From Deefgea salmonis (lineage in GTDB: Bacteria; Pseudomonadota; Gammaproteobacteria; Burkholderiales; Chitinibacteraceae), in NCBI RefSeq assembly GCF_020531905.1, contig NZ_JAJAWG010000001.1:310001-374000 (forward strand): DNA of 64,000 nt. The letters are read 5' to 3'. The first letter of the stretch is position 1; the number at the start of each line of letters is the position of its first letter. Positions 1 through 64,000 of this stretch are shown here, one piece after another. Below the pieces are notes generated by a model. That model ran no database searches. It was not told the DNA's origin and worked only from the letters and a program-made list of their open reading frames with translations. Made by a program: the position numbers and the translations under genes.

Positions 1-125
1 TTTTATGGCGCATTGATATCACAAGGCGGCTCTTATTGTCAGTCAGTTTGATGTGTTGCTGAACTTTAATCGGTGGCGCGCTTTGGCAATGTTGCTTTTT
101 TTACTGACGAAACGGTGATGGCTTG

Positions 126-131
126 TATAAT
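126..131 (+). promoter_or_regulatory. Possible -10 box upstream of first gene
   Basis: A perfect TATAAT lies about 30 bp before the first start codon. The best -35 match (around ACTGAC, 103-108) is poor, so this is only a plausible sigma-70 promoter. Nothing else is recognisable in the 161 bases before the first gene. Confidence 0.35.
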
Positions 132-161
132 CTGCGACTTGTTTAATGAATTGATTGATGG

Positions 162-542
162 ATGCAAAGCATGAGCTTTTATTTTCGCCCAGATGATGTG
201 CCTGAGTTGCAAGGTCTAACGCGCTGGGATCAGCGGGTGTTACTGCGCGGCACGTTTATTAAAGAGCGTGCGATGTCGACCATCGTTTTGTTGATGGCGG
301 TGTTAGGTAGTGTGCAATTTGTGATTAATCCATTGCTTGAGCAATACGCGCCCACGATTCGTGCCGATAATCTGTTTTATGCAGCGATTTTAGTCGGCTG
401 GCTGTTGCTACTGATGTGGGCACGTGATGCCATCATGATGAATGTGTTGCGTCCTAAGTTGGCGCTTAAGCGTGCCGAAATGAAGGCGGCCGAGATTGCG
501 CAATTAGAAGCGGCAAGGGCTAGCGAGCAAGCCGAGGCTTAA
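162..542 (+). CDS. Hypothetical small inner-membrane protein
   Basis: I do not recognise a family for this 126-residue protein. Two hydrophobic stretches are visible, roughly residues 38-57 (TIVLLMAVLGSVQFVI) and 72-88 (FYAAILVGWLLLLMWA). They suggest two membrane helices joined by a short loop. The C-terminal 30 residues are rich in Ala, Glu and Lys and probably form a cytoplasmic helix. A second ATG nine bases downstream (171) has a slightly better GGAT-like ribosome site and may be the true start. The gene precedes proS by about 90 bp on the same strand, but no functional link is evident. Confidence 0.55.
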   Translation: MQSMSFYFRPDDVPELQGLTRWDQRVLLRGTFIKERAMSTIVLLMAVLGSVQFVINPLLEQYAPTIRADNLFYAAILVGWLLLLMWARDAIMMNVLRPKLALKRAEMKAAEIAQLEAARASEQAEA

Positions 543-635
543 CGGGGATTTGCGGCGAGGATGCCGCGCTATGGATTGGGATCGCGGACCTTCGCGGCCA
601 ATTTTATTTGATTTATTTTTCGGAATTATTTTCTT

Positions 636-2363
636 ATGCGTACTTCGCAACTGTTTATTTCTACCAAAAAAGAAGCGCCCGCTGAAGCCGAATTGCTTTC
701 GCACAAATTGATGTTGCGCGCGGGTTTAATTAAGCGTTTGGGCTCGGGGTTATATACGTGGATGCCGCTGGGTTTGCGCGTATTGCGTAAGGTTGAAGCG
801 GTGGTTCGTTCAGAAATGAATGCCGCTGGCGCACAAGAGCTGTTGATGCCTGCGGTGCAGCCAAAAGAGCTGTGGGAAGAAACCGGTCGTTGGGACGTGT
901 TTGGTCCACAAATGCTCAAGATCACCGATCGCCACGAGCGCCAATTTTGTTTTGGCCCAACGCACGAAGAAGTGATTACCGACATCGCCCGCAGCGAGTT
1001 GCGCTCGTACAAGCAATTACCGGCTAATTTTTATCAAGTGCAAACCAAGTTCCGTGATGAGATCCGCCCACGTTTTGGCGTGATGCGGGCGCGTGAATTT
1101 ATGATGAAAGATGCGTATTCATTCCATGCGTCTTTTGAATCGTTGCAACAAACGTATGACGTGATGTACGGCGCTTACTCTAAGGTGTTTACCCGTTTGG
1201 GCCTGCAGTTCCGTGCGGTTGCGGCGGATACCGGTGCCATTGGTGGCTCGGGCTCGCACGAGTTTCATGTGCTGGCCGATGCCGGCGAAGATTTGCTAGC
1301 GTACTGCCCAACGTCCGATTATGCGGCGAACGTTGAGTTGGCTGAAGCCATTATGCCCGATTCGCCGAGTGCATTACGCGCCGCCGCGACGCAGGCGATG
1401 ACGGATGTGGATACACCAAAGCAAACTGCGTGTGCCGATGTGGCCGCCTTGCTCGGTGTTGGCGTAGAGCGCACCGTAAAAGCCATCGCGCTGGTGACCG
1501 TTGCCGGTGAATTTGTATTGGCACTGCTGCGTGGTGACCACAATCTGAATGAAGTGAAAATCGCCAAGCTCGAAGGTATGGCAGATTTCCGATTTGCTTC
1601 TGATGATGAAATCCGCGCTGCGCTATTGTGCCCACCGGGGTTTATCGGCCCAGTTGGTATCAATGCCGATATCCGCGTGATCGCCGATTTGACGGTTGCA
1701 GCAATGAGCGACTTTATTTGCGGCGCAAACAAGCCAAAATTTCACTTGTCCGGCGTGAACTTTGGCCGTGATTTGCCAGAACCGCACATCGTGGCTGATA
1801 TTCGCAATGTGGTGAATGGCGACGTGTGTCCAGATGGCAAGGGCGGCGTGCTGGAATTGTGCCGTGGTATTGAAGTGGGGCATATTTTCCAATTGCGCAC
1901 GAAGTATTCAGAAGCCATGAATTGCGTGTTTGTGACCGAACAAAATACCCAGCAAGCGATGGAAATGGGTTGCTATGGTATCGGCGTATCGCGCATTGTT
2001 GCTGCAGCGATTGAACAAAACCACGATGCCAAAGGCATTATTTGGCCGGCGGCGATGGCACCATTTAGTGTGGCGGTCGTGGCGGTGGGTTATCACAAGT
2101 CAGAAGCGGTGAAAGCGGCTGCGGATCAGTTGTACGCACAGCTGGTTGCGGCTGGGGTCGATGTCTTGCTGGATGATCGCAATGAGCGGCCGGGTTCGAT
2201 GTTTGCCGATATGGAGTTGATTGGTATTCCACATCGCGTCACCATTGGCGATAAAGCCTTGGCTGAAGGCATGGTTGAATACGTGGCACGCCGCGAAGGT
2301 GAAATGAAAAAAATCGCACTGAGCGAAGCGCTGGCGTGGATTCAAGCGCAGACGAAAATCTAA
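636..2363 (+). CDS. proS: Prolyl-tRNA synthetase
   Basis: Class II aminoacyl-tRNA synthetase that charges tRNA-Pro in the cytoplasm. The 575-residue length fits the bacterial type that carries an editing insertion. The N-terminal catalytic part shows motif 1 ([16 protein letters not shown]), the GPTHEE signature and motif 2 ([21 protein letters not shown] region). Motif 3 ([16 protein letters not shown]) is near residue 445. Between motifs 2 and 3 lies the roughly 180-residue INS domain that removes mischarged Ala-tRNA-Pro. The C-terminal anticodon-binding domain begins after about residue 470 ([24 protein letters not shown]). The gene appears complete, stands alone and is followed by a GC-rich hairpin. 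Confidence 0.97.
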
Positions 2364-2379
2364 GCGGCGATTGCTGTGC

Positions 2380-2403
2380 GGCCGGCAGTTTGGCCGGCCT
2401 TTG
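2380..2403 (+). terminator. Probable terminator after proS
   Basis: A perfect 7-bp inverted repeat, GGCCGGC and GCCGGCC, has a 6-nt loop and is followed by a short TTT run. It begins about 17 bp after the proS stop. Confidence 0.5.
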
Positions 2404-2606
2404 GTATGGCTTATTTTAATTTGCAGTTCTTGTTGTCTAATCTCCTTGTCTCGCATGGCTTATTTAATGCACTGACTTGAGATTGGATGCTTGGCCATCA
2501 AGTTGGCTGTGAATGCTGACTTGTTGGGTATGTGTCTGTAGGCTATGTATTAATTGCTCTACATGCATATACCCATTATTTTTATTTTTCGGTGAAGGGG
2601 TTGCAC

Positions 2607-3224
2607 GTGAAGTACGGCGCATTGCTGGTGACTGGTTTGCTCTGTTGGCCTTTACTGGCGTGGGCTGGCGCGCAAAGAGAAGAGACTTTGTCGTCATCAG
2701 TGCAAACGACATTGCAACGCTCAATTAGCGACCGAATGGAACCGCGCTTAATTTTTGCTAACCCTGCAGACGCCGAAGTTTGGCTGTCAGCCATGTCGGA
2801 ACGACTCAAAAAGCGAATTCCAGATGAGTTTGTTCGCCGCAAATTATTGACAGCGATTCACTATGAAGCTACGCGTGCGGGGCTTGATCCGCAGTTGGTG
2901 ATGGGTTTGATTCATGTTGAGAGCGGCTTTAATCGTTATGCGGTGAGTGTGGTGGGGGCGCGTGGCTTAATGCAAGTAATGCCATTTTGGCAGCGCAGCA
3001 TTGGCAGTGCCGAGCATAATCTGTTTGATATGAATACCAATTTGCGTTACGGCTGTACCATTTTGCGGCATTATTTGGATCGAGAAAACGGTGATTATTT
3101 CCGTGCCTTGGGCCGTTATAACGGCAGTTTAGGTAAAGCGGAATATCCTAATTTAGTGCATGGCGCGTGGAAGAATGGCTATGACTGGCAAATCCCAAGC
3201 AATGGTCTGGTGGCGCAAAAATAA
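2607..3224 (+). CDS. Lytic transglycosylase (SLT domain), secreted
   Basis: Periplasmic muramidase-like enzyme that cleaves the glycan strands of peptidoglycan. The GTG at 2607 is chosen because GAAGGGG stands 6 bp upstream and translation from it begins with a clean signal peptide (MKYGALLVTGLLCWPLLAWA). The ORF could extend upstream to 2532, but that would bury the signal peptide. The SLT fold follows: the catalytic glutamate is in GLIHVESGFN, followed by GARGLMQVMP and the C-terminal ALGRYNGS region, typical of Slt70-like family 1 enzymes. The mature protein is small, about 185 residues, with no extra domain. A strong terminator follows. Confidence 0.88.
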   Translation: MKYGALLVTGLLCWPLLAWAGAQREETLSSSVQTTLQRSISDRMEPRLIFANPADAEVWLSAMSERLKKRIPDEFVRRKLLTAIHYEATRAGLDPQLVMGLIHVESGFNRYAVSVVGARGLMQVMPFWQRSIGSAEHNLFDMNTNLRYGCTILRHYLDRENGDYFRALGRYNGSLGKAEYPNLVHGAWKNGYDWQIPSNGLVAQK

Positions 3225-3237
3225 ATGAGTTTGAATT

Positions 3238-3271
3238 AAAAAAGCGGCGTCATGATGACGCCGCTTTTTTT
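3238..3271. terminator. Bidirectional intrinsic terminator
   Basis: The stem is GCGGCGTC and GACGCCGC with a 5-nt loop, preceded by six A and followed by seven T. It lies between the convergent transglycosylase and Crp/Fnr genes, so it can serve both strands. Confidence 0.85.
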
Positions 3272-3345
3272 CGTTCCGTAAAAGTGTGTGGCTGGTGGTT
3301 AGCCACAATGGCGGTCTGGGCAAGCCAAAAACAATCGAGCGCCCC

Positions 3346-4023
3346 TTAATGCGAGTGGGGCAATTGATCGATTTGAATGATTTGGATAAAGCCGCTTTTC
3401 ATTTTAAGAAACCCAGCTTCTTCCCAGTGACTGAGTTGCTTATTGACGCTTTCTCGTGATGCGCCGACAAAATTGGCTAAATCTTGTTGGGTCATTTTTA
3501 AATCAATCCGTACGCCATCAGCATTGGCTTGGCCGTAGTTATGCGCCAATTGACGTAGTATTTTCGCTAGTCGCAGGGGCAAAGGCAGAAAGAGCGTGTC
3601 TTGTACTAAATCGTTGGCGCTTCTGAGTCGTTCGCACAGTGTGGTGATCAATGAGCGCATCACATGCGGGTGGTGATCAAGGTATTGATCGACTGCGCTG
3701 CGCTGCAGGACTAAAAGTTCACCATCTTCTAGCGCTTCGACGCTGGCATTGCGCGGCGCACCATCGAGCATGGCGAGCTCGCCAAAGACTTCGCCGCCTT
3801 CTAAAATCGCCAGCGTGATTTCACGGCCTTCTTCATTGCTGCGGGTGACTTTTAAGCGGCCGTGAATCACGGCAAACATTTCATCGCCGCAAACGCCTTG
3901 GGCGACGATGATTTGTTTGGCTTTAACGTGTCGGGTTTGGGCTTGCTGCGCTAAATTATCCAGCTCAGTCGGCGTGAGCTCACAAAATAAGCTGCTGCCG
4001 GATAGTAATTTGGCTTTGTTCAT
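3346..4023 (-). CDS. Crp/Fnr-family transcriptional regulator
   Basis: This 225-residue protein has the two-domain Crp/Fnr layout. The N-terminal cyclic-nucleotide-binding beta-barrel (about residues 10-125) contains GEVFGELAMLDGAPRNASVEALED, the usual ligand-binding phosphate cassette in modified form. The C-terminal winged helix contains MTQQDLANFVGASRESVNKQL, the DNA-recognition helix. There is no Fnr-type cluster of cysteines for an iron-sulfur centre. Its start lies 9 bp after the xth stop on the same strand, so the two are probably cotranscribed. Effector and target genes cannot be told from the sequence. Confidence 0.9.
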   Translation of the reverse strand: MNKAKLLSGSSLFCELTPTELDNLAQQAQTRHVKAKQIIVAQGVCGDEMFAVIHGRLKVTRSNEEGREITLAILEGGEVFGELAMLDGAPRNASVEALEDGELLVLQRSAVDQYLDHHPHVMRSLITTLCERLRSANDLVQDTLFLPLPLRLAKILRQLAHNYGQANADGVRIDLKMTQQDLANFVGASRESVNKQLSHWEEAGFLKMKSGFIQIIQIDQLPHSH

Positions 4024-4032
4024 GATGATCTC

Positions 4033-4800
4033 TTAGCTGAGTGTGGCAATAACCGGCGTATGGTCCGATGGCCGCTCATTTTTGCGCGGTTCAATGTCGA
4101 TTTCACAGGCGGTGCACTGGGCCGCGAGCGCTGGCGAGAGCAAAATATGGTCAATACGCAGCCCGGCATTTTTTTTGAATGAAAATCCGCGGTAATCCCA
4201 CCAGCTAAATGTTTTTTCAGGCTGATCAAATAGCCGAAAACTGTCGACCAAACCCAGTTGCAGCCATTGCGCGAACATATCGCGCTCTTGCGGGGATACC
4301 AAATTGCCACCTTGCCACTTGGTGATGTCGTGTACGTCGCGATCTTCAGGGGCGATATTGTAGTCTCCCAGTAGGGCCAATTTGGGATGCAGTGCCATTT
4401 GCTCAATTAAAAATGCTTTCATTGCGGCGAGCCATGCCATTTTGTAAGGGAATTTTTCCGAATCTAAAGCTTGCCCGTTGGGAATGTAGGCGCCGATGAG
4501 GCGGACGCCCGCTACCGTCGCCGTAATAACGCGTTTTTGCGCGTCGGGGTATTCGGGAAGGTTAATGATGATGTCGGTAATCGGTTCGCGCGCGATGATG
4601 GCCACGCCGTTATAGGTTTTTTGCCCGGCAAATTCGACAAAGAATCCCGCGCTTTCGATTTCTTCTTTGGGAAAAACCGGATCATCCATTTTGGTTTCTT
4701 GCAAGCAAAGTGCAGTAACGTCAGGATTTGCTGTGAGCCAGTCTAAAACCTGCGGCAAGCGAACCTTGAGTGAATTGACGTTCCAAGTTGCAATTTTCAT
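4033..4800 (-). CDS. xth: Exodeoxyribonuclease III (AP endonuclease)
   Basis: Base-excision-repair nuclease of the EEP superfamily that cuts at abasic sites and has 3'-5' exonuclease and 3'-phosphatase activity. The ATG at 4800 gives MKIATWNVNSLKVR, the standard N-terminus. The open frame continues upstream to 5016, but that part shows no similarity to the family. Metal and catalytic motifs are present: LQETKMDD (metal-binding Glu), LLGDYNIAPEDRD (active-site Asp and Asn), RIDHILLS, and the terminal SDHTPVIA with the catalytic His. At 255 residues it is full length. It is followed within 9 bp by the Crp/Fnr gene. Confidence 0.93.
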   Translation of the reverse strand: MKIATWNVNSLKVRLPQVLDWLTANPDVTALCLQETKMDDPVFPKEEIESAGFFVEFAGQKTYNGVAIIAREPITDIIINLPEYPDAQKRVITATVAGVRLIGAYIPNGQALDSEKFPYKMAWLAAMKAFLIEQMALHPKLALLGDYNIAPEDRDVHDITKWQGGNLVSPQERDMFAQWLQLGLVDSFRLFDQPEKTFSWWDYRGFSFKKNAGLRIDHILLSPALAAQCTACEIDIEPRKNERPSDHTPVIATLS

Positions 4801-5040
4801 TGTAAGGCGATTCCTAAATAATCTGTTGAGCGTGAAGGGTGCGGTATTTTCACATAGTTTCATCACTCCGTGACGAAGCAAAAGCGTTCTTGCCTTGATG
4901 TTTTGCCTTGTCATGCTCGGGGTATGGCTTAAGGCTGCAGCGTCTTGAAATACAACGTTTGCGCGAGCGCTAATACTTAGGGCTCGATTGAGCGTTGGTG
5001 TGCTCTTTGCGCTCAATCGTTACGATTGTCATTATTCGGA

Positions 5041-5823
5041 TTAATTGCTTTCTAGAATCGCGCGTTGTTGTAGCGATTGAATTGGCCGCGCGTTCATGGG
5101 GAACTCACGCTCAAAGCGGGCGATTTGTGCGGCAGAGAGCGTTTGCGGTGTTTTTAATACTAACCAACGAACCCCTTCGCTGCATGGTGGTGTCGTGAGC
5201 GAGCCCATAAAGGTCCAGTATTGACGATTGCTGGGGAGTAAGTCGTTGATGTTATAGCGAATGTCGTCGTAGCTGCGCGTTTCATTGGGGTTTTGGGGGA
5301 ATTTATCCCAAAATTGCGCCAGCATGGCTTGGGCGTTGCTGCCTTGATTGAGCAGTACGGCGATGACCGCTAACTGCCCAGCCTCATTTTTATGGACTAA
5401 ATGCGCCACCATCGGGTAGCGTTGACCGCCAACGGCTTCTTCGCTGGGGGTGTGAAAATGAAATTGCAGTAATTGGTAGCGGTCATTGCCAATGACTAAA
5501 AAACTACCCGGGTCATAATTGAGTTGGATGGTGTGGCCGTTATTTTGAATATTGGTTTTTGAATCGCGGTACTGAAATTGCAATGGTTCTAATTCATGGC
5601 TATACACTTCGCTAATGTTAATCGGCGATTGCTGTTTACCATCGCGGCATAAATTAAATTCCGATTTCATATCGCCCCAGTGACTCGGGCCTGTTTCACC
5701 TTCGTAACTCCAGTGTGATGGATCGTGTTTGGCTTTGTGGGGCTTCTCATTGGCGGGTGTCACATTGGCGGTCAATACTACGAAGGCCAAGGCGATGGCG
5801 AGGGTATTTGTTCTTCTCAACAT
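5041..5823 (-). CDS. Alpha-type carbonic anhydrase, periplasmic
   Basis: Zinc enzyme that interconverts CO2 and bicarbonate. A signal peptide is visible (MLRRTNTLAIALAFVVLTANV), so the mature enzyme should be periplasmic. Hallmarks of the alpha class follow in order: QSPINI, the two zinc histidines in QFHFHTPSEE, the third in VAHLVHKN, and GSLTTPPCSEGVRW with the threonine that orients the zinc-bound hydroxide. Length (260 with leader) is normal. GGAG lies 8 bp before the ATG. It is monocistronic, divergent from the atypical PilZ gene and about 240 bp from xth. Confidence 0.95.
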   Translation of the reverse strand: MLRRTNTLAIALAFVVLTANVTPANEKPHKAKHDPSHWSYEGETGPSHWGDMKSEFNLCRDGKQQSPINISEVYSHELEPLQFQYRDSKTNIQNNGHTIQLNYDPGSFLVIGNDRYQLLQFHFHTPSEEAVGGQRYPMVAHLVHKNEAGQLAVIAVLLNQGSNAQAMLAQFWDKFPQNPNETRSYDDIRYNINDLLPSNRQYWTFMGSLTTPPCSEGVRWLVLKTPQTLSAAQIARFEREFPMNARPIQSLQQRAILESN

Positions 5824-6026
5824 TGCAGTGCTCCAGATATTTAGATTTTTTTATACAAAAATGGATGGACGGTGTCGCATTGGCTGTTGGTTCATTAAGT
5901 ACAATCAGGCGATTTAACGATAGAAGTATTTTGATTTCGATATTAAATGCAATGGCTATATTTTTATTAGCATACAAAGCTTGCGTTTGTTTTGCGCTGT
6001 TTGGTATTCATTGGCATAGTTCACGC

Positions 6027-6032
6027 TATAAT
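6027..6032 (+). promoter_or_regulatory. Possible -10 box for the tPilZ-ung-ROK-GH9-hldD cluster
   Basis: TATAAT lies about 32 bp upstream of the ATG at 6064 in the 240-bp divergent gap with the carbonic anhydrase gene. No good -35 is seen at 16-18 bp spacing, so the call rests on the -10 and its position. Confidence 0.35.
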
Positions 6033-6063
6033 CGCCTGATTATTGATTGTATCAAAGTGGCGC

Positions 6064-6573
6064 ATGCGATTATCTCCATTTGATGGCCCTTGTTTGTTAT
6101 GCGAGACGATGCCCTTGGCTTGGTCTGTGCCGGGGGATGCGGGCAACGATTGGGAAATGAGTCGTTATTTACAGGTGTTGGCTGACTTTGAATTACCGCG
6201 TGATGTACTCGATGATACGCAAACACTACAAGCAGTAAAGGCTGATTTAACCTTGCTGTGGCTGGCTAGAACGTTGAAAACGCCGCTGCCTAGTGACGTT
6301 GAGGTGGTGATGGGTTTAGAGTCGGTCGCTTGGTGTAGTGATGTACCTTTGCCAATTGGGCAGCAGGGGGTCGTTACATTTTGTTTATCAAAAGATTTTC
6401 CGATGTTATTAAAATTTAAAGCGCAAATTAAACAATGTATTTTTCAATCGTTTAGCTATGTTATTTATGCCGATTGGTTGCCAATGCGGGGTGTTTTGTT
6501 GGATAGCTTTGAGAAAACGGTATTTCGTTATCATCGGCGGTATATTCAACAAATACGTGAGCAACAACAATGA
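6064..6573 (+). CDS. Probable atypical PilZ (tPilZ) domain protein
   Basis: A 169-residue soluble protein with no signal peptide. The N-terminal CETMPLAW, the central LTLLWLARTLKTPLPSDVEV, the VAWCSD stretch and the C-terminal FEKTVFRYHRRYIQQ resemble the atypical PilZ proteins of proteobacteria. Members of that group bind, or have lost, cyclic di-GMP. This assignment is from memory of the family pattern, so treat it as tentative. The ATG at 6064 is preferred over a TTG at 6043. Its last four bases overlap the start of ung (ATGA), which implies translational coupling. Confidence 0.5.
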   Translation: MRLSPFDGPCLLCETMPLAWSVPGDAGNDWEMSRYLQVLADFELPRDVLDDTQTLQAVKADLTLLWLARTLKTPLPSDVEVVMGLESVAWCSDVPLPIGQQGVVTFCLSKDFPMLLKFKAQIKQCIFQSFSYVIYADWLPMRGVLLDSFEKTVFRYHRRYIQQIREQQQ

Positions 6574-7250
6574 ATTTGGATTCAGCCATTCCAGTGCCTT
6601 GGCAGTTGGCATTATCGGGAATTTGTCAAAGCGCTCAAATTGAGCAATTAACGCAATTTTTAACGCAAGAAATGGCGCAGGATAAACTGATTTATCCCGC
6701 GCAAGCCGATTGGTTTCGCGCTTTGGCCTTGCTGGCGCCAGAGCAGGTCAAAGTGGTGATTTTGGGGCAAGACCCTTATCACGGTCATGGTGAAGCGCAT
6801 GGGTTGGCGTTTTCGGTTCCTTTTGGTGTAAAAACGCCGCCATCTTTACGCAATATCTGGCAAGAACTAGCGAGAGATTTAGGAATTACCCCAGCACAGC
6901 ATGGCAATCTAACTGGCTGGGCCAAGCAAGGCGTGTTGCTGCTCAATACGTCGTTAACCGTAGAGGCCGATCGCGCAGGGTCACACGCTAAAAAAGGTTG
7001 GGAGGCGTTGACTGATGCGGTGATTTCGCACTTGGCGCAAACGCAAACTGGTTTGGTTTTTGTGCTTTGGGGTGCGCATGCGCAAAAAAAACGTCATCTG
7101 ATTGGCGATTCGCATTGCATTTTAAGTGCGGCCCATCCGTCGCCATTGTCGGCTTATCGCGGATTTATTGGCTGCGGGCATTTTTCAAGTGCCAACGCGT
7201 ATTTGTTGAGTCAGGGCAAGGGTGAAATTGATTGGAGTCAGGCAGAATGA
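6570..7250 (+). CDS. ung: Uracil-DNA glycosylase
   Basis: Family 1 UDG, which removes uracil from DNA at the first step of base excision repair. The water-activating loop GQDPYHG carries the catalytic Asp. The uracil-binding region follows (GLAFSVPFGVKTPPSLRNI), and the DNA-intercalation loop reads HPSPLSAYRGF with its catalytic His. At 226 residues it is full length. Both ends overlap neighbours by four bases (ATGA): the start with the tPilZ gene stop and the stop with the ROK kinase start. Confidence 0.97.
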   Translation: MNLDSAIPVPWQLALSGICQSAQIEQLTQFLTQEMAQDKLIYPAQADWFRALALLAPEQVKVVILGQDPYHGHGEAHGLAFSVPFGVKTPPSLRNIWQELARDLGITPAQHGNLTGWAKQGVLLLNTSLTVEADRAGSHAKKGWEALTDAVISHLAQTQTGLVFVLWGAHAQKKRHLIGDSHCILSAAHPSPLSAYRGFIGCGHFSSANAYLLSQGKGEIDWSQAE

Positions 7251-8125
7251 ATATATTGTCGTTTGATGTGGGCGGCACGCAAATTAAATACGGCATTGTG
7301 ACGCAAGATGGCGAGGTTTTAACCGCCGTCGTGGTTGATACGCCAAAACAAGCCGGTGGTGCCGGCTTAATCGAATGCTTGTGTGAATTAGTTCGGCATA
7401 TGCAGCAGCAACATCAAATCGAAGGGATTGCAATCAGCACTTTTGGCTTGGTTGATGTTGATAGTGGGCTAATCTTGGGGGCGGCCGAAGCGGTGCCAGG
7501 TTACGCGGGCGTGTCGCCTAAGGCGGCTTTAAGTCAAGAATTTGGCCTGCCAGTCAGTATTGATAACGATGTCAATTGCGTCGCTTTGGCCGAAGGCTGG
7601 CGCGGTGCGGCTCAAGGGGTTGCGCATTATATTGCGGTGGCCATTGGAACGGGAATTGGCGGTGGCATTGTGCTGAACCATCAAATTTATCGCGGGCATC
7701 GCGCGGCGGCGGGTGAATGGGGTTATATGAAAATCGACGGCCTGATTTGGGAAGATCACGCGTCGATGCGCGGCTTGTTGGCTGCCGCCAATGCCGTAGA
7801 CCCTAACGCATTTACCGATGGGCGTGCTGTTTTTGCAGCCTACGACGCCCAAGTGCCACTCATAGTGCCTGTGGTACAAGATTGGTTTAAGTTGTTGGCG
7901 CGAGGCATTGCGAATTTAATTTATGCGCTCAATCCCGAGCGCGTGGTGATTGGCGGTGGAGTGAGTGCCCGTGGGGCAGTTTTTCTTGACGAATTGAATG
8001 CGGCAATCAATGCGCAATTATTGCCTGATTTTCAGGGGATGACCGAAGTGGTCTTGGCTAGCGCTGGCAATCATGCGGGCATGATTGGCGCGGCTCGAAA
8101 CTGGTTGCAAACCAATAAATATTAA
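7247..8125 (+). CDS. ROK-family sugar kinase
   Basis: A cytoplasmic sugar kinase of the ROK superfamily, 292 residues. The ATP phosphate-binding motif is FDVGGTQIKYG, the catalytic aspartate is in SIDNDVNCVALAE, and a second nucleotide motif reads IGTGIGGGIVL. The usual ROK cysteine-rich zinc motif after GEWGYM is absent, as in the zinc-free beta-glucoside kinase branch. There is no N-terminal helix-turn-helix, so it is a kinase rather than a NagC-type repressor. The start overlaps the ung stop by four bases. GH9 exo-glucosaminidase follows after 19 bp, so glucosamine or a chitosan disaccharide is a plausible substrate, but this is inference. Confidence 0.85.
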   Translation: MNILSFDVGGTQIKYGIVTQDGEVLTAVVVDTPKQAGGAGLIECLCELVRHMQQQHQIEGIAISTFGLVDVDSGLILGAAEAVPGYAGVSPKAALSQEFGLPVSIDNDVNCVALAEGWRGAAQGVAHYIAVAIGTGIGGGIVLNHQIYRGHRAAAGEWGYMKIDGLIWEDHASMRGLLAAANAVDPNAFTDGRAVFAAYDAQVPLIVPVVQDWFKLLARGIANLIYALNPERVVIGGGVSARGAVFLDELNAAINAQLLPDFQGMTEVVLASAGNHAGMIGAARNWLQTNKY

Positions 8126-8144
8126 AAAGCCAAAGGATTGTATT

Positions 8145-9851
8145 GTGAATTTTTTATTTAATCATCTTGGGTTTGCCCCCAGCGCCGATAAAATTGCTTT
8201 GATTGAAGCACCGGTGGATCAGCTGGCTGGCAAAACATTTACCGTGTTTGATGCCAATACCCGTCATGCGGTGTTGCGTGGTGCAATTACAGCGCAAGGC
8301 ACTGTAGCAAAGTGGAAAGGCTGGCATTTTTGGTCGGCTGATTTCTCAGCGTTAACCACCGTTGGTGAGTACTTTGTGGTGGTTGATGATGTGCATCCGC
8401 CGTTGGTTTCGCATCGTTTTGCCATTGCCGAGGGTTTATTCGCAGGGCAAATGTTATCCGATTTGGTTCACTACATCAAAGGGCAGCGCTGCACTGGGAT
8501 TTACAATCAAGCGGATTTGTCTCGCCCTAAGTGGGGCTCGGAAGAGCGTCGTGATGTCAGTGGCGGTTGGTATGATGCCTCAGGTGATTGTTCAAAATAT
8601 TTATCGCATTTGGCTTTTTCGCAATATATGAATCCTCAGCAAACGCCACAAGTGGTGTGGAATTTGATTGATGGTTACTCACGCTTGCCCGCGCAGTTGA
8701 AATGGTTTGACGAGCGAATGGTCGATGAAGCGTTGCATGGCGCTGACTTTTTAGTTCGTATGCAAGATCCCGCCGGTTACTTCTATATGACGGTGTTTGA
8801 TCAGTGGAGCAAAGACGAAAATCGGCGTGATATTTGTGAGTACAAAACCCAGAAAGGGGATAAATACGCCAGTTATCAAGCCGCTTTCCGACAAGGTGGC
8901 GGCATGGCAATTGCGGCATTGGCCCGTGCGTCACAATTGTCTCGGGATGGCGAGAGCTTTGGCCGGGCGGATTATTTACTCGCCGCGAGTCGTGGTTTTG
9001 CACACTTAGAAGCGAATAACTTAGCCTATTTAGACGATCAAACCGAAAACATCATTGATGATTATTGTGCATTATTGGCCGCATCTGAATTGTGGGATGT
9101 GACCGCCGATGGGGTGTATTTGGCTGCAGCCGAGCGCCGTGTGCAGCAAATTTTGGCACGGCAGCAGCCAGAAGGTTGGTTCCGAGCCGATGAACTCGGT
9201 GTGCGAAGTTATTTTCATGCGGCTGAAGCGGGCTTGCTGTATATCGCCTTGTTGCGTTTTATTGAAGTTGCGCCAGAGTCAACATGGCTCGACTCAATCC
9301 GCGTTGCGTTGCGCTTGGCGTATGCGTTTGAGATTAAAATTACTTATGCAGACGTAAATAATCCATTTGGGTATCCGCGTCAATATGTTAAACATAATGG
9401 CTTAGCGGGCAATACCCAGTTCTTTATTCCGCACCAAAATGAATCAGGGTATTGGTGGCAGGGTGAGAACGCACGGTTGGCTTCAATCATTGCCGCAGCG
9501 GCTCAGGCGCAATGTTTGTTTGCTGATGATGCGGTATTTGCTGCGCAAATTGCTAAATATGGACAGTCAGCGCTCGATTGGATTTTAGGGGCCAATCCTT
9601 ATGATGCATGTATGTTGCAAGGTTGGGGCCGCAATAATCCGCGTTATGAACCCGGGTTTTATAATGCGCCGGGTGGTGTGTGTAATGGGATTACCAGTGG
9701 CTTTGACGACGAGGCCGATATCGACTTTAAAACGGCAGAAGTGGCCACCATGGCCAATAGCTGGCGCTGGACCGAGCAATGGATGCCGCATGGGGCCTGG
9801 CTGTTTTTGGCGCTGTGCTGCCGAGTGAAAAACGAATCAAAAGAGGTGTGA
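8145..9851 (+). CDS. GH9 glycosidase, likely cytoplasmic exo-beta-D-glucosaminidase
   Basis: Glycoside hydrolase family 9 protein of 568 residues. An N-terminal Ig-like domain (about residues 1-90, starting [16 protein letters not shown]) precedes the (alpha/alpha)6 barrel. The catalytic aspartate region reads [17 protein letters not shown], with an extra Ser relative to the common DAGD of endoglucanases. The C-terminal GH9 signature reads [13 protein letters not shown], whose Glu is the acid catalyst. There is no signal peptide. This form resembles the intracellular GH9 enzymes of Vibrio and Photobacterium chitin operons, one of which is known to be an exo-beta-D-glucosaminidase. The GTG start at 8145 has AAAGGA 7 bp upstream. 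hldD begins one base after the stop. Confidence 0.87.
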
Positions 9852-9852
9852 A

Positions 9853-10854
9853 ATGAGTATTGTTGTGACGGGTGCTGCAGGCTTTATTGGTTCGAATATT
9901 ATTAAAGCGCTCAATGAGCGTGGTGAATTCGATATTATTGCCGTTGATAATTTAACGCGTGGCGATAAATTTAAAAACTTAGTTGATTTAAAAATTGCCC
10001 ATTATTTAGATAAAAATGACTTTATCGAAGAATTGGCCGCAGGCGCTTTTGATGGTGCCATTAGTGCCATTATTCATCAAGGTGCATGTTCGGACACAAT
10101 GGAACATAACGGAAAGTATATGATGGATAATAACTATCAATATACTTTGGCATTGTTTGACTGGTGCCAATCAGAGCAAGTGCAATTTCTTTATGCTTCA
10201 TCTGCTGCAACTTATGGCAATGGGGATAATGGTTTTATTGAAACGCCTGACTGTGAAAGTCCACTCAATGTTTATGGCTATTCAAAATTGCTGTTTGATC
10301 AAGTATTGCGTGAGCGTATTGCCAATGGTGAAATAACCGCGCAAGTTGCCGGTTTCCGTTATTTTAATGTGTATGGTTCACGAGAATGGCATAAAGAAAG
10401 AATGGCCTCCGTGGCTTTTCATCATTTTAATCAGTATCAGGCAACTGGAAAGGTGAAGTTATTTGGTGAGTACGGCGGTTATCCTGCTGGCGGGCATACC
10501 CGTGATTTTGTTTCTGTTGAAGATGTGGTTAAAGTGAACCTCTGGTTTTTAGATAATCCAGAAGTGTGCGGCATTTACAATGTCGGCACCGGGCATTCAC
10601 AGCCATTTAATGATATCGCGATTACGGCGGTCAATACTTGCCGTGAGCTTGCTGGCTTGCCTGTGCTGAGTTTGGAAGAATTGTTGGCGCAGAGCATCTT
10701 GGAGTACACCGAATTTCCTGATGCATTAAAAGGGAAATATCAGTGTTTTACTGAGGCAGATTTAACCTTGCTGCGTGAAGCTGGCTATGCTGAGAAATTT
10801 TTAACCGTGCAAGAAGGTGTGCGTCGCTATATACAAGCATTGTTGCGGACTTAA
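9853..10854 (+). CDS. hldD: ADP-L-glycero-D-manno-heptose 6-epimerase
   Basis: Last enzyme in making ADP-heptose for the LPS inner core. It is an extended short-chain dehydrogenase with the nucleotide-binding GAAGFIGSN at the N-terminus. Family-typical stretches follow: [45 protein letters not shown], and the catalytic Tyr-Lys pair in [12 protein letters not shown]. The 333-residue length is normal. It starts one base after the GH9 stop, with its ribosome site (GAGGTG) inside the GH9 coding end. That is unusual, since hldD is normally grouped with LPS or hldE genes. Confidence 0.95.
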
Positions 10855-10876
10855 ATTGTTTGTTAGGCGAATAAAA

Positions 10877-10893
10877 CGCACATAATGTGTGCG
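10877..10893 (+). terminator. Weak hairpin after hldD
   Basis: CGCACA and TGTGCG form a 6-bp stem with a 5-nt loop, followed shortly by GGTTTTAA. It could end the hldD transcript, but the T-run is short and offset. Confidence 0.3.
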
Positions 10894-10985
10894 CTAGGTT
10901 TTAATTGTGCAGGTTTGGCCCAATGTAATGGGTGGTTTGAGTCCTTTGTCGCTTTGATCGCGTCATAATGAGTTGAGGTTAAATA

Positions 10986-11411
10986 ATGCGTGGTGTGGTG
11001 CTGTTATTGTGCGTTTTAAGTCTTGGGGCTCAGGCTGAAGTTTATAAATGGAAGGATGATTCAGGTAAGGTGGTTTATTCGGATCAGCCGCCACCGGCAT
11101 CGAAAGCCAAGGTCCAGCCATTGGGGTTTAAAGAGACGATTGTGATTACTGAAGTGGTTAAGCCGGTCCCTGCATCTGCCGTAGCGATCAAAGCGTCGGC
11201 ATCAGCGGTTTTGCCATCGCCCGTTACGACTAAGCCGGCAAAAGACGAGCAGGCTTGCGCTGCAGCAGAAAAGCGATTGGCTTTTTTGAAAGGGGCCAAG
11301 CTATTTAAGCAAGTGAGTAACCAAAATGGGGATATGGAATACTTGCCTTACAAACAAAAAGAGCAAGAGATCGCCGAAAAAACAGTTTTTATTGAAAAGA
11401 ACTGTCGCTAA
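10986..11411 (+). CDS. DUF4124 domain secreted protein
   Basis: A 141-residue exported protein. The first 17 residues (MRGVVLLLCVLSLGAQA) form a signal peptide. The DUF4124 core follows immediately as EVYKWKDDSGKVVYSDQPPP, a small WW-like module common in beta- and gammaproteobacteria. The middle is Ala/Pro/Val-rich and low in complexity. The C-terminal third is charged and contains two cysteines (EQACAAAE and the final NCR) that could form a disulfide. The function of this family is not established. It lies 131 bp after hldD. Confidence 0.8.
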   Translation: MRGVVLLLCVLSLGAQAEVYKWKDDSGKVVYSDQPPPASKAKVQPLGFKETIVITEVVKPVPASAVAIKASASAVLPSPVTTKPAKDEQACAAAEKRLAFLKGAKLFKQVSNQNGDMEYLPYKQKEQEIAEKTVFIEKNCR

Positions 11412-11459
11412 TGCCAACTGGTGTGTTTTTATGATTGTTGTTTTATTTTTGAGTTTAAA

Positions 11460-11615
11460 ATGAATTTAATTAAAAGTATTACCCATCTTTTTTCAAAAAA
11501 GTCTAAATTAAAAGACAGCGAAGCTCAGCTTCTTGCTGATAGCTTGCCAAAATCGGTTGAGCTCAATGTGCCCAATAGCAAGGCTAAGCGCCGTAAACAA
11601 AAACGTGGTTATTAA
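11460..11615 (+). CDS. Small basic hypothetical protein
   Basis: Possible 51-residue protein (MNLIKSITHLFSKKSKLKD start), strongly basic and ending KAKRRKQKRGY. The frame is open from 11421, but the ATG at 11460 gives the more protein-like start. The ribosome site is weak (GAG). I recognise no family. It sits between the DUF4124 gene and another small gene on the same strand with short gaps, which mildly supports it being real. Confidence 0.45.
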   Translation: MNLIKSITHLFSKKSKLKDSEAQLLADSLPKSVELNVPNSKAKRRKQKRGY

Positions 11616-11655
11616 TTTAACCGCTATTTTTAAAGTACAGGAGTGGATTTAAAAA

Positions 11656-11856
11656 TTGAATTCAGCAGCAGATTTATTCAACACTGAGACTTGGCATATT
11701 CTGAAGCAAGAACAAGAGCGCTCGAATAGTCAGCGCATTGCTCGCCAAAGAAAGAAGCGTGAGTTAATGGAATCTTTACAAGCGCAGTTGGCCGCCGCAG
11801 GTATTTCTATGGATGAATTTATTCAGGCGTCGATGGGGTCTGCGAGTGATGCTTGA
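11656..11856 (+). CDS. Small charged hypothetical protein
   Basis: A 66-residue protein that is mostly helical and charged, with a likely coiled coil over residues 15-45 (KQEQERSNSQRIARQRKKRE). Its tail reads LAAAGISMDEFIQASM, vaguely like the helical end of H-NS-type proteins, but I cannot assign it. The start is a TTG; ACAGGAG lies 12 bp upstream, a long spacing. Its 3' end overlaps the convergent metallopeptidase gene by 34 bp. Confidence 0.45.
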   Translation: MNSAADLFNTETWHILKQEQERSNSQRIARQRKKRELMESLQAQLAAAGISMDEFIQASMGSASDA

Positions 11857-12341
11857 TGCTCTAGGTGCGTAAGGTAAAGGCGCAAATCAAATTCAAGCTG
11901 CATATATTGTGGCTCAATATGTTGGCATAGCTGATAAAAGGCTTTGTTATGTTCTTTGATTTTAAGATGTGCCAACTCATGCGTTGTAATCATTTTTAAA
12001 AATTCTGGCGGTGTATTTTTAAATAGATTTGCAATGCGAATTTCATGCTTGGCTTTGAGTTTATTTCCCTGAATGCGAGAGATTTGTGTGTGCGTGCCCA
12101 GTGCATGTTGAATGTCTTTGATTTTGCTATCGAAAATGACTTTCGAAATGGCAGGCGCATTTTTTAAATATTCATTTTTAATTGAAAGTGTATAGTCATA
12201 CAGCATTTTATCAGTTTGAATGGAATGCCGATGCGGATAACGCTGAGCGAGTAGTGTGCCGAGTTGTTGCTCAGCAATCAGGGTAATGACGCGTTGCTGA
12301 ATATGCTCAGGATATGCAGTTAGATATTTTAAGGGTTTCAT
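11823..12341 (-). CDS. YgjP-type (DUF45) metallopeptidase
   Basis: A 172-residue cytoplasmic protein of the YgjP/DUF45 M48-like group. The zinc site is ITTHELAHLKIKEHNKAFYQL, with HELAH as the HExxH motif and a further His five residues later. The remaining N-terminal region is typical of the short forms of this family. Its physiological substrate is not established. It lies alone between a bidirectional terminator and the convergent small gene, whose end it overlaps. Confidence 0.8.
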   Translation of the reverse strand: MKPLKYLTAYPEHIQQRVITLIAEQQLGTLLAQRYPHRHSIQTDKMLYDYTLSIKNEYLKNAPAISKVIFDSKIKDIQHALGTHTQISRIQGNKLKAKHEIRIANLFKNTPPEFLKMITTHELAHLKIKEHNKAFYQLCQHIEPQYMQLEFDLRLYLTHLEHQASLADPIDA

Positions 12342-12382
12342 TGTCGACTTCGCACGACGCTGTCGTGATTTTGAAATGTAAT

Positions 12383-12418
12383 AAAAAAGCCAAAGTGCAA
12401 ATGCGCTTTGGCTTTTTT
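12383..12418. terminator. Bidirectional terminator (tRNA-Gly / yeast-like hairpin)
   Basis: GCCAAAG and CTTTGGC form a 7-bp stem with a 10-nt loop, flanked by six A on the left and six T on the right. On the minus strand it lies just past the 3' end of the tRNA gene and should terminate its transcript. Confidence 0.8.
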
Positions 12419-12426
12419 ATTACATA

Positions 12427-12500
12427 TGGAGCGGGCGATGAGAATCGAACTCACGGCTCTAGCTTGGGAAGCTAGGGTATTACCATTATACGACGCCCGC
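12427..12500 (-). tRNA. tRNA-Gly, anticodon CCC
   Basis: On the minus strand the acceptor arms are GCGGGCG and CGCCCGC, followed by U and an encoded CCA. The anticodon arm is CTAGC-TTCCCAA-GCTAG, giving anticodon CCC. The T-arm contains GTTCGATTC. The gene is isolated, with a terminator 9 bp beyond its 3' end. The length of 74 including CCA matches tRNA-Gly. Confidence 0.95.
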
Positions 12501-12600
12501 AGAATTGTTTAATTATATCAGAAACTGCATTTCAAATGTGAATGAATTTCAGTATTTTTATTCATAAAGAAAGGCGTGGAAACGAGTCATATTTATTTGC

Positions 12601-12633
12601 AGTAAAAGCCAATCATTGCGATTGGCTTTTACT
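12601..12633 (-). terminator. Terminator of the RND efflux operon
   Basis: A perfect 14-bp inverted repeat (AGTAAAAGCCAATC) with a 5-nt loop lies 11 bp after the outer-membrane-factor stop. Read on the minus strand, the GCCAATC/GATTGGC core is followed by TTTT. Confidence 0.75.
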
Positions 12634-12643
12634 GGTTTTCTAA

Positions 12644-14038
12644 TTACTTCGCTGCTTGTGTTTTTGACCAGCCACCACCAAGCGCTTTATACAGCTCAAC
12701 TCGGGCATTGATTTGATTGCGTTGTGCCTTCACCAAATTCAATTGCGTGTTGAATAAACTACGTTGCGCATCAAGGACTTCCAGATAGCTTGAATAACCA
12801 TTGTCGTATCGCAATGTGGCTAATTTAAGCTGCTGTTTTAATGCGCTGACCTGAGTTTGTTCAAAACCTGTTTTAGCTTGTACTGTTTGATTCACAATTA
12901 AGCTAGATCGGGTTTCAGCAAATGCAGTTTGAATCGCCAATTGATATTGCGCTACGGCTTGTTTTTCTTGTGCTTTCGCTTGATCAATTTGCGCTGCGGT
13001 TAGGCCGCCATTAAATAGTGGCATGGCTAAATCACCCGCAAAAGACCAGCCTCGAGTACCTTGATTAAATAAGGTGTCTAGGCTGTTACTTTGTACGCCA
13101 AGCAAGCCCGTGAGCGAGATACGTGGGAAGTAAGCTGCACGTGCCACTTGTACTCGGGCGCGTGTCGCTAACAAATTAGCTTCTGCTTGGGCGATGTCTG
13201 GGCGTTGCAATAATAACTCTGAACTCAATTGATCTGGAATCTCATTATCAATTTGCAGTTCAGAGATTGATTTGCCACGTTCAATGCCTTGATCCATCAT
13301 GGCGCGAGGGGACTGCCCGACCAAGACGCTGAGTGCGCTTTCTAGTCGAGCGATGGCCTCTTTAAAGTCAGGCAAGTTACTTCGCGCATTGGCGAGCTCA
13401 ACTTCTGCTTGTTTCACATCTAACTCTGATGTGACGCCGCCACGATAGCGTTTTTGTTGCAAGTCATACGCTTCAAAGCGTGACTGTACCGTGTGCTTAG
13501 TGATTTCTAGCTGAGCATCTAATGCGCGCAGATTGAAGTAGTTTTGCGTCACTTCGGTGGTGAGCGCCAAGATAGCGGCATCACGATTGTACTCAAACGC
13601 CATCAGGTCTTGTTGCGCTGCAGTGGCGGTGTTTCGTACCCGTCCCCAGAAGTCAATTTCCCAAGAGGCTTGGCCTGCAAGCTGGAAGTTGTTGCTAGGT
13701 GGCAAATCAAGGGTGCTGCTGTTTTGCGATGCTTGTGACCGTGCGCCGCGACCACTCAGGTCGATTCGTGGCAATTTGGCTGAATCTGCAATCCCGAGCC
13801 GAGCCCGGGCTTCATCAACTTTAGCGGTGACTAAAGCCAAGTTTTGGCTATTTTCTAGCGCTGTCGTGACCAATTGATTTAAAACTGGATCATTAAATTG
13901 AGTCCACCAGTTTTTTTCTACGGTCACCTTGGCTTCCATTGCGGTAGGTAGCTCAGTTTTTGGTAGTACATTGTCTGGCGTGAACGCGCAGCCGGTAAAG
14001 GCGAGGGCGACGCTGAGGGAAAGAATGGTTTTAAGCAT
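12644..14038 (-). CDS. RND efflux outer-membrane factor lipoprotein (NodT/OprM type)
   Basis: Outer-membrane channel of a tripartite efflux pump, 464 residues. The leader ends in a lipobox (ALAFTGC), so the mature protein is lipid-anchored. Two outer-membrane-efflux repeats follow. Typical stretches are [39 protein letters not shown] and the closing [20 protein letters not shown]. It is the last gene of the operon. Its start overlaps the pump gene end by eight bases. It probably carries the name oprM, adeK or similar in close relatives, but the sequence alone does not decide. Confidence 0.92.
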
Positions 14039-17000
14039 GATTCTCTCCTTCTGGTTTTGATTTTTTCTCGGTCATTTGCATGATGAGACGGAAAAAGAGT
14101 GGGATAAAGAAAATGGCAATAAATGTGGCCGCTAACATACCACCAATCACCGGTACACCCAATGCAAAACGACTGCCTGAACCTGCACCGCTGGATGTTA
14201 CCAGTGGTACGCAACCTAAGATAAAGGCCAGTGAGGTCATCACAATCGGCCTAAATCGCAGACGAGCTGCCTCTAGTGCCGCATTGAGTAGCGTTTCACC
14301 TTCTTCGTATTTCATGATGGCAAATTCAACGATCAGGATCGCATTTTTCGCCGCCAAACCCACCAAGGTGATTAAGCCCACTTGGAAGTAGACGTTATTG
14401 GTTTGACCGGTTAGATAGACCGCCAACAGAGCACCAAACAAAGCAAATGGCACGGCGGTAATGACCGCAAATGGCAAGCTCCAACGTTCGTATTGCGCAG
14501 CTAGAATCAAGAACACCATCAAAATACCCATTAAGAAGGCTGTGGCTGCAGTGCCACTTGATGCTTGCTCTTGATAGGCCGAGCCGGTCCATTCTAGTTT
14601 GTAGTCCGTGGTGCCCATTTCAGCTTCCACTTCTTCTAGCGCTTTAATCGCTTGGCCAGAGCTCACACCTTGCGCTGGTGTTGCCATGATTTTTGCCGCT
14701 TGGAATACATTAAAGCGTTCAACCAATTCAGGACCCATTGATGTTTTAACGTGAACCAAACTCGTTAGCGGGATCATTGTGCCTTTGTCCGAACGCACAT
14801 AGACGTTACGAATGTCGTCTGGGCGAGCACGGAAATCGGCCTCTGATTGCAATTGAACGCGGTAAGTACGGCCAAACTGGTTAAAGTCATTGACATAAAC
14901 CTGACCAAAAGTGGCCGACATCGCATCAAAAACTTGGTTGACGTTTACGCCAAGTGCTTTGGCTTTTTCTCGATCAAGATCAAGATAAATTTGCGGTACA
15001 TTGGCACGGAATGTGGTTGAAACACTCGCAAATTCGGGGCGTTTTTTAGCTTGCGCCACAAATTCATTCACTGCAGCCGAGAAGGTGGCAATGTCACCAG
15101 TACCACGATTTTGATAGTAACCCTCAATACCGCCAGTCGTTGACATGCCGCTAATTGGAGGGGGATTAAAGGTGGCTGCAAAGCCGTCTTTAATGCCCAT
15201 ATACGCCATACCTTGGAAGGTGTTGGCTAGATCAAATGAGCTATCGCCTTTGCCTTGTCGTTGCGACCAGTCTTTGAGGGTAACGAAAGAAACACCACCG
15301 CTGCTAATGACGGCACCAGAGAGCAGGTCGAAACCAGCAAATGAAACGACATTCTCGACGTTTTTATTGCTCATCAGCATTTTGTCAAAGCTGGCGCTGG
15401 TGGCTTCGGTGCGATTGAGTGAGGCGGCATCAGGCAGCATCACCGCGCTAAGCAAATAGCCTTGGTCTTCATCGGGTACTAAAGAACTTGGCACGTGTTT
15501 GAGTAAAACAAACATTGAAACCAAAATGCCAGCGAAGATTAAAAAGGCAATGCCAACTCGGCGATTTAGAAATGACACACCGCTAACATACCCATTGGTG
15601 ACTTGGTCGAAGTGTCGATTAAAGGCTTTAAAGAATCGATTCGGCTCGTGGTGCGTATTTTTGAGCATGATCGCGCACAGTGCTGGCGTGAGTGTAAGGG
15701 CCACGATGCCGGAGATCACGACTGAAATCGCAATGGTGACGGCAAACTGCTGATACATCACGCCCGTCATACCACCCATAAAGGCGACCGGTAAGAATAC
15801 GGCACACAACACCAAAACAATCGCCACAACGGGGCCAGATACTTCTTCCATGGCTTTGATTGAGGCTTCTTTGGCTGAGCACTTGGTTTCGCTCATGATC
15901 CGTTCGACGTTTTCCAGTACCACAATCGCATCGTCAACCACAATACCAATGGCTAGCACCAAACCAAAGAGCGTCAATAAGTTGATCGAGAAACCAAAAG
16001 CTAGCATCCCGGCAAAAGTACCAATCAATGAGATTGGCACGGCAATACACGGAATGAGTGTTGCTCTAAAGTTTTGTAAAAATAGATACACCACCAAAAA
16101 CACCAATACGATGGCTTCAGCTAGCGTATGGACAACTTCTTCAATCGAGATTTTGACGAATGTTGTGGTGTCGTATGGGATTGAGTATTCAATGCCTTCG
16201 GGGAAACGTTTTTTAATCTCATCCATTTTCTTGGTGATGGCATCAGCAACCCCAATTGCATTGGCGCCCGGTTGTAGGTAAATCCCCATTGCAACTGCGG
16301 CTTTACCATTAATGCGGGCTTTTAGATCGTAATCTTTGCCGCCGATTTCAACCCGAGCAACGTCTTTCAGTCGTATTGTTGCACCATCTGCTGTTGAGCG
16401 AACAATGATGTTGTTGAACTCTTCGACTGATTTAAGCCGACCTTGCGCGTTGACAGTATAAGTAAAGTCAATGGCTTCTGTGGTTGGTTGTGCACCAATT
16501 TTACCGGCTGAAAATTGCGCGTTTTGTTCTCGGATCGCGCCGATTACATCGTTTGGCGTTAAGCTGAGCTGGGCTAAACGATCGGGACGCAACCAGACAC
16601 GCATTGCATAATCGGTGCCGCCAAACATGGTTAAATCGCCAACGCCAGGGATACGTTTTAACTCATCAACAATATTGAGTAGCGCGTAATTCGATAAATA
16701 CGTTGTATCGTATCGACCGTTCGGTGAGTTGATTGCAATGACGTTCAAGATCGACGTTGATTTTTTTTTCACCGTCACACCTTGGCGCTTTACCTCTTCA
16801 GGTAATTGCGCCATGGCAGCAGAAACGCGATTGTTCACGTTAATGGTGGCTTGGTCAGGATCAGTACCAATCGCGAAGTAAACGTTCATATTCATCTGGC
16901 CGTTTGAGGCGGAGCCAGACTGCACATAAAGCATTTTTTCTACACCATTGATTTGTTGCTCCAGTGGTGCTGCGACTGTTTGTGCAATGACCTCAGGCGT

Positions 17001-17159
17001 CGCGCCCGGGAAAAACGCAGTCACTGAAACAACTGGTGGTGTAATACCAGGGTATTGCTCAATCGGTAACGATTTCATCCCAGCAAGGCCAAGGATCACG
17101 ATGATGATCGATATCACGCTGGCAAAAATGGGGCGTTCAATAAAAAATTTAGAAAACAT
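14031..17159 (-). CDS. RND multidrug efflux pump (HAE-1, AcrB-like)
   Basis: Inner-membrane proton-driven drug exporter of 1042 residues, the usual AcrB/MexB length. It opens [19 protein letters not shown], the standard first helix. Two periplasmic porter regions follow, and the paired aspartates of the proton relay lie in [19 protein letters not shown]. The second half repeats the fold, with [14 protein letters not shown] in the corresponding helix. All domains appear intact. It lies between the adaptor gene (11 bp upstream) and the channel gene (8-base overlap), so it forms a complete tripartite pump. Substrate range cannot be read from sequence. Confidence 0.96.
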
Positions 17160-17170
17160 GCGGACTCCGA

Positions 17171-18328
17171 TTATTTGCTGATCGTAGCAGGTGAACTAGC
17201 AGCAATAGGCTTCACAATAGAGCCAGGAGGCGCTTTCATGTGACCTTCGACAATCACTTTGTCGCCAGGATTTAAACCCGTTTTGATGACCACTTGACCT
17301 TGGTAGATAGAGCCCAGTGTGACCGGTTTAGGCACGACTTTATTGTCTTTATCCACGGTCATTACGATGTGGTCAGCTTGAGACTGCATTACGGCGCGTT
17401 CTGGCACCAAAATTGCATTTTTACGCGTCCCAAGGTCGAGTGTTACGCGAACGAATTGACCAGGCAGTAGCTCGCCTTTAGGGTTGCTAAAAATAGCGCG
17501 GGCGCGAATTGTGCCGGTTTTAGGGTCAACTCGATTGTCGGAAAAGTTGATTTTGCCGACTTGGCTATATTGGCTGCCATCAGCGAGCTTTAATTTTGCA
17601 AAGACTTCTTTGCCGGGTTTTAGGTCAACCGAGCCGCTGTGTTGGGCTGCGCTAAGTTCTTGTTTGTCTTGCTCGGAGTACGAAAAATTGACATACAGCG
17701 GATCAAGCTGCGAAATGGTCGTGAGCTTGCCTGAATCGCCTGTGGCGGTAATTAAGCTACCTTCCGATTGAACCAATTTGCTGGTTGTTCCTGAAATTGG
17801 TGCGGTAACTTTGGTGTAGCCTAGATTAAGCTCGGCTTGTCTAACACGAGCTTGCGCGGCGCTATTGCTGGCTACGGCAGTATTGTAGGCGGCATTAGCA
17901 TCGTCAAAGTCTTTGCGGCTCACTGCGTTTTCTTTAAACAGAGGGACAATGCGGTCACGGTCTGCGCGTGCCTTTTCAAGTTTAGCAACTTCTTGCGATA
18001 AGATACCTTTGGCTTGGTCTAACTCTGCTTTGTAAGGTTCTGGGTCAATTTCAAACAAAACTTGGCCAGCTTGAACAATTTGTCCTTCAACATACGTTCT
18101 TTTTAATAAAATGCCATTCACGCGCGCGCGCACATCCACATCGCGATAGCCTGCCGTTTCTCCTACCATCTCTGAAGTCAATGGGACATTAGATGGCTTT
18201 GCTTCAATGACAGAAACTGGGGCGGGTGGGCGTTCTTTTTTTTCTGGCGCTTTGTCGCACGCCGCTAATGCCGAAACGATGAGTAGGCTGACCGATATTC
18301 TTCGAAATGTCGTCGTGGTGTGGTGCAT
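17171..18328 (-). CDS. RND periplasmic adaptor lipoprotein (AcrA-like)
   Basis: Membrane-fusion protein linking the pump to the outer-membrane channel. The ATG at 18328 is chosen over a GTG nine bases upstream because GGAG stands 8 bp before it. The leader ends in a lipobox (SALAAC), followed by a Pro-rich linker. Lipoyl and hairpin regions ([28 protein letters not shown] and [17 protein letters not shown]) are evident, and the beta-barrel follows ([12 protein letters not shown]-like stretch at [20 protein letters not shown]). It is the first gene of the three-gene operon. No TetR-type repressor gene is adjacent. Confidence 0.93.
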
Positions 18329-18545
18329 GCAAAGCACTCCAAATGAATTTAAATTGTCTGGGGATTAAAAGAAATATTGCATCTATTTGATTGTATGAAG
18401 AGATCAACTTGCGCAAAATGTCGCGTAGTTTAACAGCTTAGGTGAAGCTGATGAGCCCTTAAAATTTTGTAATTGTACACAATTGCGGATGCCTCACCTA
18501 TATCGCCGACACCTTTGCGTTTAGAAATGTGCGCAATAAATAAAC

Positions 18546-18573
18546 AAAAAACCGGTCATGCAATGACCGGTTT
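18546..18573 (-). terminator. Intrinsic terminator of phaB
   Basis: AAACCGGTCAT and ATGACCGGTTT form an 11-bp stem with a 3-nt loop. On the minus strand it is followed by a six-T run, 32 bp beyond the phaB stop. It separates phaB from the efflux operon. Confidence 0.85.
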
Positions 18574-18605
18574 GAAATCGAAAAAATCAATCATAAATAT
18601 GATAT

Positions 18606-19340
18606 TTAACAGGTGTGCTGCCCGCCATTGATTGCAAGGTTGGCGCCGGTCATAAATCCAGCAAGATCAGATGCTAGGTAGCTAATTAAACCGGCAATTT
18701 CTTCAGGAAGACCCAGGCGGCAAACAGGAATATTGGCGATAATTTTGTTTCGAACATCCTCCGGCACGGCCATCACCATTTCAGTGGCAATGTAACCGGG
18801 TGAGACGGTGTTGACGGTGACGCCTTTTTTTGCCACTTCTTGTGCTAGTGCCATGCTAAAACCGTGCATCCCCGCTTTAGCTGCCGAGTAATTGGTTTGT
18901 CCAAACTGACCTTTTTGGCCATTAATTGATGAGATATTGATGACACGTCCCCAGCCACGATCGGCCATGCCGTCAACAAACTGTTTGGAAATATTAAATA
19001 CAGAGTTGAGATTGGTGCCGATTACCATGTCCCAGTCCGTTTTACTTAGTTTTTTAAAAGAGGCATCCCGTGTAATGCCCGCATTATTCACTAGAACGTC
19101 GACTTGGCCCAATTCATGGGTGATTTTTTCTGCCAGGGCGGTGCATGCCGCATAATCAGTGACGTCGCACTCATAGGCGTGAAAATGATAGCCAGCAGCC
19201 TGATTGTCCGATAGCCAACTTGCTTCTTTGCCTGGTTTTGAATAGGTCGTTACCACATGAAAGCCGTCATCGGCGAGTTTTCGACAAATTGCCGTGCCAA
19301 TGCCACCCATACCGCCTGTTACTAGTGCAACCTTTGTCAT
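18606..19340 (-). CDS. phaB: Acetoacetyl-CoA reductase
   Basis: NADPH-dependent short-chain dehydrogenase that turns acetoacetyl-CoA into (R)-3-hydroxybutyryl-CoA for polyhydroxybutyrate synthesis. The start at 19340 gives MTKVALVTGGMGGIGTAICR; the upstream in-frame extension is not conserved. Family hallmarks are NNAGITRDASFKKL, DRGWGRVINISSINGQKGQFGQTNYSAAKAG (with catalytic Ser, Tyr and Lys) and NTVSPGYIATEMV. At 244 residues it matches PhaB. No phaC or phaA is in the window, but a phasin gene lies at 56.2 kb. Confidence 0.93.
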   Translation of the reverse strand: MTKVALVTGGMGGIGTAICRKLADDGFHVVTTYSKPGKEASWLSDNQAAGYHFHAYECDVTDYAACTALAEKITHELGQVDVLVNNAGITRDASFKKLSKTDWDMVIGTNLNSVFNISKQFVDGMADRGWGRVINISSINGQKGQFGQTNYSAAKAGMHGFSMALAQEVAKKGVTVNTVSPGYIATEMVMAVPEDVRNKIIANIPVCRLGLPEEIAGLISYLASDLAGFMTGANLAINGGQHTC

Positions 19341-19797
19341 ACGCAAATATTTCCTAGAGAGTGATGTGCTTGGATTCTTGTGTGGGTGGTCATTGTTTTG
19401 CTTGCCACCTTTCAAAGGTTATCATGTAATGTTAATTATTCGTAAGCAAAAGCTGGTACTCATTTGAAATAATGACAATTTTGAGACAGCGCCCGTCTGG
19501 CAAAGCGAACACGGTCGATTGCAGTGTCTTTTTTTAGGCTGCGGCGAGAGTAGGCTGATGTGCTGTGCCGTCGTCATGCTGTTGGTGGGTTGATTTACCG
19601 GTGCTCAATGGGGGCATGATAAAAAAGTTAGGGCTGTGTGTGGTGAAATGATGGTGTAAAGACGATGGATTTATGCTTTTGAAATTACACTGCTTGTAGT
19701 AGGGGTTTTAAGCGATGGCTGCGAAGATTTTTTTATTGCGTCCGTTGAAGTGCCCTGTAGGCCCATTAAAGCGCATTTTTGCTCTGTTTTTTACGTG

Positions 19798-19822
19798 CTT
19801 GGTCGGCTTTGACCAAGCTTTT
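19798..19822 (+). terminator. Hairpin with T-run in the pyrG upstream region
   Basis: CTTGGTC and GACCAAG pair with a 6-nt loop and are followed by CTTTT. It lies upstream of the pyrG promoter, so it would terminate something other than pyrG, possibly an unannotated small RNA. Confidence 0.4.
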
Positions 19823-19869
19823 AAATAGCAAAAATAGTCGCGTTCAGGTTTTTTTGTTCTTGTCCAGAA

Positions 19870-21581
<1,712 letters not shown>

Positions 21582-21616
21582 GCAAATAAGTATTTGTAAT
21601 GCTGCTCGTGTTGTCG

Positions 21617-21664
21617 TTTGGAAGGCCTCGATTGATTGTGAATGGGTCGAGGTGCTTCCAAATA
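21617..21664 (+). other. Long imperfect hairpin between pyrG and kdsA
   Basis: TTTGGAAG pairs with CTTCCAAA, and an inner CTCGA pairs with TCGAG. There is no clear T-run, so it may be a weak terminator or an mRNA-processing structure within the operon. Confidence 0.4.
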
Positions 21665-21754
21665 TTTGATGTGTATTTGTGTATTGCTCTAATGGGTATT
21701 GGCTGCTAGCCTATATTAAATCATATTTAGAGCGGTATACCCGAGGAGGTTGGC

Positions 21755-22594
21755 GTGAAGTTATGTGGCTTTGATGTGGGTATTGAGCATCCTTTTTTTC
21801 TCATTGCCGGTCCTTGTGTGATTGAAAGTGAACAACTTGCAATCGATACTGCCGGTTATTTAAAAGAACTCACTACTGAGTTAAACATCCCATTTATCTA
21901 TAAATCTAGCTTCGACAAAGCCAATCGTTCATCTGGTAAATCGTTTCGGGGTTTGGGGATTGAAGAAGGTTTGCGAATTCTTTCGGAAGTGAAGCGTCAG
22001 CTAGGCGTGCCTGTTCTGACTGATATTCATACCGAAGCTGAAGCTGCCATTGCGGCGCAAGTAGTGGATGTATTGCAAACGCCTGCTTTTTTAGCGCGCC
22101 AAACTGACTTTATTCATGCGGTGTGCGCCACTGGCAAACCAGTAAATATCAAAAAGGGGCAGTTTATGGCCCCTTGGGATATGAAAAACGTGGTCGAAAA
22201 AGCCAAAGAAGCCAATGGCGGCCTCGACAATATTATGGTTTGTGATCGCGGCACTTCTTTTGGCTATAACACCTTGGTGAGTGATATGCGCGGCCTAGCC
22301 ATTATGCGCGATACGCAATGCCCAGTGGTGTTTGATGCCACCCATTCGGTGCAGCAACCCGGTGGTTTGGGTGATAAATCTGGCGGTCAACGTGAATTTG
22401 TTCCGGTATTGGCCCGCGCGGCAATCGCCTCTGGTGTGGCCGGTGTCTTTATGGAAACGCATCCTGACCCATGTAAAGCCATGTCCGATGGTCCGAATGT
22501 CATGCCAATCGCGAGAATGAAGGAATTGCTGATCGTCCTCAAAGACATTGACCGTGCAGTTAAGGCACACTCCTTTATTGAGCATACATTGTAA
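21755..22594 (+). CDS. kdsA: 3-deoxy-D-manno-octulosonate 8-phosphate synthase
   Basis: Condenses phosphoenolpyruvate with arabinose 5-phosphate to KDO 8-phosphate for lipid A/LPS core. The GTG start has an excellent ribosome site, GAGGAGG. Class signatures are [49 protein letters not shown] and [16 protein letters not shown]. The 279 residues are full length. The pyrG-kdsA-eno order is widely conserved in beta- and gammaproteobacteria. Confidence 0.97.
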
Positions 22595-22606
22595 AATGTT
22601 GTGTAA

Positions 22607-23947
<1,341 letters not shown>

Positions 23948-24000
23948 GCCTTTATATTGGTAATTATTTCGACGTAAATTAACGTCTGTAGTAAGATGTA

Positions 24001-24028
24001 AAACCGGAGCCTAGCTCCGGTTTTATTT
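24001..24028 (+). terminator. Intrinsic terminator after eno
   Basis: AAACCGGAGC and GCTCCGGTTT form a stem with a 3-nt loop and run into TTTTATTTT. It lies 17 bp before the ftsB start, so ftsB may depend on readthrough. Confidence 0.75.
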
Positions 24029-24044
24029 TGTCACGAAGGTTTGT

Positions 24045-24392
24045 ATGCGCATACTGGCAATTTTTTTTGCGATTGTTATCGCTGCTTTACAGTGGCCGCT
24101 GTGGGTTGGCAAAGGAAGCTGGTTGCGAGTTTGGCAGCTGGATTCTCAGTTAAGCCAGCATCGAGAAAGCAATACCAAACTGAAAGAGCGCAATGAAGCG
24201 CTTGAGGCCGAAGTGCAGGATTTAAAAAATGGCACTGATGCGATTGAAGAGCGTGCTCGTAATGAATTGGGGATGATTCGGCAGGGCGAAGTCTTTTTCC
24301 AGGTACTCGATCAGTCGCCCGTTAATATCAGCGCAATCAAACCCTCTATCAGCAATACAGCCGCATCGAAGTCGTCAACTAAAGCCTATTGA
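24045..24392 (+). CDS. ftsB: Cell-division protein FtsB
   Basis: Small bitopic divisome protein that pairs with FtsL and FtsQ. It has a single N-terminal membrane helix ([20 protein letters not shown]), then a leucine-zipper-like coiled coil ([29 protein letters not shown]). The conserved [12 protein letters not shown] motif closes the core. Its position directly after eno is the standard one for ftsB. At 115 residues it is slightly longer than the E. coli protein because of a Ser-rich tail. Confidence 0.93.
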
Positions 24393-24398
24393 TCCGGT

Positions 24399-24462
24399 AC
24401 ACTATTTTTGATACAGCAAAAAATGTAAAACTGTTTTTATTCTAAGCGCTCAGCTATAGTGT
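24399..24462 (+). promoter_or_regulatory. Candidate operator of the MocR regulator gene
   Basis: ACACTAT (24399-24405) and ATAGTGT (24456-24462) are inverted copies 50 bp apart, and the second overlaps a possible -10 (TATAGT, 24455-24460). MocR proteins commonly act through paired sites near their own gene, so autoregulation is plausible. Confidence 0.3.
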
Positions 24463-24482
24463 CTTGACCATAGGGGGCCGAG

Positions 24483-25946
24483 ATGAATGACCTGACATTG
24501 CTGGATCAATCGCAGCGTAAAAAATCAGAAACACTGTACTTTCAATTGGCCGAAGAGCTAGCACAAGCGATTCATGCTGGTTTATTGCGAGCCGGTGAAA
24601 AACTACCTTCCATTCGAAAGTTATCTTCAGAGCGTCATTTAAGTCTTTCAACCATTATGGAAGCTTATCGAGAGCTAGAAGATCGTGGTTTGGTTGAGGC
24701 GCGGCCACAGTCTGGCTTTTATGTTCGTGCCATTCGCCATCTCGCATCTCCCGAGCTGACTAAACCACCGCAGCGTCCCTCGCATGTTGTCATTGATCCG
24801 CTGTTAACCCCTAGCGTTTTGGCGCGAATTAATACCTTGAAAGTCGACTTTGGTTTGGCCATTTTATCGCCCAAATTATTCCCAAATCAGCAAATTCAGC
24901 GCATTTTGTCACAAGTGACGCGTAATGACCCCGATATGATTGCAGATTATGGCGAGCCATTGGGTGATATTCAGTTACGGCGACAAATTGCACGCCGCTC
25001 TTTAACATGGGGTGGGCAAATTGAAGCGGATGATGTCTTGATTACCCATGGCGCAATTGAAGGGCTAAATCTGTGCCTGCGTGCGGTTACCAAGCCCGGT
25101 GACGTGGTCGCGATTGAGTCGCCGGCGTACTTTGGTTTATTGCAAATTCTAGAAAGTTTTAAATTAAAAGCGTTGGAAATTCCGACGCATCCAAAAACAG
25201 GGATTTCAATTGAGGCCTTAGAATTGGCCTCAAGAAATGGGGCCGTGACGGCATGTGTTTTATTGCCAAATTACTCCAATCCTTGTGGCAGTTTAATGCC
25301 CGATGAAAATAAAAAAAGATTGGTTGAGTTATTAGAGCAAAGAAATATCCCTTTAATTGAAGATGATATTTATGGTGAATTTTGCTACCAAGGCGATCGC
25401 CCACGCCCTGCAAAAGCCTATGACCAAACTGGCAATGTGATGCTGATTGCGTCATTTACTAAATTACTAGCGCCTGCTTTTCGCATTGGTTGGGTATTTG
25501 GTGGCCGTTGGCAAAAACAAATTGAGCAACTGAAATTCATTAATACCTACTCAACGTCATTGGTATTGCAAAGAACGATCGCTCATTTTTTAGAAAGTGG
25601 TGGTTATGATCATCATTTAAGACGCTTGCGTAAACATTGTGCTGAGCAGGTTAACGATGCGGTCGATGCCATTCAACGGTTTTTTCCTACCGATACGCGT
25701 TTGCATGTACCGCAAGGCGGATATGTTTTATGGCTGGAGCTCAATGAAAAAGTAGATACGTTGCAATTATTGCAGCAGGCATTACCTGAAGGCATTAGTT
25801 TTACACCGGGGGTGATGTTTTCGCCGAGCCGAAGTTATCGGCATTGCTTGCGTATTTGCTGTGGCGAACCTTGGACAGTGAAGCATGAAAAAGCCATCGA
25901 ACGGCTAGGTCAGATGGCTCAAGGTTATATCAATCAGTCTGTTTAG
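24483..25946 (+). CDS. MocR/PdxR-type GntR-family regulator with aminotransferase domain
   Basis: A 487-residue chimeric regulator. An N-terminal GntR winged helix (about residues 14-80: YFQLAEELAQAIHAGLL, then GEKLPSIRKLSSERHLSLSTI) binds DNA. The rest is a fold-type I aminotransferase domain that binds pyridoxal phosphate as a sensor. The likely PLP lysine is in IASFTKLLAPAFRIGW, and NYSNPCGS and EDDIYGEF match the fold. Such proteins often regulate vitamin B6, amino-acid or taurine genes. No obvious divergent target gene is adjacent, so the target is unknown. Confidence 0.9.
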   Translation: MNDLTLLDQSQRKKSETLYFQLAEELAQAIHAGLLRAGEKLPSIRKLSSERHLSLSTIMEAYRELEDRGLVEARPQSGFYVRAIRHLASPELTKPPQRPSHVVIDPLLTPSVLARINTLKVDFGLAILSPKLFPNQQIQRILSQVTRNDPDMIADYGEPLGDIQLRRQIARRSLTWGGQIEADDVLITHGAIEGLNLCLRAVTKPGDVVAIESPAYFGLLQILESFKLKALEIPTHPKTGISIEALELASRNGAVTACVLLPNYSNPCGSLMPDENKKRLVELLEQRNIPLIEDDIYGEFCYQGDRPRPAKAYDQTGNVMLIASFTKLLAPAFRIGWVFGGRWQKQIEQLKFINTYSTSLVLQRTIAHFLESGGYDHHLRRLRKHCAEQVNDAVDAIQRFFPTDTRLHVPQGGYVLWLELNEKVDTLQLLQQALPEGISFTPGVMFSPSRSYRHCLRICCGEPWTVKHEKAIERLGQMAQGYINQSV

Positions 25947-25966
25947 TGCATGGTTAGGTTGACGTA

Positions 25967-26266
25967 TTAGTACGCAGTCATTTGTACTGAGGCGTCATTG
26001 ACTTTGTTTTCTGCGGCTTCATGTTTTTGCATCACATTGAGGCAGCTTTGTGCTTCATTGGATTGAACTTCGATGCAGCGCGCAGAATAGGCCATTAAAC
26101 AGGGCTCGATTTGCTGGCTTTCATCAACCCAAAGCACAGTAGATCGCTCACCACAGGCTGTGGCCAGAATGCGGTTAACATCGAGAATATTGTCAATGAT
26201 TTGTGCATGACTGCTGACGGATGTGAATCCGAACAGCAGTGTCATCAGAAGCCATTTTCCGCGCAT
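25967..26266 (-). CDS. Secreted cysteine-containing hypothetical protein
   Basis: I do not recognise a family. The ATG at 26266 is favoured over an upstream frame start because GGAGGTG stands 4-6 bp before it, and it opens with a good signal peptide (MRGKWLLMTLLFGFTSVSSHA). The mature part of about 78 residues is helical and has four cysteines in regular spacing (ATACGE, EPCLM, ARCIE, QSCLN), which could give two disulfides in the periplasm. Confidence 0.6.
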   Translation of the reverse strand: MRGKWLLMTLLFGFTSVSSHAQIIDNILDVNRILATACGERSTVLWVDESQQIEPCLMAYSARCIEVQSNEAQSCLNVMQKHEAAENKVNDASVQMTAY

Positions 26267-26309
26267 AGCCCACCTCCCGTGGCGGACGGCGCTTCGATTG
26301 AAGTGCAAC

Positions 26310-26342
26310 GATCAGCCTGTCTTCACTATCGGCAGGCTGATC
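26310..26342. terminator. Hairpin between two small minus-strand genes
   Basis: A perfect 10-bp inverted repeat (GATCAGCCTG) has a 13-nt loop. It lies downstream of the DUF2917 gene. T-runs on either side are weak, so it may instead be a regulatory hairpin. Confidence 0.4.
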
Positions 26343-26406
26343 TTTGATTGGCAATCTTAGGTTTCTTAAGCGTTCAGAATGGCAGATTAACGGTTAATTC
26401 TATCGC

Positions 26407-26673
26407 TTACTGAACGAGAGCGGCTGTCGGCATCGCCTTGTTGGTGACTTGGCTCGTGCTGGCTGTGGCCTTGGACTGCACTCGATAACGGCAATCTTGT
26501 AACGCTTCGATCACGATTAAATCACCGCTATGCACAAAATATTTTTGCCCCCGTTCGAGCACGACATCTTGCCCATCATGGCTAAGCCAAAGCTGACCGG
26601 CCTCGCAATGTATCCAACTGTGTTTGGCTTGGAAGGCGCTGACTTGGGTGCGACTTAGTGGCATGGTTGGCAT
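26407..26673 (-). CDS. DUF2917 domain protein
   Basis: An 88-residue cupin-like small protein. The DUF2917 core is readable as GQLWLSHDGQDVVLERGQ followed by FVHSGDLIVIEAL. The ATG at 26673 has GAGGG about 8 bp upstream and is preferred over a GTG at 26709. The family is common in betaproteobacteria and its function is not established. The Ala/Thr/Ser-rich tail is not conserved. Confidence 0.75.
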   Translation of the reverse strand: MPTMPLSRTQVSAFQAKHSWIHCEAGQLWLSHDGQDVVLERGQKYFVHSGDLIVIEALQDCRYRVQSKATASTSQVTNKAMPTAALVQ

Positions 26674-26787
26674 GATGAAGCCCTCAAAACGGTTTGGGAT
26701 GAGATCCACTATACGTCGATTTCACTCCGCTGCTCAGAGGCAAACTGTCTGCAAGTTGAGCATTCAATTGCGATGATTTTGCGACTG

Positions 26788-28647
26788 TTATGCTCGATTT
26801 GAGGGCTTTCTGCATTCTTTCGCTGAGTCGTGTGCCTTTTTACGTAGCTCACGCACAGCAAATCGTGCTGGATCGATCGCCGCGACCAGGCTGCGCTCAA
26901 TCGCTAACGGTTCTTGATTGAGTTGGCAGGCCAACATCTCGGCGATCAAAACATGCCATGTTATGCCGCGCGCGCCCAGACCCAATAGGCCGTATAAGCC
27001 GGGTTGACGTGGAATTTGAAATAGCTGGTCAACGGAATGCAGGATGTTGTTTCGCTGTGGGATTTGCCCTGCCAAAGGCAGACGATCCGATGAGTTGGGG
27101 CGAAAACATAGCCGAGTTTCAACCGGTTTACTGGTCATGACCGGGGCACCGATAAGCCGACTTAAATCGTCGATGTTTTGTTGTTCAGCCTGCTGTGGAT
27201 GCTGCGCGTCAACCAAGCTGGCGCCAGCGCACCGCCAACCGGCCAATGCGGGGGTTAAATAACTTTGCCCTGATAGACTGAACGTATTCACGGGAAGATC
27301 GTCGCGCCACACTTTGGAGACGCTGCGCAAGCTCGCAGTGAGCGGCAATTGGGCGTCAGGAATCAGGCGAATCGCATCCGTTGCGTTGGCTAAAATTAAT
27401 GTTTTACTCGAGGCGATCAGTTGCTGCTCCGCATCGTAAAGATGCCAGCATTGATCAATTAATCTAATTTGATTTACATGGGTATTGAGCTGAAGCTCAA
27501 TGAAATCAGGGTATTGATTAATATACCCATTGCAAATACTGTAGGGATTAGCCCACATTCCTTCAGGAAACCACCAGCCGCCAAATTCGCAGTCGATCGC
27601 GAGTTGGGTTAGGCATTGCTGCCGATCTAGCCAGCGAACCATCTGATGGTGTTGCGGTTGCTCGGTGCTAATCAATTGCATCAACGTTGCCGCAGCCTGA
27701 TCTTTGGCCAATTGCAGGTGCCCATCGACGCCAAAATCAATCCTTAGACCTTGCTGGCTCAGTTGCATTAGTTTTTGTTGTGTCGTGGCAAAGCCCGCGC
27801 GTGACAGGCGGGCTTGGAAGTTATCATCGCGGCTTAATGTCGGATGACAAAGACCAATATGATTGCCTGAAGCTTGACTGGCAATGTCCGCTTGTGCGTC
27901 GATCAGTTTGACTTGCCAGCCGCGTGCAGCGAGCTGGTTGGCCATGGCGCAGCCCGCCATGCCGGCACCAATGATGATGGCTTCTGGCTCGACGGGTGTT
28001 GCGTGGCTTGATTGGCGATGTTGACGCGTTGTGGCCACCCAAAAATCGTCCATGGATGGTGGTGGCAATATAAAGCCAGCTTGCGCTAAATGCTGGCGGT
28101 GTGGCGGGTGATTGCATTGTCCGATCAGCACGCTATGAGCGGTGACTAGACGGCGCAATTGCTTGCAGTGCATTAGTGTTAGCGACGCGGGTGTCGCTAA
28201 ATTTAGGTAAATCAGATCGATTGGCCCGCTGATTTCGCTGAGCTGCGCATAATCGCCAAATACAAGGGTGAGGCTGATTTGCCCTTGTGCTAAATGCAGT
28301 CGATGAAATCCCGTTTGCCAGCGCGGCCAGATTGCCTGTAATTGATCAATCAATGCAGCAAATTCGGGGTATTGCTGGGCGATGGCCTGTAGCTGATCGA
28401 CTTGAAATTCGCAGGGGATCAAGCTTAAAAAGTGCAGTCGTTCGGTGGTCGGGCGCGTGTTTATCCAGTGCTGACACGTGGCCAAGAATACGGCAGCTTG
28501 CGCCCAATCGAGGCAGAGAATAGATCGCTTCGCCGGGGTCTGAATGGCAAGATTACGAAGTAATGCCGCCTGCGCTTGGTGTAGCGAGGACTGAAATTTA
28601 GATTGCCATTCAGGGCTTGCCTTAATAAAATATGCGCCTTCTTGCAT
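26788..28647 (-). CDS. mnmC: MnmC-like tRNA-modification protein with degenerate methyltransferase domain
   Basis: In E. coli MnmC an N-terminal methyltransferase (MnmD) and a C-terminal FAD oxidoreductase together finish mnm5s2U at tRNA position 34. Here the FAD half is intact: the nucleotide motif IIIGAGMAGCAMANQLA starts near residue 224, QASGNHIGLCHPTLS follows, and the C-terminal GLLGLGARGITWHVL is typical. The N-terminal 215 residues keep the length of MnmD but lose its motifs: SAM motif I (normally GFGTGLNF) reads LDWAQAAVFL, and the catalytic LDGFAP region reads LNLATP. The methyltransferase half is probably inactive. A TTG at 28659, adjoining the mdfA stop, is an alternative start. 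Confidence 0.85.
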   Translation of the reverse strand: MQEGAYFIKASPEWQSKFQSSLHQAQAALLRNLAIQTPAKRSILCLDWAQAAVFLATCQHWINTRPTTERLHFLSLIPCEFQVDQLQAIAQQYPEFAALIDQLQAIWPRWQTGFHRLHLAQGQISLTLVFGDYAQLSEISGPIDLIYLNLATPASLTLMHCKQLRRLVTAHSVLIGQCNHPPHRQHLAQAGFILPPPSMDDFWVATTRQHRQSSHATPVEPEAIIIGAGMAGCAMANQLAARGWQVKLIDAQADIASQASGNHIGLCHPTLSRDDNFQARLSRAGFATTQQKLMQLSQQGLRIDFGVDGHLQLAKDQAAATLMQLISTEQPQHHQMVRWLDRQQCLTQLAIDCEFGGWWFPEGMWANPYSICNGYINQYPDFIELQLNTHVNQIRLIDQCWHLYDAEQQLIASSKTLILANATDAIRLIPDAQLPLTASLRSVSKVWRDDLPVNTFSLSGQSYLTPALAGWRCAGASLVDAQHPQQAEQQNIDDLSRLIGAPVMTSKPVETRLCFRPNSSDRLPLAGQIPQRNNILHSVDQLFQIPRQPGLYGLLGLGARGITWHVLIAEMLACQLNQEPLAIERSLVAAIDPARFAVRELRKKAHDSAKECRKPSNRA

Positions 28648-28659
28648 TGATGTACTCAA

Positions 28660-29886
28660 TTAATCCGCTTGTTCGCCAAGCGGGCCACGTAAAAAATAGC
28701 GTCTGGCGCTAATCGCACAAGTGCCCATGATTAAGCAGACGACGATAAATCCTCGATTACCCCACAGCTCATGGCCGATTTTGGCGGCCTCAATCGCGAT
28801 AGAGAAAATCACCATCATAATAATGCCCAGCATGGCAGAAACCGTGCCTTTGCTTTGGTCGCTGGCAAACAAGGCCAATCTAAATTGTGCTGCATTGATA
28901 ATACCAATCCCAATGGCAGCGATAGAGAGTGACGCAATCAGCCATTGCCAATCCATTGGCGATTTAAATAACCACAGCAGCATCGTTAGGCCGACCATTA
29001 GCGGTATGGAGCCTAACTTGATAATGCGGTAAATCGGTAAGCTGGTCACAACTTTGGCCAAAATAAGATTGCCTAAAATCAAGCCAGCAAACACCGGTGT
29101 TTGCCAGTAGCCATAGGCAATGGTGGGTAATTGTGCGTCTTGCATCAAAATTACCGGCGCTAAAGCGATCCAAGCTAACAAAGGCGCAGAGGTGCAGCCG
29201 ATAGAGATTGCGCCCGCCAAGAAGCGACGATTGCTCAGCACTGCCGCGTAGTCTTGCCGCAGGCGATCAATACGCAATGGCGAGTCAATTTTGGGCGAGG
29301 TTTCTGGCATAAAGCGCCAGAGGCCCATTGCTGAAAAGCTGGCGACGATGGCAACAAAAATAAAAATCCAATACCAACTGGCCACTTGCAATACCAGCGC
29401 ACCCGCTAAAGGGCCGATCAGTGGTGCAATCAGCGCCACATTGGCCATTAAAGCGGTGACGCGAATGGCCGTCGCCTCAGCGAAGCTTTCTTGGATTGCG
29501 GCATAGCCGACTGCGCCAATAAAGCACATGCCAGTGCCTTGTAAAAAGCGGCAAAACAAGAACCAACTGTAAGACTCTGAAAAGACAATCGCGATGCAGG
29601 CCGCGATAAATAGCAGTACTCCAGCCAACATCACTGGACGGCGGCCAATTCGATCTGAAAGTGGGCCCAGTAGCCATTGCAGGCTAGCACCGCCTAATAG
29701 GCAAATCGACATTGCCGATGGAATATGAATTGGATCAATTGCAAATGATTTAACGATGATGGGCATTGCCGGCAAAATCATATCGTTTGAAATGTAGGTT
29801 GCGAATTCAAACAAGACTAAGGCAAGTGGAAATAAAAGCGTTAATAGCGTGATGCTACGAATTGGCGGGTTGCTGCTTGTGCTCAT
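28660..29886 (-). CDS. mdfA: Multidrug transporter MdfA-like (MFS, DHA1)
   Basis: Twelve-helix proton-coupled drug exporter of 408 residues. The close match to E. coli MdfA is visible at several points: LVLFEFATYISNDMILP with the two membrane acidic residues Glu and Asp, LQWLLGPLSDRIGRRPVMLAG as the MFS loop 2-3 motif, CFIGAVGYAAIQESF and TALMANVALIAPLIGPLAGA. The transport-essential Glu in helix 1 is retained. It is the first of a pair with mnmC, whose start abuts the mdfA stop. The mdfA promoter lies in the gap shared with the HU gene. Confidence 0.9.
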   Translation of the reverse strand: MSTSSNPPIRSITLLTLLFPLALVLFEFATYISNDMILPAMPIIVKSFAIDPIHIPSAMSICLLGGASLQWLLGPLSDRIGRRPVMLAGVLLFIAACIAIVFSESYSWFLFCRFLQGTGMCFIGAVGYAAIQESFAEATAIRVTALMANVALIAPLIGPLAGALVLQVASWYWIFIFVAIVASFSAMGLWRFMPETSPKIDSPLRIDRLRQDYAAVLSNRRFLAGAISIGCTSAPLLAWIALAPVILMQDAQLPTIAYGYWQTPVFAGLILGNLILAKVVTSLPIYRIIKLGSIPLMVGLTMLLWLFKSPMDWQWLIASLSIAAIGIGIINAAQFRLALFASDQSKGTVSAMLGIIMMVIFSIAIEAAKIGHELWGNRGFIVVCLIMGTCAISARRYFLRGPLGEQAD

Positions 29887-29967
29887 GTCATCTCTCTGTG
29901 TGACATTCGCATTTTCCTCGAATTGTTATTTAAAAGCGAGGTGAATAGTGCATTTTGCATAAATGGA

Positions 29968-30034
29968 ATTCTATGCGCAAAGCTAAAGCATATTTTCTTG
30001 GGCTGCGGCATAATGGCTGATCTATTCTATGCGC
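29968..30034. repeat. 11-bp direct repeat in the mdfA-HU divergent region
   Basis: ATTCTATGCGC occurs at 29968-29978 and again at 30024-30034. It lies between divergent mdfA and the HU gene, so it may be a regulatory site. Confidence 0.35.
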
Positions 30035-30056
30035 TGCGCCCATTAAAAGGTCTTTT

Positions 30057-30374
30057 ATGAATAAAACTGAATTGATTGCGATTGTCCATAACTTAGTAGC
30101 GATTGATCATCCTGAAGTTTCAAAAAAAGCGGTTGCAGCCACAATCGAGACTTTGTCTGAGGTTATTTTGGCGACTGTCAGTGGTGGTGGCGAAGTGGTT
30201 TTGCCTAACGTGGCTAAAGTCGCGTTAAAATCGCGCGATGCACGGGTCGGGCGTAACCCGCGTACCGGTGAAGCGGTGCAGATTCCAGCGAAGCGGGTGC
30301 TTAAATTTACCGCAGCAAAAGCGCTTAAAGACGCTGTAGCCCAGCAAGATCAGGCGCAAGAAAAATCACTTTAA
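30057..30374 (+). CDS. HU-family DNA-binding protein
   Basis: Nucleoid protein that binds and bends DNA as a dimer. The 105 residues open MNKTELIAIVHNLVAIDHPEVSKKA, the HU helical dimerisation part. The conserved beta-arm signature reads GRNPRTGEAVQIPAKRVLKF and is followed by TAAKALKDAV. It differs from the canonical HupA/B start (VNKSELI-like) in having a longer, more divergent middle and a Gln-rich tail, so it is an HU-family paralogue rather than clearly hupB or IHF. Confidence 0.9.
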   Translation: MNKTELIAIVHNLVAIDHPEVSKKAVAATIETLSEVILATVSGGGEVVLPNVAKVALKSRDARVGRNPRTGEAVQIPAKRVLKFTAAKALKDAVAQQDQAQEKSL

Positions 30375-30388
30375 AATAAAATTTTTAA

Positions 30389-30420
30389 AAAATAAAACCG
30401 GCCATGGCCGGTTTTATTTT
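30389..30420. terminator. Bidirectional terminator between HU and lysS
   Basis: AAAATAAAACCGGCC pairs with GGCCGGTTTTATTTT across a 2-base centre. Convergent HU and lysS both end here. Confidence 0.85.
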
Positions 30421-30424
30421 GTCA

Positions 30425-30469
30425 GTATTGCCCGCTAGACTTTAATTTAAAAGGGCTGGCGGGCAATAC
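30425..30469. repeat. Dispersed 45-bp intergenic palindrome, copy 1
   Basis: The left arm GTATTGCCCGCTAGAC is identical to that of the copy at 42641. The right arm GGCTGGCGGGCAATAC pairs with it apart from one mismatch and one G-U pair. The spacer is 13 nt in both copies. Confidence 0.7.
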
Positions 30470-30480
30470 GGTCTATTGGC

Positions 30481-32001
30481 TTAGTCTTCGCGGCGCATCT
30501 GTGGAAACAAAATCACATCGCGAATACTTGGCGCATTGGTTAGCAACATAACCAGGCGGTCAATGCCAATCCCGCAGCCGCCTGTTGGGGCTAAGCCATG
30601 CTCCAGCGCGCGAACATAATCGGCGTCGTAGTGCATCGCTTCGTCGTCACCCTTGTCTTTGAGGTCAACTTGAGCTTGGAAGCGTGCGGCTTGGTCTTCA
30701 GGGTCGTTCAACTCTGAGTAACCGTTGGCGTGTTCACGGCCAACGATGAATAATTCAAAGCGCTCAGTCAGTCCCGCTTGCGTGTCTGATGCGCGCGCCA
30801 GCGGCGAAACTTCAGCAGGGTAGTCAACGATAAAGGTCGGCTCCCACAGTTTGCTTTCGGTGTTTTCTTCAAACAAACTCAATTGCAAGCCGCCAATGCC
30901 CGCCGTCAGTACCGGTTTGCCGCCAAGACGCGCAATTTCGGTTTTGAGGAAGTCCGCGTCATTCAATTGTGCGTCAGTGTATTCTGGGTTGTAGTGCTGG
31001 ATGGCTTGGGCAATGGTAAAGCGGGTAAATGGTTTGGATAAATCAACCGGTTTGCCTTGGTATTCAATCATCGTGCCGCCACAGACTTCTTTGGCGCAGG
31101 CGCGAATGATGCCTTCGGCCATTTCCATCATACGTTGGTAGTCGGCGTACGCTTCGTAGAATTCGATCATGGTGAATTCTGGATTGTGGCGTGTGCTCAT
31201 GCCTTCATTGCGGAACGAGCGGTTGATTTCAAATACCCGATCTAAGCCGCCAACAACCAGGCGTTTGAGGTAGAGCTCGGGTGCGATACGCAAATATAAA
31301 GGCATATCTAGCGCATTATGATGCGTCACAAATGGCTTGGCCGTTGCGCCACCAGGAATCGAATGCATCATTGGCGTTTCGACTTCGAGGTAGTCCTCGT
31401 GTACCATGAATTCACGCAAGCGCTGGATGATTTTTGAGCGTTTGATGAATGTGCTGCGGCTATGATCGTTGGTAATCAGATCAAGATGGCGCTGGCGATA
31501 AATTTGTTCTTGATCGGCCATGCCGTGGTGTTTGTCTGGCAGTGGGCGCAATGATTTAGTCAATAGGCGCAATTCAGTCACGTGGACCGATAGCTCGCCG
31601 GTTTTGGTTTTCATCAGTGTGCCGCGTGCAGCAACGATGTCGCCCAAATCCCAAGTTTTGAAGTCGTCATACACGGCTTCGCCGACGCTTTCTTTGCTGA
31701 TGTAAAACTGGATGCGACCAGTGCTGTCTTGAATGGTGGCAAAACTGGCTTTGCCCATTACCCGCTTGAGCATCATACGGCCAGCTACGGCAACCATCAC
31801 GGCTTGTGACTCAAGGTCGGCTTTTTCGAGTGCATTGTATTGGTCGTGCAGCGGGCCAGAGAGGTGTTCGCGCTTAAAATCGTTGGGAAAAGCAATACCT
31901 TTGGCGCGAATGGCGGCCAGCTTGGCGCGGCGTTCTAGGATAATTTGATTTTCATCGACCGCCACTTCGACGGCTTGGCTTGTAACTTGATTTTCACTCA
32001 T
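30481..32001 (-). CDS. lysS: Lysyl-tRNA synthetase (class II)
   Basis: Charges tRNA-Lys. The ATG at 32001 gives [13 protein letters not shown] and a 506-residue protein, the size of E. coli LysS; GTGGA lies 7 bp upstream. The N-terminal OB-fold covers about residues 60-150. Class II motifs are visible: motif 2 in [23 protein letters not shown] and motif 3 in [15 protein letters not shown], near the C-terminus. It is 69 bp downstream of prfB, the same prfB-lysS order as in E. coli. Confidence 0.97.
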
Positions 32002-32070
32002 CGTTTTTCCACTCAATACACTTAATGACATCAGGGAGCGAATGATCGCTCCCTGCTTGGGTACTAAAAA

Positions 32071-33174
32071 TTAAACGCCTTGTTTGAGGCTGGCTGCAAT
32101 AAAGTTGTCAAGATCACCGTCCATGACGCCTTTGATATTGCCCACTTCGAAGCTGGTGCGTAAATCTTTGATGCGGCTTTGATCAAACACGTAAGAACGA
32201 ATTTGATGCCCCCAGCCGATGTCAGATTTGGTCGCCTCGAGTGATTGCTGTGCTTCCATGCGTTTACGTAGCTCAAGCTCAAACAACTTGGCCCGTAACA
32301 TTTTCCACGCCTCATCACGGTTTTTATGCTGTGATCGATCGTTTTGGCATTGCACGACGGTATTGGTCGGGATGTGCGTTAAACGAACGGCCGAATCGGT
32401 TTTGTTAATATGCTGACCGCCAGCGCCTGAGGCGCGATAGGTGTCGGTGCGCACGTCAGACGGGTTGATGTCAATTTCAAAACTGTCATCCACTTCTGGG
32501 TATACAAATACCGAGGCAAATGAGGTGTGGCGACGGTTGTTTGAGTCGTATGGCGAGCAGCGAACCAGACGATGTACGCCGGTTTCGGTGCGTAAAAAGC
32601 CATAGGCATAATCGCCCGTCAGTTTGATGGTGGCTTGGCTGATGCCGACGATGTCGCCATCGGACTGCTCCATCACTTCAACGGTAAAGCCTTTGCGCTC
32701 GCCATAGCGAACATACATCCGCAATAGCATGCCAGCCCAGTCTTGCGCTTCGGTGCCGCCAGCGCCAGATTGAATATCAATAAAGCAAGGATTTGGATCC
32801 ATTGGGTTATTGAACATCCGGCGAAACTCGAGCTTGGCGACTTCGGCCTCAAGTAAGGCGTATTCTTGCGCGATCACTTCGGCGGTGCCAAAGTCGCTTT
32901 CTTCTTTGGCCATTTCAAACAGCTCAAGCGAATCGTTGACACCATCGGCGACACGATCCAAAACCAGAACGATGTCCTCTAGGGCTTTTCGTTCTCGGCC
33001 GACTTCTTGGGATTTTTTAGGGTCATTCCAGGTTTCTGGCGCCTCAGAAAGTCGAACGACTTCTTCGAGTCGATCGACTTTGCCGGGGTAGTCAAGATAG
33101 CGCTTAAGTTCGTCTGCGCGTACGCCTAGCTCTTTGAGCTGGTTTTCAATCTGATTAAGCTGTTCCGCTTCCAT
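32071..33174 (-). CDS. prfB: Peptide chain release factor 2, single-frame (no programmed frameshift)
   Basis: Recognises UGA and UAA stops and releases the polypeptide. The 367 residues include the catalytic GGQ loop ([17 protein letters not shown]). Most bacterial prfB genes need a +1 frameshift at CTT TGA C around codon 25. Here that site reads TAT CTT GAC TAC (KRYLDYPGK) without the extra T, so the protein is read in one frame and the autoregulatory frameshift is absent. The tripeptide for stop recognition, normally SPF, reads SPY ([15 protein letters not shown]). Transcribed with lysS. Confidence 0.96.
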
Positions 33175-33253
33175 GCGATAGAATCCGCGTTTGCTATTGC
33201 AAAACCGTGAATTATATCAGTCTGTGCGCCTTCGCAGTAGCGGAAATGCATAA

Positions 33254-36200
33254 CTAAACCTCGCTAAGTGCAGTTTTAACGATTAATCGGTGGCGTAGCT
33301 CGCGCAGTGCCGCTGAAATCATCGCCAAATCGGGGGTGGCGGCCCGTAGTTCGGTAAACATAGCGCCAACTCGTTCTCGGGCGTTACTGTTTTGCGCTAG
33401 CCAATCGCTCAGATTGTCGGGGCTTTGTTGCCATGCTTGCATAAATAGCTCTTTGTGTAGGCGTTGCAAATCATCCCGCACCGCCAAGCGAGCCAGTGTT
33501 TGCCAGCGACTTTCGCGTGGCAATTGCTCGATGGCGAGCGCCAACCATTTGAGCTCGAGCGCTTCGCCGAGTGCCAAATACATGCGCATGTGCTCGGCCA
33601 ATTGCCCGGAGTCATTGCTGCACTGACTGAGTTCAAGCAAAGATTGCGCCTCTTGGATCGCCAGCACCTTCATCGCCAATCCGGTGCTCACGCCCGTGGT
33701 TTGCCACTGCAGTGCTTGCGTTTGGTGGCTTGGACTGCTGGCCAACCAAAGTGGCAGCTGGGGTAGGGCCAATGCCGCGCAAGTTCGCATGTGATCGACC
33801 GCCGGTTTGCTTAAGGTTTGCTGTAGTAGCCAGCGCGCCACGCGTTCGGTTTGACGGCGAACTTGGAGTAGCAGGGTGTTTTGACCTTCGCTGCTGCATT
33901 GATCGGCGTTTTGTTCGATTTCAAGTGCCAGCGCCTCACTGTCGAGCAAGCTTTCGGCGGCGATTAAAGCGTCGACAATATCGCTGCAACTGCGCTCAGT
34001 TTCTTCTTGCAAGCGATAAACCGAGTTGGTGCCAAAGCGATTGACAATGTGATTGGTCAGCACAGTGGCAATAATTTCACGCCGTAAAGGATGCAAAGAC
34101 AATTGTGCCGTAAAAGAATCACGCAAACGACTTGGGAAGTATTGGCTGAGTAACTGATCCCATTTGCTGGCGTCAATTAATGACTCGTCGAGCAGGTTTT
34201 GTTTAATGACAATCTTGGCATAGGCCATTAATACTGCAATTTCAGGGCGAGAGAGTCCAAGCCCGAGTGTTTGCCGCTCAATCAGTTGATTGTTGCTCGG
34301 TAGATATTCAATGCGGCGTGAGAGCTTGCCCGCCGCCTCCATCGACTGCATTAAGCGCAGATGAACTGAAGCCAACGACAGCGATTGCGAAAACTCCAGC
34401 GAGATGGCGAGGGTTTGCAATTCATTGTCACGCAATACCATATGACCGACTTCGTCAGTCATGCTGGCGAGCACTTCATTGCGCTGCTTGAGTGTTAAAT
34501 CACCATCAGCAACGATGCGGCCCAACAGGATCTTGATATTTACTTCATGGTCAGAGCAATCCACACCCGCAGAGTTATCAATGGCGTCGGTATGAATTCG
34601 TCCACCATTGAGGGCGTATTCAATGCGGCCCAGTTGCGTAAAGCCAAGGTTCCCACCTTCGGCAATCACCTTGCAACGTAAGTCGCGGCCATCGACGCGG
34701 ACGGCGTCGTTGTTTTTGTCGTTCACGTCAGCGTGGGTTTGCGCGCTCGATTTTACATAAGTGCCGATGCCGCCGTTGTAGAGCAAATCGACCGGCGCTT
34801 TGAGTAGCGCTTGAATCAGTTGATCGGGCTCAAGTTCGCTGTCTTCAATCTGCAGTAGGTGACGTATTTGCTCAGAGACCTTGATTTTTTTCAGGCTGCG
34901 CGCATATACCCCGCCACCCTCTGAAATTAATGCCGGATTGTAATCAGCCCATGAAGAGCGCGGCAGTGCATACATGCGTGCGCGCTCGGCAAACGCGATC
35001 GCGGTATTGGGTTGCGGGTCGAGGAAAATATGGCGGTGATCAAAGGCGGCAATTAACTGGATCGTGGGTGTGCGCAGCAAGCCATTGCCAAATACATCGC
35101 CCGACATGTCGCCAATACCAACGGCGGTGAACGGGTCTGTATTGGTGTCGATGCCCATTTCGCGGAAGCTGCGCTCGACAGAAATCCATGCGCCTCGGGC
35201 GGTAATGCCCATTTTTTTATGGTCGTAACCGACCGAGCCGCCGGAGGCAAACGCGTCGTCCAGCCAGAAGTTATATTCTTGCGAGATGGCGTTGGCGATG
35301 TCTGAAAAAGTGGCCGTACCTTTGTCGGCAGCCACCACCAAGTAAGGATCGTCGCCATCGCGGCGCAAGACATCGGCCGGTGGAATAACTTGTCCGTTAA
35401 TAAAGTTATCAGTTAAATCCAGCAAGCCACGGATAAAGGTTTGATAGCAGGCCACGCCGCTAGCGAGCAAAGCTTCGCGCTCAAGGGGTGGGTTTTTAAC
35501 GATAAAACCCCCTTTGGAGCCCACTGGCACAATCACGGTGTTTTTTACCATTTGTGCTTTTACTAGGCCGAGCACTTCAGTGCGGAAGTCTTCGCGACGA
35601 TCTGACCAGCGCAAACCGCCACGTGCTACTTTACCGCCGCGTAGATGCACGCCTTCAACTTGCGGTGAGTACACAAAAATCTCATACAGTGGCACCGGCT
35701 GCGGCATCATCGGCATTTGGCCAGAGGCAATTTTGAGCGATAAGTAAGCTTTGTTGCCGTTGTCTTGATAAAAATTAGTCCGCAACGTGGCTTGAATGGC
35801 CGATAGTAGGCCGCTAATGATTTTTTCATCATCAATATTGGGCATGGCGCGCGCCGCTTGCGCGATTTCTTCGATTACGATGTCAGCCACAGCGGGCTCG
35901 GCCTGTTGTGGGTGGTGTAATAATTCAAAAGCGTGTACCAATTGTCGGGCTTGTGTGCCGTAGCGCAATAAACAATCGGCAATCGTATCCATGTCGTACT
36001 TGAGCGCAACTTGTTTTAAAAAGCGCGAATAAGCGCGCAAAATCAGTACGTCGCGCCAAGCTAAGCCGTTATGCAGAATCAGTTGATTGAGTTTGTCGTT
36101 TTCGGCCGCGCCTTTGGATAGGGCGATAAATGCAGCCAAAAACCGTAGCCGTTGCTCGGCCGATTCAAGCGACGCTTGTGCGGGCAGACGAATGCCGATA

Positions 36201-37981
36201 TCGACAATCCATGCCGCCTGCGCTTCAAAGTGAATGGTGTAGGGGCGCTCATCGAGAATGCGCACACCAAGACTTTCGAGTAACGGCAAAAAGTCTGACA
36301 ATTCAATGGCTTGATGTTGATAGAGTTTTAAGCGCCAGACCATTTCGTCCAGCGCGCTACCTGGGGTGAGTGTGGCGACCAGTTGCTGGGTTTGCAGTGC
36401 TCGCTCGAGGGCTTCCACGTCGTGGATTGCAACTCGGGCCGAAAAATCAGCGCAGTAAGCGGCAGGAAATGCATTTAAGTATTTCTGCAGCAGCGTGCCG
36501 CCTTTTTCTTCGCCAAAGCTTTGGATTAATTGCTGATGCAGACCATCTTGCCAGCGCTGTGCGAGGTGTTCGATTTCGACTTCAATGGCTTTGGCGTCGT
36601 ACTGAGTATCGCTGGTGGCTGAGCGGCGAACAATGTAATGAATTCGAGCTAGCGGGTTGTCGCTCAATAACACATTAAATTCAGTCGCACTGCCGTTGAG
36701 GTGTTGCATTAAGAGATTGCCGATTTTAATGCGAACGTCGGTGCTGTAATTGTCGCGCGGCACAAAGACCATGACCGAGACGTAACGTCGATATATGTCA
36801 TCTCTAAAAAACGCCCGCACGCGATTTCTTTCGTGCAAATTCACCACGCCATTGGCGATACGCGCCAATTCAGCGGCCTCAATTTCGATGAGTTCGTCGC
36901 GCGGATAGGTGTCGAGCACATTGAGCAAGGCTTTGCCGCGATAGCCGGTCAGCTCGGCACCGCAAAGCGCCATGGCACGATCGATTTTTTGCCGCAAAAT
37001 TGGGATTTGACGCGGCGGTGCGGTATAGGCGCTGGCCGAATACAGGCCCACAATGCGTAATTCACCGATTAATTGCCCCGCAGCGTTCACGTTGCGCAGC
37101 AATACCGTATCTAAATACACCGGACGATGGACGATGGAGCGATGGTCCGACTTGGTGAGCATTAATAATCGCTCGGGGGCGTAAGCGATTTGGCGTAAAT
37201 CGGGCGAAAGCCCGGTCCAAACGTGGGACGGGGCGGCCAGTCCGTTGTCGCGCAGCAGGCCTTTGCCCGAATGCGGAACCACATTGAGTGACTCGTCATT
37301 AAATTGGTAGTCGCGCAAACCTAAGAAAACAAAGTGCCCGGACAGTAGCCATTCCAGATAAGCAACGGTTTCAGTCACAACAGCGCGAGGCAGTGGCGGT
37401 GGATCGCTGCGCAACTGTTCGAGCGCCGCCATCACACGATCGGTCATGGCGGGCCAGTCGGCAACGGAGGTGGCGATACTATCGAGCGCTTGGTTGATCT
37501 CTTGTTCGATATGCGCCATGTCGGCCGCATCGCTGATGCGGTTGATTTCAAAGTGCATCCATGATTCGGCGCAGCCTTGTGGGTCGAGCCGGCTGATTCG
37601 GCCCTCTGCGTCGCGCAAAACTTTAAAAACCGGATGTATAACGCTGTGCGCGGTGTATTTTAAGCGGGTCAGAACAATACCTACCGAATCAACCAAAAAC
37701 GGCATGTCGTCTTGAACGATTTCAATGACGGTGTGCGGGCATTGCCAGCCATGCTCGCTTAAGTTGGGATTGTAAACGCGGACGAGGCGTTGCTGTGGCA
37801 AGCGCACCGCAGCCATACGCCAGTGGGCCAGTAGTGCGCCGCCTAAATCTTCGGTCGCACGGGCTTGTAAATCATCTTCAGGTACGTTGGCATAATATTG
37901 CTGTAGCGCCACGGCAATATCGCCTGCGGTGTGTTCGGTAGCCCATGTTTGGAGGGCTTGCAAAGGCGTGATTGTGCTCAT
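33254..37981 (-). CDS. gdhB: NAD-specific glutamate dehydrogenase, large (180-kDa) type
   Basis: Catabolic enzyme that oxidises glutamate to 2-oxoglutarate with NAD. The 1575-residue length and N-terminal region (LVDSVGIVLTR, ACT-like regulatory segments) are typical of the large proteobacterial GDH. The catalytic core is in the middle: LRGGKVARGGLRWSDRREDFRTEVLGLVKAQ, then KNTVIVPVGSKGGFIVK, FNDGDMSG-like GIGDMSGDVFGNG, and AEGGNLGFTQLGR. No frame break is evident. It precedes prfB by 79 bp on the same strand, possibly without cotranscription. Confidence 0.95.
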   Translation of the reverse strand: MSTITPLQALQTWATEHTAGDIAVALQQYYANVPEDDLQARATEDLGGALLAHWRMAAVRLPQQRLVRVYNPNLSEHGWQCPHTVIEIVQDDMPFLVDSVGIVLTRLKYTAHSVIHPVFKVLRDAEGRISRLDPQGCAESWMHFEINRISDAADMAHIEQEINQALDSIATSVADWPAMTDRVMAALEQLRSDPPPLPRAVVTETVAYLEWLLSGHFVFLGLRDYQFNDESLNVVPHSGKGLLRDNGLAAPSHVWTGLSPDLRQIAYAPERLLMLTKSDHRSIVHRPVYLDTVLLRNVNAAGQLIGELRIVGLYSASAYTAPPRQIPILRQKIDRAMALCGAELTGYRGKALLNVLDTYPRDELIEIEAAELARIANGVVNLHERNRVRAFFRDDIYRRYVSVMVFVPRDNYSTDVRIKIGNLLMQHLNGSATEFNVLLSDNPLARIHYIVRRSATSDTQYDAKAIEVEIEHLAQRWQDGLHQQLIQSFGEEKGGTLLQKYLNAFPAAYCADFSARVAIHDVEALERALQTQQLVATLTPGSALDEMVWRLKLYQHQAIELSDFLPLLESLGVRILDERPYTIHFEAQAAWIVDIGIRLPAQASLESAEQRLRFLAAFIALSKGAAENDKLNQLILHNGLAWRDVLILRAYSRFLKQVALKYDMDTIADCLLRYGTQARQLVHAFELLHHPQQAEPAVADIVIEEIAQAARAMPNIDDEKIISGLLSAIQATLRTNFYQDNGNKAYLSLKIASGQMPMMPQPVPLYEIFVYSPQVEGVHLRGGKVARGGLRWSDRREDFRTEVLGLVKAQMVKNTVIVPVGSKGGFIVKNPPLEREALLASGVACYQTFIRGLLDLTDNFINGQVIPPADVLRRDGDDPYLVVAADKGTATFSDIANAISQEYNFWLDDAFASGGSVGYDHKKMGITARGAWISVERSFREMGIDTNTDPFTAVGIGDMSGDVFGNGLLRTPTIQLIAAFDHRHIFLDPQPNTAIAFAERARMYALPRSSWADYNPALISEGGGVYARSLKKIKVSEQIRHLLQIEDSELEPDQLIQALLKAPVDLLYNGGIGTYVKSSAQTHADVNDKNNDAVRVDGRDLRCKVIAEGGNLGFTQLGRIEYALNGGRIHTDAIDNSAGVDCSDHEVNIKILLGRIVADGDLTLKQRNEVLASMTDEVGHMVLRDNELQTLAISLEFSQSLSLASVHLRLMQSMEAAGKLSRRIEYLPSNNQLIERQTLGLGLSRPEIAVLMAYAKIVIKQNLLDESLIDASKWDQLLSQYFPSRLRDSFTAQLSLHPLRREIIATVLTNHIVNRFGTNSVYRLQEETERSCSDIVDALIAAESLLDSEALALEIEQNADQCSSEGQNTLLLQVRRQTERVARWLLQQTLSKPAVDHMRTCAALALPQLPLWLASSPSHQTQALQWQTTGVSTGLAMKVLAIQEAQSLLELSQCSNDSGQLAEHMRMYLALGEALELKWLALAIEQLPRESRWQTLARLAVRDDLQRLHKELFMQAWQQSPDNLSDWLAQNSNARERVGAMFTELRAATPDLAMISAALRELRHRLIVKTALSEV

Positions 37982-38157
37982 TTTGACTGGGGCCTATCGA
38001 CTGGATGCAGGCCTCCACTGTAGACGCTGTTGATGATCCTTCCAACAAGGGTTACCACCTATTTAATGGCTTAATTGCTTTGGTGACAGAGATCTAAGGT
38101 GTTGAAGTAATGAACGTTTGAATAAAAGACGCAATTAAAATGACTGACGGGTAATAG

Positions 38158-38172
38158 TTCTATATCATAGAA
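38158..38172. promoter_or_regulatory. Candidate operator upstream of DUF1631 gene
   Basis: TTCTAT-ATC-ATAGAA is a 6-3-6 palindrome in the 235-bp gap between divergent gdhB and the DUF1631 gene, about 45 bp before the start codon. Confidence 0.3.
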
Positions 38173-38216
38173 TTCTAATGTGTGCATTGTTCGCCGCCAA
38201 CTCAGAGGCCGTAGTT

Positions 38217-40349
38217 ATGAGCCAAGCTTGCTCTATTCTTGCTAATCCAATCGCAGCGGGCATGACCGCATCGGTCGAGGTCGACCCCATGCTGCTCATG
38301 TGCCGTGATCTGGCGCTCAACATGTTGAGCCAGTCCATGGATGGTTTTTTTGAGCGACTAGAAGAGACTTATTTTGAACTGGCCGACACCACGTTTGATC
38401 GCAAGTTGCGCGATGACTATTTCGCCGCCCGAGAAGCAACGCACCAGAAGCGCGATGTGCTGGCGGCGCAATTTAAGCATCATTTTTTGTCGGGCTTTAA
38501 TGATCGGATGCGCACAACATCGCGTCTTGATACGTCAGAAACGAGAAGCCCTTTTTATCGGGTTCAAGCCAATTTGGATCAATTGAGTTTGGTGGCCAAT
38601 GAAGAGTACGAAGAAAACCTCTCCGCCGATTTGGTCGTAAAGGCGTTTAAACATACCGGCGGCGCGGCGCTCACCGAACTTGAACAGCGATTTGCCGGTT
38701 TAATGCCTACGCAGGCGGATGGTGCGATTAATCCGCTGTCGCCAGAGGCCATTTGCGACGCGTTTATGCAGGCGTGCAAACAGCTTGAAACGGGGATTGA
38801 CGCGCGCTTAGTGGCGCTCAAAGCCTTTGAAAATGAACTATCGAGCCAAGTGGCCGACGTGTATCGGCATGTCAATCAATACTTAATTACGCAAAATGTT
38901 GATCGAGTCATGCCAAACTCGATCAAGCGTCAAACCCATGCAGCATCGGCAATTGGGCCGCAAGCCAATGTCGACGTAGCGAGTGCCATCACCTCGAGCG
39001 TAGCTGCGCCAGTGTCGTTGACGGCACACTTGGCACCGTCGGCACAAACAGCGGTACAACATAGCGAGGCAGATGCCGCGCCGAGTTGGATGTCGGTTTT
39101 GGATGTACTGCAACACAAGCCGCCGGTGGCCAGTGCCTTCAATGGTGCCGATGAAGCAGTCTTTGAGCGTAATCTGTTAGGCGTATTGCGGCATTCTGCT
39201 TGGGCCAAAAACCTAGCGCAAATGGATGCCATGACACTAGAGCTCATCGCTTTATTGTTTGAACGCATGTTCGATGATGCGCGACTGTCGGTCTCGGTAA
39301 AGGGCTTGATTGCGCGGCTGCAAATTCCAATTTTAAAAGTGGCGATGCTGGACGCTGGTTTTTTTGCCAATAAAAAACACAGTGCGCGGGTTTTGCTCGA
39401 TACCTTGGCCGAGATTACGCTCGACGAGCCCGATATGCGGGCTGGCGATGCGCGTTATGATCAAATTGCGGTGATCGTGACGCAAATTGGCCAGCAATTT
39501 ACTGATGATGTTGTCGTTTTTGATCAAGCGCTTGCCGCACTAAGCGCATTGCAAGATGCTGAAGCGGCAGCACTTGAGGTTGCTCTGCAAAGCAATGCGC
39601 AAGCTTTACTGCAAAACGAGATGGCCGAACTGGCCACCGCCACCAGTGAGGCCTTGGTGCAGTCGCGGCTAAGCCAGCCAGAGGTGCCGACCTTGGTGCG
39701 TGATTTTTTAGCGCAATACTGGTCCCTCGCTTTGGCGGGGCGCTTTGGTATTGTCGGTGAAAGTGCGCCAGAGTTTATCGCGGCGCTAAAAACCATGGAC
39801 GATTTGATTTGGAGTGTTCAAGCCAAGCAAGGGGCAGATGAGCGTTTTGCCTTGGTCAATGTGTTGCCCAGCATGCTTAAGTCGTTAGAAGACATCGCTC
39901 GCGAGCAGGGCATGAGCGATGCCGCAGCCAAGGATTTTTTTGCCGAATTAGTGCATTGCCATGCCGCAGCGATTCGTAATGGTTTGCGCCCAGCCGTGGC
40001 GCCCGTTGCTACGCCTCCCGAGCTGATTTTGCCGTCGATCGATAATGAGGCCGCCAAAGAAAATAAAGCGGCCTTGCCGTGTGCGTCTTTACCGCCGCAC
40101 AGTGCCTTTCCGGTTCGGGGTGAGTGGGTGGAATGGCTTGGCGAGCAAGACGTGGTTTTACGTTTACGGTTGTCGTGGATTAGCCCGAAGGCGACACGGT
40201 ATTTGTTTACCAATCGGCATGGCGGCAATAGTCAGGCTTTTTTACACGCCGAGTTGCTTGAGGCGCTCAGTAGTGGCCGAATTCGCCGTATCCAAACGGG
40301 CAATAGTTTGATGGATCAAGCTTTGAATGAATTTAAAGCAGCAATTTAA
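38217..40349 (+). CDS. DUF1631 family protein
   Basis: A 710-residue cytoplasmic protein of the DUF1631 family, found mainly in beta- and gammaproteobacteria, function not established. The ATG at 38217 has AGAGGCC 7 bp upstream; an ATG 39 bases earlier lacks one. It is largely helical, with ALNMLSQSMDGFFERLEETYFELADTT near the N-terminus and repeated Ala- and Leu-rich stretches. The C-terminal 80 residues (GEWVEWLGEQDVVLRLRLSW, then ISPKATRYLFTNRHG) look like a small beta-rich domain resembling PilZ-like folds, which I infer only from pattern. Confidence 0.75.
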   Translation: MSQACSILANPIAAGMTASVEVDPMLLMCRDLALNMLSQSMDGFFERLEETYFELADTTFDRKLRDDYFAAREATHQKRDVLAAQFKHHFLSGFNDRMRTTSRLDTSETRSPFYRVQANLDQLSLVANEEYEENLSADLVVKAFKHTGGAALTELEQRFAGLMPTQADGAINPLSPEAICDAFMQACKQLETGIDARLVALKAFENELSSQVADVYRHVNQYLITQNVDRVMPNSIKRQTHAASAIGPQANVDVASAITSSVAAPVSLTAHLAPSAQTAVQHSEADAAPSWMSVLDVLQHKPPVASAFNGADEAVFERNLLGVLRHSAWAKNLAQMDAMTLELIALLFERMFDDARLSVSVKGLIARLQIPILKVAMLDAGFFANKKHSARVLLDTLAEITLDEPDMRAGDARYDQIAVIVTQIGQQFTDDVVVFDQALAALSALQDAEAAALEVALQSNAQALLQNEMAELATATSEALVQSRLSQPEVPTLVRDFLAQYWSLALAGRFGIVGESAPEFIAALKTMDDLIWSVQAKQGADERFALVNVLPSMLKSLEDIAREQGMSDAAAKDFFAELVHCHAAAIRNGLRPAVAPVATPPELILPSIDNEAAKENKAALPCASLPPHSAFPVRGEWVEWLGEQDVVLRLRLSWISPKATRYLFTNRHGGNSQAFLHAELLEALSSGRIRRIQTGNSLMDQALNEFKAAI

Positions 40350-40704
40350 ATAATGTCGCTCGACTAAATTACGCTCGCAGGATCGGTTGTTTGTGCGGTA
40401 AAAGCGCGCCAGCGGCGGGAAAGCCAACGTCCACCGAGCTGGCGATTTTGACGCTTTGTTGTTTTGCGGTGGCGTGTTTGCTTTATGCGCCCGCTAGGGC
40501 GGTACGGTATGATTGCAGTCACTTACGTCACCCTGAGGTGGCGGTTATTTATTGTCCAGTACGCTGATTTGCCGTGTTGACAGGCATCGATTGCGGCGAT
40601 CTTCGCGTCAGATGCATTCAAGTGGCATTATTTTTCAGTAAACTGGGTAATTTTCCTGGTCGCAAAGGCAATCAAGGCGGCTAGCTCTGTTAGAATCTTG
40701 CCCC
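40350..40704 (+). other. 355-bp intergenic region between DUF1631 gene and yheS
   Basis: No credible ORF. TTGACA at 40577-40582 lacks a matching -10. TAGAAT at 40691-40696 is a probable -10 for yheS. A small palindrome, CGCCC-GCTA-GGGCG, is near 40487. Confidence 0.5.
40691..40696 (+). promoter_or_regulatory. -10 box very close to the yheS start codon
   Basis: TAGAAT ends 8 bp before the ATG at 40705 and no Shine-Dalgarno is visible between, so transcription may start at or next to the start codon (leaderless mRNA). Confidence 0.4.
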
Positions 40705-42636
40705 ATGATCAGACTTAAAACACTCACACTCCGTCGCGGCACCAAGGTGCTCCTTAATCGTGTCGAACTCACACTACAACCGGGCTCAAAAACCGGGGTA
40801 GTTGGAGCCAATGGCGCGGGTAAATCCAGTTTTTTTGCCTTATTGCGTGATGAAATTCATGCCGATGAAGGCGATTTAGAAATGCCACCTCGGGTGGCGA
40901 TTGCGCATGTGGCGCAAGAAACCCCAGCTTTGCCCTGCTCGGCGCTTGATTACGTGCTGGATGGCGATATTGAACTGCGTAAAATCGAAGCCGAAATTGC
41001 CGCGATTACTTACGACGCCGATGATGACGGCATGGCGCATGGTGAGCTATTTGCTCGCCTTGAAGCCATTGACGGCTATACCGCGCAAGCGCGCGCGGCC
41101 AAATTATTGGCCGGTTTGGGTTTTTCTTTAGAAGAAAATTCACGCCCAGTATCGAGTTTTTCTGGTGGTTGGCGGATGCGTTTGAATTTGGCACAAGCGT
41201 TAATGTGTCGCTCAGACCTGTTGCTGCTCGATGAACCCACCAATCACTTGGATTTAGAAACCGTGGTTTGGCTGGAAGAATGGCTCAAAACCTACCCAGG
41301 CATGCTGTTGATTATTTCGCATGACCGAGATTTCTTAGACAGCACCATCAAGCAAATTTTGCACGTTGATAACGCGCAACTCACGGTTTACACCGGTACT
41401 TACGAAGATTTTGAAAATCAATGTGCTGAGCGCTTAGCGCAGCAATCACAAGCTTTTGACAAGCAACAACGGCAAATCGCCCATTTAGAAAGCTTTATTA
41501 CCCGCTTTAAAGCCAAGGCCAGTAAAGCCAAGCAGGCGCAAAGTCGGGTAAAAGCCTTGGAAAAGATGGAAAAAATCGCTGCTGCGCATGTGGATTCGCC
41601 GTTTAATTTCTCGTTCCGCGAGCCCGATTCAAGCCCAAATCCTTTGGTGCATCTCGAAATGGCGTCGGCAGGTTACAGCGCCGAGCATCCGATCTTATCG
41701 GGCATTAATCTGAGCGTCGATAACTCAGCGCGCTTGGGTTTACTCGGGGTGAATGGTGCGGGTAAATCAACCTTTATCCGATCTCTGGCGGGTGAGCAAG
41801 ACTTGCTGTCGGGGATTCGTACCGAAGGCAAAGGACTGAAAATTGGTTACTTTGCCCAGCATCAGCTGGAATATCTGCGCATCGACGAGTCGCCGCTGTG
41901 GCATATGCAAAAAATCGACCCGAATACGCGTGAACAAGAGCATCGCAATTTCTTGGGCGGGTTTAATTTCCACGGCGCGATGGCGCTTAATCCGATTGCA
42001 CCCTTCTCTGGCGGTGAAAAAGCGCGTTTGGCCTTGGCTTTGCTGATTTGGCAAAAACCGAATCTATTGCTGCTCGATGAGCCAACCAATCACTTGGACA
42101 TCGAAATGCGTGAGGCGCTGACGTTTGCGCTGCAAGATTTTGACGGCGCTTTGATTGTCGTTTCGCATGATCGACACATCTTGCGCGCCACAGTTGATGA
42201 TTTTTGGTTGATTGAAGACGGTAAAGTTCAGCCTTTTGATGGCGATTTGGACGATTACACGCGTTACAGCCAAGAAAAACGCAGCAGTGACAAATCCGCC
42301 GTGGTGGCAGCAGCGAGTGCAACCAGCAATAGCACTGCGCCAACGGTGAATCGCAAAGAGCAAAAACGCCTCGAAGCTGAAGCACGGCAAAAATTAGCCA
42401 ATGCGCGCAAACCGCTAGAAAAAGATTTGGCGCGAATTGAAGCTGAAATGGCCAGAATTAGCGCCGAGCAAGCCACCATCACCAGTACTTTGGCCGATGA
42501 AACCTTGTATTTGCCTGAGCGTAAAGACGCGTTGCAAAAAATATTGGCCAGCGAAATCAAGCTCAAAGAGAAACTCGCCGAGCGAGAGCTCGCTTGGGTG
42601 AGTGTGAGCGAAGAAATCGACAATCTGTCAGTGTGA
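40705..42636 (+). CDS. yheS: ABC-F family ATPase, YheS type
   Basis: Soluble ABC-F protein with two ATPase domains and no membrane part; ABC-F proteins act on the ribosome. The first Walker A reads GANGAGKSS and the second GVNGAGKST; signature motifs are FSGGWRMRLNLAQ and FSGGEKARLALAL; each Walker B is followed by LLLDEPTNHLD. The interdomain linker (KAKASKAKQAQSRVKALEKME) and the long coiled C-terminus match E. coli YheS closely over the whole length. At 643 residues it is full length. Confidence 0.93.
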   Translation: MIRLKTLTLRRGTKVLLNRVELTLQPGSKTGVVGANGAGKSSFFALLRDEIHADEGDLEMPPRVAIAHVAQETPALPCSALDYVLDGDIELRKIEAEIAAITYDADDDGMAHGELFARLEAIDGYTAQARAAKLLAGLGFSLEENSRPVSSFSGGWRMRLNLAQALMCRSDLLLLDEPTNHLDLETVVWLEEWLKTYPGMLLIISHDRDFLDSTIKQILHVDNAQLTVYTGTYEDFENQCAERLAQQSQAFDKQQRQIAHLESFITRFKAKASKAKQAQSRVKALEKMEKIAAAHVDSPFNFSFREPDSSPNPLVHLEMASAGYSAEHPILSGINLSVDNSARLGLLGVNGAGKSTFIRSLAGEQDLLSGIRTEGKGLKIGYFAQHQLEYLRIDESPLWHMQKIDPNTREQEHRNFLGGFNFHGAMALNPIAPFSGGEKARLALALLIWQKPNLLLLDEPTNHLDIEMREALTFALQDFDGALIVVSHDRHILRATVDDFWLIEDGKVQPFDGDLDDYTRYSQEKRSSDKSAVVAAASATSNSTAPTVNRKEQKRLEAEARQKLANARKPLEKDLARIEAEMARISAEQATITSTLADETLYLPERKDALQKILASEIKLKEKLAERELAWVSVSEEIDNLSV

Positions 42637-42640
42637 TGAT

Positions 42641-42684
42641 GTATTGCCCGCTAGACTAATTTCTTGTTGGTCTAGCGGGCAATA
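42641..42684. repeat. Dispersed 45-bp intergenic palindrome, copy 2
   Basis: GTATTGCCCGCTAGAC and GTCTAGCGGGCAATA pair perfectly over 15 bp around a 13-nt spacer. The left arm is identical to the copy at 30425. It begins just after the yheS stop and could act as a terminator or processing site there. Confidence 0.75.
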
Positions 42685-42696
42685 TCCAAAGGTATT

Positions 42697-43182
42697 ATGC
42701 GATCGAATTGGGCTATTTTCTGGGTTTGGGCGCTGGTATTGGCGTTGATTTATTGGGTATTTAGTGGCTTTATCGCTCAGCAATATCAGCCAAAAATGCA
42801 GATTATCCAAACTGGCAATGCCGCTGAGCTCACTTTGCAGCGAGCCAGAGACGGCCATTTTCGCATCAACGGCCAGATCAATGGTGCGGCGGTCACGCTA
42901 TTGCTCGATACCGGTGCGACATCGATTACGCTGAGTGAGCGCTTGGCGACACGGCTTAATTTGCCACGCGGCGAATCGTTTATTGCGCGCACCGCCAATG
43001 GCGAAGTGGCAGGTTACGAATCTAGGTTGAACGAATTAAGTTTTGGTCCGTATCGCTTTGAAAACGTTCGAGTCGGAGTGCTGCCCAATTTAGGCGATGA
43101 AGTCTTACTGGGGATGAATATTATTCGACACTTTGACATTCGCACGCAAGACCAGCAAATGCATTTAAAACTGATCAATTAA
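42697..43182 (+). CDS. Retropepsin-like aspartic protease, membrane-anchored
   Basis: A 161-residue single-domain aspartic protease of the clan AA family found in many proteobacteria. An N-terminal membrane helix (AIFWVWALVLALIYWVFSGFI) is followed by a beta-rich protease domain: the catalytic motif is LLLDTGATSITLS, and GDEVLLGMNIIRHFD near the C-terminus corresponds to the hydrophobic-Gly motif. Such proteins act as dimers in retroviruses; the cellular substrates of this bacterial group are unknown. Confidence 0.85.
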   Translation: MRSNWAIFWVWALVLALIYWVFSGFIAQQYQPKMQIIQTGNAAELTLQRARDGHFRINGQINGAAVTLLLDTGATSITLSERLATRLNLPRGESFIARTANGEVAGYESRLNELSFGPYRFENVRVGVLPNLGDEVLLGMNIIRHFDIRTQDQQMHLKLIN

Positions 43183-43200
43183 AATTGATGGATCGTGAAT

Positions 43201-43240
43201 AAAAAATAGGCCGCTGAGATAGCGGCCTATTTTTTATTTT
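43201..43240. terminator. Bidirectional terminator
   Basis: AAAAAATAGGCCGCT and AGCGGCCTATTTTTT pair around a 5-nt loop, followed by more T. It ends the protease gene and the convergent transporter gene. Confidence 0.85.
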
Positions 43241-43309
43241 ATCAAGGTAAATTGTTTCGTTTACTGCGGGCCGTGATGCTCGGAATTTAGACCGAACAAT
43301 ACTGCGTGC

Positions 43310-45190
43310 TTATTGCCAATCACCACGCAATACATGGGTTTCTTGCTCGAGATTGAGTCGGGTAACCGACTCTGGTGCAATGGGTTGGCCAACGACTAAT
43401 CCGATTTTAGAGAAAATGCCGCGTGGCATTTTGAGCATGGCTGCGCCGTCTTTACGACTAAAAAAACTGCCCCATAAACCTTGTAGCGCCATTGGAATCA
43501 CCGGCACGGGTGTAGTTTTAATGATTTGCTCAATGCCGGGCATAAAGCGATTAATTTTGCCATTGCTGGTAATTCGGCCTTCGGGAAAAATGGCAACAAT
43601 TTCGCCATCGGCCAGTGCTTGGGCAATTTGAGTGAACGCAATGTCTTTCATTTGGGTGCTTTCTTTGCTGGGCGCAATGGGAATGGCATTGGCGGTGCGG
43701 CAAATGAAATTCATAATCGGTAAATTATAAATTCGATGATCCATCACAAAACGAACCGGACGCCGAATTGCGCCAGCGAGAATCATCGCATCCATGAAAC
43801 TAACGTGATTGCAGGTTAAAACCACGGCACCCTGCTCGGGAATGTTTTCCATGCCCGTTTTTTTGATTCGATATAAGGTATGGGTCAAAATCCACACCAT
43901 AAAACGCATTAAAAACTCGGGGATTAAAGTGTAAATATATATCGCGACAAAGATATTTAAAATACCCGCCAGTAATAATAATTGCGACACACTCAAACCG
44001 GCTTCAAGCAGGGCAATACTCATTGCTGCTGCAACGACCATAAATAATGAATTTAAAATATTATTGGCTGCAATTGCGCGCGAGGTAAATTCATGCTCGG
44101 TACGAATTTGAATCAGTGCATATAAAGGCACAATAAAAAATCCGCCAAAAACACCAATTAATAAAATATCAATAATAATTCGCCAGCTCGACAGCCCAGT
44201 TAAAAAGCTGTAGGCGGTATACGTGGCAGGGGTGAGATTTTGGCTGGCAAAAAATAAATCAATGGCAAATACCGAGAGGCCAATTGAACCAAATGGAACT
44301 AATCCAAGCTCCACCGCTGAATCGGATAGTTTTTCACACAGTAGCGAACCCATGGCAACACCGAGTGAAAATAGCGTCATTAATAATGTATATACCGAGG
44401 CATCGCCATGTAAGGTTTCTTTGGCGAAATTAGGAAATTGCGTTAAATAAATAGAGCCAAAAAACCAAAACCAAGAGATGCCCAGCAAACTATTAAAAAC
44501 GGTTTTATTTTTGCGGGTATGTGAAATGATTTTTGCCGTTTCAGTAAATATATTCCAGCCAATTTTTAAATCGGGCGCGGTGGGTGGAGCCGCAGGCATG
44601 GCGCGGCTGCAAAAGTAGCCCATAATGGCAAAGCCAAGACAGGCGACAATAATATAAATTTCACCGTAAGGCTGCTGCTGAATAATCAAGGTACCCGCAA
44701 TTTGTCCAAGTAAAATAGCTACAAAAGTGCCCATTTCGATCAGACCATTACCGCCTAAAATTTCGTTTTGTTTTAAATATTGTGGCAAGACCGAATATTT
44801 TAATGGCCCAAAAAAAGCCGAATGAATGCCCATTAAAAATAAACAGCCCATCAAAATCGCTGCGTTATGCCAAATAAATCCTAGGCCAGCGAGCAGCATG
44901 ATGATAATTTCTAAGCCTTTAATCCAACGGGCTAATAGTGCCTTGTCATATTTCTCTGCCAGTTGACCGGCCAACGTCGAGAACAGAAAGAAAGGTAAGA
45001 TAAAAATCCCAGCGGCCATATTAATTAGCACCGCACTATTGAGCCCCGCAGTGGATAGTCCATAAAATGCAATTAGAACCAAAAATGCATTTTTAAATAA
45101 ATTATCATTAAATGCGCCGGTAAACTGAGTAAGAAATAAGGGAAGAAAACGCTTCTGACTCATTAAGTCAAACTGATTGGGCTTGTGCAT
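43310..45190 (-). CDS. LplT-like MFS transporter fused to 1-acyl-glycerophosphate acyltransferase
   Basis: A two-domain membrane protein of about 626 residues. The first 400 form a 12-helix MFS domain like the lysophospholipid flippase LplT (QFTGAFNDNLFKNAFL, FFGPLKYSVLPQYL, GLSTAGLNSAVLINMAAGIF). The C-terminal PlsC-type acyltransferase has the NHVSFMD (NHX4D) and FPEGRIT motifs. The architecture suggests import and reacylation of lysophospholipids. The acyl-ACP synthetase domain that accompanies LplT-PlsC in many proteobacterial fusions (as in Aas) is missing. The ATG at 45190 is favoured over a TTG at 45202. Confidence 0.9.
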   Translation of the reverse strand: MHKPNQFDLMSQKRFLPLFLTQFTGAFNDNLFKNAFLVLIAFYGLSTAGLNSAVLINMAAGIFILPFFLFSTLAGQLAEKYDKALLARWIKGLEIIIMLLAGLGFIWHNAAILMGCLFLMGIHSAFFGPLKYSVLPQYLKQNEILGGNGLIEMGTFVAILLGQIAGTLIIQQQPYGEIYIIVACLGFAIMGYFCSRAMPAAPPTAPDLKIGWNIFTETAKIISHTRKNKTVFNSLLGISWFWFFGSIYLTQFPNFAKETLHGDASVYTLLMTLFSLGVAMGSLLCEKLSDSAVELGLVPFGSIGLSVFAIDLFFASQNLTPATYTAYSFLTGLSSWRIIIDILLIGVFGGFFIVPLYALIQIRTEHEFTSRAIAANNILNSLFMVVAAAMSIALLEAGLSVSQLLLLAGILNIFVAIYIYTLIPEFLMRFMVWILTHTLYRIKKTGMENIPEQGAVVLTCNHVSFMDAMILAGAIRRPVRFVMDHRIYNLPIMNFICRTANAIPIAPSKESTQMKDIAFTQIAQALADGEIVAIFPEGRITSNGKINRFMPGIEQIIKTTPVPVIPMALQGLWGSFFSRKDGAAMLKMPRGIFSKIGLVVGQPIAPESVTRLNLEQETHVLRGDWQ

Positions 45191-45340
45191 GATGATCCAC
45201 AAAAGACAACAAAAAAATTGATTGCAATGCGCAATCGATTAAGGCGAGATGCGCGTCGGCTTTGGCAATAAGCAAGAACCAAATTGTGCAAGGGCCGGCT
45301 CAATTAGCGGGTAATAAAAAACAACTTAAATCGGCTAAAG

Positions 45341-46102
45341 CTAGCCAATCAATGCTTTACGTTCGCGCTCTAAATTGGCGAGTAAACGCTGCAAGCTGTT
45401 TTCGATGGGGCGTGGCAAATCAACAAAACGAACGCCCAATAGCCAGCGTACTTTACCATCGGCCATCGTCACCGCGTGCGTAGAGCGAATCTCAACGTCT
45501 ACTTTTGCAAAACCTGCGCTGGCTAAATCAAAATTGACTTGATGTAAAACTAAACCCGATGGAAATCCATCCTTGGGCTCATCTTTAAGCCAAATACCCG
45601 CGCCACCTAAAGAAATGTCATGTAGCTCAAGGTGCATTTTTTGCGCGGTAGGTAAATTTAATTCGCAACTTAATGGATTGGTGATGGGGGTGAGTAGGCG
45701 GAAGAATTCTCGGCGCTGCAATTTAATCAAATCGCTGGGGAATTGAATCGTAAATGCAGGTTTGCCTTCAAATTGACAGCGTTTGGCATGACCAACTGAA
45801 AATTGAATTTTGACGTTATCGAGTGCGGTAACAAACAAGATTTTGGTGACTTGAGTCAGTGCGGTATTACTGGGTTCATGCCCACCAACATCAATAATAA
45901 ATTGCTGTGCTTTGGTGTCTACATTGAGTACCCGAGACAACATCATGTCTCGTCCAGCATTAAAATATAGCGCTAAATTGGCATTGCTTTGCGCTAAGCT
46001 GCGTAATACAAAAGCAATTTCCATAATGGCCGTAATACGAAAGGGCGCTATATCTTCTTGCTCAGCAATTGGGGCAATGCCGCCATTAACTTCATCTGAC
46101 AT
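45341..46102 (-). CDS. ycgR: YcgR-like PilZ protein (flagellar brake)
   Basis: A 253-residue c-di-GMP receptor of the YcgR type. The N-terminal YcgR domain (about residues 20-125) is followed by a PilZ domain with the RxxxR motif in LQRREFFRLLTP and the DxSxxG motif in HDISLGGAGIWL, both intact, so nucleotide binding is likely. In enterobacteria YcgR slows flagellar rotation; here no flagellar genes are near. It is the last gene of the dedA-bioC-bioD-sco run, 22 bp after sco. Confidence 0.9.
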   Translation of the reverse strand: MSDEVNGGIAPIAEQEDIAPFRITAIMEIAFVLRSLAQSNANLALYFNAGRDMMLSRVLNVDTKAQQFIIDVGGHEPSNTALTQVTKILFVTALDNVKIQFSVGHAKRCQFEGKPAFTIQFPSDLIKLQRREFFRLLTPITNPLSCELNLPTAQKMHLELHDISLGGAGIWLKDEPKDGFPSGLVLHQVNFDLASAGFAKVDVEIRSTHAVTMADGKVRWLLGVRFVDLPRPIENSLQRLLANLERERKALIG

Positions 46103-46124
46103 CGTATATCCTGTATTGATTTTT

Positions 46125-46691
46125 TTATTCTGCCAATAGTAAATCTAAATCATGGGCAAATACAGCTGCGCCTGCGCCATAATTAACCATCACTCGGGTA
46201 TTTCCTTGTGAGTCGATTAAATAACTACCTGCGGTATGATCCATAGTATAGCTATCGCCTTGCGTTTGCTTTTGATAAATGATCCGATATTTTTGTGCAA
46301 TGTCGGCCAATTGCGCGGCATTACCACGCAAGCCCAAGAATCGAGTATCAAATGCCGGTACATAAGCAGCAAGAACTTGTTGGCTGTCTCTTGCTGGATC
46401 GACCGTAACAAATAAAACTTGAACCCGATCGGATTTGTCGCCCAGCATGTGCATTGCGGATTTTAATTCAGACAGTGTGGTGGGACAGACTTCTGGGCAT
46501 TGGGTGAAGCCAAAAAATAACACGGTGACTTTGCCTTTGAAATCTGGCAATGACCGTGATTTGCCGTGGTGGTCGATAAGTGTAAAGTCGCCGCCAATTG
46601 GACCATTACTGATGTCGGCGCCCTTAAATTCGGGTTTGCTACAGCCACCCAGTAAGATTAACAACAAGGTCATCAGCATTATTTTTTTCAT
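46125..46691 (-). CDS. SCO1/SenC-family copper chaperone lipoprotein
   Basis: Thioredoxin-fold protein of 188 residues that delivers copper to cytochrome c oxidase. The leader ends in a lipobox (LLGGC), so it is anchored in the membrane facing the periplasm. The copper ligands are the CPEVC motif (FGFTQCPEVCPTTL) and a distal His in YTMDHTAGSY. SenC-like VTVDPARDS is intact. It lies 9 bp after bioD. No oxidase genes are nearby. Confidence 0.93.
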   Translation of the reverse strand: MKKIMLMTLLLILLGGCSKPEFKGADISNGPIGGDFTLIDHHGKSRSLPDFKGKVTVLFFGFTQCPEVCPTTLSELKSAMHMLGDKSDRVQVLFVTVDPARDSQQVLAAYVPAFDTRFLGLRGNAAQLADIAQKYRIIYQKQTQGDSYTMDHTAGSYLIDSQGNTRVMVNYGAGAAVFAHDLDLLLAE

Positions 46692-46700
46692 GGCGACTTT

Positions 46701-47414
46701 TTATCGGCGTTTAATTAAATCGGGGCGTGAATTAATTGGTTCAAGCTGCGCGATTGCGGCTGGCGAAATCGCCGCATTGAATGCTTCTGGGCAATAGGTT
46801 AGTTCAGCCAATAACGGCGCAGCAAGGTGCTGCTTTAAATAGGCCAAATTGTCGTCATAACGCGCAAATTGCGGATCAACCGGATTGGCGATCCAACCGG
46901 CAAGACTTAATCCTTGTTGCATAATGGCGTTTGCCGTCAACATGGCATGATTTAAGCAGCCAAGGCGCATGCCAACGACCATGATGACGGGGGCGTTGAG
47001 CAGCCCCGCCAAGTCAGAAATAGTTTCTTTGGCTGAGAGCGGCGCAAACCATCCGCCTGCGCCTTCGATAATGACGCGATCGGCAATGTTTGTCAGCTGC
47101 TGCGCACAATTTTTAAGGTGTTGTAAGTCAATGACAACACCTGCCTCTTGGGCGGCAATGTGGGGTGAGATCGCCGGCTCAAACAAATACGGGCTACACA
47201 GTGCCGCAGGCGCTTGGATATTGCTGGCGGCTCGATGCATTGCTACATCCGTATTGATGAGTATATCGCCAGACCTGATGCAGCCTGAGGCCGCTGGCTT
47301 CATACCCACGGTTTTAAAACCAGCGTTTACAAAGCCGCGAATCAGTTGCGCGCTGGCAACGGTTTTGCCAACGTCGGTGTCGGTGCCGGTAACAAAAAAT
47401 AGTTTGCCGCTCAT
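46701..47414 (-). CDS. bioD: Dethiobiotin synthetase
   Basis: Adds CO2 to 7,8-diaminopelargonate with ATP in the penultimate step of biotin synthesis. The P-loop is in FFVTGTDTDVGKTVASAQLI, and the Mg/ATP region reads VIIEGAGGWFAPLS. The 237 residues are normal length. Its start overlaps the bioC stop by four bases (ATGA), so the two are coupled. bioA, bioB and bioF are not in the window. Confidence 0.95.
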   Translation of the reverse strand: MSGKLFFVTGTDTDVGKTVASAQLIRGFVNAGFKTVGMKPAASGCIRSGDILINTDVAMHRAASNIQAPAALCSPYLFEPAISPHIAAQEAGVVIDLQHLKNCAQQLTNIADRVIIEGAGGWFAPLSAKETISDLAGLLNAPVIMVVGMRLGCLNHAMLTANAIMQQGLSLAGWIANPVDPQFARYDDNLAYLKQHLAAPLLAELTYCPEAFNAAISPAAIAQLEPINSRPDLIKRR

Positions 47415-48307
47415 GTTAAAGGCGTTCTTGGACGAAAATTGATAATTTGGCTGCCATCTGGCCGCGCATTGTTTTTTGGCGTGGGTTTAAACGCATGGCC
47501 ATACACGACTTCATAGGTGCACGGTAGTACGCCATCACGGCGAAATGCTTCGTATTGCGCTTGGATTTTTAGCCATGCCGCTTTGCCCAGTAAGCCATTG
47601 GGCCGGCCATCCATTTTGTTGCTGGCGCCAATGTGCTTTAAATCTTGCATCACGTCTTTGACTTTGGCATAGGTCATGGTGATGTACTCCATGTCCATTA
47701 CCGGCATCGTCAAACCATGTTTGACCAGCGCATCGCCTAAATCATGCATATCGATAAACTGATTCACATGCTGATGACCATCAATGCCAGCAAATGCACT
47801 ACGTAATTCTTTGAGCGTGTCTGGCCCTAGGGTGGCAAAAATAATCACGCCGCCGGGCTTTAAGATGCGATTAAATTCTTTAAACGCGGCATCGGGCGTA
47901 TTGCACCATTGCAACGTTAAGCTCGACCAAATCAAATCGACAGACTCATCGGCCAGCGGAATGTGTTCAATATCAGCGCAAATCGAGTTGGTTTTGTTTT
48001 TGTCAAAGACCGATAGCCATTGCTTGAGGGTGCTGGTTTTGGCTTGCGACGCTTTGAGCATATTGAGCGCTAAATCAAGTTCAATATACTGGGCATCACT
48101 AAAACGCTGGCGTAAGAATGAGCGAGCATGACCGGTGCCGCTGCCGGCATCAAGAATGACTTTGGGGGCCAGATTAATGACGGCAAGGCGATCAAATAAA
48201 CGCTCAACGACTTCTCTTTGCAATACCGCCGCCGCATCGTAGCTGCTGGCGGCTTTATCAAATGCGCTGCGAATTCGGTCTTTCTGATTGTAAAACGTTT
48301 CGTTCAT
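47411..48307 (-). CDS. bioC: Malonyl-ACP O-methyltransferase
   Basis: SAM-dependent methyltransferase that methylates malonyl-ACP to start pimelate assembly for biotin. The SAM motif I reads [13 protein letters not shown], followed by [11 protein letters not shown], and [11 protein letters not shown] with [16 protein letters not shown]. The C-terminal 50 residues extend beyond the E. coli protein ([12 protein letters not shown], then a polar tail). It overlaps both neighbours by four bases: dedA at its start and bioD at its end. Confidence 0.95.
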
Positions 48308-48945
48308 GTCGGCGCCTTCGCCATTTTGTGTTTCACGATTTCAATCATGCCCGGCAAGATTGAAACAAAAATAATCCCTAAGATAATTGCGCTGAGGTTT
48401 TTTTGAATGATTTCTATGCCGCCTAATAAGTAACCGGCGTAGAGCAGTGAGCCAACCCAAGCGGCGGCGCCGATCACGTTATAGGCAAAAAATTTCCGGT
48501 ACGTCATTGCCGCCATGCCAGCAACAAACGGTGCAAAGGTGCGCACAATGGGTACAAAGCGCGCAATGATGATGGTTTTTCCACCGTATTTTTCAAAAAA
48601 ATCATGCGTTTTGCTGAGGTACTCTGGGCGGAATATTTTTGAATTGGGATTGGCAAATAGGCGATGGCCAAAGTATTTACCAATGGTGTAATTGGTCGCA
48701 TCCCCTAGCACCGCAGCAATAAACAGCAGCGCAACTAAGAGATGGACATTCATTGTGCCACTCGCAGCAATCATTCCAGCAACAAAGAGTAAGGAATCAC
48801 CGGGTAAAAATGGCGTGACAACCAAACCGGTTTCACAAAAAATCACCGCAAATAAAATGGCATAAATCCAAACACCATACAGGGCGACCCATTGCGCCAG
48901 ATAGACATCCAGATGCAAGAAAATATTGATGAGATTAAAGTCCAT
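48304..48945 (-). CDS. DedA-family membrane protein
   Basis: A 213-residue integral membrane protein of the DedA/YqjA group, required in E. coli for envelope homeostasis and proton-motive-force-linked functions. Family motifs are [33 protein letters not shown] and [19 protein letters not shown], with the conserved arginines. GGAG stands 7 bp before the ATG. It opens the dedA-bioC-bioD-sco-ycgR run, whose first two junctions are ATGA overlaps. Confidence 0.93.
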
Positions 48946-49060
48946 GCAGGGCTCCGGGGTAAGTCGTAGTCAATGTCGATACAAGTCGTAGCAAGTACGG
49001 ATCCAGTGACGATACGGTAAAGCGACACAACGACGCAATAAAGCGGCCAATGGCGCAAGA

Positions 49061-49086
49061 AAAACGCCGACGAAGCTTCGTCGGCG
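49061..49086 (-). terminator. Intrinsic terminator after secF
   Basis: A perfect 22-bp palindrome, CGCCGACGAAG and its complement, is followed on the minus strand by a four-T run, 25 bp after the secF stop. Confidence 0.75.
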
Positions 49087-49110
49087 CTGATTGTATGCGA
49101 TTGAAGGCGC

Positions 49111-50049
49111 TTAAACTACGGCTTCTTCTTTCACTTTGACCGGTTTGATCATATTGTCGCGGGTGATGCCAAACATCAGCAACAGTGGCGATGCCACAAG
49201 GACTGATGAATAAATCCCAAACACGATACCGATGGTAAGGGCCATGGCAAAGCCATGCAGCGCCGCGCCACCAAACAACAGCATGGACAACACCATGCAC
49301 TCGGTTGAGCCGTGGGTAATGATGGTACGGCTAATCGTGGCGGTAATGGCGTTGTCGATGACAGCAGGTACTGACTTGCCACGCAAAGCCGGTTGGCGGA
49401 AGTTTTCACGAATCCGGTCAAACACCACCACCGATTCATTTACCGAATAGCCTAATACCGCCAAGATCCCGGCCAATACCGTGAGGTTAAACTCCCACTG
49501 AAACAGCGCAAAGCAGCCCAGAATAATCACCACGTCATGCATGTTGGCGATCACGGCCGATACTGCAAAACGCCATTCAAAACGCATCGCCAAGTAAGAA
49601 ATAATCCCCAAGCACACCAAAATAAGCGCAGTTAAACCATGCGTAAATAGCTCGTCGCCAACGGATGGTCCGATAAATTCGACCTTACGCAATTCCACAT
49701 CACTACGACTTTTTTGTAGCGCGGTGAGTACTTCATTAGAAAGCTGAGCGCTGTTTTTGTCTTTAATGTTCGGTAAGCGCAGCATGACATCGGTGGTGGT
49801 GCCCATCGATTGCACTTGCGCTTCGCCGTACTTTAAAGCATCCACTTGATGGCGAATCTCGCTGAGATTGGCGGCTTTTTGGTAGCGTAATTCCATGACG
49901 GTACCGCCAGTAAATTCGATACCAAAATTTAAGCCTTTAGCGACCAAGAAAAATACCGCCAATACAAAGGTCGCCAGTGAAATCGCCGTCGTGAGCTTGC
50001 CGTAGCTCATAAATGGGATGTCACGTTTTACATGAAAAAATTCAATCAT
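49111..50049 (-). CDS. secF: Protein translocase subunit SecF
   Basis: Six-helix partner of SecD that helps pull proteins out of the SecYEG channel using the proton gradient. The 312-residue protein shows the SecF cores GIEFTGGTVMELRY, GYSVNESVVVFDRIREN and LFGGAALHGFAMALTIG. Short periplasmic P1-like region follows TM1. The order yajC-secD-secF on the minus strand is standard. Confidence 0.96.
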   Translation of the reverse strand: MIEFFHVKRDIPFMSYGKLTTAISLATFVLAVFFLVAKGLNFGIEFTGGTVMELRYQKAANLSEIRHQVDALKYGEAQVQSMGTTTDVMLRLPNIKDKNSAQLSNEVLTALQKSRSDVELRKVEFIGPSVGDELFTHGLTALILVCLGIISYLAMRFEWRFAVSAVIANMHDVVIILGCFALFQWEFNLTVLAGILAVLGYSVNESVVVFDRIRENFRQPALRGKSVPAVIDNAITATISRTIITHGSTECMVLSMLLFGGAALHGFAMALTIGIVFGIYSSVLVASPLLLMFGITRDNMIKPVKVKEEAVV

Positions 50050-50063
50050 TTTTCGCTCCCGCC

Positions 50064-51887
50064 TTAGACTGCTAACGTGTTCACACGACGGTTGCCGTAG
50101 ATGAGGTTGATCATGGCGCGTGATACAAAGACTGCGCTATACATTGAAGTCAAAATCCCGATGCAATGCACCCAAGCAAAACCACGAATCGCACCCGAAC
50201 CAAAAATCAATAGCGCTAAACCAGCGATCAAGGTGGTGATGTTTGAATCCAAAATCGTCGCAAACGCATGGTCATAACCGTTTTTGATCGCCAATTGTGG
50301 TGTTGCGCCATTGCGTAACTCTTCACGCACCCGCTCATTAATCAAGACGTTGGCATCAATCGCCATCCCCAAGGTCAAGGCAATCGCCGCAATCCCCGGT
50401 AATGTCAGTGTTACGCCAAGTAAGGACAGCAAGGCGAGTAAGAACAACAGGTTGGCGCCCAGCGACAGGGTAGAGACCACCCCAAATACGCGGTAATAGA
50501 ACATCATAAATACGGCAATCGCAAGGAAACCATATAGCGTTGAGTTAAAACCCTTGCTGATGTTTTCTTTACCCAATGAAGGACCGATGGTGCGCTCTTC
50601 AACGATATTCATCGGTGCTGCTAACGAACCGGCGCGCAGTAGCAATGCGGTGTCATTGGCTTCAGCAACGCCCATCGAGCCCGAAATCTGCACGCGACCG
50701 CCACCAATCTCACCACGAACGACTGGTGCGGTAACCACTTCGCCTTTGCCTTTTTCAACCAAGATCATTGCGACGCGTTTGCCAATGTTGTCGCGGGTTA
50801 ATACTTTGAAAATCGCTGCGCCGGTTGAATCTAAGCCCAGATGCACTGCAGGCTCGTTTTTGTCATCAAAACCCGCTTGCGCGTCGTTGATGTTTTCACC
50901 GGTGAGTTCAACTTCTTTTTTCAACAAGATCGGCACATTACGACCATCAGCACGGCGCTCACTCATCAGCTCGTAACCCGCTGGCACGTTGCCATTAATG
51001 GCTTCGGTCAGCAGTGCTTGATCGTCTGCCACCATGCGTACTTCGAGGGTGGCAGTGCGGCCAAGAATGTCTTTGGCTTTGGCGGTGTCTTGCACGCCAG
51101 GCAATTGCACGACAATGCGGCCTTCACCTTGCTGTTGAATCACGGGTTCTGCGACGCCCAATTCATTCACCCGATTGTGTAGCGTGGTGATGTTTTGTAA
51201 TACGGCGTCATTTTTAAGCTTGGTAATCTCTGCCGTTGGATAGGTGATGACGAGTTTGTAACTGCCATTTTCGGCAATATCTTGAACTTTTAGATTGCCC
51301 AAGATTTTACGCACCGCCAAATTGGCGGCTTTAAGTGTCGCTTCGTCGCGCAGTTGCACTTCAACGCGATCACGTTCGCGGCTCACTTTGCCGTAACGGA
51401 TTTTTTTGTCTTTGAGTTCGCGGCGAACGTCGCCTGCGGTTTTTTCTAGGGCTTTATCTACCGCCGCTTTCATGTCCACTTCGAGTAAGAAGTGTACGCC
51501 GCCGCGTAAATCCAGACCCAGTACCATCGGCTTGGCGTGTAGCTTAGTCAGCCAAACTGGCGTGTCTGAAATTAAATTTAACGCCACGATATAGTCGTCG
51601 CCCAAGGCCGCTTGGATCGCATCTTTGGCTTTGAGTTGAGCGTCGGTATCTTTAAAGCGAACTTTAACTGAGGTGCCTTCGAAATAGCTGTCAACTGGCG
51701 TGACATTGATCGCTTTTAAGATGGTGTCGGCACGTGCCACCATGGTATTGCTGACTTTAATCGTTGCACGGGCGCTAGAGATTTGTAGCGCAGGGCTTTC
51801 ACCGTAGAAATTAGGAATCGTGTAAATCGCTGCAATCAGAATCGACGCAACAATAAGAAGGTACTTCCAAAGAGGATAGCGGTTCAT
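50064..51887 (-). CDS. secD: Protein translocase subunit SecD
   Basis: Large periplasmic-domain subunit of the SecDF complex. The ATG at 51887 gives MNRYPLWKYLLIVASILIA, a membrane anchor; the longer upstream frame is not conserved. Typical stretches are LGLDLRGGVHFLLEVDM, IVVQLPGVQDTAKAKDILG and AITLGMAIDANVLINERVREELRNG, which carries the conserved membrane Asp. The 607 residues are normal. secF starts 14 bp after its stop. Confidence 0.96.
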   Translation of the reverse strand: MNRYPLWKYLLIVASILIAAIYTIPNFYGESPALQISSARATIKVSNTMVARADTILKAINVTPVDSYFEGTSVKVRFKDTDAQLKAKDAIQAALGDDYIVALNLISDTPVWLTKLHAKPMVLGLDLRGGVHFLLEVDMKAAVDKALEKTAGDVRRELKDKKIRYGKVSRERDRVEVQLRDEATLKAANLAVRKILGNLKVQDIAENGSYKLVITYPTAEITKLKNDAVLQNITTLHNRVNELGVAEPVIQQQGEGRIVVQLPGVQDTAKAKDILGRTATLEVRMVADDQALLTEAINGNVPAGYELMSERRADGRNVPILLKKEVELTGENINDAQAGFDDKNEPAVHLGLDSTGAAIFKVLTRDNIGKRVAMILVEKGKGEVVTAPVVRGEIGGGRVQISGSMGVAEANDTALLLRAGSLAAPMNIVEERTIGPSLGKENISKGFNSTLYGFLAIAVFMMFYYRVFGVVSTLSLGANLLFLLALLSLLGVTLTLPGIAAIALTLGMAIDANVLINERVREELRNGATPQLAIKNGYDHAFATILDSNITTLIAGLALLIFGSGAIRGFAWVHCIGILTSMYSAVFVSRAMINLIYGNRRVNTLAV

Positions 51888-51932
51888 GCTTGGGCCCCAA
51901 CAAATACGGCAGCAAGGCTGCCGTATCATTGA

Positions 51933-52259
51933 TTATTTATTGTTTTTTAGGGTGCCTTTTTCCAGGCGCTGACCGATGGCCGCACGCTGAACTAAGATCT
52001 CAACATTGTCTGACAATTCAAGCGTAACAAATTGGTCGTTTAATTTAACGATCTTACCAACGACACCACCGGTGGTGATGACTTCGTCATTTTTTTGCAG
52101 TGCTTCGAGCATGGCACGAAGTTCTTTTGCTTTTTTCTGTTGTGGGCGAATCATTAAAAACCAGAAAATCGCAAAAATAGCGATCATTGGCAAAAATGAC
52201 ATAAAGCTTGCTTCTGCGCCTGGCGCAGCAGCATTAGCGAAAGCAGGTGCAATCAACAT
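51933..52259 (-). CDS. yajC: Preprotein translocase subunit YajC
   Basis: Single-span accessory protein of the SecDF complex, 108 residues. The helix (FMSFLPMIAIFAIFWFLM) is followed by RPQQKKAKELRAMLEALQKNDEV and the family C-terminal ITTGGVVGKIVKLND. The ATG at 52259 is chosen because it gives the usual length. It heads the yajC-secD-secF run. The tgt and queA genes that often precede it are not here; instead the region up to 52538 has no gene. Confidence 0.92.
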   Translation of the reverse strand: MLIAPAFANAAAPGAEASFMSFLPMIAIFAIFWFLMIRPQQKKAKELRAMLEALQKNDEVITTGGVVGKIVKLNDQFVTLELSDNVEILVQRAAIGQRLEKGTLKNNK

Positions 52260-52538
52260 ATGGGTTCCAGTGTGTAAGCCAAACAAAGGCGGACTATTCT
52301 AGCGGGTGTCGCCGCTAAAATCCACCGCTCTGCATTTTATAGGCGGCATTCATCATGACTAAGCTGGGGTAACAAAGTTCTGCGCTGGGTCATAAAGTTC
52401 ACTGGAAGTTGCTGTTTTGGGGCTAAAAAAGAGCGTGTGTCGTGATTGCCGCGCATCGTCAACAAAGCCCTTTGGCATTCTGTGCAAAATACCAACTGTA
52501 TATTGCAGTATATTCCGGTGGCTTTTATGCCTCAAAGG

Positions 52539-53057
52539 CTACAGAACAATACCCATCGTGCTTAATTGTTGTCGTGCACAGGCGAGTCTTTGCTTGCCAT
52601 GACCAGTCACGATCCGAAACGGGGTGCTACCCGCGCTTAAGTGCTGTAAGTAAATGTCAAATAACGCGGCGCGATTTTCTGGGTTTTCCCGCAATGGATC
52701 GGGTTGCCACGGCAAATCGGGCGCGCACAGCAATATGCCGTGATAGCTCACACTCGATTCCAATTGCGCGATCTCTATCGGGCAGTGGCCAAATTTCACT
52801 TGCGCCCAAATCCGGCACACCAAAGGTGAAGTGTCGCAAATTAAATGCGCATACTCGGTAGCCATCGCGTTTTCTTGCTGGTATTGCGTTTGCGCGATGC
52901 TGATCACATCGTGGATGTCGTAATGTTGATGCGGGTGTATTGCGAAATATTCTCGAGCATATTCAGCGACATAGCCGCATTGAAAATAATCTGCCAAGGC
53001 TTTGCCGAGCGTCGATTTGCCACAAGATTCAGGGCCAACAATGGCAATGCGCATCAT
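52539..53057 (-). CDS. Nicotinamide riboside kinase-type ATPase (NadR C-terminal-like)
   Basis: P-loop kinase of about 172 residues resembling the ribosylnicotinamide kinase domain of NadR. The P-loop reads IAIVGPESCGKSTL, followed by VAEYAREYF and CDTSPLV. It has neither the N-terminal helix-turn-helix nor the NMN adenylyltransferase domain of full NadR. Its start overlaps the pnuC stop by four bases, so it is coupled to the nicotinamide riboside transporter. Together they would bring in nicotinamide riboside and trap it as NMN. Confidence 0.85.
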   Translation of the reverse strand: MMRIAIVGPESCGKSTLGKALADYFQCGYVAEYAREYFAIHPHQHYDIHDVISIAQTQYQQENAMATEYAHLICDTSPLVCRIWAQVKFGHCPIEIAQLESSVSYHGILLCAPDLPWQPDPLRENPENRAALFDIYLQHLSAGSTPFRIVTGHGKQRLACARQQLSTMGIVL

Positions 53058-53602
53058 GCTTTTTTGTGCCAATTAAGCCAGCCGGTGATGGCTAAAACGG
53101 TCAAGATAAGATACAGCACCGCCGTAAGATGCAAATCTTTATACCAATAAATGCCGGCTGAAATGATGTCGAGCACAATCCAATACAGCCAGTTTTCGAT
53201 TTTTTTACGGGCTTGCATCCACTGTGCAATTAATCCAAAAATAAAAATACTGGAATCCAAATAAGGCACGTCAGTGGGCAAAAATTGCACTTGAAATTGC
53301 GCCACCAGCAATAGCAGGGCAATACCAATGATATTGATGTAAAGCCATTCTTTGCCACTTAAACGCTCGACTTTAAAGTCATCATGATGGGTTTGGCTCC
53401 GCCAATGATAAAAACCATAGGCGGCAATACCGGCGTAGACCAATTGCAGTAAGCTTTCGCCATATAAATTGGCGTTTAAAAATAAATACACATACAGCAA
53501 ACTGGCGATCATTTGCAAAGGCCATGTTAAACGGTGCTGGCGTGTAGCTAAATAAATGGCCAATAAACTAATTACAAAGCCAATAATTTCAATCGTACTC
53601 AT
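53054..53602 (-). CDS. pnuC: Nicotinamide riboside transporter PnuC
   Basis: Seven-helix facilitator of 182 residues that imports nicotinamide riboside or related B-vitamin precursors. Recognisable parts are the opening hydrophobic MSTIEIIGFVISLLAIYLATRQ, WPLQMIASLLYVYLFL, QLVYAGIAAYGFYHW and WYIVLDIISAG-like IVLDIISAGIYWYK. The four-base overlap with a downstream NadR-like kinase supports nicotinamide riboside as the substrate rather than thiamine or riboflavin. Confidence 0.92.
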   Translation of the reverse strand: MSTIEIIGFVISLLAIYLATRQHRLTWPLQMIASLLYVYLFLNANLYGESLLQLVYAGIAAYGFYHWRSQTHHDDFKVERLSGKEWLYINIIGIALLLLVAQFQVQFLPTDVPYLDSSIFIFGLIAQWMQARKKIENWLYWIVLDIISAGIYWYKDLHLTAVLYLILTVLAITGWLNWHKKA

Positions 53603-53783
53603 TCAATTTACCGGTTAATGCATTGCGTCGTGAATGCGTGGTGCAGGAAGTGGCGCGGCCAGGATTTAAAACATTGTTTTGCTCATTACAGTGCGAAATA
53701 CTGAAAATCAACAGACGAGCACCCGAGCGCAGCGTTTTTTAGGCCGCAGACTATATTGAATAGAGAAAAAAAGGAAGCCAGAA

Positions 53784-56072
53784 ATGAAAAGCTTTGCCAG
53801 TGGCCGCTTTATCGTTGAAAAAAAATTAGGGCAGGGCCAGCACGGCTTAGTTTATTTGGTCAACGATACCCAGCAGCAGCGACGTGTTGCACTGAAGGTG
53901 CTGCATAGTCACGCAATTGATCAGCTGCAAGCGGCCCAAGTCTTATGTCAATTCAAGCACCCCAATCGAGTAAATCTGTACGAAATCGTGGAAGACCAAG
54001 GCCATCCTTGTGCTGTTTTTGAATATGTAGAAGGCCAGACGATGGTTGCGTATGTGCAATCGACGGGTCCTGTCGCGCCCGTTGTTGCTGTGCAATGGCT
54101 GTCACAGCTGCTAGGTGGTGTGATTGCCGCGGCACAGCAGGGCGTAAATGCCGCCGCCAGTGCGTTACATAACGTATTTTTAACCACCAATGGCCAAGTG
54201 AAGTTAATGGATTTTGCCATTAGTCCCGGTGTTTTTTATGCTGAGGCGGCTTTGCGCGCTGAAATGACAGCTCGCCGTGCTGAGGGGCCAACAACGCTGG
54301 TTTTTGCTTATGGCCTGATGTTGTATCAAATGTTATGTGCTCAAGGCTTAAGCCAAGACGCAATGCCTGAGTTAGTGGCGAGCATTGATCGCGGTGTGGT
54401 GCCGTCAACGTACAATGCTGCGATTGATCCGCAATTAGATCATTTATTGATGATGGCGCTATGCGAGGGTGAAACGCCGGCGTTTGCCGATGTAGCGGCC
54501 TTGCACGCGGCACTCACCGCATGGCTACTCAGTAGCGAGCATCAGCCTGCCGCACAGCGCAATAGCACCTTGGACTTTTTGCTACGACGCATGCGGCATA
54601 CCGCCGACTTTCCATCACTATCGCAAACCATTAGTGCCATTAATAAGCTCAACGATGTTGAAGGTGAGCGATTGCAAAATCTGTCCAGTGTGATTTTGCA
54701 GGATTTTTCTTTAACCAATAAATTACTCAAGATGGTCAATTCTGCCAATTATGCTCAATTTGGTGGCTCAATTAGTACGATTTCTCGAGCGATTGTGATT
54801 TTAGGCTTTGATACAGTACGTCACTTGGCGATTACTTTATTGTTGTTTGAGCACATGCAAAACAAAGGGCAGGCCGAACGTTTGCGTGAGGCGGTATTGC
54901 AAAGCTTTTTTGGTGGTATTTTAGCACGCGAACTGGGCTTAAAAAGTGCGTGGCGAGATGTTGAGGAGTTGCTGATTTGTGGCGTGTTTCAGCATTTAGG
55001 CCGATTACTCACCTTGTATTATTTTCATGAAGAAAGTTTGGAAATCAATAAGCGCGAAGCGCAGTATCAAGAAAGTGAGTCCGTGGCGGCAGAAGCGGTA
55101 CTGGGGATTACATTTCAAGAACTGGCCGCGGCAGTGATGCAGTTTTGGCATTTCCCCGAGCGGATCACGCAAAGCCTGCATCCATTGCCCAATGCGCGGT
55201 ATGCGCCGCAAACGCAAGCGGAGCGTTTGCGAGTATTTGCTAATCTATCGGTCGATTTATTGCCCTTAGTGGGCTTGACGGGGAAGGCGTCAACGACGTA
55301 TTTACGGCAAATCATTCAGCGCTATGCGGGAGCCGTAGCATGGAAAGACAGCGCTTATCATGAGGTGTTGCGCTCGGCCGCTCAGCAATACTTGTCTTAT
55401 TTGTCGATTCTGGGGGTCGATATCCAAGGTAGTGTATTTGCCCGCAGCATTAAGAAACTTGTGGCTCACAGCGATATACCTGCAGAAGACGCAGAAATAG
55501 AGGGGATGCAAGCGGCAGCGAATCGCCTGCAAGCGACAGCACCGGCGCTGAGTATGGCCGCAAACTTGGCCGCAGGAGTGCAAGATATCACCAATACTTT
55601 GGTGGGCGAATTTAAATTAAACGATGTGCTGCGCATGATATTAGAAACCATGTACCGCAGCGTGGGCTTTGAGCGTGTTTTGTTTTGTACCCGAGACAGC
55701 AAGTTAGCTGCGATGGTAGCGCGATTTGGTTTTGGCGCTGATATTGATCAGATTTTGCCGCAATTTCAATTTAAATTAGAGCCAGCCATCGATCTCTTTC
55801 AGTGGGTTTTGGCGCAGCAAGCGGATGTGTTAGTCGAAGACATTAATGCAAAAAACATTGCTGAACGCATTCCGCCTTGGTATCGGGCGCTATTACCCGC
55901 TCAAACTTTGATTGTATTTCCTTTGGTGCTAGATAAAAAAACCATTGGTTTATTTTACGGTGATCAGCGTGAGGCGCAATCGTTGGTGATTACGCCTGAG
56001 CAATTAAATTTGTTAAAAACGCTGCGCAATCAAGCGGTGTTGGCTATCAAACAAAAGCAACTCAGTGGCTAA
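53784..56072 (+). CDS. Pseudokinase-HDOD-GAF signalling protein
   Basis: A 762-residue multidomain protein. Residues 10-250 form a Ser/Thr-kinase-like domain with an intact Gly-loop (LGQGQHGLVY) and Lys (VALKVL). The catalytic HRD is replaced by AAA (GVNAAASALHNVFL), the DFG reads DFA, and the C-helix Glu is missing, so it is probably a pseudokinase. Residues 265-460 are an HDOD domain (FPSLSQTISAINKLND, VNSANYAQFGGSISTIS, ILGFDTVRHLAI). Residues 590-755 are a GAF-type sensor (FERVLFCTRDSK, VFPLVLDKKTIGLFYGD). AAGGAAG precedes the ATG. No regulator or target is evident, and the gene stands alone. Confidence 0.85.
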   Translation: MKSFASGRFIVEKKLGQGQHGLVYLVNDTQQQRRVALKVLHSHAIDQLQAAQVLCQFKHPNRVNLYEIVEDQGHPCAVFEYVEGQTMVAYVQSTGPVAPVVAVQWLSQLLGGVIAAAQQGVNAAASALHNVFLTTNGQVKLMDFAISPGVFYAEAALRAEMTARRAEGPTTLVFAYGLMLYQMLCAQGLSQDAMPELVASIDRGVVPSTYNAAIDPQLDHLLMMALCEGETPAFADVAALHAALTAWLLSSEHQPAAQRNSTLDFLLRRMRHTADFPSLSQTISAINKLNDVEGERLQNLSSVILQDFSLTNKLLKMVNSANYAQFGGSISTISRAIVILGFDTVRHLAITLLLFEHMQNKGQAERLREAVLQSFFGGILARELGLKSAWRDVEELLICGVFQHLGRLLTLYYFHEESLEINKREAQYQESESVAAEAVLGITFQELAAAVMQFWHFPERITQSLHPLPNARYAPQTQAERLRVFANLSVDLLPLVGLTGKASTTYLRQIIQRYAGAVAWKDSAYHEVLRSAAQQYLSYLSILGVDIQGSVFARSIKKLVAHSDIPAEDAEIEGMQAAANRLQATAPALSMAANLAAGVQDITNTLVGEFKLNDVLRMILETMYRSVGFERVLFCTRDSKLAAMVARFGFGADIDQILPQFQFKLEPAIDLFQWVLAQQADVLVEDINAKNIAERIPPWYRALLPAQTLIVFPLVLDKKTIGLFYGDQREAQSLVITPEQLNLLKTLRNQAVLAIKQKQLSG

Positions 56073-56075
56073 TGC

Positions 56076-56144
56076 TGCACTGCACAAATAAAACTTGACA
56101 TTCAGTGGCTGCCAGCTAAAAATGTCAATTGATGCAGTGCACAA
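56076..56144 (+). promoter_or_regulatory. Phasin promoter with flanking TGCA-rich direct repeats
   Basis: TTGACA (56095-56100) and TAAAAA (56117-56122) form a 16-bp-spaced promoter. TGCACTGCACAA (56076-56087) and TGCAGTGCACAA (56133-56144) flank it, and TTGACATT/AATGTCAA form an inverted repeat around the core. PhaR repressors are known to bind TGC-rich sites (CTGC-N3-GCAG type) at phasin promoters, so these may be PhaR sites. Confidence 0.5.
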
Positions 56145-56166
56145 TTTAACCATCTGGAGAATCTAC

Positions 56167-56703
56167 ATGTTTAATGCTCAACAACAGTTTGCTGACCTTG
56201 GCCAAGCTCAACTAGAAAAATCTTTACGTTTAACTAATATCGCTTTAAGTGGCGCTGAGCGTTTGTTTCAATTGCAAATGGGTATTGCACGTGATTTGTT
56301 GACTGAAAACGCAAATACGGCAAAAGCTTTGTCGGGTGTTAAATCAATTCAAGAATTGGTTGAACTACAAAAAGGCTTGGCGCAACCGAATGTTGAGAAA
56401 AGCATCGCTGTTGCGCGTACCGTGTATGAAGCTGCGAGCAGCACGCAAGCTGAATTGAATAAATTGGTTGAAGAGCAAGTGCTTGAATTCAATAAAAACC
56501 TCGTAACAAGCTTGGACAAAGCTGTGGCACAAACGCCTGCAGCAAGTCCAGCCGTTGCTGCAATGAAAAAAGCAGTTGAAAGCGCAACTAGCGCTTACGA
56601 TGCCATCAATAAAACCAGCCAACGCATTGTGACTAACCTTACTGATGCCACGGTTGCTGCTGTAGAAACCAGCGCTAAAACAGTGGCTCACGCTGCGAAG
56701 TAA
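56167..56703 (+). CDS. phaP: Phasin (PHA granule-associated protein)
   Basis: A 178-residue amphipathic helical protein that coats polyhydroxyalkanoate granules. The ATG at 56167 gives MFNAQQQFADLGQAQLE with GGAGA 7-8 bp upstream; the frame is open from 56095. The phasin pattern is visible: SALRLTNIALSGAERLFQLQ, VEKSIAVARTVYEAASS, an AP-rich linker, and a helical tail with Ala and Thr. PhaB is encoded at 18.6-19.3 kb, so the pathway is partly in the window. It is followed by a strong terminator. Confidence 0.93.
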   Translation: MFNAQQQFADLGQAQLEKSLRLTNIALSGAERLFQLQMGIARDLLTENANTAKALSGVKSIQELVELQKGLAQPNVEKSIAVARTVYEAASSTQAELNKLVEEQVLEFNKNLVTSLDKAVAQTPAASPAVAAMKKAVESATSAYDAINKTSQRIVTNLTDATVAAVETSAKTVAHAAK

Positions 56704-56720
56704 TCTTGTTTTAGGCATAA

Positions 56721-56748
56721 AAAAAATCGACCTTCGGGTCGATTTTTT
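56721..56748 (+). terminator. Intrinsic terminator of the phasin gene
   Basis: AAAAAATCGACC and GGTCGATTTTTT pair around a UUCG tetraloop. It is followed by the minus-strand bamC end. Confidence 0.85.
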
Positions 56749-56819
56749 TATGCTGATTGCTTCGGCGATGTATTGGCAACATGAGCGCAATGGCCCGTAT
56801 TGCCAATATACCGAACTCT

Positions 56820-57968
56820 TTATTTCAATTGCTGCAATAAATCTTGCAAGATTTGTTTGCTATTGGCATCGCTCTCGCCGCCATTGAGGGGCTTGGCGAT
56901 GATGCGCGTGCGATCAAGCTCTTGTTTAAGTTGAACTTGATATTGCTGCATCGGCGTTTCTTTTGGATTTTCTTTGCTGCGCCAAAATGCCAAGCTACCT
57001 AAATAATCGCTTCCTTTTTCTTTCGAAATATTCGCAGCAGCACGTTGCACAATAAATGTACCGTCGTTGCGATTACGATCTTCAACGGTGTAACCAATTC
57101 GATCAAAGGCCAAACCCACACGGCGCCATGCTCGATCATAAGTGTCTTTAAGTTCGAGCTGATTGCCAGCAGGGTTGAGTGTTGCTCGTGATGGAAGCGT
57201 GGTCGCCGTTTGCATCGCCGTTACCGCTTGCTCTTTGCTCATGCCAAATTGCTGTAGCATCAACTTCAGCATTTCAGTATCAAGTTCAGGGTCTGAAGGT
57301 CTTGGCGTCCAGATGGTTTTGCCACCGCCGCCTGCGGCAGAGACTTTGGCCTCTTCTGAACCATCAGCAAACACTTCACGCATGCCACGGTGTGTCACGT
57401 AGATTTCAACCGTGCCCGGCTCAATGCCGCGCTCGATGCGGGTACGATAGCGATCAAGCTCGCCGGTCGAGATAAAGCTATCTGCAACTTTACGTAACAA
57501 GTTAGTCACAAAGTCGCCCGGTAAGGCCGCACGATTTTCTAGCCAATCGGTCTCCATAACGCCAGTTTGCTCATTGTCTTGCGTGAGCAAAAAGCCATGG
57601 CTAAGCCAAAACTCACGTAATTCCGGCCAAACTTTCGCGGGATCACCTTTGACGACTAACCAGCGTGCGCCATTGGCTTGCATGATTTTGGCGTTTTCAT
57701 AGATCGGCAGAACACTAGCCGTATCGCTACTGGTTTTGTGGCTTTGCGCTTCATTGGCCAGTACTGCGCTCTTTGGCACGACATAGTTGTTATTCACATT
57801 CACCGCGGTTAAATCCGGCGGTACTTCGAGTGAGTTTTTGGCTAAATTGTCGCTGCCACCACGATAATCAACTTTGCTTTGCATCAGCAGTTGATCTGTA
57901 GAGCAGCCCATTAGGCTCCCAATCATGAATGCGCTTGATAGATATAGAGCTAATTTCTTTTGCTGCAT
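56820..57968 (-). CDS. bamC: Outer-membrane protein assembly factor BamC (lipoprotein)
   Basis: Lipoprotein of the BAM complex that folds outer-membrane beta-barrel proteins. The ATG at 57968 gives MQQKKLALYLSSAFMIGSLMGC with the lipobox SLMGC. Two NlpB helix-grip domains follow (residues 95-210: RWLVVKGDPAKVWPELREFW; residues 265-380: AWRRVGLAFDRIGYTVEDRN, ending LDRTRIIAK). At 382 residues it is full length. It lies 31 bp after dapA, a conserved pairing. Confidence 0.92.
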   Translation of the reverse strand: MQQKKLALYLSSAFMIGSLMGCSTDQLLMQSKVDYRGGSDNLAKNSLEVPPDLTAVNVNNNYVVPKSAVLANEAQSHKTSSDTASVLPIYENAKIMQANGARWLVVKGDPAKVWPELREFWLSHGFLLTQDNEQTGVMETDWLENRAALPGDFVTNLLRKVADSFISTGELDRYRTRIERGIEPGTVEIYVTHRGMREVFADGSEEAKVSAAGGGGKTIWTPRPSDPELDTEMLKLMLQQFGMSKEQAVTAMQTATTLPSRATLNPAGNQLELKDTYDRAWRRVGLAFDRIGYTVEDRNRNDGTFIVQRAAANISKEKGSDYLGSLAFWRSKENPKETPMQQYQVQLKQELDRTRIIAKPLNGGESDANSKQILQDLLQQLK

Positions 57969-57999
57969 GTTTGTATCCGTAAATGTGGACGACACAAAG

Positions 58000-58875
58000 T
58001 TATAAAGCACCCGCCTGAACCAGCGCTTGGCGCACTATACTCTGAGCGCTCTCTGTAAGGCGAGTTAATGGCAAACGAATCCCTTCTGGCACTCGCCCCA
58101 TTGTTTCCAGCGCCCATTTGACTGGGATTGGATTGGCTTCGACAAATAAATGTTTATGCAGGCCTTGCAGGCGATCATTGATGTCTTTGGCAGTTTTAAT
58201 ATCGCCGACTAATGCCGCCGCGCACAGCTCATGCATCGCTTTAGGGGCCACATTGGCAGTCACTGAAATGGTGCCGTGTCCGCCGAGCAAAATAAACGGC
58301 AAGGTTGATGCATCGTCGCCACTATAAAAAGCAAAATCTTTGGGGGCGCGCAGCATTAAATCGGCGGCGCGTTCCATATTGCCGGTCGCATCTTTAATGC
58401 CGACGATATTGGGTAACAGAGCCAATTGCAATGCCGTATCGTTCGATAAGTCACACACGGTGCGCCCTGGCACGTTATACAGCAAGGTTGGCAAGGCGGT
58501 ATTTTCTGCGATGGCTTTGAAGTGCAAATACAATCCATGCTGCGATGGCTTGTTGTAATAGGGGACGACACTTAAGCCGTAATTAGCACCCACTGACAAA
58601 GCGCGTTGCGAGAGGTGAATGGCTTCGCGGGTTGAATTCGCTCCGGTGCCGGCAATGACTGGGACCCGACCCGCCGCTTGCTCGACGACCACTTTAACAA
58701 TCTCAATATGTTCATCCACTGAGACCGTGGGTGACTCTCCTGTTGTGCCAACGGCAACCAAACCGTCAGTGCCTTGTTCAATATGCCAATCGACCAGCTT
58801 TCTAAGCGCTGAAAAATTGATTTGACCATCCGCATCCATCGGAGTGACTAATGCAACTAGGCTTCCTGTGAGCAT
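58000..58875 (-). CDS. dapA: 4-hydroxy-tetrahydrodipicolinate synthase
   Basis: First committed enzyme of lysine and meso-diaminopimelate synthesis, condensing pyruvate with aspartate semialdehyde through a Schiff-base lysine. The signature [18 protein letters not shown] and the pyruvate-binding Tyr region ([11 protein letters not shown]) are present. The catalytic Lys is in [12 protein letters not shown]. At 291 residues (ATG at 58875) it is normal. The ribosome site is weak. The order dapA-bamC is standard. Confidence 0.96.
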
Positions 58876-59407
58876 GAGCAAATTTTACCAGTGAGCAAAA
58901 GGGGATCATTCTAACCGAAGCAATTCACTCACGAAACCGACTTATTCCATTCAAGGCATGAAATGTTGGTGTTTTTGATGCGGATGGAATTTTATTTGCC
59001 TTAACTTACCTCTTTATATGTAAATATTTGTAACAAATGTTAAAGAAGTTGCAAATGCCATTGAGCTTGTTGAGCAAACTCAACAATATGGCAAAACTTG
59101 TAGCAGAGAATGAGTTTGGGTTTTGGTTGTTATGGAAAAAGTATCGACAAAGATCGAAACCATTCATGCGATTATGCCGAATCAATGGCAGGGTAAGTCG
59201 TCTAATGTCCTTCGTATTGACACAAAACGAATTTAGTTTGCGATTGAAATTGACTCGGTGCAGTGTATTTTTTAGTCAATTTTTTGATTGGTAAATACAT
59301 CGGCGTATGAATAAGTTCAACTTGTTTCTTCTACGAGCGAATAACACTGCATGCAGTTTATGGTGCAGATCACCATTTTGGTGAACATGTATAAAAGGGG
59401 ATGCGTC
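58876..59407 (+). other. 532-bp upstream region of the PTS genes
   Basis: No convincing gene; a short open frame at 59037-59294 has no ribosome site or recognisable sequence. The region holds several possible control sites: a hairpin TTGTTGAG-caaa-CTCAACAA (59067-59086), a TTCGT...ACGAA inverted repeat (59211-59231), a possible promoter TTGATT-16-TATGAA (59284-59311), the perfect palindrome ACTGCATGCAGT (59346-59357), and TCACCA-ttt-TGGTGA (59370-59384). Confidence 0.5.
59284..59384 (+). promoter_or_regulatory. Candidate nagE promoter and operators
   Basis: TTGATT (59284-59289) and TATGAA (59306-59311) are 16 bp apart. The palindrome ACTGCATGCAGT (59346-59357) and the 6-3-6 inverted repeat TCACCA-TGGTGA (59370-59384) lie between it and the ribosome site AAAGGGG. 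The binding factor is unknown. Confidence 0.4.
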
Positions 59408-60910
59408 GTGAATATTTTAGGTTATTTACAAAAAATCGGCCGTGCGCTGATGGTGCCGGTGGCTACTTTGCCAGCCGCCGCAATTATGATGGGTATCGGC
59501 TACTGGCTTGATCCAAACGGCTGGGGCGCGGATAGCGCCACTGCAGCCTTTTTGATCAAGGCCGGTGCTGCGATTATCGACAATATGTCGATCTTGTTCG
59601 CAGTCGGTGTTGCATACGGGATGTCAAAAGATAAAGACGGTGCTGCGGCACTGGCCGGTTTGGTCGGTTACTACGTTTTGACAACCCTGTTGTCGCCAGG
59701 CGCGGTATCGCAAATCGAAGGCATTGCACTCAAAGACGTGCCTGCCGCTTTTGGTAAAATCAATAACCAATTTATCGGTATCTTAACGGGTGTGATCGCG
59801 GCTGAAATTTACAACCGCTTTAGCCAAGTTGAGTTGCACAAAGCATTGGCCTTCTTCAGTGGCCGTCGCTGCGTGCCAATCATCACTTCGTTTGTGATGA
59901 TTGTTGTTGCCTTTATCTTGATGGCGATTTGGCCAGTGATTTACAACGGCTTGGTTAACTTCGGTATGAGCATTAAAGATATGGGCCCAACAGGTGCTGG
60001 TATCTATGCCTTCTTTAACCGTTTATTGATTCCAGTTGGCTTGCATCACGCCCTGAACTCAGTGTTTTGGTTTGACGTTGCCGGCATTAACGATATCCCT
60101 AACTTCTTGGGCGGTGCTAAATCTATCGCTGAAGGCAAAGCGGTTATCGGTGTGACGGGTATCTACCAAGCGGGTTTCTTCCCAATCATGATGTTTGGCT
60201 TGCCAGGCGCGGCATTGGCGATTTACCACACTGCCAAACCTGAAAACAAAGCTCGCGTTGCATCAATCATGATCGCCGCTGGTTTTGCTTCATTCTTTAC
60301 TGGTGTAACTGAACCGCTTGAATTCTCATTCATGTTCGTAGCACCTGTATTGTATGTATTGCACGCGTTCTTGACGGGTGTATCGGTTTACATCGCCGCA
60401 AGCATGCAATGGATTGCCGGTTTTGGCTTTAGTGCCGGTTTGGTAGATATGGTCTTGTCTTCGCGCAATCCATTGGCCAAAGACTGGTACATGTTGCTAG
60501 GTCAAGGTGCAGTCTTCTTTGCAGTGTATTACTTCGCTTTCCGCGCAGCGATCACGGCCATGAATTTGAAAACACCAGGTCGTGAAGACGACATTATCGA
60601 AGAAATCGCAACCCCAGAATCTGCTGCGGCCTCTGCTGCTGTTGCTTCGGGTAGCACGGCCGAATTGGCCATGGCGTATGTGACTGTGGTTGGCGGCGCA
60701 AGCAATGTAACTAACGTAGATGCCTGCATCACGCGCTTGCGTTTGTCAGTGGTTGACGCTGATTTGGTCAATGAAGCGGCTGCAAAGAAATTAGGCGCCA
60801 GTGGCGTGATTAAATTGAACAAACAAAGTGTGCAAATCATTGTTGGCCCTAAAGCTGAATTGATTGCCGATGCTTTGCGGATTCAGTTGGCGTCATCAAC
60901 AAAAAAGTAA
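59408..60910 (+). CDS. nagE: PTS N-acetylglucosamine-type EIICB
   Basis: Membrane permease and phosphocarrier of the glucose-family PTS that imports GlcNAc or glucose and phosphorylates it. The GTG at 59408 has AAAAGGGG upstream and gives VNILGYLQKIGRALMVPVATLPAAA, the family start. The EIIC domain (about residues 1-390) has the HHALNSVFWFDVAG and GVTEPLEFSFMFVAP motifs, the latter with the sugar-site Glu. EIIB follows with its phosphorylation Cys at residue 440 (NVDACITRLRLSV). E. coli NagE also carries EIIA; here EIIA is a separate gene that begins at the stop codon, with a slippery A AAA AAG just before it. Confidence 0.92.
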   Translation: MNILGYLQKIGRALMVPVATLPAAAIMMGIGYWLDPNGWGADSATAAFLIKAGAAIIDNMSILFAVGVAYGMSKDKDGAAALAGLVGYYVLTTLLSPGAVSQIEGIALKDVPAAFGKINNQFIGILTGVIAAEIYNRFSQVELHKALAFFSGRRCVPIITSFVMIVVAFILMAIWPVIYNGLVNFGMSIKDMGPTGAGIYAFFNRLLIPVGLHHALNSVFWFDVAGINDIPNFLGGAKSIAEGKAVIGVTGIYQAGFFPIMMFGLPGAALAIYHTAKPENKARVASIMIAAGFASFFTGVTEPLEFSFMFVAPVLYVLHAFLTGVSVYIAASMQWIAGFGFSAGLVDMVLSSRNPLAKDWYMLLGQGAVFFAVYYFAFRAAITAMNLKTPGREDDIIEEIATPESAAASAAVASGSTAELAMAYVTVVGGASNVTNVDACITRLRLSVVDADLVNEAAAKKLGASGVIKLNKQSVQIIVGPKAELIADALRIQLASSTKK

Positions 60911-60945
60911 TGGAAGTTGCGCCTGCTGCTGCACCTGCAGCGGCG
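60900..60945 (+). promoter_or_regulatory. Candidate -1 ribosomal frameshift signal at the EIICB/EIIA junction
   Basis: The heptamer A AAA AAG (60901-60907) lies in the reading frame ACA AAA AAG TAA, the correct phase for -1 slippage. After slipping, the next codons are GTA and the ATG of EIIA, so the frame continues into EIIA. A GC-rich stem with one bulge (GCCTGCTG/CAGCGGC, 60921-60944) starts about 13 nt downstream, somewhat farther than usual for a stimulator. Not tested. Confidence 0.5.
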
Positions 60946-61431
60946 AGCGTAACACCCGTAGTCAATCGCAATGAAACGATCCTATTGGCACCGATGTCCG
61001 GTGAAGTGATTGCGATCGAAGCAGTACCTGATGCGGCATTTGCCAGTAAAGCGGTGGGCGAAGGTGTTGCCATCCGTCCTACAGGCAATATCGTCGTAGC
61101 GCCTTGTGATGGTGAATTGGTGAAGATTTTTAATACCAATCACGCCTTTGCTTTGGTAACGGATTCAGGCGCTGAATTGATCGTGCATATTGGGATCGAA
61201 ACAGTGAAGTTAGGCGGACAAGGTTTTACCCGTCTCGCACAGCAAGGCGCACGTGTTAAAGCGGGCGACCCTGTTTTGGAATTGGATCTTGATTATTTAG
61301 CAGCCCATGCTGCGTCGATCATTAGTCCAGTGATTTTGTCCAACGCCGATCAGTTCCAAGCACTAGAAAGTGTGGCGAGCGGTTCGGTTGAGGCAGGCAA
61401 AACAGTGCTGTACACCTTCAAAGCCAAGTAA
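60910..61431 (+). CDS. PTS glucose-family EIIA
   Basis: Cytoplasmic phosphocarrier of 173 residues. An Ala/Pro-rich first 15 residues resembles an interdomain linker. The EIIA-Glc fold follows, with the phospho-accepting His93 (ELIVHIGIETVKLGG) and its partner His78 (NTNHAFALV). The ATG overlaps the EIICB stop by one base (TAATG) and there is no Shine-Dalgarno close before it. That fits translational reinitiation, or a -1 frameshift that fuses it to EIICB. Confidence 0.9.
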   Translation: MEVAPAAAPAAASVTPVVNRNETILLAPMSGEVIAIEAVPDAAFASKAVGEGVAIRPTGNIVVAPCDGELVKIFNTNHAFALVTDSGAELIVHIGIETVKLGGQGFTRLAQQGARVKAGDPVLELDLDYLAAHAASIISPVILSNADQFQALESVASGSVEAGKTVLYTFKAK

Positions 61432-61440
61432 TTAGTTGGT

Positions 61441-61480
61441 ACGCAAAAAAGCCACGAGCCTGCTCGTGGCTTTTTTGCGT
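61441..61480 (+). terminator. Strong intrinsic terminator after the PTS genes
   Basis: An 18-bp perfect stem, ACGCAAAAAAGCCACGAG and its complement, has a 4-nt loop (CCTG) with the T-run inside the stem. It lies 9 bp after the EIIA stop. Confidence 0.85.
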
Positions 61481-61534
61481 TGAAAGCTAGCGCCATTGGC
61501 GTATATTGACGCGCTTCACGTCAAGTTGCCGCCT

Positions 61535-63565
61535 ATGCCACACTCAGATCCTTTTGAATTTCTTGAAGACCACGATCAAGCGCAAAGCTGGATTGCGGCG
61601 CAAAACCAACGCTGCCGCGCGGCCATCGATGCCGATCCAAGATTTACTGTCATGACTGAGCAAATCTTGCAATTGAGCCAAAGCCAGCAGCAAATCCCGT
61701 ATTTTGCCCAGCATGGTGACTGGCTATATCATTTTTACCAATGCAGCACCCAGCCGCGCGGCGTTTATCGTCGAACGACATTGGCGTCGTACCAAAGCCC
61801 CGACCCGCAATGGCACATTGTGTTTGACTTAGACCAATTGGCTGCGCATGAAGGGGTTGAATGGCAGCTAGCAGGGATTTCGCACTGCATTTTACAAGCC
61901 AATTTGTGCCTTATTAGCTTGAGCATCAGCGGCTCAGACGGGCATGTTTGCCGTGAATACGATGTTGAACAACAGTGTTTTGTTGAAAATGGCTTTCAAT
62001 TGCCGTTTGGTAAAAATGTGATCCATTGGCGTGACGCCAATAGTGTTTTTGTGGCTCCCGCATGGGATGAGAGCCAACTGACGCAAGCGGGCTTGCCGTG
62101 TGAGGTGTGGCTACTGCAGCGCGGGCAAGATTGGGATGACGCCGATAACTTAGTGGTGCTACCAGAAACATCACTCAGAGCGCAAGCATGGCGATTTTTA
62201 GATGGTGACCTGACCGCATTTGATGTGATCGAAGCCGCGCACAGCCTCGATCAAAAAGCCTATTACCATTTGGATGATGACTTGCAATTGCAGCACTTGC
62301 CACTGCCGTTGCGTTGCGAAATTTTGGCGTATAGCCATGGTGACCTCATCGTTAAATTAGCCAGCCATTGGTCGCGACAAGGGCAGGATTACCCCGTGGG
62401 CGCATTGCTGGCGGTGGCGTGCGATGCAAAAACCGCAAGACTGGGGCGAATTCAGCTACTGATTGCACCCACGGCGCAGCAAAGCATTCAAAGCATTGAG
62501 GCGACTTTAAATGGCCTCATGGTGTTGATGCTCGATTGCGTTAAAAGTCGGATGATTGGCTTGGTTTGGCAGCAAGGACAGTGGCTGCAGCAACACCATC
62601 CTTTGCCATGTGATGGCGTGATTGAGTTGGTCGATCAACCGTGGCAAACCGATGTGGTGTATTACAACTACAGCAATTTTTTGCACCCAGCCTCGCTGTA
62701 TCGTTACGACTTAATGTGCCGGCAAGCGCCAGAATTATTGCGCCAGCAATGTCCCGCTTTTGATACCCAGCCTTTCGTGCAACAGCAACGCTTTGCTAGC
62801 GCCAAAGACGGCACGCCGATTCCTTACTTTATTGTGCACCATCAGTCCATCGTCTTGGACGGACAGACGCCGACTTTGTTGTATGGTTACGGCGGCTTTG
62901 AGCAGTCTTTGCTGCCGTACTACGTTGACCATCTTGGGCCGCAATGGTTGGCTAAAGGCGGGGCGTTTGTAGTGGCCAATATTCGTGGCGGCGGCGAGTT
63001 TGGCCCGGCTTGGCATCAAGCGGCGCAAGGCGCTGCGCGGCAAGTGAGTTTTGATGACTTTATGGCCGTTGCTGACGACTTGATTGCGCAAGGATTTACC
63101 TCTTCGCGCCGACTGGCGATTCAAGGTGGTAGCCATGGCGGTCTGCTGGTCGGCGCTTGTTTGACGCAGCGCCCTGAATTATTTCAAGCCGTGATTTGTG
63201 AAGCGCCGTTGCTCGATATGATGCGCTACACCGAGCTGGGCGCAGGGGCGAGTTGGCTGACTGAATATGGTGATCCGGCGATGGCCGAGGAGCGTGCCGT
63301 TTTGGCGGCGTATTCGCCGTACCAGCATATTGCACCCGCCAGCTTACAGCGTTATCCCGCCGTATTGTTGACCTGCGCCAGCCATGATGATCGTGTTCAT
63401 CCGGCGCACGCAAGAAAAATGGCCGCCAAATTGCTCGATCTAGGACATGACGCGTGGTTTTTTGAGTCGGGGCAAGGCGGGCACCGATACGGTTACTCTG
63501 CGAGCGACACCGCTCAAGCGCTCAGTCGCGCCTTGGTGTTTTTACGCCAACAACTGATGGATTAG
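61535..63565 (+). CDS. Prolyl oligopeptidase family (S9A) serine peptidase
   Basis: Cytoplasmic peptidase of about 676 residues, with an N-terminal FLEDHDQAQSWIAAQN region and a seven-bladed propeller guarding the active site. The alpha/beta-hydrolase domain holds the nucleophile Ser in GGSHGGLL (the common form is GGSNGG), the catalytic Asp in CASHDDRVHP and the His in GQGGHRYG. The ATG at 61535 is favoured over the upstream TTG at 61496, though its ribosome site is weak. No signal peptide is seen. Neighbours give no clear role. Confidence 0.88.
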   Translation: MPHSDPFEFLEDHDQAQSWIAAQNQRCRAAIDADPRFTVMTEQILQLSQSQQQIPYFAQHGDWLYHFYQCSTQPRGVYRRTTLASYQSPDPQWHIVFDLDQLAAHEGVEWQLAGISHCILQANLCLISLSISGSDGHVCREYDVEQQCFVENGFQLPFGKNVIHWRDANSVFVAPAWDESQLTQAGLPCEVWLLQRGQDWDDADNLVVLPETSLRAQAWRFLDGDLTAFDVIEAAHSLDQKAYYHLDDDLQLQHLPLPLRCEILAYSHGDLIVKLASHWSRQGQDYPVGALLAVACDAKTARLGRIQLLIAPTAQQSIQSIEATLNGLMVLMLDCVKSRMIGLVWQQGQWLQQHHPLPCDGVIELVDQPWQTDVVYYNYSNFLHPASLYRYDLMCRQAPELLRQQCPAFDTQPFVQQQRFASAKDGTPIPYFIVHHQSIVLDGQTPTLLYGYGGFEQSLLPYYVDHLGPQWLAKGGAFVVANIRGGGEFGPAWHQAAQGAARQVSFDDFMAVADDLIAQGFTSSRRLAIQGGSHGGLLVGACLTQRPELFQAVICEAPLLDMMRYTELGAGASWLTEYGDPAMAEERAVLAAYSPYQHIAPASLQRYPAVLLTCASHDDRVHPAHARKMAAKLLDLGHDAWFFESGQGGHRYGYSASDTAQALSRALVFLRQQLMD

Positions 63566-63576
63566 GCTTTCTTCAT

Positions 63577-63625
63577 GGGTATATCAACCTAAGCTATGTT
63601 TGATATAGCTTAGGTTGATATACCC
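63577..63625. repeat. 21-bp perfect inverted repeat between convergent genes
   Basis: Positions 63577-63597 (beginning GGGTATATCAACC, ending AAGCTAT) and their reverse complement at 63605-63625 flank a 7-nt spacer. No T-run follows, so it is either a bidirectional terminator of unusual form or a palindromic mobile remnant. Confidence 0.7.
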
Positions 63626-63632
63626 ACTAAGA

Positions 63633-63887
63633 TTACTTTTTCTTGTGCCAGTAGCTCGTTGTAACTTCAAAGCAATACTCAGGCAGTGCTTCTACTTGCT
63701 GCGCAAGATGGTTTTGCGCATCACGAATCGCTTGGTTATAGATGTGCGGGCCGATCTCGCGCAGCACAAAGTCCAGCATGAATGCCGCTTGTAGCTCGCC
63801 AATGTCGGTGTCGATCTCTTCTCGGCAGTAGCGTTGGATGGCTTGCTGTAATTGTGGCTGTAGCGATTTATCGATTTTAATGCTCAT
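63633..63887 (-). CDS. DUF2164 family protein
   Basis: A small cytoplasmic protein of 84 residues in the DUF2164 family, whose function is unknown. It is helical and charged, with the family pattern IQRYCREEIDTDIGELQAAF then MLDFVLREIGPHIYNQAI and a C-terminal YWHKKK. It is convergent to the peptidase gene. Upstream (63888-63942) is a short non-coding gap. Confidence 0.8.
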   Translation of the reverse strand: MSIKIDKSLQPQLQQAIQRYCREEIDTDIGELQAAFMLDFVLREIGPHIYNQAIRDAQNHLAQQVEALPEYCFEVTTSYWHKKK

Positions 63888-63942
63888 ATGCTGTGGTGTA
63901 TTTGAGTTGATTGGTCGTGTCAGTGTTTTGATTTCGCTGAAC

Positions 63943-64000
63943 TTAATTTGGCCAGATGGCCCCCAAAATGCGCGGGCCTTGTGCGCCGGTGACTGCGGGC
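63943..64000 (-). CDS. Possible C-terminal end of a gene cut by the window edge
   Basis: On the minus strand the frame from the edge reads PAVTGAQGPRILGAIWPN and then stops (TAA at 63943). It could be the last 18 or so residues of an upstream gene, but it is too short to identify and other frames are not excluded. Confidence 0.25.
   Translation of the reverse strand, partial: PAVTGAQGPRILGAIWPN

Follow-up and report, generated by a model that had tools for sequence, protein, structure and literature searches.

A conserved candidate for programmed -1 ribosomal frameshifting between EIICB and EIIA of the GlcNAc PTS permease in Deefgea and related genera

Pseudomonas and Xanthomonas pair NagE, an EIICB protein, with NagF, an IIA-HPr-EI protein. 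Enterobacterial NagE is an EIICBA protein encoded in one open frame. The locus described here, which lies in a 64,000-nucleotide stretch of the Deefgea salmonis genome (contig NZ_JAJAWG010000001.1, positions 310,001 to 374,000; hereafter, the window), resembles both. Its 0-frame product has the EIICB form, and the window genome encodes an IIA-HPr-EI protein of 848 aa; unlike in the NagE/NagF pair, however, this EIICB has an EIIA of its own in the -1 frame, and the IIA-HPr-EI gene is found elsewhere, adjoining another EIICB. The product predicted from a -1 frameshift shares domain order and family with enterobacterial NagE, except that here two frames would be joined by recoding only.

The closest mechanistic parallels come from described frameshift genes. 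A_AAA_AAG ranks among the sites most prone to shifting in E. coli, in which a single tRNA-Lys reads both AAA and AAG, and spacers of 5-9 nt separate such sites from their stimulators (PMC5009743); structures generally begin 5-8 nt downstream (PMC4066793, PMC3711429). E. coli dnaX shares with the present locus the heptamer A_AAA_AAG, the single tRNA-Lys and a hairpin downstream (PMC5009743, PMC3711429), but the dnaX shift leads to a premature stop and a shorter product, whereas the shift proposed for nagE would lead to a longer one. Furthermore, dnaX has a Shine-Dalgarno-like 5' stimulator, an optional feature that rises above gene background in only one of the 15 nagE genes considered below (G017, -12.9 kcal/mol) and does not stand out in the other 14. 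Shifting into a second ORF to make a longer product is described for IS3-family transposases and for two-ORF -1 frameshift genes in GeneTack clusters, such as magnesium chelatase genes (PMC4066793, PMC3711429), and by number the majority of bacterial -1 frameshift genes reside in mobile elements (PMC4066793). In contrast to these, nagE encodes a PTS permease and not a mobile element, and it has fused single-ORF orthologues in sister genera, so that fission, recoding and re-fusion are open to direct comparison.

In the window, the 0-frame of nagE (EIIC-EIIB) occupies 59408-60910 on the + strand, encoding 500 aa from GTG 59408 behind the Shine-Dalgarno sequence AAAGGGG (-7.8 kcal/mol); an alternative in-frame ATG at 59351 would give a 519-aa EIICB. 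The 3' end of this frame reads TCA TCA ACA AAA AAG TAA. A first-pass annotation made from the sequence alone had drawn attention to the terminus ACA AAA AAG TAA, and it is indeed present in the EIICB frame, at 60899-60910, with the slippery heptamer A_AAA_AAG at 60901-60907 (+ strand) correctly phased for a -1 slip and the stop TAA at 60908-60910 immediately 3' of it. As that annotation also held, the slip would lead into EIIA: the -1 frame reads AAA AAA GTA ATG GAA, and 60907-61431 (+ strand) encodes 174 aa from GTA, through an Ala/Pro linker into EIIA, which together with the 500 aa of EIICB makes up by count the 674-residue fusion that had been predicted. An ATG at 60910-60912 lies in the EIIA frame and overlaps the EIICB stop. 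AAAAAAG occurs 32 times in the window, both strands counted, and only at this junction does it stand in A_AAA_AAG phase within an ORF of at least 120 aa. There is one full-length nagE copy in the window genome, a second match (183 bases, 67%) lying inside another PTS gene. Downstream of EIIA, at 61451-61476 (+ strand), a GC hairpin with a T run reads like a terminator, so that nagE may be a one-gene transcript; the evidence is weak, since a consensus scan of the region found 4 terminator-like sites against 4.0 expected from shuffles.

The locus encodes EIIC, EIIB and EIIA domains of the GlcNAc type. The 0-frame matches Pfam PTS_EIIC (5e-72) and PTS_EIIB (5.4e-12), and EIICB qualifies as the GlcNAc equivalog (NCBIfam TIGR01998 PTS-II-BC-nag, 671.8 bits, cut-off 553.2). 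EIIA matches Pfam PTS_EIIA_1 (1.7e-45) in the -1 frame, on the same chain as EIICB only given the frameshift; NF007608 matches both halves, either of which alone falls below its whole-protein cut-off. As for the decoding machinery, a pattern search of the window genome found two tRNA-Lys genes, both UUU, and no CUU tRNA-Lys gene, a divergent example of which the pattern could miss. The dnaX ORF of the same genome contains no AAAAAAG and therefore supplies no second host case in support.

How widely this arrangement is kept was judged from 43 genomes of the family, counted by the best EIIA match and its open frame. The split layout, in which the best EIIA match lies in a short frame, is found in 15 of the 43 and in three genera: seven Deefgea (g1), two Chitinilyticum (g5; G017 and G018) and six members of g4. 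Another 25 genomes place EIIA in a frame of 660-736 aa; 18 of these are NagE-like, with one fused frame and 73-81% identity in EIIC-EIIB, and in the remaining seven the locus examined is a paralogue (45-48% identity). The three g8 genomes have no EIIA of this type. All 15 split genomes carry A_AAA_AAG, an adjacent stop (TAA in 11, TAG in 4) and EIIA in the -1 phase. Absence of the heptamer from close relatives had been named beforehand as an outcome that would refute the frameshift; heptamer and phase are kept in every split genome, and that refutation did not materialize. Because the 15 belong to one family, they cannot be regarded as 15 independent events.

The C-terminal tails of EIICB vary (LASSTKK, LGAAPKK, LGGDAAKK, LAGQASKK, VLAGKK), so that the Lys-Lys pair and the wobble A preceding it stand out. 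The residue before Lys-Lys is Ala in eight genomes, Thr in three, Pro in two, Ser in one and Gly in one, with A as the third base of its codon in 15 of 15; third-place A makes up 7-33% of comparable codons in the EIICB genes. Both Chitinilyticum genes keep GCA AAA AAG despite the rarity of AAA (16% and 6% of Lys codons elsewhere in the two genes) and of third-base A (9% and 7% of the fourfold codons counted). Across the 15 genes, 13 of 276 columns with an invariant amino acid, Met and Trp aside, keep a single codon. Outside the family we considered 76 named loci (L044-L119), the further part of the best 80 matches listed; 29 of the 76 are fused and the other 47 non-fused, and among these matches the heptamer was found at the EIICB end of none of the 47 non-fused loci. 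An order sample of 399 genomes gave 33 with an EIIA match at 1e-30 and, among the matches listed, no short EIIA frame outside the family, and a class sample of 369 genomes gave two EIICB matches at 1e-100, namely the window itself and G678 (491-aa frame).

The first-pass annotation named coupled reinitiation at TAATG as the simpler alternative. On this view the ribosome would stop at TAA, back up and restart at ATG 60910 to make a separate EIIA. The requisite TAATG is present in the window genome (G000), G002 and G004, but in the other 12 of the 15 split genomes there is no junction ATG, and these junctions read GTA ACG, GTA GCG, GTA ATT, GTA ACT, GTA ACA, GTA AGT or GTA GTT; the 12 include G005, the EIIA of which is 98% identical. 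A start overlapping the upstream stop and kept in relatives, as translational coupling would require, is thus met with in only three of 15. In the window the ATG lacks a Shine-Dalgarno sequence, as had been noted, its best anti-SD energy being -1.5 kcal/mol against -7.8 at the nagE start. Though reinitiation is unavailable to those 12 genomes, the EIIA frame, judged by its codon substitutions, is under purifying selection, with dN/dS of 0.03-0.10 in nine pairs; in eight of these, both genomes lack a junction ATG. The pairs have genomes in common and so are not independent. Reinitiation also leaves the kept heptamer, the wobble A and the hairpin unexplained. We therefore consider it very unlikely as the explanation of the layout, while allowing that it may operate beside the frameshift in the three ATG species and, in that of the window, provide extra EIIA output.

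Substitution patterns immediately past the junction are informative as well. All nine pairs show less synonymous divergence over the first 20 codons of EIIA than over the whole ORF (extremes, 0.25 vs 1.18 and 1.59 vs 1.77), as expected if RNA structure also matters. The dN/dS of this linker segment is 0.22-0.67, so that its protein sequence is only loosely constrained; the codons just past the slip vary synonymously and still encode V-x-E-(A/V)-(A/T)-P, with one Ser replacing Pro.

The RNA structure in question is a candidate 3' stimulator hairpin at 60916-60953 (+ strand), with 16 pairs and one unpaired base per side, beginning 8 nt past the heptamer. A bulged GC stem about 13 nt downstream had been proposed at first; the stem stands, but it lies nearer than that and is longer than first described. 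Folded alone it reaches -26.4 kcal/mol (z -5.19), with 0 of 200 shuffles as good. A possible outer helix, pairing 60910-60913 with 60956-60959 (60910-60959, + strand), is suggested by folding and by Deefgea pair counts and would extend the hairpin; the 58 nt that include it fold to -32 kcal/mol (z -4.95), and two shorter stretches that cut the stem give z of -2.78 and -1.91. The Deefgea spacer is accordingly 8 nt, or 2 nt should the outer helix form. The fold is alike in all seven Deefgea, its top being shorter in G001, G003 and G006, and the six g4 genomes have a two-part stem, the lower arm of which (GAGGC/GCCTC) starts about 4-5 nt past the heptamer.

Measured against synonymous recoding that draws on each gene's own codon use, the hairpin region has z of -2 or below in 12 of the 15 split genomes (mean -2.61), against a background of 1029 other segments of the same genes that average -0.27, with 4.7% reaching -2 and the lowest position mean at -1.21. 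It does not exceed the synonymous expectation in G003 (z -0.92), G017 (-0.13) or G018 (-1.52); when a longer stretch is compared with its dinucleotide shuffles, G018 does stand out (z -3.38), whereas G017 does not (-0.32). Pairing in Deefgea is retained in 97.4% of 117 cells over six distinct sequences, with slid controls at no more than 61.5%, and 20 pairs include 10 changed on one side and one changed on both. These counts are no proof of covariation, since 180 of 500 shuffles of the 3' letters reach the same score, and the Deefgea set thus fails that control. In g4, pairing holds in 91.7% of 84 cells (slid controls, at most 51.4%), two pairs are changed on both sides, and the covariation score is reached by 1 of 500. 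Since the structures were derived from the very sequences used for the pair counts, the counts are biased in their favor.

A run of adenines could also restore the frame during transcription, if slippage at the A6 run added an extra A to some of the mRNAs. Every split genome does have the six-A run, and slippage has been argued for some dnaX genes with runs down to seven A (PMC3711429). Most described sites are longer, however, with nine A in one case (PMC1088944) and, elsewhere, eight or more A or two shorter runs (PMC3711429). All 15 nagE junctions have a run of exactly six A, short of the long homopolymer, usually of eight or more, that serves as the criterion for transcriptional realignment. 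It is always followed by G, for which slippage would have no need, and the position of the hairpin suits ribosomal shifting. We find transcriptional slippage scarcely credible here.

Free EIIA might instead be made by internal initiation at a GTG or TTG in or just past the linker, leaving the heptamer as a relic. Ten of the 15 genomes have a GTG between +20 and +35 past the heptamer, and motifs with SD-like energies from -4.9 to -6.2 kcal/mol precede some of these (G003, G011, G012, G013, G014, G017, G018), because of which a linker start cannot be excluded in some genomes. In G005, the first ATG, GTG or TTG of the EIIA frame is an ATG at +86, which lies about four residues inside the Pfam match, so that initiation there would lose only about that many; it is without a Shine-Dalgarno sequence (0.3 kcal/mol). 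Against such starts, the candidate positions are not common to the genomes, and G000, G001, G002, G004 and G005 have no candidate at all between +3 and +60. The SD-like energies fall short of the -7.8 at the nagE start, the spacing is poor in several cases, the GTGs sit within the hairpin, and upstream of them the -1 frame keeps the V-x-E-A/V-A/T-P motif (with its one S), all of which leaves us as doubtful of a linker start as of slippage. A formerly fused gene might also look split through a frameshift mutation, decay into a pseudogene or a sequencing error, for which one might cite the homopolymer at the junction and the fused relatives. This can be set aside almost entirely, as the same state recurs across three genera and 15 genomes, of which five (G004, G006, G012, G013, G015) are assembled as a single contig, and EIIA is under purifying selection.

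The frameshift proposed in the first-pass annotation has thus gained support: with the heptamer in 15 of 15, reinitiation unavailable in 12 and EIIA under selection, the locus very probably undergoes a conserved, programmed -1 ribosomal frameshift that yields EIICB and a NagE-like EIICBA. This support is comparative only, because slippage is unmeasured in the absence of expression data; the slip itself, its efficiency and its role are not demonstrated. As we envisage it, a fraction of ribosomes would read AAA AAG and terminate at the adjacent TAA, releasing membrane EIICB. Otherwise, with tRNA-Lys(UUU) on AAA and AAG and the downstream hairpin resisting the ribosome, both tRNAs would move back one base onto AAA AAA, and the shifted ribosome would continue via GTA and the Ala/Pro linker through EIIA to complete the 674-aa NagE-like EIICBA. 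The shift rate likely sets the EIICB : EIICBA ratio, with both slip and role being inferred.

EIICB could then be served in trans by the IIA of the IIA-HPr-EI protein encoded elsewhere, while EIICBA would be self-served. Our tentative joint reading, which we put forward as possible but somewhat short of probable, is that in these genera the EIIA of this permease is made essentially only by frameshifting and that a tuned shift rate fixes the share of self-served versus IIA-HPr-EI-dependent permease. Each of the 15 split genomes has a second EIIA match, which lies in a long frame measuring 848-873 aa in 14; its domains were checked for that of the window genome only. There the locus (L163, contig C22, 2931-7791) comprises an EIIC-EIIB protein of 573 aa with two EIIB stretches, adjoining the 848-aa IIA-HPr-EI. 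In G015 (contig C1, ~2041258) the second EIIA match lies in a 460-aa frame, perhaps broken or split.

To our knowledge, there are few -1 frameshifts by which a cellular protein gains an entire catalytic domain. If the joint reading is right, a PTS permease would here contain a recoding switch, and we found no precedent for that. No report of frameshifting in a PTS permease turned up in a search of titles and abstract openings that mostly did not cover subscription journals. The word "phosphotransferase" is absent from the main text of PMC3711429, PMC5009743 (its first 300,000 characters) and PMC4066793, supplementary tables excluded, so that a tabulated PTS cluster remains possible. The mechanism is of a known kind, then, and it is the gene and its distribution that look new. 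Annotation pipelines, we infer, probably render the locus as two genes or call a pseudogene.

Whether the split layout had a single origin is not settled. In the EIICB tree, the 15 split genes group with two fused metagenome bins and a Propionivibrio EIICB (97/98); in the EIIA tree, Chitinilyticum lies nearer the fused g9 genes (89/73) and the two fused bins lie with Deefgea (98/92). In the Propionivibrio bin (L044) the EIICB chain carries no EIIA; the EIICB tree places this gene within the Chitinilyticum branch, by transfer or binning error, and another ORF at that locus carries a 40%-identical EIIA. Perhaps the layout began when a fused gene lost one A of an A7 run, which would have created the slippery site. 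Fused g9 linkers have AAA AAA GTA in 3 of 7 genes shown (5 of 27 loci gave no motif). In L023, L026 and L030, GCN AAA AAA GTA stands just before EIIA and resembles the -1 frame of the split genes; homology is doubtful, as the motif is about 20 residues further on than in those genes.

A later step may be visible within Deefgea, where three close species have ATG at the place where G005 has ACG. The junction ATG in these three could represent a move from recoding towards a separate EIIA gene. A single gain of the ATG is not settled, as the trees disagree: G005, which lacks it, falls outside G000, G002 and G004 in the EIICB tree and beside G000 in the EIIA tree. The gene trees mix histories, because EIIC is mosaic between genera (nagE of G001, G003, G006, G011 and G016; L008, L009, L007, L019 and L021). 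G001, a Deefgea, is 95-98% identical over alignment columns 1-240 to G016 of g4 and to the Chitinilyticum G018, and is Deefgea-like in EIIB columns 421-480, with 93-97% identity to G006 and G003.
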